Origin: Deltaproteobacteria bacterium
GTDB taxonomy: Bacteria; Desulfobacterota; Desulfarculia; Desulfarculales; Desulfarculaceae
Direction: 5' to 3'
DNA length: 38,852 bases
Assembly: GCA_021811275.1 (NCBI GenBank)
Contig: JAJZPI010000014.1
Span: forward strand, 1-38,852
Shown: positions 1 to 38,852 of the stretch, in pieces
Layout of the letters: each line of letters starts with the position of its first letter
Position numbering within the stretch: the stretch's first letter is position 1
The notes under the pieces: generated by a model
Databases searched by the model: none
What the model was told of the DNA's origin: nothing
What the model saw: the letters and a program-made list of their open reading frames with translations, nothing else
Translations under genes and position numbers: made by a program

Positions 1-537
1 ACAACCACCGGAGGACTCATGCTTACCTGAACCATAAAACGCCGATCTCCAGCCTGGCAAACTGCGCACAACCTGTTTGACAACTACACGTCTTGTTTGG
101 CATGACGTTGTCACGCGATACACGATTAAACTCTCTTGCGGTGCATGGAGGCCGCCGCAAAAAGCATGTCATCATGTTTTTTTACCCAGGAGTCCTTAGC
201 CACGGCCGGCCACGGTTTTGTCATATAAATCAGACCTGGCAGCTCGTTGGCGAAAGCCGACTTGGCGGCGGCGGGGCCGGGGCGGCCATTTCATCGAAGC
301 GCCATCAGGCTCGACTATGGCGCCTGCTTGGGGCATTCTGTTGATGGTCGTCGGTCCGGTCTCCCCCGGACCAAGGCGGTTTGGCCACCGCTTGCCGCTC
401 ACCCGTCGAGCCGCTAGGCGGGCGGCCTCTTTGGCGTCCATCATCGAGGGAGTTCGCCTTTCACGCTCGATTCGGAAGATCCCGGTCTGCGCCCGGCGAT
501 CCTCCGCCTTGTCAGGCAGTAAGGAGAAACGTCGCAG
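1..537. other. Leader region without a recognised gene
   Basis: No reading frame here resembles a known family; those present are short, Arg/Pro-rich and typical of chance frames in GC-rich DNA. The first ~200 bases are less GC-rich than the rest and may contain the end of an upstream transcription unit or the promoter of the MobA-HD gene. A Shine-Dalgarno-like AAGGAG at about 521-526 lies 11 bases before the ATG at 538. I looked for a molybdenum-cofactor riboswitch because the next gene looks molybdenum-related, but could not assign its conserved parts. Confidence 0.4.
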
Positions 538-2082
538 ATGACCGGACCCCACCCGCAAAAGCTCGCAGCCTCTTGCCTGATCCTGGCCGGAGGGCAAGGC
601 ACGCGCCTTAGCCCGGACAAGCCCCTGCTTCAGATAGGCGGCGCGCCGATCATCGCGCGCACGGCCGGCGTGGTCTCTTCCTTGTTCGAGGAAGTGCTCG
701 TCGTCACCAACACCCCCGAGAAGTACGATTTTCTCGGCCTGCCCCTGGTGGCCGACGAGCGCCGGGGCTGCGGTCCCCTCATGGGCATCTACAGCGGGCT
801 TAAAAGGGTCAAGCAGCAAGCGGCCTTCGTCTGCGCGGCGGACATGCCCTTCCTGGATGCGGCGATGATCAGGTCCCAGTTCCACGAGTTGGCCGGGTAT
901 GACATCGTGGTCCCTTGTCCGGGAGGCAGGCCCGAATTCCTGCATGCCTTCTACAGCAAACGCTGCCTGTCCGTGATCAAGGAAACGCTCGAGGCCGATC
1001 TCTTCCGGATCGGCATTCTTGCCCGGAGCTGCAGGACCCTCCGACTCGATGAAGACTGGTTCGCGCGGCAAGGCTTTACTGATTCCATGAAGCTCGCCTT
1101 CGTGAACATCAACACGCTAGATGACTACCGGCGTTGGCTGGGATACTGCCCGGCAGGGCCATGTCCGGCCGCTATGGATGCTCCGCCGCCGCCTGGGTTC
1201 GCCGGAGGCCTGGGCGCGCTCGAATCCCTCGCGCCCGAGGTGCTCGACGAGGTGCGCCGGACCTTGATCGAGCAGGAAAGCGCCTACCAGCGCAAGTTTG
1301 CCGGCGATCCCATCTCCAGCCTTTGGGCACACAGCTCCAGGGTGGGCCGCATCGCCCACCGCATAGCGCTGGCCGAGGGGCTGGAGCCGGAGCCGGCCCT
1401 GCTCGCCGGCCTCTTCCACGACACGGGCAAGTTCGCTCACGGGCGCTATCACGAGGAGGACATACCGGAGGAACAAAACGCGGTCGAATTCGTTGAACGG
1501 ATTCTCTCGGACACGGTTTACCAGAATTGGATTCCGGTCGTCAGCCGGGCCATCCTCACCATGTATCTAGAGGAGCGGGAGACCAGCGCCATCGGCCGCG
1601 TGGTATACGATGCCGACAGCCTGGACAAGCTGGGCTGCATGGGGATCGTGCAGTTCTTCGCCAAGAACGCCTTGCGCAGGCGCTTTCTGGACAATGATCT
1701 CATGTCGCGGGCAAGCATCGAGCTGACCTACGCCCATCATGCCCAGGATACGCTCAAGACCGTCACCGGCCGATCCCTGGCGCGGGAGCGCAACCAGCGC
1801 ACACGCCGTTTCTACAGCGAGCTTCTGGAGGAATGGTCTCAGCTCGGCCTCGGCGGCTTCGATATTCTTGAGGAAAATATCGCCGGCATCGTCTGCCTGC
1901 TGGTGGTGCCCAGCGCTTGTTCCTGCGGCGGCCGCCTGAAAATCACCTCCGATATCCAGGACGCCCTCAAATGCCGGTCCGTGCTCATGAGGTACTCATG
2001 CCTGGAGTGCGGCGGGGAAAACCAGTATTCCTTCTGCCTGCCCAACGTCAAGGGCTTGCCCCAGAGGCGGTTCAAGGGCTGA
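538..2082 (+). CDS. MobA-like nucleotidyltransferase fused to an HD phosphohydrolase domain
   Basis: The 514-residue protein has three parts. Residues 12-200 are a MobA-type nucleotidyltransferase: LAGGQGTRL at 17-24, followed by the DKPLL segment, the AADMPF motif around Asp102, and an FVNINTLDDY end typical of MobA. MobA transfers GMP from GTP to molybdopterin. Residues about 255-430 are an HD domain, with candidate metal ligands His265, His294-Asp295 (in FHDTGKF) and Asp358/Asp360. The last 60 residues hold Cys461, 463, 479, 488, 491 and 500, which could bind zinc. MobA alone is about 190-200 residues, so this is a fusion. No molybdenum gene adjoins it and the next operon converges on it. 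The nucleotidyltransferase family is clear. Whether the substrate is molybdopterin, and what the HD domain cleaves, are not known. Confidence 0.85.
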   Translation: MTGPHPQKLAASCLILAGGQGTRLSPDKPLLQIGGAPIIARTAGVVSSLFEEVLVVTNTPEKYDFLGLPLVADERRGCGPLMGIYSGLKRVKQQAAFVCAADMPFLDAAMIRSQFHELAGYDIVVPCPGGRPEFLHAFYSKRCLSVIKETLEADLFRIGILARSCRTLRLDEDWFARQGFTDSMKLAFVNINTLDDYRRWLGYCPAGPCPAAMDAPPPPGFAGGLGALESLAPEVLDEVRRTLIEQESAYQRKFAGDPISSLWAHSSRVGRIAHRIALAEGLEPEPALLAGLFHDTGKFAHGRYHEEDIPEEQNAVEFVERILSDTVYQNWIPVVSRAILTMYLEERETSAIGRVVYDADSLDKLGCMGIVQFFAKNALRRRFLDNDLMSRASIELTYAHHAQDTLKTVTGRSLARERNQRTRRFYSELLEEWSQLGLGGFDILEENIAGIVCLLVVPSACSCGGRLKITSDIQDALKCRSVLMRYSCLECGGENQYSFCLPNVKGLPQRRFKG

Positions 2083-2142
2083 GGCCCGGCGTCGCCTGGG
2101 CTCGCAGCCTCGCCCGCGCCTCTCGGTCGGCCAAGCGCGCAC

Positions 2143-3630
2143 CTAACCAAAGCAGGCCCCGCGATAGGAGAGGTCGGGCTTGCGCGCGGCCTCCACCTCG
2201 TTGAGCCGGCCCACAGGGGTGGTCCGGGGTGCGGCGTGCAGGGACTCGGGGTCGCTCTCGGTGAGGTCGGCTATGCGCTCCATGGCCGCCACCAGCTCGT
2301 CCAGGTTCTCCTTGGACTCGGTCTCGGTGGGCTCGACCATGAGCGCTTCCTTGACGATGAGCGGAAAGTAGACCGTGGGCGGGTGGAAGCCGAAGTCGAT
2401 GAGGGCCTTGGCCACGTCGAGGGCGCTGACCCCGTGGCGCTGGGCGCTCTCGGCGGCGCTCAACACCACCTCGTGCATGCAGGGCGTGTCCACGGCCAAC
2501 GGCCAACGCGCGGAAAGCCTCACGCGCAGGTAGTTGGCGTTCAAGACGGCGTGCTCGGCCACGCGCTTCAAACCCGGTCCGCCCAGGGCCAGGATGTAGG
2601 CGTAGGCTTTCAGGATGACCCCGAAGTTGCCGTAGAATGGCGCGATGTAGCCGATGGATTTGGGCTGGTCGTAGTCCAGAAACAGGGTGCCGTCGGCCCG
2701 CCGCCCCACCCGCGAAACGGGCAGGAAGTCCACCAGCTTCTCCACCACCCCCACCGGCCCCGACCCCGGTCCGCCACCGCCGTGGGGGGTGCCGAAGGTC
2801 TTGTGCAGGTTCAGATGCACGATGTCGAAGCCCAGGTCGGCTGGCTTGACCTGGCCCAGGATGGCGTTCAGGTTGGCGCCGTCGTAGTACATGAGCCCGT
2901 CCACGCCATGGACCAAGTCGGCGATGGTCTTCACATGAGGCTCGAACAGCCCCAGGGTGTTGGGGTTGGTCATCATCATCCCGGCCACCGACTGGTTCAG
3001 CAAGGGCTTCAGGTCATCGGGGTGCATTACGCCCTGGCGCGAAGGCACCGGGACCACCTTGTAACCGGCAATGGCCGCGCTGGCCGGATTGGTGCCATGG
3101 GCGCTGTCGGGCACCAGCACCACGGACTTGGCGTTGCCGCGATCGCGGTGATAGGCGGCCATGAGCATGATGCCGGTCAGCTCGCCATGGGCCCCGGCCA
3201 GGGGTTGCATGGTGAAGGCGGCCATGCCGGTGATGGCGCAGAGCAAGAGGTCCATGTCGTGAAGCACCTGCAGCGCGCCCTGGGCCAGCAGGCCGCCGCG
3301 CCGCAACTGAGGCAGTAGCGGGTGCAAGCCGGCGAAGCCGGGCAGGCGGGCCAGGTCTTCGCTGAACTTGGGGTTGTACTTCATGGTGCAGGAGCCCAGC
3401 GGGTAGGTCCCCACGTCCACGCCGAAGTTAAGGCGCGACAGCCTGGTGAAGTGGCGCACAACGTCCACTTCGGCCACCTCGGGCAATTCGGCGGGGGCCG
3501 CCCGCCTGAGGCCCTCGGGCAGGACCGCGACCTCCCAGGCTTCAGCCGGAAGCTCGAGCCGGGGGAAGGCCACCCCGCGCCGTCCCGCTCTGCTCTGCTC
3601 GAATATGCTGCGCATGACGCTTGCCCTCAA
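2143..3630 (-). CDS. gcvPB: Glycine dehydrogenase (decarboxylating) subunit 2
   Basis: This is the C-terminal half of split P-protein, which decarboxylates glycine with PLP and passes the aminomethyl group to lipoyl-GcvH. The 495-residue length is normal. Lys277 in HLNLHKTFGTPHGGGG is the PLP-binding lysine, and the glycine-rich loop follows it. The N-terminal YPLGSCTMKYNPK segment (76-88) and the DSAHGTNPASA block (175-185) are also family hallmarks. The start codon overlaps the stop of gcvPA by four bases (ATGA), so the two subunits are probably translationally coupled. It is the last gene of the gcv operon and ends 60 bp from the convergent MobA-HD gene. Confidence 0.97.
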   Translation of the reverse strand: MRASVMRSIFEQSRAGRRGVAFPRLELPAEAWEVAVLPEGLRRAAPAELPEVAEVDVVRHFTRLSRLNFGVDVGTYPLGSCTMKYNPKFSEDLARLPGFAGLHPLLPQLRRGGLLAQGALQVLHDMDLLLCAITGMAAFTMQPLAGAHGELTGIMLMAAYHRDRGNAKSVVLVPDSAHGTNPASAAIAGYKVVPVPSRQGVMHPDDLKPLLNQSVAGMMMTNPNTLGLFEPHVKTIADLVHGVDGLMYYDGANLNAILGQVKPADLGFDIVHLNLHKTFGTPHGGGGPGSGPVGVVEKLVDFLPVSRVGRRADGTLFLDYDQPKSIGYIAPFYGNFGVILKAYAYILALGGPGLKRVAEHAVLNANYLRVRLSARWPLAVDTPCMHEVVLSAAESAQRHGVSALDVAKALIDFGFHPPTVYFPLIVKEALMVEPTETESKENLDELVAAMERIADLTESDPESLHAAPRTTPVGRLNEVEAARKPDLSYRGACFG

Positions 3631-4964
3631 GAAAGGGGGTATTCTTCCAGCACCGCCTGCAGGGCCTCGGCCAGCAGGCCAATCTCGTGCCGGGTGCGCT
3701 TTTCCGTGACCGCCACCAATAGGTGGTTGGGCTGGTCGTAATAGTAGCGACCCAGGGGGAAACCGGCGGCGATGCCCCGGTCGATGAGCCGGCTCGCCGC
3801 CAACCTGGCGTCGATGGGCAGGGCTATCCTGAATTCGTTGAACCAGGGGCCTTCGTCCACCAGGCTCACGCCGGGAATGGCCGTCAGCCTGGAACGGGCA
3901 TAGGCCGCCTTGGCCAGGTTTATCTCGGCCAGCTCGATCAGCCCCTGCTTGCCCAGAAGGCTAAGGTAGACCAGGGCTGCCACCGCGCAGAGAGCCTGGT
4001 TGGTGCAGATGTTGCTCGTGGCCTTCTCGCGGCGGATGTGCTGCTCGCGGGTTTGCAGGGTCAGGCAATAGCCCTGGCGGCCTTGGGCGTCCTGGGCGCG
4101 ACCCACCAGCCGGCCGGGCATGGCCCGCAGCAGGGGCTCGCGCACGGCCATGTAGCCCAGGTAGGGCCCGCCGAAGGAGAGCGGCAGGCCCAGGGACTGG
4201 CCCTCGCCCACGGCCACGTCCGCCCCCATTTCAGCCGGGGTCTTGACCAGGGCCAGGGCCAGGGGGTTGCATGCCAGGACGCTGAGCGCGCCCGCCGCCC
4301 GGGCCTGGGCGAAGCAGCCGCCGTGATCGCGGACCCGGCCGAAGAAATCGGGGTTTTGCAGGATGAGCCCCGCGCATCGCTCGTCGATGAACTCCGCCGC
4401 CCGCGCGGGGTCGGACAGGTCCTCCTCCACCAGCTCCAAATTCAGGTTCGCGGTGTAGGAGCGCAGCATCACCCGGTAGATGGGGTTGACGCTGGAGCAG
4501 ACGACCAGCCGTTGACGACCGCTCTTGCGCACGGCCATCATGGCCGCCTCGAACAACGCGGTGCCGCCGTCGTAAAGGGAGGCGTTGGCCGCGTCCAGGC
4601 CGGTCAGCCGGCAGACGCAGCTCTGATATTCGTAGATGGCTTGCAGGGTGCCCTGGGACATCTCGGCCTGGTAGGGGGTGTAGGCGGTGTAGAACTCGCC
4701 GCGGCGGATCACCGCATCCACGGCAGCGGGTATGAAGTGGTCGTAGAATCCGGCTCCCAAAAAGCAGGTCAGGCCGTGGGCGTTCATGGCCGCCAGCCTG
4801 GTCAGGCGTTCGGTCACTTGCATCTCGCCCAGGGGCGGCGGCAGCTCCCAGCTCCGAGCCCTGAGTTCGGGCGGAATGGCGGCGAAGAGCTCCTCCATGG
4901 ACTCTAGCCCCATGGCCGCGAGCATCTCCGCCCGGTCCTGGTCGGTGTGGGGGATGAAGTCCAT
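3627..4964 (-). CDS. gcvPA: Glycine dehydrogenase (decarboxylating) subunit 1
   Basis: This is the N-terminal half of split P-protein, which pairs with GcvPB to form the decarboxylase. It has 445 residues, as usual for GcvPA. Recognisable segments are the N-terminal IPHTDQDRAEML stretch, FLGAGFYDHFIPAAVD, the YTPYQAEMSQGTLQAIYEYQ block, ASLYDGGTA, and GEGQSLGLPLSFGGPYLG. The ATG follows the gcvH stop by two bases and the stop overlaps gcvPB, consistent with one transcript. Split PA/PB subunits are common in Firmicutes, Thermotogae and many Desulfobacterota; proteobacteria such as E. coli use one long GcvP. Confidence 0.97.
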   Translation of the reverse strand: MDFIPHTDQDRAEMLAAMGLESMEELFAAIPPELRARSWELPPPLGEMQVTERLTRLAAMNAHGLTCFLGAGFYDHFIPAAVDAVIRRGEFYTAYTPYQAEMSQGTLQAIYEYQSCVCRLTGLDAANASLYDGGTALFEAAMMAVRKSGRQRLVVCSSVNPIYRVMLRSYTANLNLELVEEDLSDPARAAEFIDERCAGLILQNPDFFGRVRDHGGCFAQARAAGALSVLACNPLALALVKTPAEMGADVAVGEGQSLGLPLSFGGPYLGYMAVREPLLRAMPGRLVGRAQDAQGRQGYCLTLQTREQHIRREKATSNICTNQALCAVAALVYLSLLGKQGLIELAEINLAKAAYARSRLTAIPGVSLVDEGPWFNEFRIALPIDARLAASRLIDRGIAAGFPLGRYYYDQPNHLLVAVTEKRTRHEIGLLAEALQAVLEEYPLS

Positions 4965-4966
4965 GC

Positions 4967-5359
4967 TTAGACCTCCGCGATGAAGCTCCGGTACTCACCC
5001 GCGTCCATGAGCTCGGTCAACCCGGCCTGGTCGATGTCCGCGAGCTTGACCAGCCATCCCGACCCGTAGGGGTCGGAGTTGATGAGCTGGGGGGAGTCCT
5101 CCAGGGCCGTGTTCACCCCGGTCACTTCTCCGGCCAGGGGGGCGTAGACGTCCGCCGCCGCCTTGACCGACTCCACCACGCACATCTCGCCCATCCGAGC
5201 CACCCGCTTGCCCAGCGGTGGAAGCTCGACGTAGGTGACATCGCCCAGCTGCTTGGCCGCGTAATCGGTGATGCCCACCACCGCCAGGCCACTCTCCACA
5301 CGCACCCATTCGTGTTCGCGGGTGTACCTGATCCCCTGCGCCACGCTGTATTCAACCAC
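4967..5359 (-). CDS. gcvH: Glycine cleavage system H protein
   Basis: GcvH is the lipoylated carrier that moves the aminomethyl group between P, T and L proteins. The 130-residue length is typical. Lys66 in the VVESVKAAADVYAP motif is the lipoylation site, and RYTREHEWV near the N-terminus and the EDSPQLINSDPYGSGWL segment are conserved. The chosen start is GTG, preceded at six bases by a strong AGGAGG; no ATG fits as well. It lies between gcvT (14-bp gap) and gcvPA (2-bp gap). No gene for the L protein (dihydrolipoyl dehydrogenase) is in the window, so that subunit must be encoded elsewhere. Confidence 0.96.
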   Translation of the reverse strand: MVEYSVAQGIRYTREHEWVRVESGLAVVGITDYAAKQLGDVTYVELPPLGKRVARMGEMCVVESVKAAADVYAPLAGEVTGVNTALEDSPQLINSDPYGSGWLVKLADIDQAGLTELMDAGEYRSFIAEV

Positions 5360-5373
5360 CTGTGGCCTCCTAT

Positions 5374-6561
5374 TCAGTATTCCACGGCCCGCAGGAAGTT
5401 CCCCACGCGCCGGGTGAAGCGCCTTACGATCATGGCCCGCACCGGCTTTCCCCGATAGAGGACCTCCACCTCCTGGCCCACGCCCAGGCCGCGGTCCAGG
5501 TAGGCCAAGCCGATGGCGCGGGCGAAATGCTCCGGACCGGGGGCGTCCCCCGCGAAACGCCAGGCCGGCACCGTGGTACCGCTGGTGAGCGCCCCCACCT
5601 CGCGGCCGTCGGCCATGACTGGAGAGCCCTCGCGGATCATGGCCCGCTCCAGGGCGGTCAAGGCATATATTGACCTGGGCACCAGGCGGGCCTGCCCGGC
5701 CTGGTCGGCGGCCAACTCGGCTGCTTGCGCTTCCAAGGCCGCCCGCCCGGCAAAGCCGCCACGCTCCAGGCCCAAAAAGACCGCCCGCCTGGCCAAGGGC
5801 AGGGAAAGCAAGGGCCGGTCTGGCCTAAGCTCGTGGCCGTATAGGGGCAGGCCGGCCTCCAGGCGCAGGGTGTCGCGCGCCCCCAAACCGGCGGGCACGA
5901 GCCCCGCGCTCGCCCCGGCGGCCAGCAGCGCATCGGCCAAGTCGACGGCCAAATCCGCCGGCACAACCAGCTCGAAGCTCAAAGGTTCGCCGGTGTAGCC
6001 GCTGCGGGTGATGAGTAGGGCTCTCCCCCGCCAGGAACCCGGGGCGCATCGTCCCCGCTCTGGCGGCGGCAGAGGCCCTGCCAGCAGCCCAGCCAGGATA
6101 TCCTGGCTGGCCGGACCTTGCAGCGCCAGCATGGCGGTCTCCGCGCTTTGATCCACAAGCTCCGCCCCAGGGCCATGGAACCCGCGCAAGCGGGCCCAGT
6201 CCGCCTGGCGGTTGGCGGCATTGACCACCAGCAGATATTCTTCTGGCCCCAATTGGTACAGATAGGCGTCGTCCAGGGGTTGGCCTTGGTCGTCGCTGAG
6301 CAGGGTGTATTGCGACTGGCCTGGAGCAAGCAGCGCGGCGTCGTTGGTCAGGGCGGCTCGCAGCAGATTCAGGGCTCCCGGCCCGCGCGCCAGGAAGCGG
6401 CCCATGTGGCTGACGTCGAAGAGCGCGGCGGAGGCGCGGCAGGCCAGGTGCTCGGCGATAATGCCCGCGCCGTAATTCACGGGCAGGGACCACCCGGCGA
6501 AATCAACCAGCCGCCCCTCTCGGGCCAGATGCCAATCGTACAACGGCGTGCTCTGGGGCAT
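5374..6561 (-). CDS. gcvT: Glycine cleavage system T protein (aminomethyltransferase)
   Basis: GcvT releases ammonia from the aminomethyl-lipoyl group and forms 5,10-methylene-tetrahydrofolate. The 395-residue protein starts TPLYDWHLAREG, continues VDFAGWSLPVNY (19-30), and has FDVSHMG (48-54), all GcvT hallmarks. The Asp97-Asp98 pair in GQPLDDAYLY aligns with the catalytic aspartate region of characterised T proteins. The C-terminal GCV_T barrel, with its GLAYLDRGL segment, is complete. AAGGAG lies six bases before the ATG. It is the first gene of the operon and diverges from the oxidase cluster. Confidence 0.95.
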   Translation of the reverse strand: MPQSTPLYDWHLAREGRLVDFAGWSLPVNYGAGIIAEHLACRASAALFDVSHMGRFLARGPGALNLLRAALTNDAALLAPGQSQYTLLSDDQGQPLDDAYLYQLGPEEYLLVVNAANRQADWARLRGFHGPGAELVDQSAETAMLALQGPASQDILAGLLAGPLPPPERGRCAPGSWRGRALLITRSGYTGEPLSFELVVPADLAVDLADALLAAGASAGLVPAGLGARDTLRLEAGLPLYGHELRPDRPLLSLPLARRAVFLGLERGGFAGRAALEAQAAELAADQAGQARLVPRSIYALTALERAMIREGSPVMADGREVGALTSGTTVPAWRFAGDAPGPEHFARAIGLAYLDRGLGVGQEVEVLYRGKPVRAMIVRRFTRRVGNFLRAVEY

Positions 6562-6853
6562 CGTTTCTCCTTGCCGTCAGTTTAACGCGCAACGAGAGCT
6601 TATAGCCAAAAAATGGGCCGCCCCTGGGTGAACCTGCCGACGCCGCCTGGACCTGGGCATCTTGCCGCACGGCCAAGCCGGCGCGGCCAGCCCGCCAGGG
6701 CTTCCCCCCAACTGCGCCACGCGAAATATCGTTTCGACGAGTCCTCTCCACTTGCCGCAGAACCATGTTTTGCCTCAGAATTAAAACAACCGGCGTTTGG
6801 GTTCATACTAAATGTGATTCCCTATCGCCCCATCCAGGACAAAAGGAGTTGCC
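6562..6853. other. Divergent intergenic region between gcv operon and oxidase cluster
   Basis: This 292-bp gap must hold the promoters of both the leftward gcv operon and the rightward oxidase cluster. Both edges carry clear ribosome binding sites (AAGGAG before gcvT and AAGGAG before the cytochrome c gene). AT-richer patches lie near 6720-6740 and 6770-6830, but no promoter pair stands out. I checked the gcv-side leader for a glycine riboswitch. A GGAGAGGAC string exists, but the partner conserved blocks are missing. Confidence 0.4.
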
Positions 6854-7165
6854 ATGAGGAAGCTGACTTGGGTGCTCTGTATTGCTGTTTTTGTCGCCGC
6901 GGCCTTCAGCTCCCTGGGACAAGCCGCCGATGCCAAGTCGCTATACGCCAAATGCAGTGGCTGCCATGGCGCCGACGGCAGCAAAAAGGCATTGGGCGTA
7001 GGCAAGCCCCTGAAGGGCATGCCCGCCGAAGAGGTGGCCAAGGCCCTGCGCGGCTACAAGGCCAAGACCATGGCCGGTGAAAAAAAGGCCATCATGGAGG
7101 CGCAGGCCGCCCAACTTTCAGAAGAGGACATCACCGCCCTGGCCGAGCTGATTTCCAAGTTCTGA
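6854..7165 (+). CDS. Small periplasmic class I cytochrome c (c553-like)
   Basis: The 103-residue precursor has a Sec signal peptide (about residues 1-24) and one heme c site, CSGCH at 34-38. Met81 in the GEKKAIM segment aligns with the axial methionine of Desulfovibrio vulgaris cytochrome c553, and the ends (SLYAKCSGCHGADGSK, ALAELISKF) also match that family. It is probably a soluble electron carrier delivering electrons to the oxidase encoded downstream. The ATG has AAGGAG six bases upstream. The stop overlaps the start of the SCO gene (TGATG), so the two are likely cotranscribed. The family assignment is firm; the partner is inferred from position. Confidence 0.92.
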   Translation: MRKLTWVLCIAVFVAAAFSSLGQAADAKSLYAKCSGCHGADGSKKALGVGKPLKGMPAEEVAKALRGYKAKTMAGEKKAIMEAQAAQLSEEDITALAELISKF

Positions 7166-7983
7166 TGCATCTCCGGGAATTTCCAGCGTTGATCTTGCTT
7201 TTGTGCCTGTGCTGGCCTGCCCCGGCGCTGGCGCGGGAGTCCCTCCCCGACCAGCCCCCCGCCGTCGGTGTACAGGAGCGCCTGGGCCAATACATCCCGG
7301 CGGACATTGTTTTGCGCGATGAGATGGGTCGTACGGTCAATCTGCGCGAGCGCATAACCATGCCCACCATCCTGGTGCCCGTTTACTATGCCTGCCCCAC
7401 CGCCTGCAACCTGTTGCTGGGCTGGCTTAGCCAGGTCCTGCCCCAGGTGGCGTTGACACCGGGACGGGATTACCAAGTTATCACCGTAAGTTTCGACGAG
7501 AGGGAGACCCCTGGGCTGGCCCGGAGAAAGCACCGCGATTTCACCACGGCCATGGCTGGCAAATTTCCGCCCGAGCAGTGGCTATTCCTTACCGGAGACG
7601 CGCAAAACATCAGCCGGCTCATGAACGCCATCGGATTCTATTTCCAGCGCGATGGCGACATGTTCCGGCACCCGGTGGTGCTGGTGGCAGTCTCGCCCAC
7701 GGGCAAGATCACCCGCTATCTTTACGGCGGCAGCCCTTTGGCCTTTGATATCGCCATGGCCGCCACCGAGGCCGCCGGCGAAAAGCCCGGGCTGTCGGTG
7801 ACCCGCGCCCTGGCCTTCTGCTACTCCTACGATCCCCAAGGTCAACGCTATGTCTTCAACCTGATGCGGGTGGCGGGAATCGGAGTCATCTTCGCCATCC
7901 TGCTCTTCGTGGCCTTCCTGCTGGCCGGAGCCCGCAGGCGCCGGCGCCGGCAGGCGGCCAAAGAGGAGCGGCGCGATAAATGA
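7165..7983 (+). CDS. SCO1/SenC-family copper chaperone
   Basis: The 272-residue protein has an N-terminal signal sequence (1-23) and a thioredoxin-like SCO domain. Copper ligands are visible: Cys77 and Cys81 in the CPTAC motif and His169 in FRHPVV. SCO proteins deliver copper to, or reduce, the CuA site of oxidase subunit II. A hydrophobic segment near 237-255 followed by an Arg/Lys-rich tail suggests a C-terminal membrane anchor, so the domain would face the periplasm. Many SCO proteins have only an N-terminal anchor, but C-terminally extended forms exist in oxidase clusters. The ATG overlaps the cytochrome c stop and the stop overlaps the subunit I start. Confidence 0.92.
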   Translation: MHLREFPALILLLCLCWPAPALARESLPDQPPAVGVQERLGQYIPADIVLRDEMGRTVNLRERITMPTILVPVYYACPTACNLLLGWLSQVLPQVALTPGRDYQVITVSFDERETPGLARRKHRDFTTAMAGKFPPEQWLFLTGDAQNISRLMNAIGFYFQRDGDMFRHPVVLVAVSPTGKITRYLYGGSPLAFDIAMAATEAAGEKPGLSVTRALAFCYSYDPQGQRYVFNLMRVAGIGVIFAILLFVAFLLAGARRRRRRQAAKEERRDK

Positions 7984-9614
7984 GCCTTACAGGCATCAAG
8001 GCCGGGGCCAGCCCCCGGGGGTTCCTTTCCTCGCCCCAGGACGCGGGTGGGCTGCGTTCCTGGATCTTCAGCACCGACCACAAGCGCATCGGACTCCTGT
8101 ACCTGGCCTGCATCCTGACCCTGTTCGCGGCCGGGGTGGCGCTGGGCCTGATCATGCGCTTGAAGCTCATTACCCCTGGCAACGACCTGCTCGCCCCCCA
8201 GACCTACAATGCCGTCTTCACAGTGCACGGGGTGATCATGATCTTCCTGGTGGTCATACCCAGCATCCCCGCTTCCTTCGGCAACATCCTTCTGCCCTTG
8301 CATATCGGGGCCGAGGATGTCTCGTTTCCCCGCCTGAACCTCTTTTCCTGGTGGCTCTATCTCACGGGGGCGGTGGTGGCCCTGGTCTCCATCTTCACCG
8401 GCTCGGGCGCGCCGGACACCGGCTGGACCTTCTACGTTCCCTTCAGCGAACGCACCACCACCAACGTCTCGGTGGCGGTGATGGCGGTCTTCATCCTGGG
8501 CTTTTCCTCTATCCTCACCGGTCTCAATTTCATCACCACCATCCACCAGCTGCGCGCCCCAGGCATGACCTGGCGTCGGCTTTCCCTCTTTGTGTGGTCT
8601 CTTTACGCCACAGCCTGGGTCCAGGTGCTGGCCACCCCCATCCTGGGCATCACGGTGCTCCTGGTCTTCGCCGAGCGGGTGCTCAACCTGGGGCTCTTCG
8701 ACCCCGGGCGCGGAGGCGACCCCCTGCTCTACCAGCACTTGTTCTGGATATATTCCCATCCGGCGGTCTACATCATGATCCTTCCCGCCATGGGCGTGAT
8801 CTCCGACATCATTCCCGTCTTCGCTCGCAAGCGCATCTTCGGCTACAACATGATCGCCTTTTCCAGCCTGACCATCGCCTCCGTGGGCTCGCTGGTCTGG
8901 GCCCACCACATGTTCACCAGCGGCATGAGCGACCTGGCGGTGCTGGTCTTTTCGTTTTTGACCTTCATCGTGGCCGTGCCCTCGGCCATCAAAATTTTCA
9001 ATTGGCTCTCCACCCTCTACAAGGGCTCCATAATCGTCGAACCGCCGCTGCTGTTCACCCTGGGCTTCATTTGGATGTTTTCGGTGGGTGGGCTCACGGG
9101 CCTGATCCAGGGCGCCGCCGGCGCTGACATTCACGTGCACGACACCTACTTCATCGTCGCCCACTTCCATTACGTGATCTTCGGGGGAACCGGTCTGGGC
9201 ATGTTCGCGGCCATGCATTTCTGGTTCCCCAAGATCTTCGGCCGCATGTACAATCGCAGAACCGCCGCGGCCGCCTTCTGGATCATTCTGCTGGGCATGA
9301 ACGTGCTCTACTTCCCCATGTTCATTCTGGGCCTGATGGGCATGCCCAGGCGCTACTACGATTACCCGGCCCAGTTCGCCCAAGGCCAGCTTATCTCCAC
9401 CGTGGGGTCCTGGATTTTGGCCATGGGTCTCGCCTTGATGTTCTACAACCTGTATGCCGGCGTCAGACGCGGCGCTGCCGCCGGCCCCAATCCTTGGGGC
9501 GCCGCCACCCTGGAGTGGACCCTGCCCTCGCCGCCGCCCAGCGGAAACTTCGCTGAAATCCCCGAGGTGGAAAAGGGACCCTACGACTTCGCGCCGGACC
9601 CCCGCCATGATTGA
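7980..9614 (+). CDS. ctaD: Cytochrome c oxidase subunit I (heme-copper oxidase, A2-like)
   Basis: This is the catalytic, proton-pumping subunit that reduces O2 to water. It has 544 residues and about twelve membrane helices. Low-spin heme ligands are His83 (VHGVIM) and His397, the high-spin heme ligand is His395 (AHFHYV), and CuB ligands are His260, His309 and His310, with Tyr264 as the cross-linked tyrosine. The usual D-channel glutamate (HPEVY) is absent: the sequence reads YSHPAVY. That YS motif defines the A2 subfamily, known from Rhodothermus caa3 oxidase. Lys338 of the K-channel is kept. It overlaps the SCO gene by four bases and subunit III by eight. Confidence 0.97.
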   Translation: MSLTGIKAGASPRGFLSSPQDAGGLRSWIFSTDHKRIGLLYLACILTLFAAGVALGLIMRLKLITPGNDLLAPQTYNAVFTVHGVIMIFLVVIPSIPASFGNILLPLHIGAEDVSFPRLNLFSWWLYLTGAVVALVSIFTGSGAPDTGWTFYVPFSERTTTNVSVAVMAVFILGFSSILTGLNFITTIHQLRAPGMTWRRLSLFVWSLYATAWVQVLATPILGITVLLVFAERVLNLGLFDPGRGGDPLLYQHLFWIYSHPAVYIMILPAMGVISDIIPVFARKRIFGYNMIAFSSLTIASVGSLVWAHHMFTSGMSDLAVLVFSFLTFIVAVPSAIKIFNWLSTLYKGSIIVEPPLLFTLGFIWMFSVGGLTGLIQGAAGADIHVHDTYFIVAHFHYVIFGGTGLGMFAAMHFWFPKIFGRMYNRRTAAAAFWIILLGMNVLYFPMFILGLMGMPRRYYDYPAQFAQGQLISTVGSWILAMGLALMFYNLYAGVRRGAAAGPNPWGAATLEWTLPSPPPSGNFAEIPEVEKGPYDFAPDPRHD

Positions 9615-10206
9615 GGCCCACAAGGATTACGCCGGGGCCAAGCTGGGCATGTGGCTCTTCCTATTTACGGAGGTGGTACTTTTCGGCGGGTTGTTTCTGC
9701 TCTACTCGGCCTATCTGCACCGTTACCATCTGGATTTCCACCACGCGGCCAGGAACCTGGACACCTTTCTGGGTGGTGCGAACACCATAATCCTGATCAC
9801 CAGCAGCTTCTTCATGGCCATGTCCATCACCGCATTGCAGCTGGGTCGCCGGGGGCGCTGCCTGGGCTTGTTGGCCTTGACCGTGCTGATGGCCTTGGGC
9901 TTTCTGGCCAACAAGGCCATCGAGTGGTGGGCAAAGTTCGAACACGGCATCTTTCCTGGCTCGGAGCACCTGCGCGCCCTGCCCCAAGGCGAGGAAATCT
10001 TCTACAGCCTCTATTTCGCCATGACCGGCCTGCACGGCATACACGTGCTGCTGGGGGTGGGGATTCTGAGCTTTGTCATGATTCTGGTGCGCCGGGGCCG
10101 GGTGCGCCAGGAAGACTTTGTCATTTTGGAGAACTCCGGCCTGTATTGGCACCTGGTCGACCTGATCTGGATATTTCTGTTCCCGCTTTTTTACCTGATC
10201 ACCTGA
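9607..10206 (+). CDS. ctaE: Cytochrome c oxidase subunit III
   Basis: The 199-residue protein starts with MIEAHKDYAGAKLGMWLFLFTEVVLFGG, typical of bacterial subunit III, and has five predicted membrane helices. The conserved TGLHGIHVLLG segment and the C-terminal YWHLVDLIWIFLFPLFY signature are present. The ATG lies eight bases inside the end of subunit I. A longer in-frame extension exists upstream, but it would overlap subunit I far more and lacks family similarity. Subunit III stabilises the catalytic core and helps proton uptake. Confidence 0.95.
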   Translation: MIEAHKDYAGAKLGMWLFLFTEVVLFGGLFLLYSAYLHRYHLDFHHAARNLDTFLGGANTIILITSSFFMAMSITALQLGRRGRCLGLLALTVLMALGFLANKAIEWWAKFEHGIFPGSEHLRALPQGEEIFYSLYFAMTGLHGIHVLLGVGILSFVMILVRRGRVRQEDFVILENSGLYWHLVDLIWIFLFPLFYLIT

Positions 10207-10224
10207 TCAGGAGCGGAGCCCTGG

Positions 10225-10536
10225 ATGGCCGAATTGGATAAGCGGCATGCCCCGCATATTTTGAGTGACCGCCTGCTGGCGACGGTTTGGGCGACGCTGG
10301 TCTGCCTGACCGCAATCACCATCGCCGTGGCCCGGATCGACCTCGGTTTCTATAACATCCTGGCGGCCCTGAGCATCGCCACCACCAAGGCCCTTTTGGT
10401 CATCTTCTTTTTCATGCACATGAAATACGAGCACGCGCTGCTCAAGTGGCTTCTGTTCCTGGCCTGCGTGGTGCTGGCCATATTCATCGGCCTGACCTTC
10501 TTCGACGTAGCCTTCCGGCTCCAGGTGCGGTCATGA
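10225..10536 (+). CDS. ctaF: Cytochrome c oxidase subunit IV (prokaryotic type)
   Basis: This 103-residue membrane protein has three hydrophobic helices and the FFFMHMKYEHALLKW segment typical of bacterial oxidase subunit IV (COX4_pro family). That family aids assembly or stability of the oxidase and carries no cofactor. A GGAG lies upstream of the ATG. The stop overlaps the start of subunit II by four bases. Its position between subunits III and II supports the assignment. Confidence 0.9.
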   Translation: MAELDKRHAPHILSDRLLATVWATLVCLTAITIAVARIDLGFYNILAALSIATTKALLVIFFFMHMKYEHALLKWLLFLACVVLAIFIGLTFFDVAFRLQVRS

Positions 10537-11747
10537 ACGGCCAGGCGGTCAACGTGGTCCAGAGCGTGGACCGCACCTTTTACTTCATCTTCGGCACATC
10601 GGCCGTGATCCTGTTTCTGATCGCCCTGGCCACCATCTATTTCGTCATTCGCTACAACCACAAGCGCCATCCGGTCCCCGCCGACTTCGACCACAACACC
10701 CTGGCCGAGATAATCTGGACCGCGGTGCCAACTCTCCTGGTCCTTGCCATGTTTTACTACGGTTGGCAGAGCTTCCGCGCCTTGCGGGGAATTCCCGAGG
10801 ACGCCATGGAGGTCAAGGTCGTGGGGCGGATGTGGTCTTGGTCCTTCGAATATGCCGACGGCCGCACGGGCCCGATCCTGGTGGTGCCCCTGGGCAAGCC
10901 GGTCAAGTTGGCCATCACCTCCAAGGACGTGATCCACGGCTTCTACGTTCCAGCCTTCCGCGTAAAGATAGACGCGGTTCCGGGGATGACCACTTACGCC
11001 TGGCTGCAAGCCGACCGACCCGGTGACTACGAGATTTATTGCACGGTCTACTGCGGCCTGGAGCACGCCAAGATGCTCTCGCGCGTGCACGCCGTCAGTC
11101 CCGAGGAGTTCGAGTCATGGCTAGCCCAAGGCCAGGGCCGTGACGGCAAGGCTCTCCTGGAGAAGCATGACTGCCTGGGCTGCCACGCCTTGGACGGAAG
11201 CAAACTGGTTGGCCCCAGCCTGAAGGACCTCCCCGGCCGCCAGGCAACCCTGGTGGAGACCGACGGCCGGGAACGCCAAGTCGCCATAGACGAGGCATAC
11301 CTCAAGGCCGCCATCGTCGGCGACAAGGGCGGGAGGGTCAAGGGCTTCGAGCCCAGCATGCCTTCCTACCGGGGACAAATTCCTCCGGAGGAGTTGCAAG
11401 CCATGGTCGACTTCCTGCTGGGGCGCCAGCCCGGCAAACCGCTGGACGGGGCCAAGTTGGCCGAGGAGCAGGGCTGCTTGGGCTGCCACTCCACCGACGG
11501 CAGCATCCTGGTAGGCCCCAGCTTCAAGGGGCTCTTCGGCGAAAAGACCACGGTGATCGACCAGGGGCGAGAGGTGGAGGTCTTGGTCGACGCCGACTTC
11601 GTCAAGGAGGTCCTGGCCAACCCCGGCAAGCGCCCCGCCAAGGGCTTCGACCCGGTCATGCCTACCTACCCCGACCTAACGCCGGAGCAGAAGGAAGCCC
11701 TGGTGGGCTACCTTATGTCCCTGGGCCACGAGAAGCACTCCCATTGA
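10533..11747 (+). CDS. ctaC: Cytochrome c oxidase subunit II with two fused cytochrome c domains
   Basis: Subunit II accepts electrons at the CuA centre. The 404-residue protein has two N-terminal membrane helices (about 18-40 and 58-78) and a cupredoxin domain with CuA ligands His135, Cys170, Cys174, His178 and Met181. Two tandem cytochrome c domains follow, with heme sites CLGCH at 214-218 and 315-319 and probable axial methionines Met276 and Met376 (both in MPxY). The two domains resemble each other closely, suggesting internal duplication. One fused heme domain makes a caa3 oxidase; two would make a caa3 type with an extra heme. The residue after Cys170-Thr is Val where Glu is common, but that position ligates copper only through its carbonyl. 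The ATG was chosen because it overlaps the subunit IV stop and opens the membrane segment. Confidence 0.95.
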   Translation: MNGQAVNVVQSVDRTFYFIFGTSAVILFLIALATIYFVIRYNHKRHPVPADFDHNTLAEIIWTAVPTLLVLAMFYYGWQSFRALRGIPEDAMEVKVVGRMWSWSFEYADGRTGPILVVPLGKPVKLAITSKDVIHGFYVPAFRVKIDAVPGMTTYAWLQADRPGDYEIYCTVYCGLEHAKMLSRVHAVSPEEFESWLAQGQGRDGKALLEKHDCLGCHALDGSKLVGPSLKDLPGRQATLVETDGRERQVAIDEAYLKAAIVGDKGGRVKGFEPSMPSYRGQIPPEELQAMVDFLLGRQPGKPLDGAKLAEEQGCLGCHSTDGSILVGPSFKGLFGEKTTVIDQGREVEVLVDADFVKEVLANPGKRPAKGFDPVMPTYPDLTPEQKEALVGYLMSLGHEKHSH

Positions 11748-12586
11748 TCGCCGACCTGGCCAGACTTACGCGTGTGAAGCTCTGCCTGTTGGCCGCAGCC
11801 GGAGCCGTGGCCGGCCATCTGCTCTGGCGGGCCCGGCCCGACTGGGGAATGCTCCTGACCGCCGGTGGAGCCTTCCTGCTGGCCGCAGGCTGCTCGGCCC
11901 TGAACCAGGCCCAGGAGCGCCGTCGCGATGGGGCCATGACGCGGACCCGCCTTCGCCCCCTGCCTGCCCGACGCATGGGCCTGGCCCAGGTTCTGGCCCT
12001 GGCCCTGGCCTTTGTCGGTTCGGGCCTGGCCTTGCTCTGGTCACAAGGGGGCCCCAGGCCGGTCGTACTTGGACTGACGGTGATAGTTCTCTACAATGTC
12101 CTCTACACTCCGCTTAAGGGCCTCACTTCCTTCGCGCTGCTGCTGGGCGGAGTGGCCGGGGCCCTCCCTCCGGTGCTGGGCTGGCTGGCGGCGGGAGGCC
12201 CTTGGGTGGACTTCCGCGTCGTCCTGGTGGCTGTCTTATTCTATCTTTGGCAGGTTCCGCACTTTGCGTTTCTGGCCAGGCTTCATCCGGAGGATTACCG
12301 CAGGGCGGGCATACCCTTGGCGGGACTGGCCCGGACCGAGAGGCGGGGTCACGCGCCGTTGATGGCCTGGCTGGCCTGCTACTGCGCGGCGATGACCATG
12401 GTCTCCATCTTCGATCTGGTGGGGACGCCCCTGGCCAAGTTTTTCCTAGCTGTCTTGGCCGTGGGGTTGTTTTTGGGCGGAATGTTGACCCTCGGTCGGA
12501 GCCAGCTGGGATTGCGCCTGGTCAACGCCTCCTTGCTACTCTTTTTAACCTGCATGATCGTCGATGCCCTCTGGCTGAGCGCTTGA
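11744..12586 (+). CDS. ctaB: Protoheme IX farnesyltransferase (heme O synthase)
   Basis: CtaB farnesylates heme b to heme O, the precursor of the heme A used by the oxidase encoded upstream. The 280-residue protein is a UbiA-family polytopic membrane enzyme. The first prenyl-diphosphate motif is Asn54, Asp62, Arg67-Thr68 (in NQAQERRRDGAMTRT), and the second is HPEDYRRAG. The start is TTG, overlapping the subunit II stop by four bases (TTGA); this coupling makes it likely despite the rare codon. No heme A synthase (ctaA) is present in the window, so that step is encoded elsewhere or heme O is used. Confidence 0.93.
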   Translation: MIADLARLTRVKLCLLAAAGAVAGHLLWRARPDWGMLLTAGGAFLLAAGCSALNQAQERRRDGAMTRTRLRPLPARRMGLAQVLALALAFVGSGLALLWSQGGPRPVVLGLTVIVLYNVLYTPLKGLTSFALLLGGVAGALPPVLGWLAAGGPWVDFRVVLVAVLFYLWQVPHFAFLARLHPEDYRRAGIPLAGLARTERRGHAPLMAWLACYCAAMTMVSIFDLVGTPLAKFFLAVLAVGLFLGGMLTLGRSQLGLRLVNASLLLFLTCMIVDALWLSA

Positions 12587-12650
12587 ACCTTGGTAATTTA
12601 GCGGTCGCTTGGCGCCGACCAACGGCCGGGAAAAATAAGGAGCCCTCTCC

Positions 12651-13076
12651 ATGATGTTTTCTCACCCTTTCTTGCAATTCTCCGCGCTGCTGTTGTCCCT
12701 GTATGCCTTCCATCTCGGCTATAAGCGGTTCGCCGCCACCAAATTGGGCCGTAAAAGCGTGTTCGCCTGGAAGCGCCACGTTCTGCTGGGTACGCTGGCC
12801 ATGGTGATCTGGATGCCCGGTCTGGGCTTGGGCCTGCTTCTGGCTTGGTGGCAGTGGAACATCGTTTTCATCACCGGCGCCCACTACCAGATAGCCTTGC
12901 TCATGATCCCCTTTATCGTCTTCGGCTACGTCTCGGGTTACATCATGGACAAGCGCAAGGCCAAGCGCAGCGTCCTGCCCCTGGTCCACGGCGCCAACAA
13001 CCTGCTTCTGGTGTTGATGGCTTTGGCCCAGCTGGGCACCGGCGCGAAGGTCCTGCGTGATTTCGTCTTGTCTTGA
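12651..13076 (+). CDS. Small four-helix membrane protein, DUF4079-like
   Basis: The 141-residue protein has four hydrophobic helices separated by basic loops, and histidines in the first helix (FHLGY), the second (KRHVLLGTLAM), the third (GAHYQIAL) and the fourth (LVHGANNLL). Spaced helix histidines suggest heme b binding, as in cytochrome b561-like proteins; the sequence resembles the DUF4079 family, which I recall as b561-like. AAGGAG precedes the ATG. The 64-bp gap after ctaB suggests the same transcript. It may pass electrons to or from the quinone pool or assist oxidase function. This role is a guess from context. Confidence 0.7.
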   Translation: MMFSHPFLQFSALLLSLYAFHLGYKRFAATKLGRKSVFAWKRHVLLGTLAMVIWMPGLGLGLLLAWWQWNIVFITGAHYQIALLMIPFIVFGYVSGYIMDKRKAKRSVLPLVHGANNLLLVLMALAQLGTGAKVLRDFVLS

Positions 13077-13106
13077 TTCCCCGGCCCCCGCCTTGTTGCG
13101 CCCGGG

Positions 13107-13335
13107 CAGGGCAACAGCGTGGTTCGAACCCACCAAGCAAGCTTTGTGGGGACCCCCGGTGTTGCCCTGCCTCGCGATCGCCTACGCGCTTGGCGGGCCA
13201 TCCCCCGGGGTCCCCAGCCAACTTGTTGGCTGGGGTGGATCCCCCGGGGTCCCCAGCCAACTTGTTGGTTGGGGTGGATCCATGGCCCGCATACCAATTA
13301 GCGTTCAAACTATTTGTTTGGACGCTGATCGGTAT
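13107..13335 (+). repeat. Left copy of an inverted ~190-bp palindromic element
   Basis: This noncoding stretch is matched in reverse complement by 19641-19831. Its parts in order are: a TTCGAAC loop in a GTGG/CCAC stem (about 13119-13133), GGGGACCCCCGG, a GC-rich stretch with CCTCGCGA, a hairpin of CCAGCCAAC-TT-GTTGGCTGG, and a long imperfect hairpin (about 13294-13335) with ACCAATTAGCG and CGCTGATCGGT arms. The CCAGCCAAC hairpin unit is tandemly duplicated here with a 39-bp period and one mismatch. Without that duplication the element is about 190 bp, the same as the right copy. Its end reaches the stop codon of the RND permease gene. No protein is supported. Confidence 0.75.
13202..13279. 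repeat. Two-copy 39-bp tandem repeat containing a hairpin
   Basis: Units at 13202-13240 and 13241-13279 both run CCCCCGGGGTCCCC, then CCAACTTGTTGG, then GGGGTGGAT. They differ at one base (GGCT against GGTT). Each unit can fold into a nine-pair hairpin, though in the second unit one pair becomes a wobble. The single-unit form occurs in the inverted copy near 19705, so the duplication is specific to this copy. Confidence 0.85.
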
Positions 13336-16300
13336 CAAGCGCTCTTTCGCTTGTTGTAAAACGCGTAGTAGCTTACGGGTATGACCACCAGGGTGAAGGC
13401 CGTGGAGGCGAAGAGCCCGAAGATCAGCGCCCAAGCCAGGCCGGAGAAAATGGGGTCCAGGGTGATGGGCCACGCACCCACCGCCGCGGCCAGGGCCGTC
13501 AGCACTATGGGGCGGAAGCGCACGGCCCCGCTTTCCAACAAGGCCTCGCGTAGACTCAGTCCCTGGCCCACCGCCTCGTGCACGAAATCGATAAGCACCA
13601 CCGAGTTGCGGATGACGATGCCTCCCAGGGCGATCATGCCGATCATGCTGGTGGCGGTGAAGAAGACCGGGTTGGGATAGCCGCCTACCGGATGGGCGCC
13701 CACCAGCCCCAGCAGCCAAAAGCCCGGCGCGATGCCCAGGATGGTGAGCGGAATGGCCAGCATCAAGAGCAGCGGCATGAGAAACGAGTTGGTCTGCACC
13801 ACCAAGAGGATGTATATGCCCACCAAGGCGGCGCCGAAAGCCAGGCCCAAATCGCGGAACACGGTCACGGTTATCTGCCACTCGCCCTCTCCCACCCAGT
13901 CCACCCAGGAGCCATGCGGCAGTGGCTTTTGCTTCAACTCGCTCTCAAGGTCCAACACCGCCTCGGCGGGAGCGCGCCCGGCCAGCTCGGCGTAGACGAA
14001 AACCACCCGCTTCAAGTCCTTGTGGTAAATGGGCTGGTCCTCGGGCCGGTTCTCGAACCGGCCTAGCTCAGCCAGGGGTACGGTGCCGCCGCTGGCTGTC
14101 TGCATCGGCAGTTGGCCGAGGGCTGCCGCGCTGGATCGCCGTTGGCGGGGCAGGGTCAGATGGATGGGCAGGGCCTGACGCTCGCCCGGAGCGTGCAAGC
14201 TTGCCGGCTCATCGCCGCTTACGGCCAGACGCAGGGAGGCCAGCGCCGCCTGGGTGGAAACCCCGTGCAGGGCGGCCTTCTCCTTGTCCAGCCTGAAATC
14301 CAGGCGTTCGCGGCCGGCCTCGCTGGAGTCGTCCAGGTCGACCAGAAGCGGCTGAGCGGCCATGACCCCGCGCAGCCGGGCGGCGGCCTCGATCATCTGG
14401 CCATAGGCCAGGTCGGGAGGGCCGTATACCTCGGCCACCAGGGTCGAAAGCACCGGCGGCCCAGGGGCCACCTCAACGATCTTGAGCTTGGCGCCGTGCC
14501 GGGCGGCCACTGCGGTCAGGTCGTCGCGCAGCCGCAAGGCAATCTCGTGGCTCTGTTGCTGGCGCTTGTCCTTGGCGACAAGGTTCACCCGGATGTCGGC
14601 CAGGTTGCTGCTTGCGCGCAGGTAGTAGTGTCGCACCAGGCCGTTGAAGTCCATGGGCGAGGTCAGGCCGGTGAAGGAAACAATCTCCGTGACCTCCGGC
14701 GTCTGGGCCAGGTGGCGCTCGAAGTCCCGCACCGCCCGATCCGTGGCCTCCAGGGTCGTTCCCGCCGGCATGTCGATTACCAGCTGCAGTTCGCTTTTAT
14801 TGTCGAAAGGCAGCATTTTCACCGGCACCTGGCGTCCCGCCACCAGCCCTACACAGCCCACCAGTCCCAAGACGATGGCTCCGGCCATGGCCCAGCGCCG
14901 CCAGCGGGAATCCATGAAGGGTTCCACCACGCGCCGGTAGCCGCGTTTGATCCAACGCGGGGTGGGATCGTGCTCGGCCGCCCCTCCGGCCTGCCCTTCC
15001 TTGGGAGCCAAGTTTTTGAGCAGCAAGTAGCAGAGCCAAGGCACCACCGTGAGAGAGCAGACCAGAGAGAAGCCCACGGTGAGTGGCACGTTGGCCGCCA
15101 TGGGGGCCATGTAGGGACCCATCATGCCGGTGATGAAGAACAAGGGCAGGAAAGCCACCACGATGGCCAGGGTGGACATGATCACCGGCGGCAGCACCTC
15201 CGACACCGCGGCCAGGGTGGCCCGGGCCGGCCTTTCCCGACCCATGAGGATGTGGCGCTGGATGTTGTCGACATTGATGATGGGGTCGTCCACCACCAAG
15301 CCCAGGGAGAGTATTAGGGCGAACATGGTCACCCGGTTGACGGTGTAGCCCAGGAGGTGATTGACGAACAATGCCAGGGCGAAGGAGAGCGGTACCGACA
15401 GGGCCACGATCAGGGCCTCTCGCCAGCCCAAGGTCATGGCCATGAGCACCACCACAGTCAACACCGCGAAGACCAACTCGTGGATCAGCTCGTCGGACTT
15501 GTCCTGGGCGGTGCGGCCGTTGTTGCGGGTTACCGCCACCTCCACCCCTTGGGGGATGATATCGCGCTTGATCTCGTCGAGCCTGGCCAGGACGTTGTCG
15601 GCCACGGTGACGGCGTTGGTGCCCTTTTTCTTGGCCAAGGCCAGGGTCACGGCAGGGCAGCCGTCCTCGGGATCCTTCAAACCGTGGTCCTGCCGATAAC
15701 GCAGGGAGTGGCTGAGGCGGGTGAAGCTCCGGGCCTCCTCGGGGCCGTCGATGATCTCGGCCACGTCGCGCAGATAGACCGGACGGCCCTGGTGCACGCC
15801 CACAACCAACTCGCCCACTTCCCTGGCCGAGCCCAAAAAGCCGTCGCCGGTGACCGTGATCGCCCTGTCGGCCTGGTTCACACTGCCGGCTTGCACCGAT
15901 TGGTCCGCACCCATGAGGGCCATGCGCACCGCCAGCGGGCTCAAGCTCACCCCGGCCAGGCGACCCGGGTCCAGTTCCACCCGCACCTCGCGCTTGCGCC
16001 CGCCCACCACGAAGGTTCGCGAGGTGTCGGGCACCTCGGCCAGGCGGGCCTGCACTTCTTCGGCGATGCGTCTGAGGGCATGGTCGTCATAACGGTCAGA
16101 ATAAAGCGTCAGATTGACTATGGGAACGTCGTCGATCTCCATGGGCTTGACGACCCAGCCCCGCGCCAGGGCCGGGGCCTGGTCGATGTTCATGGAGATC
16201 TTGTTGTGCAGCTTGACCAGGGAGCGTTCGCGATCCTGGCCCACGAAGAAGCGCACCGTGACCATGGCCATGCCTGGACGGCTCATGGAATAAACATGTT

Positions 16301-16574
16301 CCACCCCGTCGATCTGCCAGAGCAGGCGCTCCAGGGGGGTGGCCACCAGCTTCTCCACCTCCTCGGCACTGGCTCCGGGGGCCTGCACCATGACGTCGGC
16401 CATGGGCACCACGATCTGGGGCTCCTCCTCGCGGGGAGTGGCCTGCACGGCCCAGAAGCCCAGCATGGAGGCCAGGATCATGAAGAGGATGGAATAGCGG
16501 GCGGAGAGGAAAGTCTCCACCACCCGCGCCACCCAACCCCGGGACGGCTCGGCGGGAGGCCGGTTAGGACTCAT
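13335..16574 (-). CDS. RND efflux permease, AcrB/HAE-like
   Basis: This 1079-residue inner-membrane proton antiporter has the RND plan: a helix near 27-45, a large periplasmic loop, helices 2-6, a second loop and helices 8-12. The TM4 proton-relay aspartates are Asp429-Asp430 in GLVVDDPIINVDNI. N-terminal TPREEEPQI and the GASAEEVEKLVATPLE block match bacterial permeases of this superfamily. It overlaps the adaptor gene by 11 bases, and the outer membrane factor gene lies upstream in the same operon, so a tripartite pump is expected. The substrate cannot be told. The sequence does not show a methionine-rich heavy-metal signature, so a drug or organic substrate is more likely than Cu/Ag. Confidence 0.93.
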   Translation of the reverse strand: MSPNRPPAEPSRGWVARVVETFLSARYSILFMILASMLGFWAVQATPREEEPQIVVPMADVMVQAPGASAEEVEKLVATPLERLLWQIDGVEHVYSMSRPGMAMVTVRFFVGQDRERSLVKLHNKISMNIDQAPALARGWVVKPMEIDDVPIVNLTLYSDRYDDHALRRIAEEVQARLAEVPDTSRTFVVGGRKREVRVELDPGRLAGVSLSPLAVRMALMGADQSVQAGSVNQADRAITVTGDGFLGSAREVGELVVGVHQGRPVYLRDVAEIIDGPEEARSFTRLSHSLRYRQDHGLKDPEDGCPAVTLALAKKKGTNAVTVADNVLARLDEIKRDIIPQGVEVAVTRNNGRTAQDKSDELIHELVFAVLTVVVLMAMTLGWREALIVALSVPLSFALALFVNHLLGYTVNRVTMFALILSLGLVVDDPIINVDNIQRHILMGRERPARATLAAVSEVLPPVIMSTLAIVVAFLPLFFITGMMGPYMAPMAANVPLTVGFSLVCSLTVVPWLCYLLLKNLAPKEGQAGGAAEHDPTPRWIKRGYRRVVEPFMDSRWRRWAMAGAIVLGLVGCVGLVAGRQVPVKMLPFDNKSELQLVIDMPAGTTLEATDRAVRDFERHLAQTPEVTEIVSFTGLTSPMDFNGLVRHYYLRASSNLADIRVNLVAKDKRQQQSHEIALRLRDDLTAVAARHGAKLKIVEVAPGPPVLSTLVAEVYGPPDLAYGQMIEAAARLRGVMAAQPLLVDLDDSSEAGRERLDFRLDKEKAALHGVSTQAALASLRLAVSGDEPASLHAPGERQALPIHLTLPRQRRSSAAALGQLPMQTASGGTVPLAELGRFENRPEDQPIYHKDLKRVVFVYAELAGRAPAEAVLDLESELKQKPLPHGSWVDWVGEGEWQITVTVFRDLGLAFGAALVGIYILLVVQTNSFLMPLLLMLAIPLTILGIAPGFWLLGLVGAHPVGGYPNPVFFTATSMIGMIALGGIVIRNSVVLIDFVHEAVGQGLSLREALLESGAVRFRPIVLTALAAAVGAWPITLDPIFSGLAWALIFGLFASTAFTLVVIPVSYYAFYNKRKSA

Positions 16575-17655
16575 CGCCCGCGCCTCCAGCCAGGGTCTCG
16601 CCGCCCTTCAAGCCCGAAAGTATCTCCACCCGACCGTCCACCGTCTGGCCGCTGGTTACGTAGATGCTCTGCCAGCCATCGGCGGACTTCACCCGGACCA
16701 ACTCCAGTTGGCCCACCCGGCGCAGGGCCTGGCGGGGGATGAGCACCGCCGGTCTGGTTTTGATAGGCACCAGGATTCGGCCGAACATGCCGGAATACAA
16801 TTCCGGCACCGGCTGCAACCCCACCTTGACCAGAAAGCTGCGGGTGGCCGGATCGGCGGCGGGCACCACCTCCTCCACGGTGCCGTTCACGCGGCGGCCG
16901 AGGGAGGGGATATCGACCTGTACATGGTCGCCCCTCTTGATCTTGGCGATAAGCCCCTCGCGCACAAGGGCCTCAAGGCGATTACCGCCCACGGTTTGCA
17001 GGGAGAGCAGTGGTTTGCCGGGCATGGCCAGGTCCCCGGGTTCGGCCAGCCTGCGCACCACCTGGCCGCTCTCCGGGGCCAGCAGGCGGGTATAGCCCAG
17101 GGCCACCTCCGCCTCCTGCACCTGTTGCTGGGCCTGGCGCAGGCCGGCCTCAGCGCCGAGGAAGCCGGCCTTGGCCTGCTCCAGGTTCTGGGGCGTGGCC
17201 GCCTCGGCCTGGACGAACTTCTTGACGCGCTCGTAATCGGCGCTGGCGCGGTCGAAGTTGGCCCGGGCGGCAGCCAATCCCTGGCGGGCCTGGGCCACCC
17301 TGGCCTGGAACTGTTGGTCATCCAACTGCACCAGGAGCTGGCCCTTGGCCACAGCCTGGCCGGCCTTGGCCTGCACCTTGAGCACCCGCCCCGGCACCTG
17401 GGCCTCCACCGTGGTCTCGCTCACCGGCCGCACCGTGCCCACGGCCTCGTAGAACTCCGGCACTTGTACCAGCTCGGCCCGCAGGGGCTCGCCTCCGGGA
17501 GGCGCGGAGCCGGCGGCGGAGACCTGATCGCTGGGACTGATCTTGCCGGTGCTGAACACGCCAGCGCTGTAGAGCACGATGAGCACCAGGGCCAGCAGAC
17601 CCCCGGCCACATAGAGTAAACGTAGGCTCTTGCCCGCCGATCCTTGGCTACTCAT
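16564..17655 (-). CDS. RND efflux periplasmic adaptor (membrane fusion protein)
   Basis: The 363-residue protein links the permease to the outer membrane channel. It has an N-terminal anchor helix (about 12-32), a biotinyl-lipoyl-like half (VEAQVPGRVLKVQAKAGQAVAKGQ and a matching LLAPESGQVVRRLAEPGDL), an alpha-helical hairpin rich in Ala/Gln (about 105-185), and beta-barrel segments ending with GMFGRILVPI and IPRQALR. It overlaps the outer membrane factor gene by eight bases and the permease by 11, so the three genes are probably translated together. Confidence 0.93.
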   Translation of the reverse strand: MSSQGSAGKSLRLLYVAGGLLALVLIVLYSAGVFSTGKISPSDQVSAAGSAPPGGEPLRAELVQVPEFYEAVGTVRPVSETTVEAQVPGRVLKVQAKAGQAVAKGQLLVQLDDQQFQARVAQARQGLAAARANFDRASADYERVKKFVQAEAATPQNLEQAKAGFLGAEAGLRQAQQQVQEAEVALGYTRLLAPESGQVVRRLAEPGDLAMPGKPLLSLQTVGGNRLEALVREGLIAKIKRGDHVQVDIPSLGRRVNGTVEEVVPAADPATRSFLVKVGLQPVPELYSGMFGRILVPIKTRPAVLIPRQALRRVGQLELVRVKSADGWQSIYVTSGQTVDGRVEILSGLKGGETLAGGAGDES

Positions 17656-19111
17656 GGCGTCCCGGCTCCTTGGCGGCCGACTCGGCCCACTGCCCCAGCG
17701 CGCGGGCGATGTCGGCCCGGGCCTTTTGAGTGTCGTATCCGGCGGCCGCCGCCCGCACCCGCGCGGAGTTCATGTTCAGTTCAGCGTCCAGCAGACGGGT
17801 AACGTCCGCCGCACCGCCCTCGTATTGCCTGCCCACCAGCTTGCGGGCCTCCTCGGCCTGGGCCACCGCCGCCCGGCTCACCTCCAGGCGGGCCAGGGAC
17901 TCGGCCAGGCCCAGGTAGGCGGCCTTCACGTCCAGCTGGATGTTCTGGGTGGTCTTGCGGTCGGCAGCCAGCATCTCGCCCAAGGCGGCGCGCGCCTTCT
18001 CGCCCTCCTTGACCGTGGAAAGTCCGGTGAACAGGTCCCAGTTGAGCAGCAGGCCGTAGGTGTAGTTGGTGCGCGAGTCCGAATACTGGGCCTGGGGGTC
18101 GTCCCAGTAATAGGTGGCCTGGGCGTCCAGGCGGGGCAGATATTCGGCGCGGGCGGCGTCCAGAGCCATGCGCGCGCTGACCACCTGCTGGCGGACCTTC
18201 TTGAGCTCCGGCCGACGCTCCAGGGCCAGGATCACTCCCTGGGAGTAAACCGGCGGCACCTCCACCCGCAGGCCCTCGGATTTAGCCAGCGCCAGCTTGG
18301 CGTCCGGGTCTGCCCCGAGGAGGTTGGCCAAGGCGGCCAGAGCCAAGAGATGGTTGTTGCGGGCGCGCACCAAGTCTTCCTGGGCCTGGGCCAGGCGCAC
18401 CTGCAGGCTCAGCACATCCGACTTCAGCGCGCCTCCGCCTTTGAAACGCACCCCGGCCAGCCGTACCTGAACCTGAACGCTCTCCACCGCCTTCTGCGCA
18501 ATATCCTCGAAATCCGCCGCCGCCAGGCAGTTGTAGAAGCCCTTGATGACCGAGGCCACCAGGGAATTCTCCATGACCTGACGGTCCAGCCGGCTTATGT
18601 CCACCCCCAGGGCGGCCATCTGACGGCGCAGGTAATCCTGGCCGCCCCGGAAGAGGTTCCAGCGCGCCCGCAGGCCGGACTCCCAGTTCTGGAAGGTGCC
18701 GGGATCGTTAAAGTTGGTGTAGGGCGGCAGCAGGCGCTGGTCGATGGTCTTGAACAAATAACCCGAAGGCACATCCCCCCGGGCGAATTCGGTGTAGACC
18801 GAAAGCATGGGCAGGAAAGCCGCCAAGGCCTGGTCCAGCATGGCCTCCGACTGCCGGATGCGCATGAGGGCCATCTCCTGATCGGGATTCTGCGCCAACG
18901 CCAGCCTTATGGCCGCCTGTAGGTCGAGGGGATGGTCAAGCGCGGAGGCGGCCATGGGCTTTGGCGCGGCGGCCTCCAGCGAAGCCGCCTGGGCGGGGGA
19001 GCCCAACTCCTGCTTGATGCTCTGGTAGCTGTATCTGTCGGCCGTCGCGCAGGCGGCCAGCCCCAGGCACAGCAAAAGACAAGCAACGACCTTGATGAAC
19101 CTTGGCGGCAA
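17648..19111 (-). CDS. Outer membrane efflux lipoprotein, TolC family
   Basis: TolC-type proteins form the outer membrane channel of tripartite pumps. Two outer-membrane-efflux repeats are visible: long Ala/Gln/Leu-rich coiled-coil helices and beta-strand segments such as YTYGLLLNWDLFTG. The frame is open up to 19219, but the first 36 codons are unlike a signal peptide. A TTG at 19111 with GGAGG five bases upstream gives a lipoprotein signal with Cys21 in LAAC, so I prefer that start (487 residues). An exact start is uncertain. It is the first gene of the operon and is followed by the adaptor with an eight-base overlap. Confidence 0.9.
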   Translation of the reverse strand: MPPRFIKVVACLLLCLGLAACATADRYSYQSIKQELGSPAQAASLEAAAPKPMAASALDHPLDLQAAIRLALAQNPDQEMALMRIRQSEAMLDQALAAFLPMLSVYTEFARGDVPSGYLFKTIDQRLLPPYTNFNDPGTFQNWESGLRARWNLFRGGQDYLRRQMAALGVDISRLDRQVMENSLVASVIKGFYNCLAAADFEDIAQKAVESVQVQVRLAGVRFKGGGALKSDVLSLQVRLAQAQEDLVRARNNHLLALAALANLLGADPDAKLALAKSEGLRVEVPPVYSQGVILALERRPELKKVRQQVVSARMALDAARAEYLPRLDAQATYYWDDPQAQYSDSRTNYTYGLLLNWDLFTGLSTVKEGEKARAALGEMLAADRKTTQNIQLDVKAAYLGLAESLARLEVSRAAVAQAEEARKLVGRQYEGGAADVTRLLDAELNMNSARVRAAAAGYDTQKARADIARALGQWAESAAKEPGRHE

Positions 19112-19239
19112 ACCCTCCTCCAGCCTTTGATGGGAAAAACCTCGACCCAATTTGTGGATGCCTACGCGACCCCAGACTCTTGTTTCCCTTGCAGGCCGGG
19201 CCTGGAGCAGACGGTCCACACGAACAGGCAGCTACATCT

Positions 19240-19268
19240 ATTATCAGCACTGGTTTTAGGTAATTCAA
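19240..19268 (-). promoter_or_regulatory. Candidate sigma-70 promoter of the first RND operon
   Basis: On the minus strand TTGAAT and GATAAT are separated by 17 bases. The -10 box matches five of six consensus bases and the -35 matches four. It lies upstream of the outer membrane factor gene, within the inverted repeat pair, so the operon's promoter is carried between the repeats. The predicted leader to the TTG start is about 120 bases. Confidence 0.5.
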
Positions 19269-20039
19269 CGGCAAAAGCTCTCTAAAAGGTCGATGATACA
19301 ACGTCAAGCGCCGAAGAGAAATTGGACCTAACCGAAGTGGCGCATGGCGGCAGCAGCTCCACACCCGGTCACCCCCGGCCGGCCTATGCCCCGGCTAGGC
19401 CGAAGACGGCCAGCGCCAGAGAAAAGGCTTGGAAGTGGTCGCGGACAACCTGCCTACAAAGTTGAAACGCGAGGTCAGCGTGCCGAGGCCGGGCCAGGGC
19501 TGCCTTTCATCTGAGCCTTGCCCCGCCACCCGGTATTGCCGGCGGAACAGGCGTGATGCAACCGGCCCCTGGCGTAGAGGCGATAGACTTGGATCTGGTC
19601 AGGGCTTGTGTCCTCATCGCCGGAGTCCGGTCGCCCGTTAACACCAATCGGCGTTCCAACGAGTAGTTTGAGCGCTAATCGGTATGCGGGCCGTGGATCC
19701 ATCCCAGCCAACAAGTTGGCTGAGGACCACGGGGGGATGGCTCGCCGAGCGCCCAAGCGCTCGCGAGGCCGGGCAAAACCGGGGGTCCCCAAAAGGCTTG
19801 CTTTGCGGAGTCGAACCACGCCTTGGCCCTGCCGATCGGCGATAAAAGTCATGGATGGCTTTGATCGCATATTTGGCATGAGAGGATCGGCTTTGGAACC
19901 TTCTCAGTTGCCCGCCATCCAAGGCCAATATTTTTTCCTTGCTTCAGGTCTTTTTTACTATGCCAAGCTAGCCAAAGCCTGCACACTTTAGGAAACATAC
20001 CGAATTGATCGTGTATTCGAACGCGGAGTGATGATCACC
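19269..20039. other. Gene-free region between RND operon and chemoreceptor
   Basis: About 770 bases carry no supported gene. Frames here are short and unlike any family. The right copy of the inverted repeat occupies 19641-19831. Between 19920 and 19965 there is an AT-rich patch with T-runs and a TACTAT that could be a -10 box for the chemoreceptor gene, but no good -35 was seen. Confidence 0.5.
19641..19831 (-). repeat. Right copy of the inverted ~190-bp palindromic element
   Basis: Read on the minus strand this repeats the module order of the left copy at 13107-13335: the GTGGTTCGA start, AAGCAAGCC, GGGGACCCCCGG, CCTCGCGA, the CCAACTTGTTGG hairpin, GCCCGCATACC and the terminal imperfect hairpin. 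Both hairpin arms carry changes relative to the left copy, several of which keep pairing or wobble, hinting at selection on structure. The two copies are in opposite orientation and enclose about 6.3 kb containing the whole RND operon and its promoter. Confidence 0.75.
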
Positions 20040-22019
20040 ATGGGCTTGCTCGAACGCATGCGTTTCAGGAACAAGATTCTGCTGGTCTTGGCCGTACCCC
20101 TGCTGGGCCTGGTTTGGTTCAGCTGGCAAGGCGTGGTTGAAAAATACCAGCTGTCACGAGAAATGAAGGCGCTGGCCCTCATGTCCGGCCTGGGGGTACG
20201 CAGCAGCAATCTGGTCCACGAAATCCAGAAGGAACGAGGCCTGACCGCGGGGTTCCTGGGCAGCAAAGGTGCGCAGTTCACGTCCGAACTGGCGGTTCAA
20301 AGAAATAGCAGCGATGAGCGGCTGACCGCCTTACGCGAGTATCGGCAGGGTATCAAAGCGGAAAGGTGGAGCGAGGAGTTCGCTAGCCGGCTGCGTAAGG
20401 CCATGGATTTCGGCGATCGCCTGGCCGCCCAACGCCAGGCCGTAGACCGCTTGAAGATCGAGACCAAGGAGGCCATAGATTTCTACACCGAGATGAACGC
20501 CGCGCTGTTGGACGTGGTAAATGAAATAACCAAGCTCGCCAGCGACCCTGAACTCATGCGCCTGGGCCTGGCTTACGCCAGCTTTCTACAAGGCAAGGAA
20601 CGGACGGGCATCGAACGCGCCGTTCTCAACAATACCTTCGCCGCCGGCCGCTTCGGGCCAGGAATTTTCAATTACTTCAGTGCGGTGGTGGCCTCGCAGG
20701 AGACCTACTTCTCCCTGTTCCAGTCTTTCGCACCCTCGGCGGAAGTGGCCTTTTATCGTCAAAAGATGAACGACCCCGCCGTGGCCGAGGTTAAGCGCAT
20801 GCGTGATATCGCCTTCAGCAAGGGCTCGTCCCAGGAAGGCTCCTTCGATATTCAGGCCCGCCATTGGTTTGAGACCATCACCAGGAAGATCGACTTGCTC
20901 AAGGATGTGGAGGGCCGCATCAGCGAGGACATTACCGCCACCGCCGCTGGCCTGGAACGCGGTGCCAGCCTGTCCTTCTGGATATACTTGATCATTACCG
21001 GTCTGGCGCTGGCGGCGGCGCTTTTGGTCAGCTCCGTCCTGATCCGCAGCATGACGGGCCAGCTCGGAGGAGAATCCTGGGAGGTCATGGCGGTGGCCAC
21101 CGCGGTGTCCCGAGGCGATCTCTCGATGGAAATGGACGATTCAAGGCCCGCCAAGAGCATTTATGGCGTCATCCGGGAGATGGTGGCCAACCTGGCCGTC
21201 ACCGTAAGCCAAGTCAAGGAGACCGCCGAGACAGTCTCCAGCGCCGCGGGAGAAATCAGCCAGGGCAACCAGGACTTGTCCGAACGCACCCAGCAGCAGG
21301 CCTCCGCCATCGAGGAAACCGCCAGCGCCCTGGAGCAGATGACCAGCTCGGTCAAGCAAAACGCCGCCAACTCCGCCCAGGCCAACGACCTGGCCAAAAA
21401 GACAGCCAACATGGCCAAGGAAGGCGGGGCGGTCGTGGACCGTACGATGCAAGCCATGCAAGCAGCCACCCAATCCAGCAAGAAAATCGCCGACATCATC
21501 AACGTAGTCAACGAAATCGCCTTCCAGACCAACCTGCTGGCCTTGAATGCGGCGGTGGAGGCGGCCCGAGCCGGAGAGGTGGGACGCGGGTTCGCGGTGG
21601 TGGCGGGCGAAGTGCGCAACCTGGCCGGCCGCAGCGCGATCGCCGCCAAGGAGATACAGGCGCTGATCAATGAAAGCGTGGCCGCGGTCCAACAGGGCAA
21701 CACTTTGGTTGCCGAGAGTGGGCGGCTGCTGGGCGAAATCATCGTCAACGTCCAGAATGTGACCGACACCGTGGGCGAAATCACCGCAGCCAGCCAGGAG
21801 CAGGCCACCGGCATCGATGAGATAAACAAGGCCGTGTCCCTTATGGACGAGGCCGTGCAGCAAAACGCGGCCCTTGTGGAGGAGGCCGCCAGCGCCGCCG
21901 AAAGCATGGCTGACGCCGCCCAGGATCTGCACGCCCAGATGGACCAGTTCAAGGTGGGCTCCGCCTCCGGACAGGCCGGGACCCTGCGGGCGCTTCCCGG
22001 CCCCGGCAAAACCCGTTGA
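20040..22019 (+). CDS. Methyl-accepting chemotaxis protein with NIT-type sensor
   Basis: This is a transmembrane chemoreceptor, 659 residues from the chosen ATG. A first membrane helix (about 12-34) and a second (about 311-336) flank a periplasmic sensor that starts EIQKERGLTAGFLGSKG, a signature of nitrate/nitrite-sensing NIT domains. After a HAMP-like stretch ending AVSRGDLSMEMD comes the signalling domain with the hairpin-tip sequence FQTNLLALNAAVEAARAGE. The C-terminus ends PGPGKTR and lacks the NWETF-type tether for CheR/CheB. Starts at GTG 20028 and ATG 20031 are also open, but GGAGTGA lies eight bases before the 20040 ATG. No che genes adjoin. Confidence 0.9.
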   Translation: MGLLERMRFRNKILLVLAVPLLGLVWFSWQGVVEKYQLSREMKALALMSGLGVRSSNLVHEIQKERGLTAGFLGSKGAQFTSELAVQRNSSDERLTALREYRQGIKAERWSEEFASRLRKAMDFGDRLAAQRQAVDRLKIETKEAIDFYTEMNAALLDVVNEITKLASDPELMRLGLAYASFLQGKERTGIERAVLNNTFAAGRFGPGIFNYFSAVVASQETYFSLFQSFAPSAEVAFYRQKMNDPAVAEVKRMRDIAFSKGSSQEGSFDIQARHWFETITRKIDLLKDVEGRISEDITATAAGLERGASLSFWIYLIITGLALAAALLVSSVLIRSMTGQLGGESWEVMAVATAVSRGDLSMEMDDSRPAKSIYGVIREMVANLAVTVSQVKETAETVSSAAGEISQGNQDLSERTQQQASAIEETASALEQMTSSVKQNAANSAQANDLAKKTANMAKEGGAVVDRTMQAMQAATQSSKKIADIINVVNEIAFQTNLLALNAAVEAARAGEVGRGFAVVAGEVRNLAGRSAIAAKEIQALINESVAAVQQGNTLVAESGRLLGEIIVNVQNVTDTVGEITAASQEQATGIDEINKAVSLMDEAVQQNAALVEEAASAAESMADAAQDLHAQMDQFKVGSASGQAGTLRALPGPGKTR

Positions 22020-22195
22020 TACCCAGATTAAACAGCCCCCGCCCGGCGCGGACGGAGGCCTTTCGCATTGGTCGACATCGCAGCCAAACACCAGCCCGCT
22101 ACTACCGCGACGCCGCCCCGAATCGGGAGCGCAACATAAACGGCCTTGGGGCGCTGCCCGGGTGTAGTCGGTAATGGCGCAAGGCGCCAACACTC

Positions 22196-25100
22196 TCACC
22201 CCACCCCCCGCGCCTCCTCCACGGTAAGCGTGGCCGCGCCGAAGTTCTCCTCCACGCGGCCGTCCAGCAGATAGGGCCGGCCCCAATCGAGGGTCATGCA
22301 GAAGCGGCGATAGGCGTCGGGGAAAAATGTCGCCTCCAGCAGGCCGGTCTCGTCCTCGAAGGTCACGAACTGCATGGCCTGGCCGTTCTTGTCCCATACC
22401 GTCTTGGCGGTGATGAGCCAGCCGGCCAGGCGCGCCCGCCGGCCTGCATGAGCCGACAGGTCGCGGGCCTTGATGATGCCCTTGCCGGCCAGGACCCGCT
22501 CGAAAAGCACGATGGGGTGATGCTCCACCAGGAAGCCCAGCACGGCGTACTGCCGGCGCAGGCGCTCGATGCGCCGTCCCTCTGGCAAGGGCGGGTAAGC
22601 GGGGGACTCATGCGCGAAAAGGGCCGCCGGCCGGCCGGAAGCGGCCTCGCGGGCGCGGCGCTGGCCTTTCAGGCGCCAGAGCAGCTCGGCCTGGCCCGCG
22701 TCGGCGTGGACGGCGTCCAGTGCCCCGGCCTGGATCAGGGCGCGGGCTTCGTCGTCGGCCAAGGCCACGCGGGCGCAGAGGTCCTCCAGGCCGCAAAAGA
22801 GGCCGCCGCGCGCGCGCTCGCCCACGATGCGCTCCATGGTGGCCAGGCCCAGGCCCTTGACGGCCATGAGCCCCACGCGCAAGCCGCGCTCCCGGCCGAT
22901 CCAGGCGATGGCGCTCTCGTTCACGTCCGGGGGCAGGATGGTCAGCCCCAGGCGGCGGGCCTCCGAGACGTAAGCGCTGGCGCTGTAGAAACCGCCCTGG
23001 TTGCTGATGACCGCGGCCATGAACTGGGCGGGGAAGTGGGCCTTCAGATACGCCGCCTGGAAGGAGACCCGGGCGTAGGAGGCGCTGTGGGGCTTGCAGA
23101 AGGAGTAGCCGGCGAAGCTCATCATCATCTCCCACACCGTCTCGATGCGGGCGTCGTCCAGGCCGCGCGCCCGCGCGCCGTCCACGAACTTCTCTCGATA
23201 GTCCCTGAGCGCCCGCTCCTTATCCTTCCAGCTCATGACCTTGCGCAGGCGGTCGGCCTCGGCGTGGCTGAAGCCGGCCAGGGCCACCGCGGCCTGGGAG
23301 ACGTGCTCCTGGTAGACCATGATGCCGTAGCTCTCGTCCAAGATCGGCTCCAGCAAAGGGTGTATGGGCTGCCAGGCCGCGCCGTGCAGGCGCTTCAGGT
23401 ACTCCTGGATGTAGGGGTTGGCGGCGGGGCGGATGATGCTGGAGTGGATGACCATGTGCTCGTAGTCGCCCTTGCCGGCCTTCTGCTGCAACAGCCTGGT
23501 GGCCGGGCTCTCGATATAGAAGCAGCCCATGGTGGCCCCCCGCGCCACCAGCGCTTGCGTGGCCGGGTCGTCCTCGGGCTGCCAGGCGGTTTCATCGAAA
23601 GCCCGGCCCTGGCCGCGCACCTCGGCCAGGGCGTCGCGGATCACGGCCAGGGAGCGGTTGCCCAAAAGGTCGATCTTGACCAGGCCGGCCTCCTCGGCCC
23701 CGTCCTTCTCCCACTGCACGATGGGCACGCCCTTGGGTGCCATCTGCACGGGCGCGTAGTCCTCGATGGGACCGGGCGTGATGACCACGCCGCCCACGTG
23801 CACGGATACGTGCCGGGGCGCGCGCACCAGGCCCTGGGCCAGGGCCAGCACCTCGGGCCAGGGAGCGGGCAGGCCGGGCATCACCCCGGCGGGCAAGGCC
23901 TGGCGCTTGTCGTAGCAGCCGGTGTGGCCCTCGATGGGGCCGCGCAGCCAGGGCAGGGAACGCATGACCGACTTGATCTCCTGGGCGGGCAGCCCGAAGA
24001 CCTTGGCCACCTCGCGGATGGCGGCGCGGCCCTGGAAGAACACGTGGGTGGCCACCATGGCGGCGCGACCCCGGTATTGTTCTAGCACCGAGGCGATGAC
24101 GCCGTCGCGCTCGTCCCAGGCGAAGTCCACGTCGATGTCCGGCGGGTCCACGCGCTGGGGGTTTATGAAGCGCTCGAAGTAGAGGTTGAACTTGAGCGGG
24201 CAGACGTTGGTGATTCCCAGCGAGTAGGCCACAAGCGAGGCTGCGCCCGAACCCCGGCCGCAGATGCGTGGGCTCCTCCGCACGATGTCGCGCACCACCA
24301 GGAAGTATGACGAGAAGCGTTTCCCTGCGATGATGGCCAGCTCGCGCTCCAGGCGCTCGATCGCCGCGGCGGGCAGGGGCTGGCCATAGCGCCAGGCCGC
24401 GCCAGCATAGGCCTCGGCGCGCAAGACCTCATCAGCGCCGCGGCCAGCCGCGTCGGTCCAGGGCGGCATGATGCTCTCCGGCGTGGGCACGAAGCGCAGG
24501 CGTTCGGCCAGCTCGCGGCTGGCCTCAAGCGCCTCGGGCAGGGCTGCGAAGCGGCGGGCGTACTCCTCCGGACCGGCCAGCCAAGCCGAGGACGGGGCGG
24601 TCTGGCCCGAGGGCAGGCGCGAGAGAGTGGCGTTCAAGGATATGGCGCGCAGGACCAGGTGCAGGCGATGGTCCGAAGGGCGGAGAAAGAAGTTCCCCGG
24701 CACGGCCACCAGTGGCGCGCCTTGGCCACGGGCGGCCTGGCGAAGAGGGTAGGTCGCGCCGGTCACGCCCCGGGGCAGGGCCGCCGCCACGTCGAGCCCC
24801 TGACCGCGCCAGGCCGCGAGCAGCTCGGCGCTGGTGGTGAGCAGGGCCAGCCCCTCGGCGTGTTCGGGCAGGTCGCGCAGGAGGTCGAAGCCAGGCTCAG
24901 TGTGGCGGCGGCTGAGCAGCCGACAGAGGTTGCGCCAGCCTCTGGCGCTCTCGACTAGACAGATGGCTCGGCAAACCGCCCGGCGCGCGCTCCCGGGCTC
25001 CGTGATCTCAGCGCCCACGATGGGGCGCAGGCCTTCCTCGCCACAGACGCGCAGGAACTCCCAGACGCCGTAAAGGTTGTCGATATCGGTGAGCGCCAGG

Positions 25101-25198
25101 GCGGTGTAGCCCAGCGCCCGCGCGGCCTGACAGAGCTCACGCGGGGAGCCCAGGCCCCAGCCCAGGGAGTAATGCGACCTGACCAGTAGCGGGACCAT
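22196..25198 (-). CDS. DnaE2-like error-prone DNA polymerase (C-family)
   Basis: This 1000-residue C-family polymerase has a PHP domain (1-200), palm, thumb and fingers, helix-hairpin-helix and a C-terminal OB domain. Catalytic palm residues are Asp356 and Asp358 in PPDIDVDFAWD, and GLVKIDLLGNRSL holds the third aspartate; GRGSGAASLVAYSLGIT is the phosphate-binding region. The PHP metal sites are degraded: HxH reads LVRSHYS and the LTDHGN motif reads LTDIDN. It is shorter than replicative DnaE (~1160). It starts one base after the Y-family gene ends (TGAGATG), the pairing typical of imuB-dnaE2 mutagenesis cassettes. A TTG at 25210 is an alternative start. The polymerase assignment is firm; error-prone function is inferred from the pairing. 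Confidence 0.88.
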   Translation of the reverse strand: MVPLLVRSHYSLGWGLGSPRELCQAARALGYTALALTDIDNLYGVWEFLRVCGEEGLRPIVGAEITEPGSARRAVCRAICLVESARGWRNLCRLLSRRHTEPGFDLLRDLPEHAEGLALLTTSAELLAAWRGQGLDVAAALPRGVTGATYPLRQAARGQGAPLVAVPGNFFLRPSDHRLHLVLRAISLNATLSRLPSGQTAPSSAWLAGPEEYARRFAALPEALEASRELAERLRFVPTPESIMPPWTDAAGRGADEVLRAEAYAGAAWRYGQPLPAAAIERLERELAIIAGKRFSSYFLVVRDIVRRSPRICGRGSGAASLVAYSLGITNVCPLKFNLYFERFINPQRVDPPDIDVDFAWDERDGVIASVLEQYRGRAAMVATHVFFQGRAAIREVAKVFGLPAQEIKSVMRSLPWLRGPIEGHTGCYDKRQALPAGVMPGLPAPWPEVLALAQGLVRAPRHVSVHVGGVVITPGPIEDYAPVQMAPKGVPIVQWEKDGAEEAGLVKIDLLGNRSLAVIRDALAEVRGQGRAFDETAWQPEDDPATQALVARGATMGCFYIESPATRLLQQKAGKGDYEHMVIHSSIIRPAANPYIQEYLKRLHGAAWQPIHPLLEPILDESYGIMVYQEHVSQAAVALAGFSHAEADRLRKVMSWKDKERALRDYREKFVDGARARGLDDARIETVWEMMMSFAGYSFCKPHSASYARVSFQAAYLKAHFPAQFMAAVISNQGGFYSASAYVSEARRLGLTILPPDVNESAIAWIGRERGLRVGLMAVKGLGLATMERIVGERARGGLFCGLEDLCARVALADDEARALIQAGALDAVHADAGQAELLWRLKGQRRAREAASGRPAALFAHESPAYPPLPEGRRIERLRRQYAVLGFLVEHHPIVLFERVLAGKGIIKARDLSAHAGRRARLAGWLITAKTVWDKNGQAMQFVTFEDETGLLEATFFPDAYRRFCMTLDWGRPYLLDGRVEENFGAATLTVEEARGVG

Positions 25199-25199
25199 C

Positions 25200-26375
25200 T
25201 CAGGCCCCAAGGGATCGCCCGACTTGGATCTTGTCCGCCCCGAAACGCTGGCGGATCTGGTCCAGGGCGGTCATGAGGCTATCGCGGCTGGCGGCCTCGC
25301 CTTGCCGTTCGGAGAAGCACAGCTCCATCTGTACCGGCGGCGGGCTCAGGCGGTCGCAGGCCAGGCGCAGGTGCCTCAAACGCACTCGACGGGTCCAGGC
25401 GCTGGCCAGGGCGGCGCGGGCCAGCTCGAAGAGCAAAAAGTCATTGGCCGTGCCCTCGGCATGGGCGCGCTGGCGAGCGATACGCACGCCGTCGCTGTAG
25501 CCCAGGGTAAGAGTGAGGCAGCGGGCGACCCGCCTCACCCGGCGCAGCTCGGCCCCCAGGCGCTCGGCCAGGGCGAAAAGGGCGGTCTCCACCACGCGGG
25601 CGTCGTTGGTACCCTCGGCGAGCTGGCGCTCGGCCATAAGCCGGCTAGGCTGTGCCTCGGCCGGCAGCACCGGGGCGTCATCGAGGCCGTGCAGGAGGCG
25701 ATGGATGTGGGCCCCGCGCCGGCCGAAGACGGCCTCCAGGTGCTTCAGGTCCCAGAGTGCGGCCTGTCCCACCCGGACCACGTTCAGCTCGTGCAAGGTG
25801 AACAGGTCGGCGCGCTCCAGGCCGGGCAGCAGGTGGAGGGCCAGGGGCCGCAGGAAAGCTTCCTCCTGGCCGGGGGGCACGACGCATTCGCCATAGGGCT
25901 TTACCAGTCGGCTGGCAGCCTTAGCCAGGAGCTTGTTGGGGGCAAGCGTCCAGATGGGGTCCAGGCCCAGTTCGCGCCTGGCGTCGCGCCGGATGCGCCA
26001 GGCCACGTCCTGGGGCGGGCCGAAAAGTTTGCCTGTGCCGGTCAAGTCCAGAAAGAGGTGGCCGCTGTCCTGCTCCATTTCTACCAGCGGGGACCAGGGC
26101 CGGGCTCGCCGCCAGAGGGCGCGCATGGCCTTCTCGTAGTGGTGGGGCGAAGGCGCCACCACCCGGGCCTCGCGACAGAGCCGGCGGGCCCGCTCCAGGG
26201 GCATGCGCTTGCGCACGCCGCGAGCGAAGGCCTCCTCGCTCATGTCGTAGACCAGGGCCCGAGCCGCGCCCCCTGGGGCCACGATGAGCGGCCGGCCCTT
26301 GAGCCTGGGCTCCATGAGCCTCTCCACCGCCGCCGCGAAGTCGGCCACGTTCAAGTGGACTATGGCGCGCATCAT
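25200..26375 (-). CDS. ImuB-like Y-family polymerase protein, probably catalytically inactive
   Basis: The 391-residue protein aligns with Y-family polymerases from its N-terminus (MMRAIVHLNVADFAAAVE), through the palm and the C-terminal ALDQIRQRFG segment. The first catalytic aspartate is Asn9, and the usual SIDEAYLDLTG motif reads DSGHLFLDLTG, which lacks the Asp-Glu pair. Loss of these acids plus the LDLTGTGKLFG signature points to ImuB, a noncatalytic scaffold of the DnaE2 mutasome. QMELCF near the C-terminus fits a sliding-clamp binding motif. It is shorter than typical ImuB (450-530). No imuA or lexA gene is adjacent. A start at 26375 has AGGG nine bases upstream. Confidence 0.85.
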   Translation of the reverse strand: MMRAIVHLNVADFAAAVERLMEPRLKGRPLIVAPGGAARALVYDMSEEAFARGVRKRMPLERARRLCREARVVAPSPHHYEKAMRALWRRARPWSPLVEMEQDSGHLFLDLTGTGKLFGPPQDVAWRIRRDARRELGLDPIWTLAPNKLLAKAASRLVKPYGECVVPPGQEEAFLRPLALHLLPGLERADLFTLHELNVVRVGQAALWDLKHLEAVFGRRGAHIHRLLHGLDDAPVLPAEAQPSRLMAERQLAEGTNDARVVETALFALAERLGAELRRVRRVARCLTLTLGYSDGVRIARQRAHAEGTANDFLLFELARAALASAWTRRVRLRHLRLACDRLSPPPVQMELCFSERQGEAASRDSLMTALDQIRQRFGADKIQVGRSLGA

Positions 26376-26457
26376 TGTCCGCAACCCTGCCCTCCCCTGG
26401 ACGTAGGCGTCCCGCCGGCCCAGGCCAAGATCGGCGGCGGGTTCCGGCCTTACCCTA

Positions 26458-26485
26458 ATACTATACTTGTGTTGCGTTTTTGCAA
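26458..26485 (-). promoter_or_regulatory. Candidate promoter of the imuB-like/dnaE2-like operon
   Basis: On the minus strand TTGCAA and TAGTAT are separated by 16 bases, about 75 bases before the ATG of the ImuB-like gene. A second -10 reading, TATAGT, overlaps it with a spacing of 14. The -35 lies inside an imperfect dyad. Confidence 0.35.
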
Positions 26486-26489
26486 GACA
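26468..26489. promoter_or_regulatory. Operator-like dyad overlapping the mutasome promoter
   Basis: TGTGTTGC and GCAAGACA are eight-base half-sites with one mismatch, separated by six bases. The dyad sits on the -35 box of the ImuB-like operon. LexA-controlled operators in such cassettes overlap the promoter, but this sequence matches no LexA consensus I know with certainty. Confidence 0.35.
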
Positions 26490-26598
26490 GGGAAAATCGT
26501 GGCCCGCCTCCCGCTAGGGTGGGGACCGAGGCGATTACGGCGGCAGGCCGCCGGGGTTGGACAGACGCGGAGGGCCGGGGGCGGGTGGATCTGCCCTC

Positions 26599-26769
26599 CT
26601 ATCCCACGGTGGTGGCGGCGGTGTTGATACGCGTGGAGACGTTGGCGCCCACCAGGCCCACCGCGGCCACCAGGCCCGCGCCGATCATGGCCAAAAGCAG
26701 GGCGTACTCCACGGAACTGATGCCGCTTTCCCCCCTGAAGAGTGCGACGGCGCTCATGGCAAGGCGCAT
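26599..26769 (-). CDS. Flp/Fap-type pilin prepilin
   Basis: A 56-residue protein reads MRLAMSAVALFRGESG followed by ISSVEYALLLAMIGAGLVAA. This is the class III (Flp) prepilin pattern: cleavage after Gly16, then four residues and Glu21-Tyr22, then a hydrophobic helix (about 21-45) and a short C-terminus. The ATG has GGGGAGG six bases upstream. Flp pilins form Tad pili for adhesion and need a secretion ATPase, a TadB/C platform and a CpaA-type peptidase; none of these is in the window. Some Flp-family proteins in nearby taxa occur as isolated genes. It is too short for most gene callers and may be missed. Confidence 0.85.
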   Translation of the reverse strand: MRLAMSAVALFRGESGISSVEYALLLAMIGAGLVAAVGLVGANVSTRINTAATTVG

Positions 26770-26851
26770 GACGGACCTCCCCGGCTCTGGCCCTGAGGGC
26801 GTTTGGCTCCATCGAGATCTTACTTACGCGAGGCTCGGCGAATATTAAACT

Positions 26852-26869
26852 AGCAAAAAAAGCGCCAAG
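26852..26869 (-). promoter_or_regulatory. Sigma-54 promoter of the Flp pilin gene
   Basis: The minus strand has TTGGCGC, seven T, then GCT. The GG of the -24 box (26865-26866) and the GC of the -12 box (26853-26854) are exactly ten bases apart, as required by RpoN, and the flanks match the TGGC and TTGC consensus. The predicted start at about 26841 leaves a leader of about 70 bases before the pilin ATG. Confidence 0.7.
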
Positions 26870-26918
26870 CCCCGCCCCCAGGCGCGACGGAAGTAGCTGC
26901 CCTTATAATTTGTTGGCA

Positions 26919-26940
26919 TGCCTGGTGGTTATACCAGGCA
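26919..26940. promoter_or_regulatory. Perfect 8+8 palindrome upstream of the sigma-54 promoter
   Basis: TGCCTGGT and ACCAGGCA are exact inverted repeats separated by six bases. Relative to the predicted pilin start site it lies at about -78 to -99, a usual distance for the enhancer site of a sigma-54 activator. No T-run follows on either strand, so it is unlikely to be a terminator. Confidence 0.5.
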
Positions 26941-27029
26941 GCCCTACCCCTCCGTGGCTTGGGGGCGGATTACGGGCTTGGTCGGCCAGGCGCACGCCTT
27001 ACGATCGCGTAATTACGAAAACGCAAGCG

Positions 27030-28469
27030 CTACTGCGGCCCGCGGGCCAGGCCGGCCGCGACGCGCGCCGCCGGAGCGGCTTCGACCTGCTCCTCCCAAC
27101 CCCCGCCAAGAGCCCGGTAAAGCTCGACCACGGACTTGACTCTGTCCCAGGCCACGCGCGAAAGGTCGATCTCGGCCGAATAGAGCTGGCGCTGGGCGTC
27201 CAGGACTTCCAGGTAGTTCACTATGCCGGCCCGAAAGCGCAAGGCGGCCACGTTCGCCATGTCCCGGGCGGTATCGACCCGCGTCTGCTGCTGGGCGATC
27301 TCCGCCGTCAGCCGTTCGTGCCCGGTCAGGGCGTCGGCCACCTCCCTCAGGGCCTGCAAGATGGCCTTGGCGTAGGAGATGGCCGCTTGCTGGGCCTGGG
27401 CTTCGGCCTTGTCCACCGCCGCCGCGCCCCTCCCGAAGTCCAAAAGCGGCCAGTTCAGGGTCGGCCCCAAGGAGGGAATGTCGTCATCGCGGAACTTGAG
27501 CAGCCGCCCCAGGTCGGTGCTGGTCTGGCCGAAAAAGCCGGTTAGCCCGATGGTGGGAAAGGGGAAGGAGCCGGCCTTCACCGCGCCGATGTTGGCCGTG
27601 GCCGCGGCCAGCTTCTGCTCGGCCTGTCTGATGTCCGGGCGGCGCTCCAGAAGCGCCGAGGGCAACCCGGCGGGGATGGCGGGGGCCAGGTCCAGAGGAG
27701 CGCTCGCCGCCGAGCGGGCCAGGACTCCGGGATGCCTGCCCAGCAGCAAGCACAGCTTGTTCTCCTGGGCGGCCAGGTTCTTTTCCAGGGCGTGCACGTT
27801 GGCCGCGGTGGTGGCCAGCTGGTTGGCGGCCTGCAGTTGTTCCGCCCGGGATACGGTGCCGGCCCTCTTCATCAGGTCCACCAGCTTGAGCGAGCTTTCA
27901 AGGCTGGCCACCGTGCCTCGGGTGATGGCCAGTTGCTCGTCCAGGGCGCGCAGGTCGAACCAGGCCTGAGCCACGTCCCTGACCAGGCTGGTGACCACGG
28001 CCCGGCGGCCCTCCTCGCTGGCCAACATTCGAGCCTGGGCCGCCTCCGAGGAACGGCGCAGCCGGCCGAAGAAGTCCAGCTCCCAGGCCATTTGCAAACC
28101 CAACATGTAAGTGGAGCCCGCGGGGCTGTCCGAACTGAAGGGCTTGGGCTGGGTGGTGCCGTAGCCACCCACCGAGGGGAAAAGATCGGCCCCGGCCGAT
28201 CTGGCCTGGGCCCTGGCTTCCAAGAGCTGGGCCGCAGCCAGCCTGAGGTCGTGGTTGTTGGCCAGCGCTTCGCGCAGGATGGCCTGCAGCTCCCGGTCCT
28301 GGAACAGCTCCCACCACTTGAGCTGGGCCAAGGAGCGGTTGTCCTGGCCGGCGGGCTGGCCCCGGAAGTAATCGGGCAGGCTGGCGGCCGGTCTTTCGTA
28401 GTCCGGGCCCACCGCGCAGGCGCCGAGCCAAAGCGCGGCCAGGGCCAGGCACAGGCAGCGGGCTTTCAT
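27030..28469 (-). CDS. Outer membrane efflux lipoprotein, NodT/TolC family
   Basis: The 479-residue protein is the outer membrane channel of the second tripartite pump. It begins with a lipoprotein signal with Cys18 in LGAC, followed by AVGPDYERPAASLPDYF, typical of NodT-type factors (OprM-like). Later segments such as SAGADLFPSVGGYG, the PNTL-like ERRPDIRQAEQKLAAATANIGA and LNWPLLDFGRG are OprM/NodT hallmarks. The ATG overlaps the permease stop (ATGA). The frame is open further upstream, but that part overlaps the permease gene and lacks similarity. It is the last gene of the operon. Confidence 0.95.
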   Translation of the reverse strand: MKARCLCLALAALWLGACAVGPDYERPAASLPDYFRGQPAGQDNRSLAQLKWWELFQDRELQAILREALANNHDLRLAAAQLLEARAQARSAGADLFPSVGGYGTTQPKPFSSDSPAGSTYMLGLQMAWELDFFGRLRRSSEAAQARMLASEEGRRAVVTSLVRDVAQAWFDLRALDEQLAITRGTVASLESSLKLVDLMKRAGTVSRAEQLQAANQLATTAANVHALEKNLAAQENKLCLLLGRHPGVLARSAASAPLDLAPAIPAGLPSALLERRPDIRQAEQKLAAATANIGAVKAGSFPFPTIGLTGFFGQTSTDLGRLLKFRDDDIPSLGPTLNWPLLDFGRGAAAVDKAEAQAQQAAISYAKAILQALREVADALTGHERLTAEIAQQQTRVDTARDMANVAALRFRAGIVNYLEVLDAQRQLYSAEIDLSRVAWDRVKSVVELYRALGGGWEEQVEAAPAARVAAGLARGPQ

Positions 28470-31400
28470 GGCCGCGCCCCTTTCCCGGTCGCCCCGGCCT
28501 GCGGCGCTGCCCGCTCCCGACGCCTCCGTTCGGCCAGACGCTCGATGACCACGAAGAGTACTGGCACCAGGAAGATGGCCAGCGCGGTGGCCGCGGTCAT
28601 GCCGCCGAAGACCGAGGTGCCCAGGGCGTGGCGTGAGCCGGCCCCGGCTCCGCTGGCCACCACCAGGGGGACCACGCCCAGTATGAAGGCGAAGGAGGTC
28701 ATGAGGATGGGCCTCAAACGAATGCGGCTGGCCTCGACCGCGGCCTCCGCCAAGTCCATGCCGTGCTCGCGCCGGACCTTGGCGAACTCCACGATGAGAA
28801 TGGCATTCTTGGCCGCCAGACCGATCAGGGTCACCAAGCCGATCTGGGCGTAGACGTTGTTCTCCAGCCCGCGCAGCCACTGGGCGCCCATGGCTCCAAA
28901 AACCCCCAGGGGCACGGCCAGGATGACCGCGAAGGGCACCGACCAGCTTTCGTAGAGCGCGGCCAGGAACATGAAGACGAAGACCGCGGCCAGGGCGAAG
29001 ATCATGGGGGCCTGGCCCCCGGATTCGATTTCCTGGGCGGAGATGCCCGACCACTCATAGGCGTAAGTGCGGGGCAGTTCCTTGGCCGCCACCTCCTCCA
29101 GGGCCCGGATGGCCTGGCCGGAACTGTAGCCCTGGGCCGCGCCGCCACCGATCTCGGCGGTGCGGTAAAGGTTGTAACGCTTGATGGCCGTGGCCCCGCT
29201 GTCGGGCTTGGCGGTGATCAGGGTGGAAAGCGGCACCATGCTTCCACCGGAGCTGCGCACGTAGAGGTCGCGGAATGACTCCACATCGCTGCGGTAGGAA
29301 GGCTCCGCCTGCATGGTGACCTTGTAGGTCTTGCCGAAGCGGTTGAAGTCGTTGATGTTGAGCCCGCCCAGGAAGGTTTGCAGGGAGTTGAAAACCCCCG
29401 ACACCGGCACGCCGAGCTTCTTGGCCTTCTCCCTATCCACCACCAGCCTCACCGAGGGAACATTGGCCTTGAAGTTGGAGTAGATCATGCCGATCTCCGG
29501 CCGCCGCCGGGCCGCCTGCACGAACCGGCCCGCCATCGCCGCCAGTTCCTCGGGGGTGCCTCCGCCGCGGTCCTCCAGCATCAGGGAGAAGCCGCCGGTG
29601 CTGCCCAGGCCGGGCAAGGGGGGCGGGCTCACGGCGAAGACCGTGGCCTCCATCACGCCTTGGGTGGCCCGACGGGCGGCGTCCAAAACCGCCGGCAGGC
29701 TTTGGGTCGGGTCCTTGCGCTGGCCCCAGGGCTTGAGCTTGACCACCACCAGGGCGTTGTTGGAGGATTGGGAGCCCGTGAGAATGTTGTAGCCGGAGAC
29801 GGTGATGATATCCTCCACGCCGGGCAGGGCCCGGATGATCTCGTCGACCTTGGCGGCCACGGCCACGGTGCGGCCCAGGGCGGCGGCCGGGGGCAGTTCA
29901 ATGGCGCAGAAAAAGTAGCCCTGGTCCTCGTCGGGCACGAAGCCGGTGGGCAGGATCTTGAGCAGGCCCGCCGTGGCCAGGACCAGTACCCCCAAGGTCA
30001 GCAAGACCAGTACCGAACGCTTCACGCATCGGCGCACTCCCTCGGTGTAGCGGCGGGTGATGCGGTCGAAGGCGTCGTTGAAGGCATGGAAGAACCGGGC
30101 CAGGGGCCCTGAGGAGGCGCCGTGCGCCGCCGGCTTGAGCAGCATGGCGCACAGGGCCGGGGTGAGCGACAGGGCCACGAAGGCCGACAGGAGCACCGAG
30201 ACGGCCACCGTTACCGCGAACTGCTGGTAGAGCTTGCCGGTGATGCCGCCCAGGAAGGCCACCGGCACGAAGACCGCCGCCAGGATCAGGGCGATGGCCA
30301 CCACCGGTCCCGAGACCTCCTCCATGGCCTTATAGGTGGCCTCCTTGGGCCCCAGCCCGCCCTGATGCATGTGCAGCTCCACCGCCTCCACCACCACGAT
30401 GGCGTCGTCGACCACGATACCGATGGCCAGCACCATGCCGAACATGGTCAGGGTGTTCACGGAAAAGCCCAGGACCTGAAAGGCCGCGAAGGTGCCCAGC
30501 AGGGAGACCGGCACCGCCAGCATGGGCACCAGTGTGGCCCGCCAGCTTTGCAGGAAGATGAACACCACCAAAAGCACCAGGCCCATGGCTTCCAAGAAGG
30601 TGCTGAGCACCTCCTCCAGCGAGGCCTTCACGAAATCCGTGGTGTCGACAAGGATCTTGTGGGACAGGTCGGGCGGGAAGCGGGCGGCCAGGCGCTCCAG
30701 CTCCTGTTGGGCCAAGCCCGCGGTCTCGATGGCGTTGGCTCCCGGGCTGGTGTAGACGGAGATGATGTTGCTGGGTCTACCGTTGAAGGTGCTGACGGCG
30801 TTGTAGTCCTTGGCCCCTAGCTCGATGCGGGCGATGTCGCGCAGGCGCACGAAGGAGCCGTCGGGCTGGGAGCGGATGATGATGTCGGCGAACTCCTCGG
30901 CCTCCACCAGGCGTCCCTTGACCCGCACCGTGTATTGGAAGGCCTGGCTGGGCGGGGCGGGGGATTGGCCGATCTGGCCGGCCGGGGCCAGCACGTTCTG
31001 CTCCTTCACCGCACTCAGCACATCATCGGCGGTGATCCCCAGGCCGGCCATCTTGTCCGGCCGCAACCAGACGCGCATGCCGAACTCCGAACCGAACATG
31101 CTCACGCTGCCCACGCCTTTGACCCGGCCCAGGGCATCGATGATGTTCACGCTGGCGTAGTTGTCCAAAAACAGGCTGTCCAGGGTGCCGCCCGGCGAAT
31201 AGAGGCAAATGTACATCAGCACGTCGGGGGACTGCTTCTTGACCGTGATGCCGTTTTCGAGGACATCCTGGGGCAGGTTGGACTGGGCCACCGAGACCCG
31301 GTTCTGCACCTCCACCGCCGCCAGGTCCACCGGGCGGTCCATGCCGAAGGTGACATCTATGACCGACATGCCATCGCTGGAGCTTAGGGAGGACATGTAG

Positions 31401-31627
31401 AGCATGCCCTGGGCGCCGTTGATCTCCTTTTCCAGAGAGGCTGCCACCGAGGCCTCGGCCACGTCGGCGCTGGCCCCCGGATAGACGCCCGTCACCCGCA
31501 CCGTGGGCAGGCTGATCTGGGGATACTGGGCCACCGGCAGTGACCTGAGCGAAAGCACTCCCAGCAGGCAAAAAAAGATCGAGATGACCATGGCGAAGAC
31601 TGGGCGATCGATGAAGAACCTGGCCAT
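28466..31627 (-). CDS. RND efflux permease, AcrB/MexB type (HAE1)
   Basis: This 1053-residue inner-membrane proton antiporter closely follows AcrB in length and numbering. It starts MARFFIDRPVFAMVISI, like AcrB, and the TM4 relay is Asp407-Asp408 in GIVVDDAIVVVEAVE. Family landmarks include LPVAQYPQISLP, GVGSVSMFGSEFGMRVWLRPDKMAGLG and the TM10-12 block GLAAKNAILIVEFAK. Such pumps export drugs, dyes and detergents; the substrate here is unknown. It sits between the adaptor (nine-base gap) and the outer membrane factor (overlap). Confidence 0.96.
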   Translation of the reverse strand: MARFFIDRPVFAMVISIFFCLLGVLSLRSLPVAQYPQISLPTVRVTGVYPGASADVAEASVAASLEKEINGAQGMLYMSSLSSSDGMSVIDVTFGMDRPVDLAAVEVQNRVSVAQSNLPQDVLENGITVKKQSPDVLMYICLYSPGGTLDSLFLDNYASVNIIDALGRVKGVGSVSMFGSEFGMRVWLRPDKMAGLGITADDVLSAVKEQNVLAPAGQIGQSPAPPSQAFQYTVRVKGRLVEAEEFADIIIRSQPDGSFVRLRDIARIELGAKDYNAVSTFNGRPSNIISVYTSPGANAIETAGLAQQELERLAARFPPDLSHKILVDTTDFVKASLEEVLSTFLEAMGLVLLVVFIFLQSWRATLVPMLAVPVSLLGTFAAFQVLGFSVNTLTMFGMVLAIGIVVDDAIVVVEAVELHMHQGGLGPKEATYKAMEEVSGPVVAIALILAAVFVPVAFLGGITGKLYQQFAVTVAVSVLLSAFVALSLTPALCAMLLKPAAHGASSGPLARFFHAFNDAFDRITRRYTEGVRRCVKRSVLVLLTLGVLVLATAGLLKILPTGFVPDEDQGYFFCAIELPPAAALGRTVAVAAKVDEIIRALPGVEDIITVSGYNILTGSQSSNNALVVVKLKPWGQRKDPTQSLPAVLDAARRATQGVMEATVFAVSPPPLPGLGSTGGFSLMLEDRGGGTPEELAAMAGRFVQAARRRPEIGMIYSNFKANVPSVRLVVDREKAKKLGVPVSGVFNSLQTFLGGLNINDFNRFGKTYKVTMQAEPSYRSDVESFRDLYVRSSGGSMVPLSTLITAKPDSGATAIKRYNLYRTAEIGGGAAQGYSSGQAIRALEEVAAKELPRTYAYEWSGISAQEIESGGQAPMIFALAAVFVFMFLAALYESWSVPFAVILAVPLGVFGAMGAQWLRGLENNVYAQIGLVTLIGLAAKNAILIVEFAKVRREHGMDLAEAAVEASRIRLRPILMTSFAFILGVVPLVVASGAGAGSRHALGTSVFGGMTAATALAIFLVPVLFVVIERLAERRRRERAAPQAGATGKGARP

Positions 31628-31636
31628 GCCCGCGCC

Positions 31637-32812
31637 TCACTTGGCCTGGGGGCCGGCGGGCTGGTCGTCCATCATCTTGACCTTGACCGGGGTTCCCGGC
31701 TGGGCCTTTTGCATGCCTTCCACCACCACCCTTTGGCCGACGCGAAGGCCCTGTTCGATCACCCATTCACTCCCCACCCGCGGGCCGACCGTCACCGAGG
31801 CCGACCGGGCCCTGTCCTGCTCGTCGATCACCGTCACGAAGTACTTGCCCAGCACCTCTTGCACCGCCTTTTGGGGCACCGCGATGGTGTTCGGCAAAGC
31901 CTCGTACTCCACCCGGATCTTGCCGAAGAGGCCGGGGCGCAGGATGCCGTCCGGGTTGGGGAAGCGGGCCCGCACCGTCAGGCTGCCGGTCTGGGCTGAG
32001 ACCGCGCGGTCGATGAAATCGAAACGCCCCTTGGCGGGATATGCTGAATCGTCAGCCAGAATCAGGGTGACCGGCGTGACGCCATTCTTGCGTTTGCCGC
32101 CGCCGGCAAGGGTACGCTTCATGAAGTTGAGGTAGTCGCGCTCGCTTAAGCTGCAATAGAAATAGACCGGATCATCGACCGAGATGGTGGCCAGCACCGT
32201 TTGGCCGGACTGCACCAAGCCCCCCACCAGCAAGCCAGCCCGGCCGATGGTCCCGGTTATGGGGGCATTGATGGTGGTGTCGTCCAGATTGAGCTGGGCC
32301 TGGACCAAGGCCGCGCGGGCTGACTCCAGGCCGGCGGCGGCTTGGCTTTCGGCCGAGATGGCGTTGTCCATGGTCTGCTTGCTCACCGCATCGGCTTCCA
32401 CCAGAACCCTGTAGCGCTCCACGTCCTGGCGCGCCTTTATCAAGGACGCCTCGCTTTGGGCCAGCTTGCCCCTGGCGTCAGCCAGGGCGGCCTGGTAGGG
32501 ACGGCTGTCTATCACGAAAAGGGGCGCGCCCTTTTTCACCAAAGCGCCATCCTCGAAGAGCTTTTTTTCCAATATTCCGCCGACCTTGGCCCGCAGCTCC
32601 ACTTCATGCGAGGATTCCACCTGCCCCACCATGTCGGAGATGAGCGGCACGGTCTTGGGGCGCACGGTTATGGCCTGTACTTCCACCGCCTCGGCCGGGG
32701 CGTTTGCGGAATCGCTGCCGCAAGCGTTGAGCGCGCCCACGCTGAAGAGGGCCAGGATCAGAGCCGCAAAGCGCCGGCGATGACGAACGATGACCTGGCT
32801 GCCTGACGACAT
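31637..32812 (-). CDS. RND efflux periplasmic adaptor lipoprotein, AcrA/MexA type
   Basis: The 391-residue adaptor has a lipoprotein signal with Cys31 in LNAC. The lipoyl halves (SSHEVELRAKVGGILEKKLFEDGALVKKG and INAPITGTIGRAGLLVGGLVQSG) flank a coiled-coil hairpin with ARGKLAQSEASLIKARQDVERY. C-terminal beta-barrel strands include VRARFPNPDGILRPGLFGKIRV and VPQKAVQEVLGKYFV. Codons upstream of the chosen ATG do not encode a signal-like segment. It is the first gene of the second RND operon; its start diverges from the bza-type operon 564 bp away. Confidence 0.94.
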   Translation of the reverse strand: MSSGSQVIVRHRRRFAALILALFSVGALNACGSDSANAPAEAVEVQAITVRPKTVPLISDMVGQVESSHEVELRAKVGGILEKKLFEDGALVKKGAPLFVIDSRPYQAALADARGKLAQSEASLIKARQDVERYRVLVEADAVSKQTMDNAISAESQAAAGLESARAALVQAQLNLDDTTINAPITGTIGRAGLLVGGLVQSGQTVLATISVDDPVYFYCSLSERDYLNFMKRTLAGGGKRKNGVTPVTLILADDSAYPAKGRFDFIDRAVSAQTGSLTVRARFPNPDGILRPGLFGKIRVEYEALPNTIAVPQKAVQEVLGKYFVTVIDEQDRARSASVTVGPRVGSEWVIEQGLRVGQRVVVEGMQKAQPGTPVKVKMMDDQPAGPQAK

Positions 32813-33045
32813 GATTGTTCCCTGCCTTGGTGAAACGTTTGCCTCGGGGCTGCCGGCGCGTGGTCGCCAGCCGGATGGCGGACGCGCGATCTTCAGGGCA
32901 TGGGCGCCGACCGATGATCCCACGCCTTGTCCTGGGGGCGGACGATGGAGCAAAGATCATGGAATTTCCTGTTTTGAAAGCATGGTAATCCAGGGCGGCA
33001 AGGCCCGTCAATCAATGCCTGCCGTTGCCCAGTCCGGCAAACGCC
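32813..33045. other. Divergent intergenic region, efflux side
   Basis: About 230 bases upstream of the RND adaptor gene, divergent from the B12-riboswitch operon. No reading frame here resembles a known family. A regulator gene, often found beside acrAB-type operons, is absent. The leftward promoter must lie here but no clear -35/-10 pair was recognised. Confidence 0.4.
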
Positions 33046-33074
33046 TTGACAATCTTGGACTGGGCGGTTAAAAA
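33046..33074 (+). promoter_or_regulatory. Sigma-70-like promoter of the bza-type operon
   Basis: TTGACA, a perfect -35 box, is separated by 17 bases from TAAAAA, which matches the -10 consensus at four of six positions. The predicted start, near 33081, lies about a dozen bases before the first riboswitch stem, as expected. Confidence 0.65.
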
Positions 33075-33092
33075 GGTCGAAATTTGATCGGG

Positions 33093-33263
33093 CGGCTGGC
33101 AGGCGGCCCCAGGGCCTCAATAGGGAAGCCGGTGCGATTCCGGCGCGGACCCGCCGCTGTGACCGGGGACGAAACCCGCAATAGGCCACTGCTCCGCGCA
33201 AGCGGAGTGGGAAGGCGCGGGCGGTAGGATGAACCGGGAGTCAGAAGACCTGCCTTCCAGCCG
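33093..33263 (+). ncRNA. Cobalamin riboswitch
   Basis: Several conserved blocks of the B12 aptamer appear in order: AGGGAAGCCGGTG near 33120, a GCGGACCCGCCGCTGTGA region, GGCCACTG, a hairpin of CTCCGC and GCGGAG, GGGAAGG, and the closing GTCAGAAGACCTGCC. The outer stem pairs CGGCTGG at 33093-33099 with CCAGCCG at 33257-33263, with GCAGG and CCTGC pairing next to it. The switch ends ~110 bases before the ThiC-like gene. A GACGC/GCGTC hairpin and a CCGGG/CCCGG pair in between could form the expression platform. Binding of adenosyl- or methylcobalamin normally represses the downstream genes. Confidence 0.92.
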
Positions 33264-33376
33264 GCGACCGGGGAGATGGTAAATCCTCGCGACGCATTGC
33301 GTCCGGGGATTATTTCTTTTCCCGGGCCTCTCCCAGCTCCGTTCTTCAATCCTTACGGGTAACAAGGAGGAGAACC

Positions 33377-34687
33377 ATGGCCACCCAGGTCGAGCTGGCG
33401 GTTAAAGGAACCATCACCCCTCAGATGAAGGAGATCGCCCTGGCCGAGGGGTTGGACCCGGAAACCATCCGGGCGCGTTTCGCCGAGGGCCAGATCGTGG
33501 CCCCCATCGGCGTCAACCACCGCCACCAAGTGGTTGGCATGGGCAGGGGGCTGAGCACCAAGATCAACGCCTCCATCGGCACCTCCACCGACATCGTCGA
33601 TATCGCCGCCGAGGTGCGCAAGGCCCAGGCCGCCCAGGCCGCCGGGGCCGACACCCTGATGGAACTGTCCGTGGGCGGCGACCTGGACAAGGTGCGGCGC
33701 GAGGTGCTGGCCGCGGTAAGCCTGCCCGTGGGCAACGTGCCTCTGTACCAGGCCTTCTGCGAGGCCGCCCGCAAGTACGGCGACCCCAACAAGCTCGACG
33801 AGGGGATGCTCTTCGACCTCATCGAGCGCCAGTGCGCCGATGGCATCGCCTTCATGGCCGTGCACTGCGGCATCAATCTCTACACCATCGAGCGCCTGGA
33901 AAAGCAGCACTACCGCTACGGCGGCCTGGTGAGCAAGGGCGGCACCACCATGGTGGCCTGGATGAAAAAAAACCACCGCGAGAACCCGCTCTACGAAAAG
34001 TTCGACCGCGTGGTGGAGATACTCAAGAAGTACGACGTGGTGCTTTCCCTGGGCAACGGCCTGCGCGCCGGGGCCATCCACGACTCCTTCGACCGGGCCA
34101 TGATCCAGGAACTGCTCATTAACTGCGAGCTGGCCCAGATCGGCCGCGAGATGGGCTGCCAGATGATGGTCGAAGGCCCGGGCCACGTGCCCCTGGACGA
34201 GATCGAGGCCAACATCATCTTGCAAAAGCGCATGAGCAACCACGCGCCCTACTACATGCTGGGCCCCATCCCCTGCGACGTGACCGCCGGCTACGACCAC
34301 ATCACCGCCGCCATCGGCGCGGCCCAGAGCGCCCGCTACGGTGCGGACCTTATCTGCTACATCACCCCGGCCGAGCACTTGGCCCTGCCCAACGAGCGCG
34401 ACGTGGTGGAGGGCGTCAAGGCCGCGCGCGTGGCGGCCTACATCGGCGACACCGCCAAGTATCCGGAGCGGGGCCGGCGGCGGGACATGGCCATGAGCAA
34501 GGCCCGGCGCGACTCGAACTGGAACAAGCAGTATGAGCTGGCCCTGTTCAGCGCCGACGCCCAGGCCATCCGCAGCGAGCGCAGCCCCTCCGACTCCCGG
34601 GCCTGCACCATGTGCGGCGAGTTCTGCGCCAACAGGGGCAGCATGGAGGTCTTCGGCCACCTGTTGGCGGGCACAGCCAAGGCCTGA
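33377..34687 (+). CDS. bzaF: ThiC-family 5-hydroxybenzimidazole synthase (BzaF-like)
   Basis: BzaF, a paralogue of ThiC, converts aminoimidazole ribotide to 5-hydroxybenzimidazole by radical SAM chemistry, the first step to the B12 lower ligand under anaerobic conditions. The 436-residue protein has the ThiC fold, with EGPGHVPLDEIEANI at 266-280, LGPIPCDVTAGYDHITAAIG at 295-314 (ThiC has TDIAPGYDH) and CYITPAEHLALPN. The C-terminal [4Fe-4S] cysteines are Cys410, Cys413 and Cys417, CTMCGEFC, spaced x2 and x3 where ThiC has x2 and x4. A cobalamin switch, not a thiamine one, precedes it, and methyltransferase and radical SAM genes follow. AAGGAGG lies six bases before the ATG. The BzaF call rests on context and motif variation; ThiC itself is the alternative. 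Confidence 0.85.
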   Translation: MATQVELAVKGTITPQMKEIALAEGLDPETIRARFAEGQIVAPIGVNHRHQVVGMGRGLSTKINASIGTSTDIVDIAAEVRKAQAAQAAGADTLMELSVGGDLDKVRREVLAAVSLPVGNVPLYQAFCEAARKYGDPNKLDEGMLFDLIERQCADGIAFMAVHCGINLYTIERLEKQHYRYGGLVSKGGTTMVAWMKKNHRENPLYEKFDRVVEILKKYDVVLSLGNGLRAGAIHDSFDRAMIQELLINCELAQIGREMGCQMMVEGPGHVPLDEIEANIILQKRMSNHAPYYMLGPIPCDVTAGYDHITAAIGAAQSARYGADLICYITPAEHLALPNERDVVEGVKAARVAAYIGDTAKYPERGRRRDMAMSKARRDSNWNKQYELALFSADAQAIRSERSPSDSRACTMCGEFCANRGSMEVFGHLLAGTAKA

Positions 34688-34691
34688 GCGC

Positions 34692-36275
34692 ATGGGCGAA
34701 GCGGACGTCAAGCCCGGTTCCGGGGAACGCCAAGGCCACCAGGGCTTCCAGCTCCTGGAGAACCTAGCCACGGCGCATTGGCGCTCGGAAGTCCTCTTCG
34801 CCGCCCTGGACCTGGACATCTTCGCCCGGCTGGGCCATGAGGACCGCGGCGCGGAGGAACTAGGCCAGGCCGAGGGCTGGGACGCCGAAGCCCTGGGCCG
34901 GCTCCTGGAGGCGCTCGTCGATCTGGGGCTGTTGGTGAAAGCCCAAGGCCGCTTCGCCAACAGCCCCCTGGCCGCCCGCCACCTGCTGCCTGAAAGCCCG
35001 GACTACCTGGGCGGGTTCCTGGCCTACCGGCGCTACATCGCGCCGCATTGGCGGCGCCTGTCCGAGCGGGTCTGTCGCGGCCCCCGGGCCAACGACCGTC
35101 CCCTCGACGAGGACGAGCCGGCCTATGCCGAGCGTGTGGAGGCCTACGTGCGCGCCCTGGACGCCCAGGCCCGGCTCAAGGCGGCCGAGGCCGTGGGGCG
35201 CCTGGCCCTGCTGCTGGACAAGCCTCCCGCGCATGTCCTGGACCTGGGCGGCGGAGCCGGGGCCTGGTGCCGGGCGGCCCTGGCCAGGTGGCCCCATGCC
35301 AAGGCGGTCTTGGCGGACCTGCCTGAGGTGATCGCCGCCGCCGAGCGCCTTTATCCCTTCGAGGAGCACTGGCGCGGAGCGGAGCGCCTGGCAGGGGACT
35401 GCCTGGCGCCGGGACTCTGGCAGGCGCTCTCCAGCCGGCGCTTCGGGCTGGTGATTATCTCCAACCTGCTCCACGCCTATGGCGAAGAAGAGGCCCGGGG
35501 CATCCTGGCCAAGGCGGCGAGGCTGCTGACCCCCGGCGGCGCCCTGGTCATCCACGACTATCTCAAGGAGCAGCCGGGCGGAGATCCGCTCAAGGGCCGA
35601 CTCTACGACCTGCACATGCTGCTCAACACCTACAACGGCCGCATCCACGGCCTGGGGAAACTGAGCGGGATGCTCAGCCTAGCGGGACTCCCCGGCTGGC
35701 GGCTGATCAACCTCACCAGCGACACCTCCCTCATAGTGGCCCAGGCCGGGGCGGGGGGCCCGGCGATCCTGGCCAACGAGAACCTGCTGGTGCTCAAGGC
35801 GCGAGAGCTGGGCTTTGAGCAGGCCAAGGTGATCCCAAGCCGCGAGGTTCGCGTTGAGCCCTGGGTGCGCCTGAAGTGCCGCAACGGCTGCGCCCAATAC
35901 GACAATCGCCTGCAATGCCCTCCCTACACCCCCGACCACCAGGAGATGGCGGCCGTTCTGTCGACCTACAAGAAGGCGCTCCTGGTGCAGGGAACCCCGC
36001 CAGGGCCGGACTTCCACCAACGGTTGCTGGCCCTGGAGCGGCATTGCTTCCTGGCTGGCTATCACAAGGCCCTGGCCTTTGGCGCAGGCCCCTGCCCTCT
36101 CTGCGACAAGTGTGACGTCAGCGCGCCTTGTCGCTTCCCGCGCCGGGCCAGGCCGTCCCTGGAGGCCTGCGGTGTGGATGTCTACCAGACGGTCAGGAAC
36201 GCGGGCTGGGAACTGGAGCCGGTTCGGGACCTGGACGGCTACGTGAAATTCTTCGGAATGGTGCTGCTAGATTGA
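34692..36275 (+). CDS. bzaC: BzaC-like O-methyltransferase fused to a DUF2284-like Cys-rich domain
   Basis: The 527-residue protein has a winged-helix dimerisation domain (20-100) and a SAM-dependent O-methyltransferase domain (110-355) with motif I VLDLGGGAGAW at 182-192. In the bza pathway BzaC methylates the 5-hydroxyl of 5-hydroxybenzimidazole. Residues about 363-525 add a domain that resembles DUF2284: Cys396, Cys400 and Cys409 in LKCRNGCAQYDN-RLQCPPYTP, then Cys468, Cys471, Cys474 and Cys480, followed by RARPSLEACGVDV. Such cysteines suggest iron-sulfur binding. Its start lies four bases after the bzaF stop. Known BzaC proteins are about 340 residues, so the fusion is unusual. Confidence 0.85.
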   Translation: MGEADVKPGSGERQGHQGFQLLENLATAHWRSEVLFAALDLDIFARLGHEDRGAEELGQAEGWDAEALGRLLEALVDLGLLVKAQGRFANSPLAARHLLPESPDYLGGFLAYRRYIAPHWRRLSERVCRGPRANDRPLDEDEPAYAERVEAYVRALDAQARLKAAEAVGRLALLLDKPPAHVLDLGGGAGAWCRAALARWPHAKAVLADLPEVIAAAERLYPFEEHWRGAERLAGDCLAPGLWQALSSRRFGLVIISNLLHAYGEEEARGILAKAARLLTPGGALVIHDYLKEQPGGDPLKGRLYDLHMLLNTYNGRIHGLGKLSGMLSLAGLPGWRLINLTSDTSLIVAQAGAGGPAILANENLLVLKARELGFEQAKVIPSREVRVEPWVRLKCRNGCAQYDNRLQCPPYTPDHQEMAAVLSTYKKALLVQGTPPGPDFHQRLLALERHCFLAGYHKALAFGAGPCPLCDKCDVSAPCRFPRRARPSLEACGVDVYQTVRNAGWELEPVRDLDGYVKFFGMVLLD

Positions 36276-36292
36276 CGAGGCGTGCCTGAACC

Positions 36293-37636
36293 ATGCGCGT
36301 GCTGTTGCTCCAGGCTGTTTCCACCATACCGGGTGGGGAGTGCGTCTATCCCTTGGGCCTGGCGCGCCTGGCCGCCATGCTCAAGGGAAAGCATGAACTG
36401 CGCGGCCTGGACCTGAACCTGGCTCCCTACCCCTGGCCGGCGGTTATCGAGGCCGCCGATGGCTTCCAGCCCCAGGCGGTGTGCATCTCCTTCCGCAACC
36501 TCGACCCCCTGGCCGGCAACCTGATTTCCTTCGTGCCGCCACTCAAGACATTGGCTACCTTGCTGCGCCATTGCGCGCCCCGAGCGCGGCTGATCATCGG
36601 CGGCGCGGGCTTCTCGCTCTTCGCCCGTCGTCTGCTGGAGGAGGTCCCGGAGCTGGACTTGGGCCTGATCGGAGAGGCGGAGCAGAGCCTGCCCCTTTTG
36701 CTGCGCCGCCTCGACACCCCGGCTACGGTCCCCGGCGTGGTTCTACGCGGCATGAAAGGCCCTGCCATCGGCGGTCGCTGCCGGGCCCTTGACCTCTCCG
36801 CCCTGTCGCCGCCGGACTATGTCGTATTTCCGCCGGCGGCCTACCAGGCCCGGAACTCCTACGTGGCCAGCATGGGCGTGGAGGCCAAGCGCGGCTGCCC
36901 CCGGCGCTGCTCCTATTGCCTATATCCCAGCCTGCAAGGCGGCGGCCAGCGCCTGTTCCCGCCCGGCGCGGTGGTGGATGAACTGGAGCGGTTGCGCCAC
37001 GGCTACAACGTGAACATGGTTCACTTCACCGACCCGGTGCTCAATCAGCCCGCCGCGCACCTGCGGGCAATCTGCCGAGAAATCATCGGCCGGGGACTCG
37101 CCATTGGCTGGACCGGCTTTTTCCGCGAGGACGGCCTGACCAGCGGGGACCTTGACCTCTACCGGCGGGCCGGCCTGGCTGCCCTGTATTTTTCCGCCGA
37201 CGGGGCCAGCGAGCCGGCCCTCAAGCTTCTCGGCAAAGGCCTCACTCTGGGACAGATCGAGCGGGCGGCCCAACTGGCTGCGGCCAGCGGGGTGATCAGC
37301 GTCTACCACTTCCTGGTCAACCTGCCCTGCGAAACGCCGAACAGCGCCGCGCAGACGAAGCGCCTGGCTGAGCGGATCCTGGAAGATCACGCCAAGGCTG
37401 GCAACCCCGCGGCCATGGTCTTCAACAACCTGCGCCCCTATCCCGGCGCGCCGCTGACGGATTCGCTCTTGGCCGCCGGCCTCCTGGACCGGCGCACAGA
37501 CCTGCTTTACCCGGTCTATTTCAACCCACCGCCCTTCGACGGCCTCAGACACCAACTAAACGCCCTTTGCACCAAACCAGAACATCTGGGCCTGGTCGGC
37601 GGCGAAAGCCCGGGGGTGGTCAAGTGCGCGCCCTGA
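36293..37636 (+). CDS. bzaD: BzaD-like B12-binding radical SAM methyltransferase
   Basis: The 447-residue protein has a Rossmann-like B12-binding-type domain (about 1-160, beginning MRVLLLQAVSTIPGGE and including LIIGGAGFS) and a radical SAM domain with Cys202, Cys206 and Cys209 in CPRRCSYC. BzaD is thought to C-methylate 5-methoxybenzimidazole at position 6. The DxHxxG cobalamin motif is not found, as in other radical SAM proteins that bind B12 base-off without a histidine ligand. It follows the methyltransferase gene by 17 bases and overlaps the next gene by 13. Order in the operon suggests BzaD, but it could be exchanged with BzaE. Confidence 0.82.
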   Translation: MRVLLLQAVSTIPGGECVYPLGLARLAAMLKGKHELRGLDLNLAPYPWPAVIEAADGFQPQAVCISFRNLDPLAGNLISFVPPLKTLATLLRHCAPRARLIIGGAGFSLFARRLLEEVPELDLGLIGEAEQSLPLLLRRLDTPATVPGVVLRGMKGPAIGGRCRALDLSALSPPDYVVFPPAAYQARNSYVASMGVEAKRGCPRRCSYCLYPSLQGGGQRLFPPGAVVDELERLRHGYNVNMVHFTDPVLNQPAAHLRAICREIIGRGLAIGWTGFFREDGLTSGDLDLYRRAGLAALYFSADGASEPALKLLGKGLTLGQIERAAQLAAASGVISVYHFLVNLPCETPNSAAQTKRLAERILEDHAKAGNPAAMVFNNLRPYPGAPLTDSLLAAGLLDRRTDLLYPVYFNPPPFDGLRHQLNALCTKPEHLGLVGGESPGVVKCAP

Positions 37637-38852
37637 TCCTGGAGCATCCCCGGCCGCCCTCGCCGGAGCGCTTCAACGACATCGCCAACACCCCGCTCTC
37701 CTCATGCCTGATGGCTGGCTATGCCTCGTCCTCCCTGGCCGAGGCCGGGTTCGAGACCCCCATCCTGGACGCCCGCCGGCTGGACTTCGCCAGGGTCGAG
37801 CAGCTCATCCTTGATGAGCGGCCCAGTGTCCTGCTGGTCCACGCCGTCTACTTCTGGGAACGCACCGGCGAGCTTTTCGACTCCCTGGCCAGACTCAAGC
37901 AAGCGGGCTTAACCGCCCCCGTCTGTCTTTTCGGGTTCTTCCCTTCGCTGGGTTGGAGCGAGCTGTTGACAGCATGCCCGGCCATTGACTATGTGGTGGT
38001 GGGCGAGCCCGAGCGGACTCTGGTGGAGTTGATGACCGCCTTGCGCGACGGCCGCGACGCCGGGGTTCCGGGCTTGGCCCGGCGCGGGGGCGGCCTTCCG
38101 ATCCTGACCGCCCCGCGCGCCCCCCGCAACAACCTGGACCTCCTGCCCTTCCCCGCCCGGCCCTTCCTGAAACAGGAGAAAACGGTGAGCGTGCAGGCCA
38201 GCCGTGGCTGCTACAACGGCTGCGACTTCTGCCTGGTCCCGGCCCTGGGCGGGGGCGGCAACCCCTGGCGCGGTCGCTCGGTGGACAATGTCGCCCGAGA
38301 AATCGCCCTGCTCAGGGACCAAGGCAAGCGCGACTTCTACTTCGTGGACGCCAACTTCATCGGACCGGGCCGGCGGGGGACGGACAGGACCTTGATGCTG
38401 GCCCAGGCCTTGGCCGGGACGGCTATAACCTTCGGCATGGAGTGCCGGGCCGCCGACGCCCGGCCCGAGTTGATGCAGGCCTTGGCCAGGGTCGGCCTAT
38501 CTTCTTTGCTCCTGGGCTTGGAAAGCGGTAGCCAAGCGGCGTTGAACCGCATGGGCAAGAACAGCACCCCCACCCAAAACCTGGCCGCCATCGATGCCGC
38601 GCGCTCCGCCGGGCTGGAGCCCGAGGTGGGCTTCATCATGTTCGAGCCTGACGCCACCCTGGAGGACCTGGCCGCCAATCTGGCCTTCCTGCGCCGGGCC
38701 CGGCTGCTGGACCGGCTGGGCCGCACCGCCAACCTGCTCCACCACCATCAGATAGCCCTCATGGGCACCAGACTCTACGCCCGGACCCTGGCCGAGGGCC
38801 GCCTGGCGCCTGAAGGGCCGCTGGGCTTCCACGGCCGCCTGGTTTACCGAGA
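37624..38852 (+). CDS. bzaE: BzaE-like B12-binding radical SAM protein (cut by window end)
   Basis: The frame starts at GTG inside the end of bzaD and remains open to the window edge, 409 codons, so the C-terminus is missing. The N-terminus (MRALILEHPRPPSPERFND) and the segment to about 180 look like a B12-binding-type domain, again without DxHxxG. The radical SAM motif is Cys196, Cys200 and Cys203 in SRGCYNGCDFC; LLGLESGSQAALNRMGK and EVGFIMFEPD are typical barrel segments. BzaE makes 5,6-dimethylbenzimidazole from 5-methoxy-6-methylbenzimidazole. The assignment follows the gene order of known bza operons. Confidence 0.8.
   Translation, partial: MRALILEHPRPPSPERFNDIANTPLSSCLMAGYASSSLAEAGFETPILDARRLDFARVEQLILDERPSVLLVHAVYFWERTGELFDSLARLKQAGLTAPVCLFGFFPSLGWSELLTACPAIDYVVVGEPERTLVELMTALRDGRDAGVPGLARRGGGLPILTAPRAPRNNLDLLPFPARPFLKQEKTVSVQASRGCYNGCDFCLVPALGGGGNPWRGRSVDNVAREIALLRDQGKRDFYFVDANFIGPGRRGTDRTLMLAQALAGTAITFGMECRAADARPELMQALARVGLSSLLLGLESGSQAALNRMGKNSTPTQNLAAIDAARSAGLEPEVGFIMFEPDATLEDLAANLAFLRRARLLDRLGRTANLLHHHQIALMGTRLYARTLAEGRLAPEGPLGFHGRLVYR

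Follow-up and report, generated by a model that had tools for sequence, protein, structure and literature searches.

The locus described here raises the question of why a methyltransferase of vitamin B12 lower-ligand synthesis should carry a cysteine-rich DUF2284 domain at its C terminus, and which step of the pathway this domain serves. In the window (the whole stretch of DNA analysed, 38,852 nucleotides), the gene belongs to a riboswitch-controlled bzaF-bzaC-bzaD-bzaE cluster with the following features:

33084..33271, plus strand: cobalamin riboswitch (RF00174), located upstream of bzaF; Rfam score 113.8 bits (gathering 31.5), E 5.7e-28
33377..34687, plus strand: bzaF-like gene, ThiC/BzaA/BzaB/BzaF family (5-hydroxybenzimidazole synthase); PF01964, 584 bits
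34692..36275, plus strand: bzaC, O-methyltransferase and DUF2284 in frame, 527 aa; open reading frame and Pfam, architecture common to 43 other fused loci of the tree
34692..35750, plus strand: methyltransferase (MT) part, residues 1-353; Pfam Dimerisation and Methyltransf_2, PDB relatives
35784..36272, plus strand: DUF2284 domain, residues 365-527 (Pfam match 379-526); PF10050, 142.5 bits, and structure model
35877..35918, plus strand: cysteine motif 1, C396-x3-C400-x8-C409-P-P; 3/3 cysteines invariant in 61 domains
36093..36131, plus strand: cysteine motif 2, C468-x2-C471-x2-C474-x5-C480; first three invariant, C480 in >90% of 61 domains
36293..37636, plus strand: bzaD-like gene, cobalamin-dependent radical SAM; TIGR04385, 386 bits, BzaD clade, SH-aLRT 100
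37624..38852, plus strand: bzaE-like gene for a cobalamin-dependent radical SAM protein, truncated where the contig stops; Pfam Radical_SAM, BzaE clade

The ATG of bzaC at 34692 lies 4 bases past the bzaF stop, and the frame stays open to the stop at 36275. The initial annotation had described a methyltransferase running in frame into a cysteine-rich C-terminal domain, and the open reading frame and Pfam agree on a single 527-aa protein. Pfam places Dimerisation (PF08100) at residues 19-98 and Methyltransf_2 (PF00891) at 152-332 (59.3 bits, cut-off 22.3), and in the PDB the MT part has class I O-methyltransferases as its relatives, among them 3mcz and ASMT (4a6d). Judged by these matches and by its place among bza genes, the gene would be of the BzaC type, a class I O-methyltransferase with a dimerisation domain; an NCBIfam search gave no BzaC match for this or for other BzaC proteins. 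The assignment of the C-terminal domain to PF10050, likewise proposed at the outset, is borne out by a match at residues 379-526 with 142.5 bits against a gathering score of 25 (E 1.3e-41), which covers positions 1-161 of the 161 in the profile. Eight cysteines are found in residues 360-527. Six of these (C396, C400, C409, C468, C471 and C474) are invariant across 61 aligned DUF2284 domains and C480 is present in >90% of them, in agreement with the seven conserved cysteines noted before, while C493 is variable. By score and cysteine pattern, the window protein is a member of PF10050.

In a tree of 95 cobalamin radical SAM proteins, BzaD and BzaE form two clean clades with one window gene in each, so that the radical SAM neighbours of the initial annotation are BzaD-like and BzaE-like, downstream of bzaC, with a ThiC/BzaF-like gene upstream. 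The BzaD-like protein scores 386 bits with TIGR04385, below the cut-off of 450, and shares its clade with members above it; the BzaE-like protein matches Pfam Radical_SAM, with B12-binding just below cut-off. The name bzaF is taken from gene context, the NCBIfam scores of its product being 572 for PRK13352, 532 for thiC and 507 for the BzaB model, the last under the BzaB cut-off. The contig end (37000-38852) overlaps another contig of the same assembly (G000:C27:1-492) with 96.5% identity. The second contig holds the remainder of bzaE, and the two ends are probably strain variants. On the other side of the cluster, divergent genes at 27030-32953 (minus strand) read, from sequence only, as an RND efflux system with a membrane fusion protein, an AcrB-like pump and an outer-membrane factor.

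The fusion recurs well beyond this contig. A search of 40 relatives yielded two further full-length fusions, with identities of 57% and 46%, from a different genus and a different family, and a BzaD-profile scan of 84,980 species' genomes returned 24 bza loci. Among these, every Desulfobacterota-type locus with a visible bzaC has an MT-DUF2284 fusion directly upstream of bzaD. The one Bacillota locus (Candidatus Cryptoclostridium) was taken as a new search centre for its class and phylum, in which all sampled bzaD loci with a visible bzaC are fused except that of Candidatus Cryptoclostridium itself. A BzaC-profile search of both phyla brought in additional fusions together with MT-only genes and a single split form; the plasmids searched held no full-length fusion. 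In total, the survey for bzaC-DUF2284 fusions found 44, in two phyla and nearly always upstream of bzaD/bzaE, and the fusion is therefore how BzaC usually occurs in operons of this kind. Since it recurs in independent genomes, a sequencing error or chance read-through that removed a stop is ruled out, and the fusion is neither a peculiarity of this contig nor an assembly artefact. The fusion is real, conserved and commoner than had been assumed: the earlier premise that BzaC is normally stand-alone is not supported by the sampled bzaD-bearing loci with a visible bzaC, bar the one Bacillota exception in that class and phylum. No mention of DUF2284 on BzaC was found in the literature searched, which left out the primary BzaC papers (Hazra 2015; Mathur 2020). 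In a Desulfobacula MAG, an extra stand-alone DUF2284 gene lies shortly upstream of the fusion (L070:7359-8033).

In the DUF2284 tree, 42 fused domains form essentially one clade, bar three BzaC derivatives nested in it whose methyltransferase is degenerate; this fits a single fusion event with later losses. These losses are visible in the MT tree, where MT-only genes from loci without bzaE nest singly in fused clades in four cases: L025 beside the window gene (support 100/94), L183 beside L178 (100/99), L218 beside L140 (100/98) and L182 beside L132 (100/97). The domain has therefore been lost repeatedly, each time with bzaE, and the methyltransferase persists without DUF2284 after bzaE is gone. 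A genome-wide search for BzaE in G012, G395, G501, G845 and G125 found none. L183 is 96.3% identical in DNA to L178 as far as the MT region extends, similarity returns just past bzaE, and the missing ~2.2 kb is exactly DUF2284 plus bzaE, removed in one deletion that left the methyltransferase nearly unchanged. A tie of DUF2284 to bzaD is weaker than the bzaE link, since L178, L179 and L216 have lost bzaD, kept bzaE and retained DUF2284. In L184 and L185, the MT gene and a BzaE-like gene flank a separate DUF2284 gene, whose domain groups with the stand-alone ones. Operons with bzaE and without bzaD comprise L178, L179 and L216 and the divergent L184, L185, L217 and L219-L221, and may make 5-methylbenzimidazole.

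A strict rule that bzaE requires DUF2284 is ruled out by L079 and the divergent L219-L221, which have bzaE without a fused or adjacent DUF2284 and carry other DUF2284 genes elsewhere in their genomes. Within the core clade, L079 is the only locus that lost DUF2284 and kept bzaE; L219, L220 and L221 have the divergent gene order bzaE-MT-cobT(-bzaF). Conversely, at L215:6852-9359 (genome G195) the gene after the fusion encodes a BzaD that breaks off near residue 250, and G195 holds no BzaE. BzaC-derived proteins of 425-428 aa with a degenerate methyltransferase and DUF2284 are encoded at L126:628-1911, L186:6355-7632, L187:6373-7650 and L190:6179-7453, with no other bza genes adjoining. Rescue of L079 in trans by the L126 protein is possible; it is not claimed here because the same type of BzaC-derived DUF2284 protein occurs in G664, whose genome lacks BzaE. 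Further remnants were seen at L189:6322-7557 (minus strand, G718), where a single 412-aa open reading frame combines in frame a BzaA N terminus (72% identity), an internal CobT segment (74%) and the DUF2284 C terminus of BzaC (67%), likely a deletion scar of a bza operon, and at L188:5271-6809 (plus strand, G566), where the front half of the large subunit of a diol/glycerol dehydratase runs in frame into a BzaC fragment, which is then frameshifted. L188, a pseudogene or misassembly, was excluded from the final counts. At L062:11289-13760 and L066:7318-9699, just before cobT, BzaE is extended at its C terminus by a xylose-isomerase-like TIM barrel (PF01261; these two were tested), and the BzaE lengths of L060 and L063-L065 are similar.

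Among the 46 loci with DUF2284 (44 fused, 2 split), bzaE is in view in 43; L069 and L074 end before the bzaE position and were scored as bzaE present, and one (L215) lacks it. Nine loci have no DUF2284; bzaE is missing from five of them and present in the other four, L079 and L219-L221. Fisher's test gives p 2e-4, uncorrected for ancestry, while phylogenetic pairs give 4.5 concordant, 0 discordant and 1.5 uninformative, with a median sign-test p of 0.06, not below 0.05. Because DUF2284 adjoins bzaD/bzaE and one deletion can take both, co-loss counts for less than separate losses of the two would. What is informative is that an intact methyltransferase is left behind, and that L079 alone in the core clade has kept bzaE but no longer has the domain. 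Loss of the last B12-dependent step has, in most of the bacteria concerned, been accompanied by loss of DUF2284, which suggests that the domain serves that step, and the pattern points to the BzaE step over O-methylation as its context. The link to neighbouring radical SAM enzymes first proposed for this locus is thus narrowed to bzaE by co-loss, as a link supported but not proven.

The structure model of the DUF2284 domain is confident (pLDDT 94.8, pTM 0.89). In the full-length BzaC model, the first cysteine loop has pLDDT <50, and its interdomain geometry is therefore not usable. The conserved cysteine pattern would suit one or two Fe-S clusters. The first 16 Foldseek matches of the domain model in the PDB are all QueG or RdhA chains, with E 0.096-0.99, none <0.001, and a TM-score of up to 0.50. 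Profile-profile comparison with QueG/RdhA gives a short N-terminal match of 19-21 columns, where both domains begin, at 7-21% probability; the QueG profile score of 27.5 exceeds all 200 of 200 column shuffles (mean 12.8, maximum 20.4). No credible PDB sequence relatives of DUF2284 were found, and a search of a viral fold library gave no match. The tandem CxxCxxCxxxCP ferredoxin motif that follows the cobalamin domain in QueG/RdhA is absent from DUF2284, in which the cysteine order differs, and this resemblance in predicted structure is a lead and not membership. Epoxyqueuosine reductase (QueG) and reductive dehalogenase (RdhA) are reductases with cobalamin and a double [4Fe-4S] centre. There is a small chance that DUF2284 is a compact relative of their fold with Fe-S clusters that reduces cobalamin for a B12-dependent radical SAM enzyme; if true, enzymes of this class would have an electron donor of their own, and the DUF2284 family would have its first function.

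The replacement of a methoxy by a methyl group is formally reductive, and cobalamin radical SAM methylases consume one electron in cleaving SAM; an Fe-S module on the enzyme that supplies the methoxy group would fit as both electron donor and delivery partner of BzaE. A further electron is required by these methylases for restoring cob(I)alamin (PMC13331322). In the order of gene products, the methoxy group comes from BzaC, the 6-methyl from BzaD, and DMB is the product of BzaE (PMC6461909, PMC8123684). Our preferred reading, with a probability of roughly 45%, is that DUF2284 is an iron-sulfur redox module supporting BzaE, while the N-terminal half of BzaC methylates the 5-OH of the benzimidazole precursor. 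The module would probably hold one [4Fe-4S] cluster on C468/C471/C474/C480, with a second, possibly open, cluster site on C396/C400/C409, and would support the last, reductive step, which falls to BzaE as a cobalamin-dependent radical SAM enzyme. In the simplest case, electrons would pass from DUF2284 to the cobalamin or cluster of BzaE while BzaC hands over its methoxy product.

Other explanations account for part of the same evidence. DUF2284 is covalently attached to the methyltransferase in nearly all loci, and DUF2284-methyltransferase fusions occur outside bza (NCBIfam ArsM_DUF2284_UU and MbdU), as expected of a metal or Fe-S domain that aids the methyltransferase itself, be it in dimer formation, regiospecificity or substrate hold. 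This is doubtful, however, as several lineages keep an MT-only BzaC, the one form seen in bza operons that have no radical SAM genes, and the L183 enzyme hardly changed once its domain was deleted. There is a small chance that the domain is a docking or channelling platform that keeps BzaC beside BzaD/BzaE, with a structural metal site and no redox work. The genetic evidence for such a platform is identical to that for an Fe-S redox module, and covalent fusion and adjacent genes suit tethering, but six invariant cysteines, their ferredoxin-like spacing and the Fe-S reductase fold lead suggest more than a structural role. Finally, the bzaE link could be positional, deletions of bzaD/bzaE also taking the 3' end of bzaC, and the function of DUF2284 unrelated. 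The single deletion in L183 and the scars L188 and L189, which show bza operons decaying by deletion, are in line with this; yet the deletions stop past an intact, maintained methyltransferase in four separate lineages, and L079 is alone in the core clade in having lost the domain with bzaE kept, which makes a purely positional link quite improbable.

The fusion places the widespread, uncharacterised cysteine-rich DUF2284 family in a definite pathway, with BzaE as a partner open to testing, and bears on how BzaE swaps methoxy for methyl and what reduces such enzymes in the cell. It also helps in predicting lower ligands from genomes, where BzaC without DUF2284 would tend to mark pathways ending at 5-methoxybenzimidazole.

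Compared with known systems, the window domain scores above the Pfam cut-off of PF10050 and has all conserved cysteines of the family, most members of which are, unlike it, stand-alone proteins of about 170-260 aa. Stand-alone DUF2284 is widespread without bza genes, and its neighbours gave nothing consistent from which to read a function. QueG and RdhA share a weak fold similarity with the DUF2284 model, with no significant E-value, but the C-terminal two-cluster ferredoxin motif is theirs and the DUF2284 cysteines lie elsewhere in the chain. ArsM_DUF2284_UU (NF041536), listed as a methyltransferase-DUF2284 fusion (PMC13188914), and MbdU (NF045648) carry DUF2284 at the C terminus, as in the window BzaC, but their members are selenoproteins with a methyltransferase of a different family. 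The window BzaC belongs to neither, with 120.5 bits against 575 needed and 109.9 against 600, respectively, in both cases through the DUF2284 part only. A further close counterpart is BzaC as known, which O-methylates 5-hydroxybenzimidazole in the anaerobic synthesis of the B12 lower ligand. The characterised M. thermoacetica enzyme, which we take to come from an operon without bzaD/bzaE, is predicted to be MT-only, and the BzaC proteins of E. limosum and A. woodii are predicted to be fused. BzaC and the window protein have the Methyltransf_2 fold in common and a gene placed between bzaF or bzaAB/cobT and bzaD/bzaE; the window protein differs from BzaC as known in carrying DUF2284.
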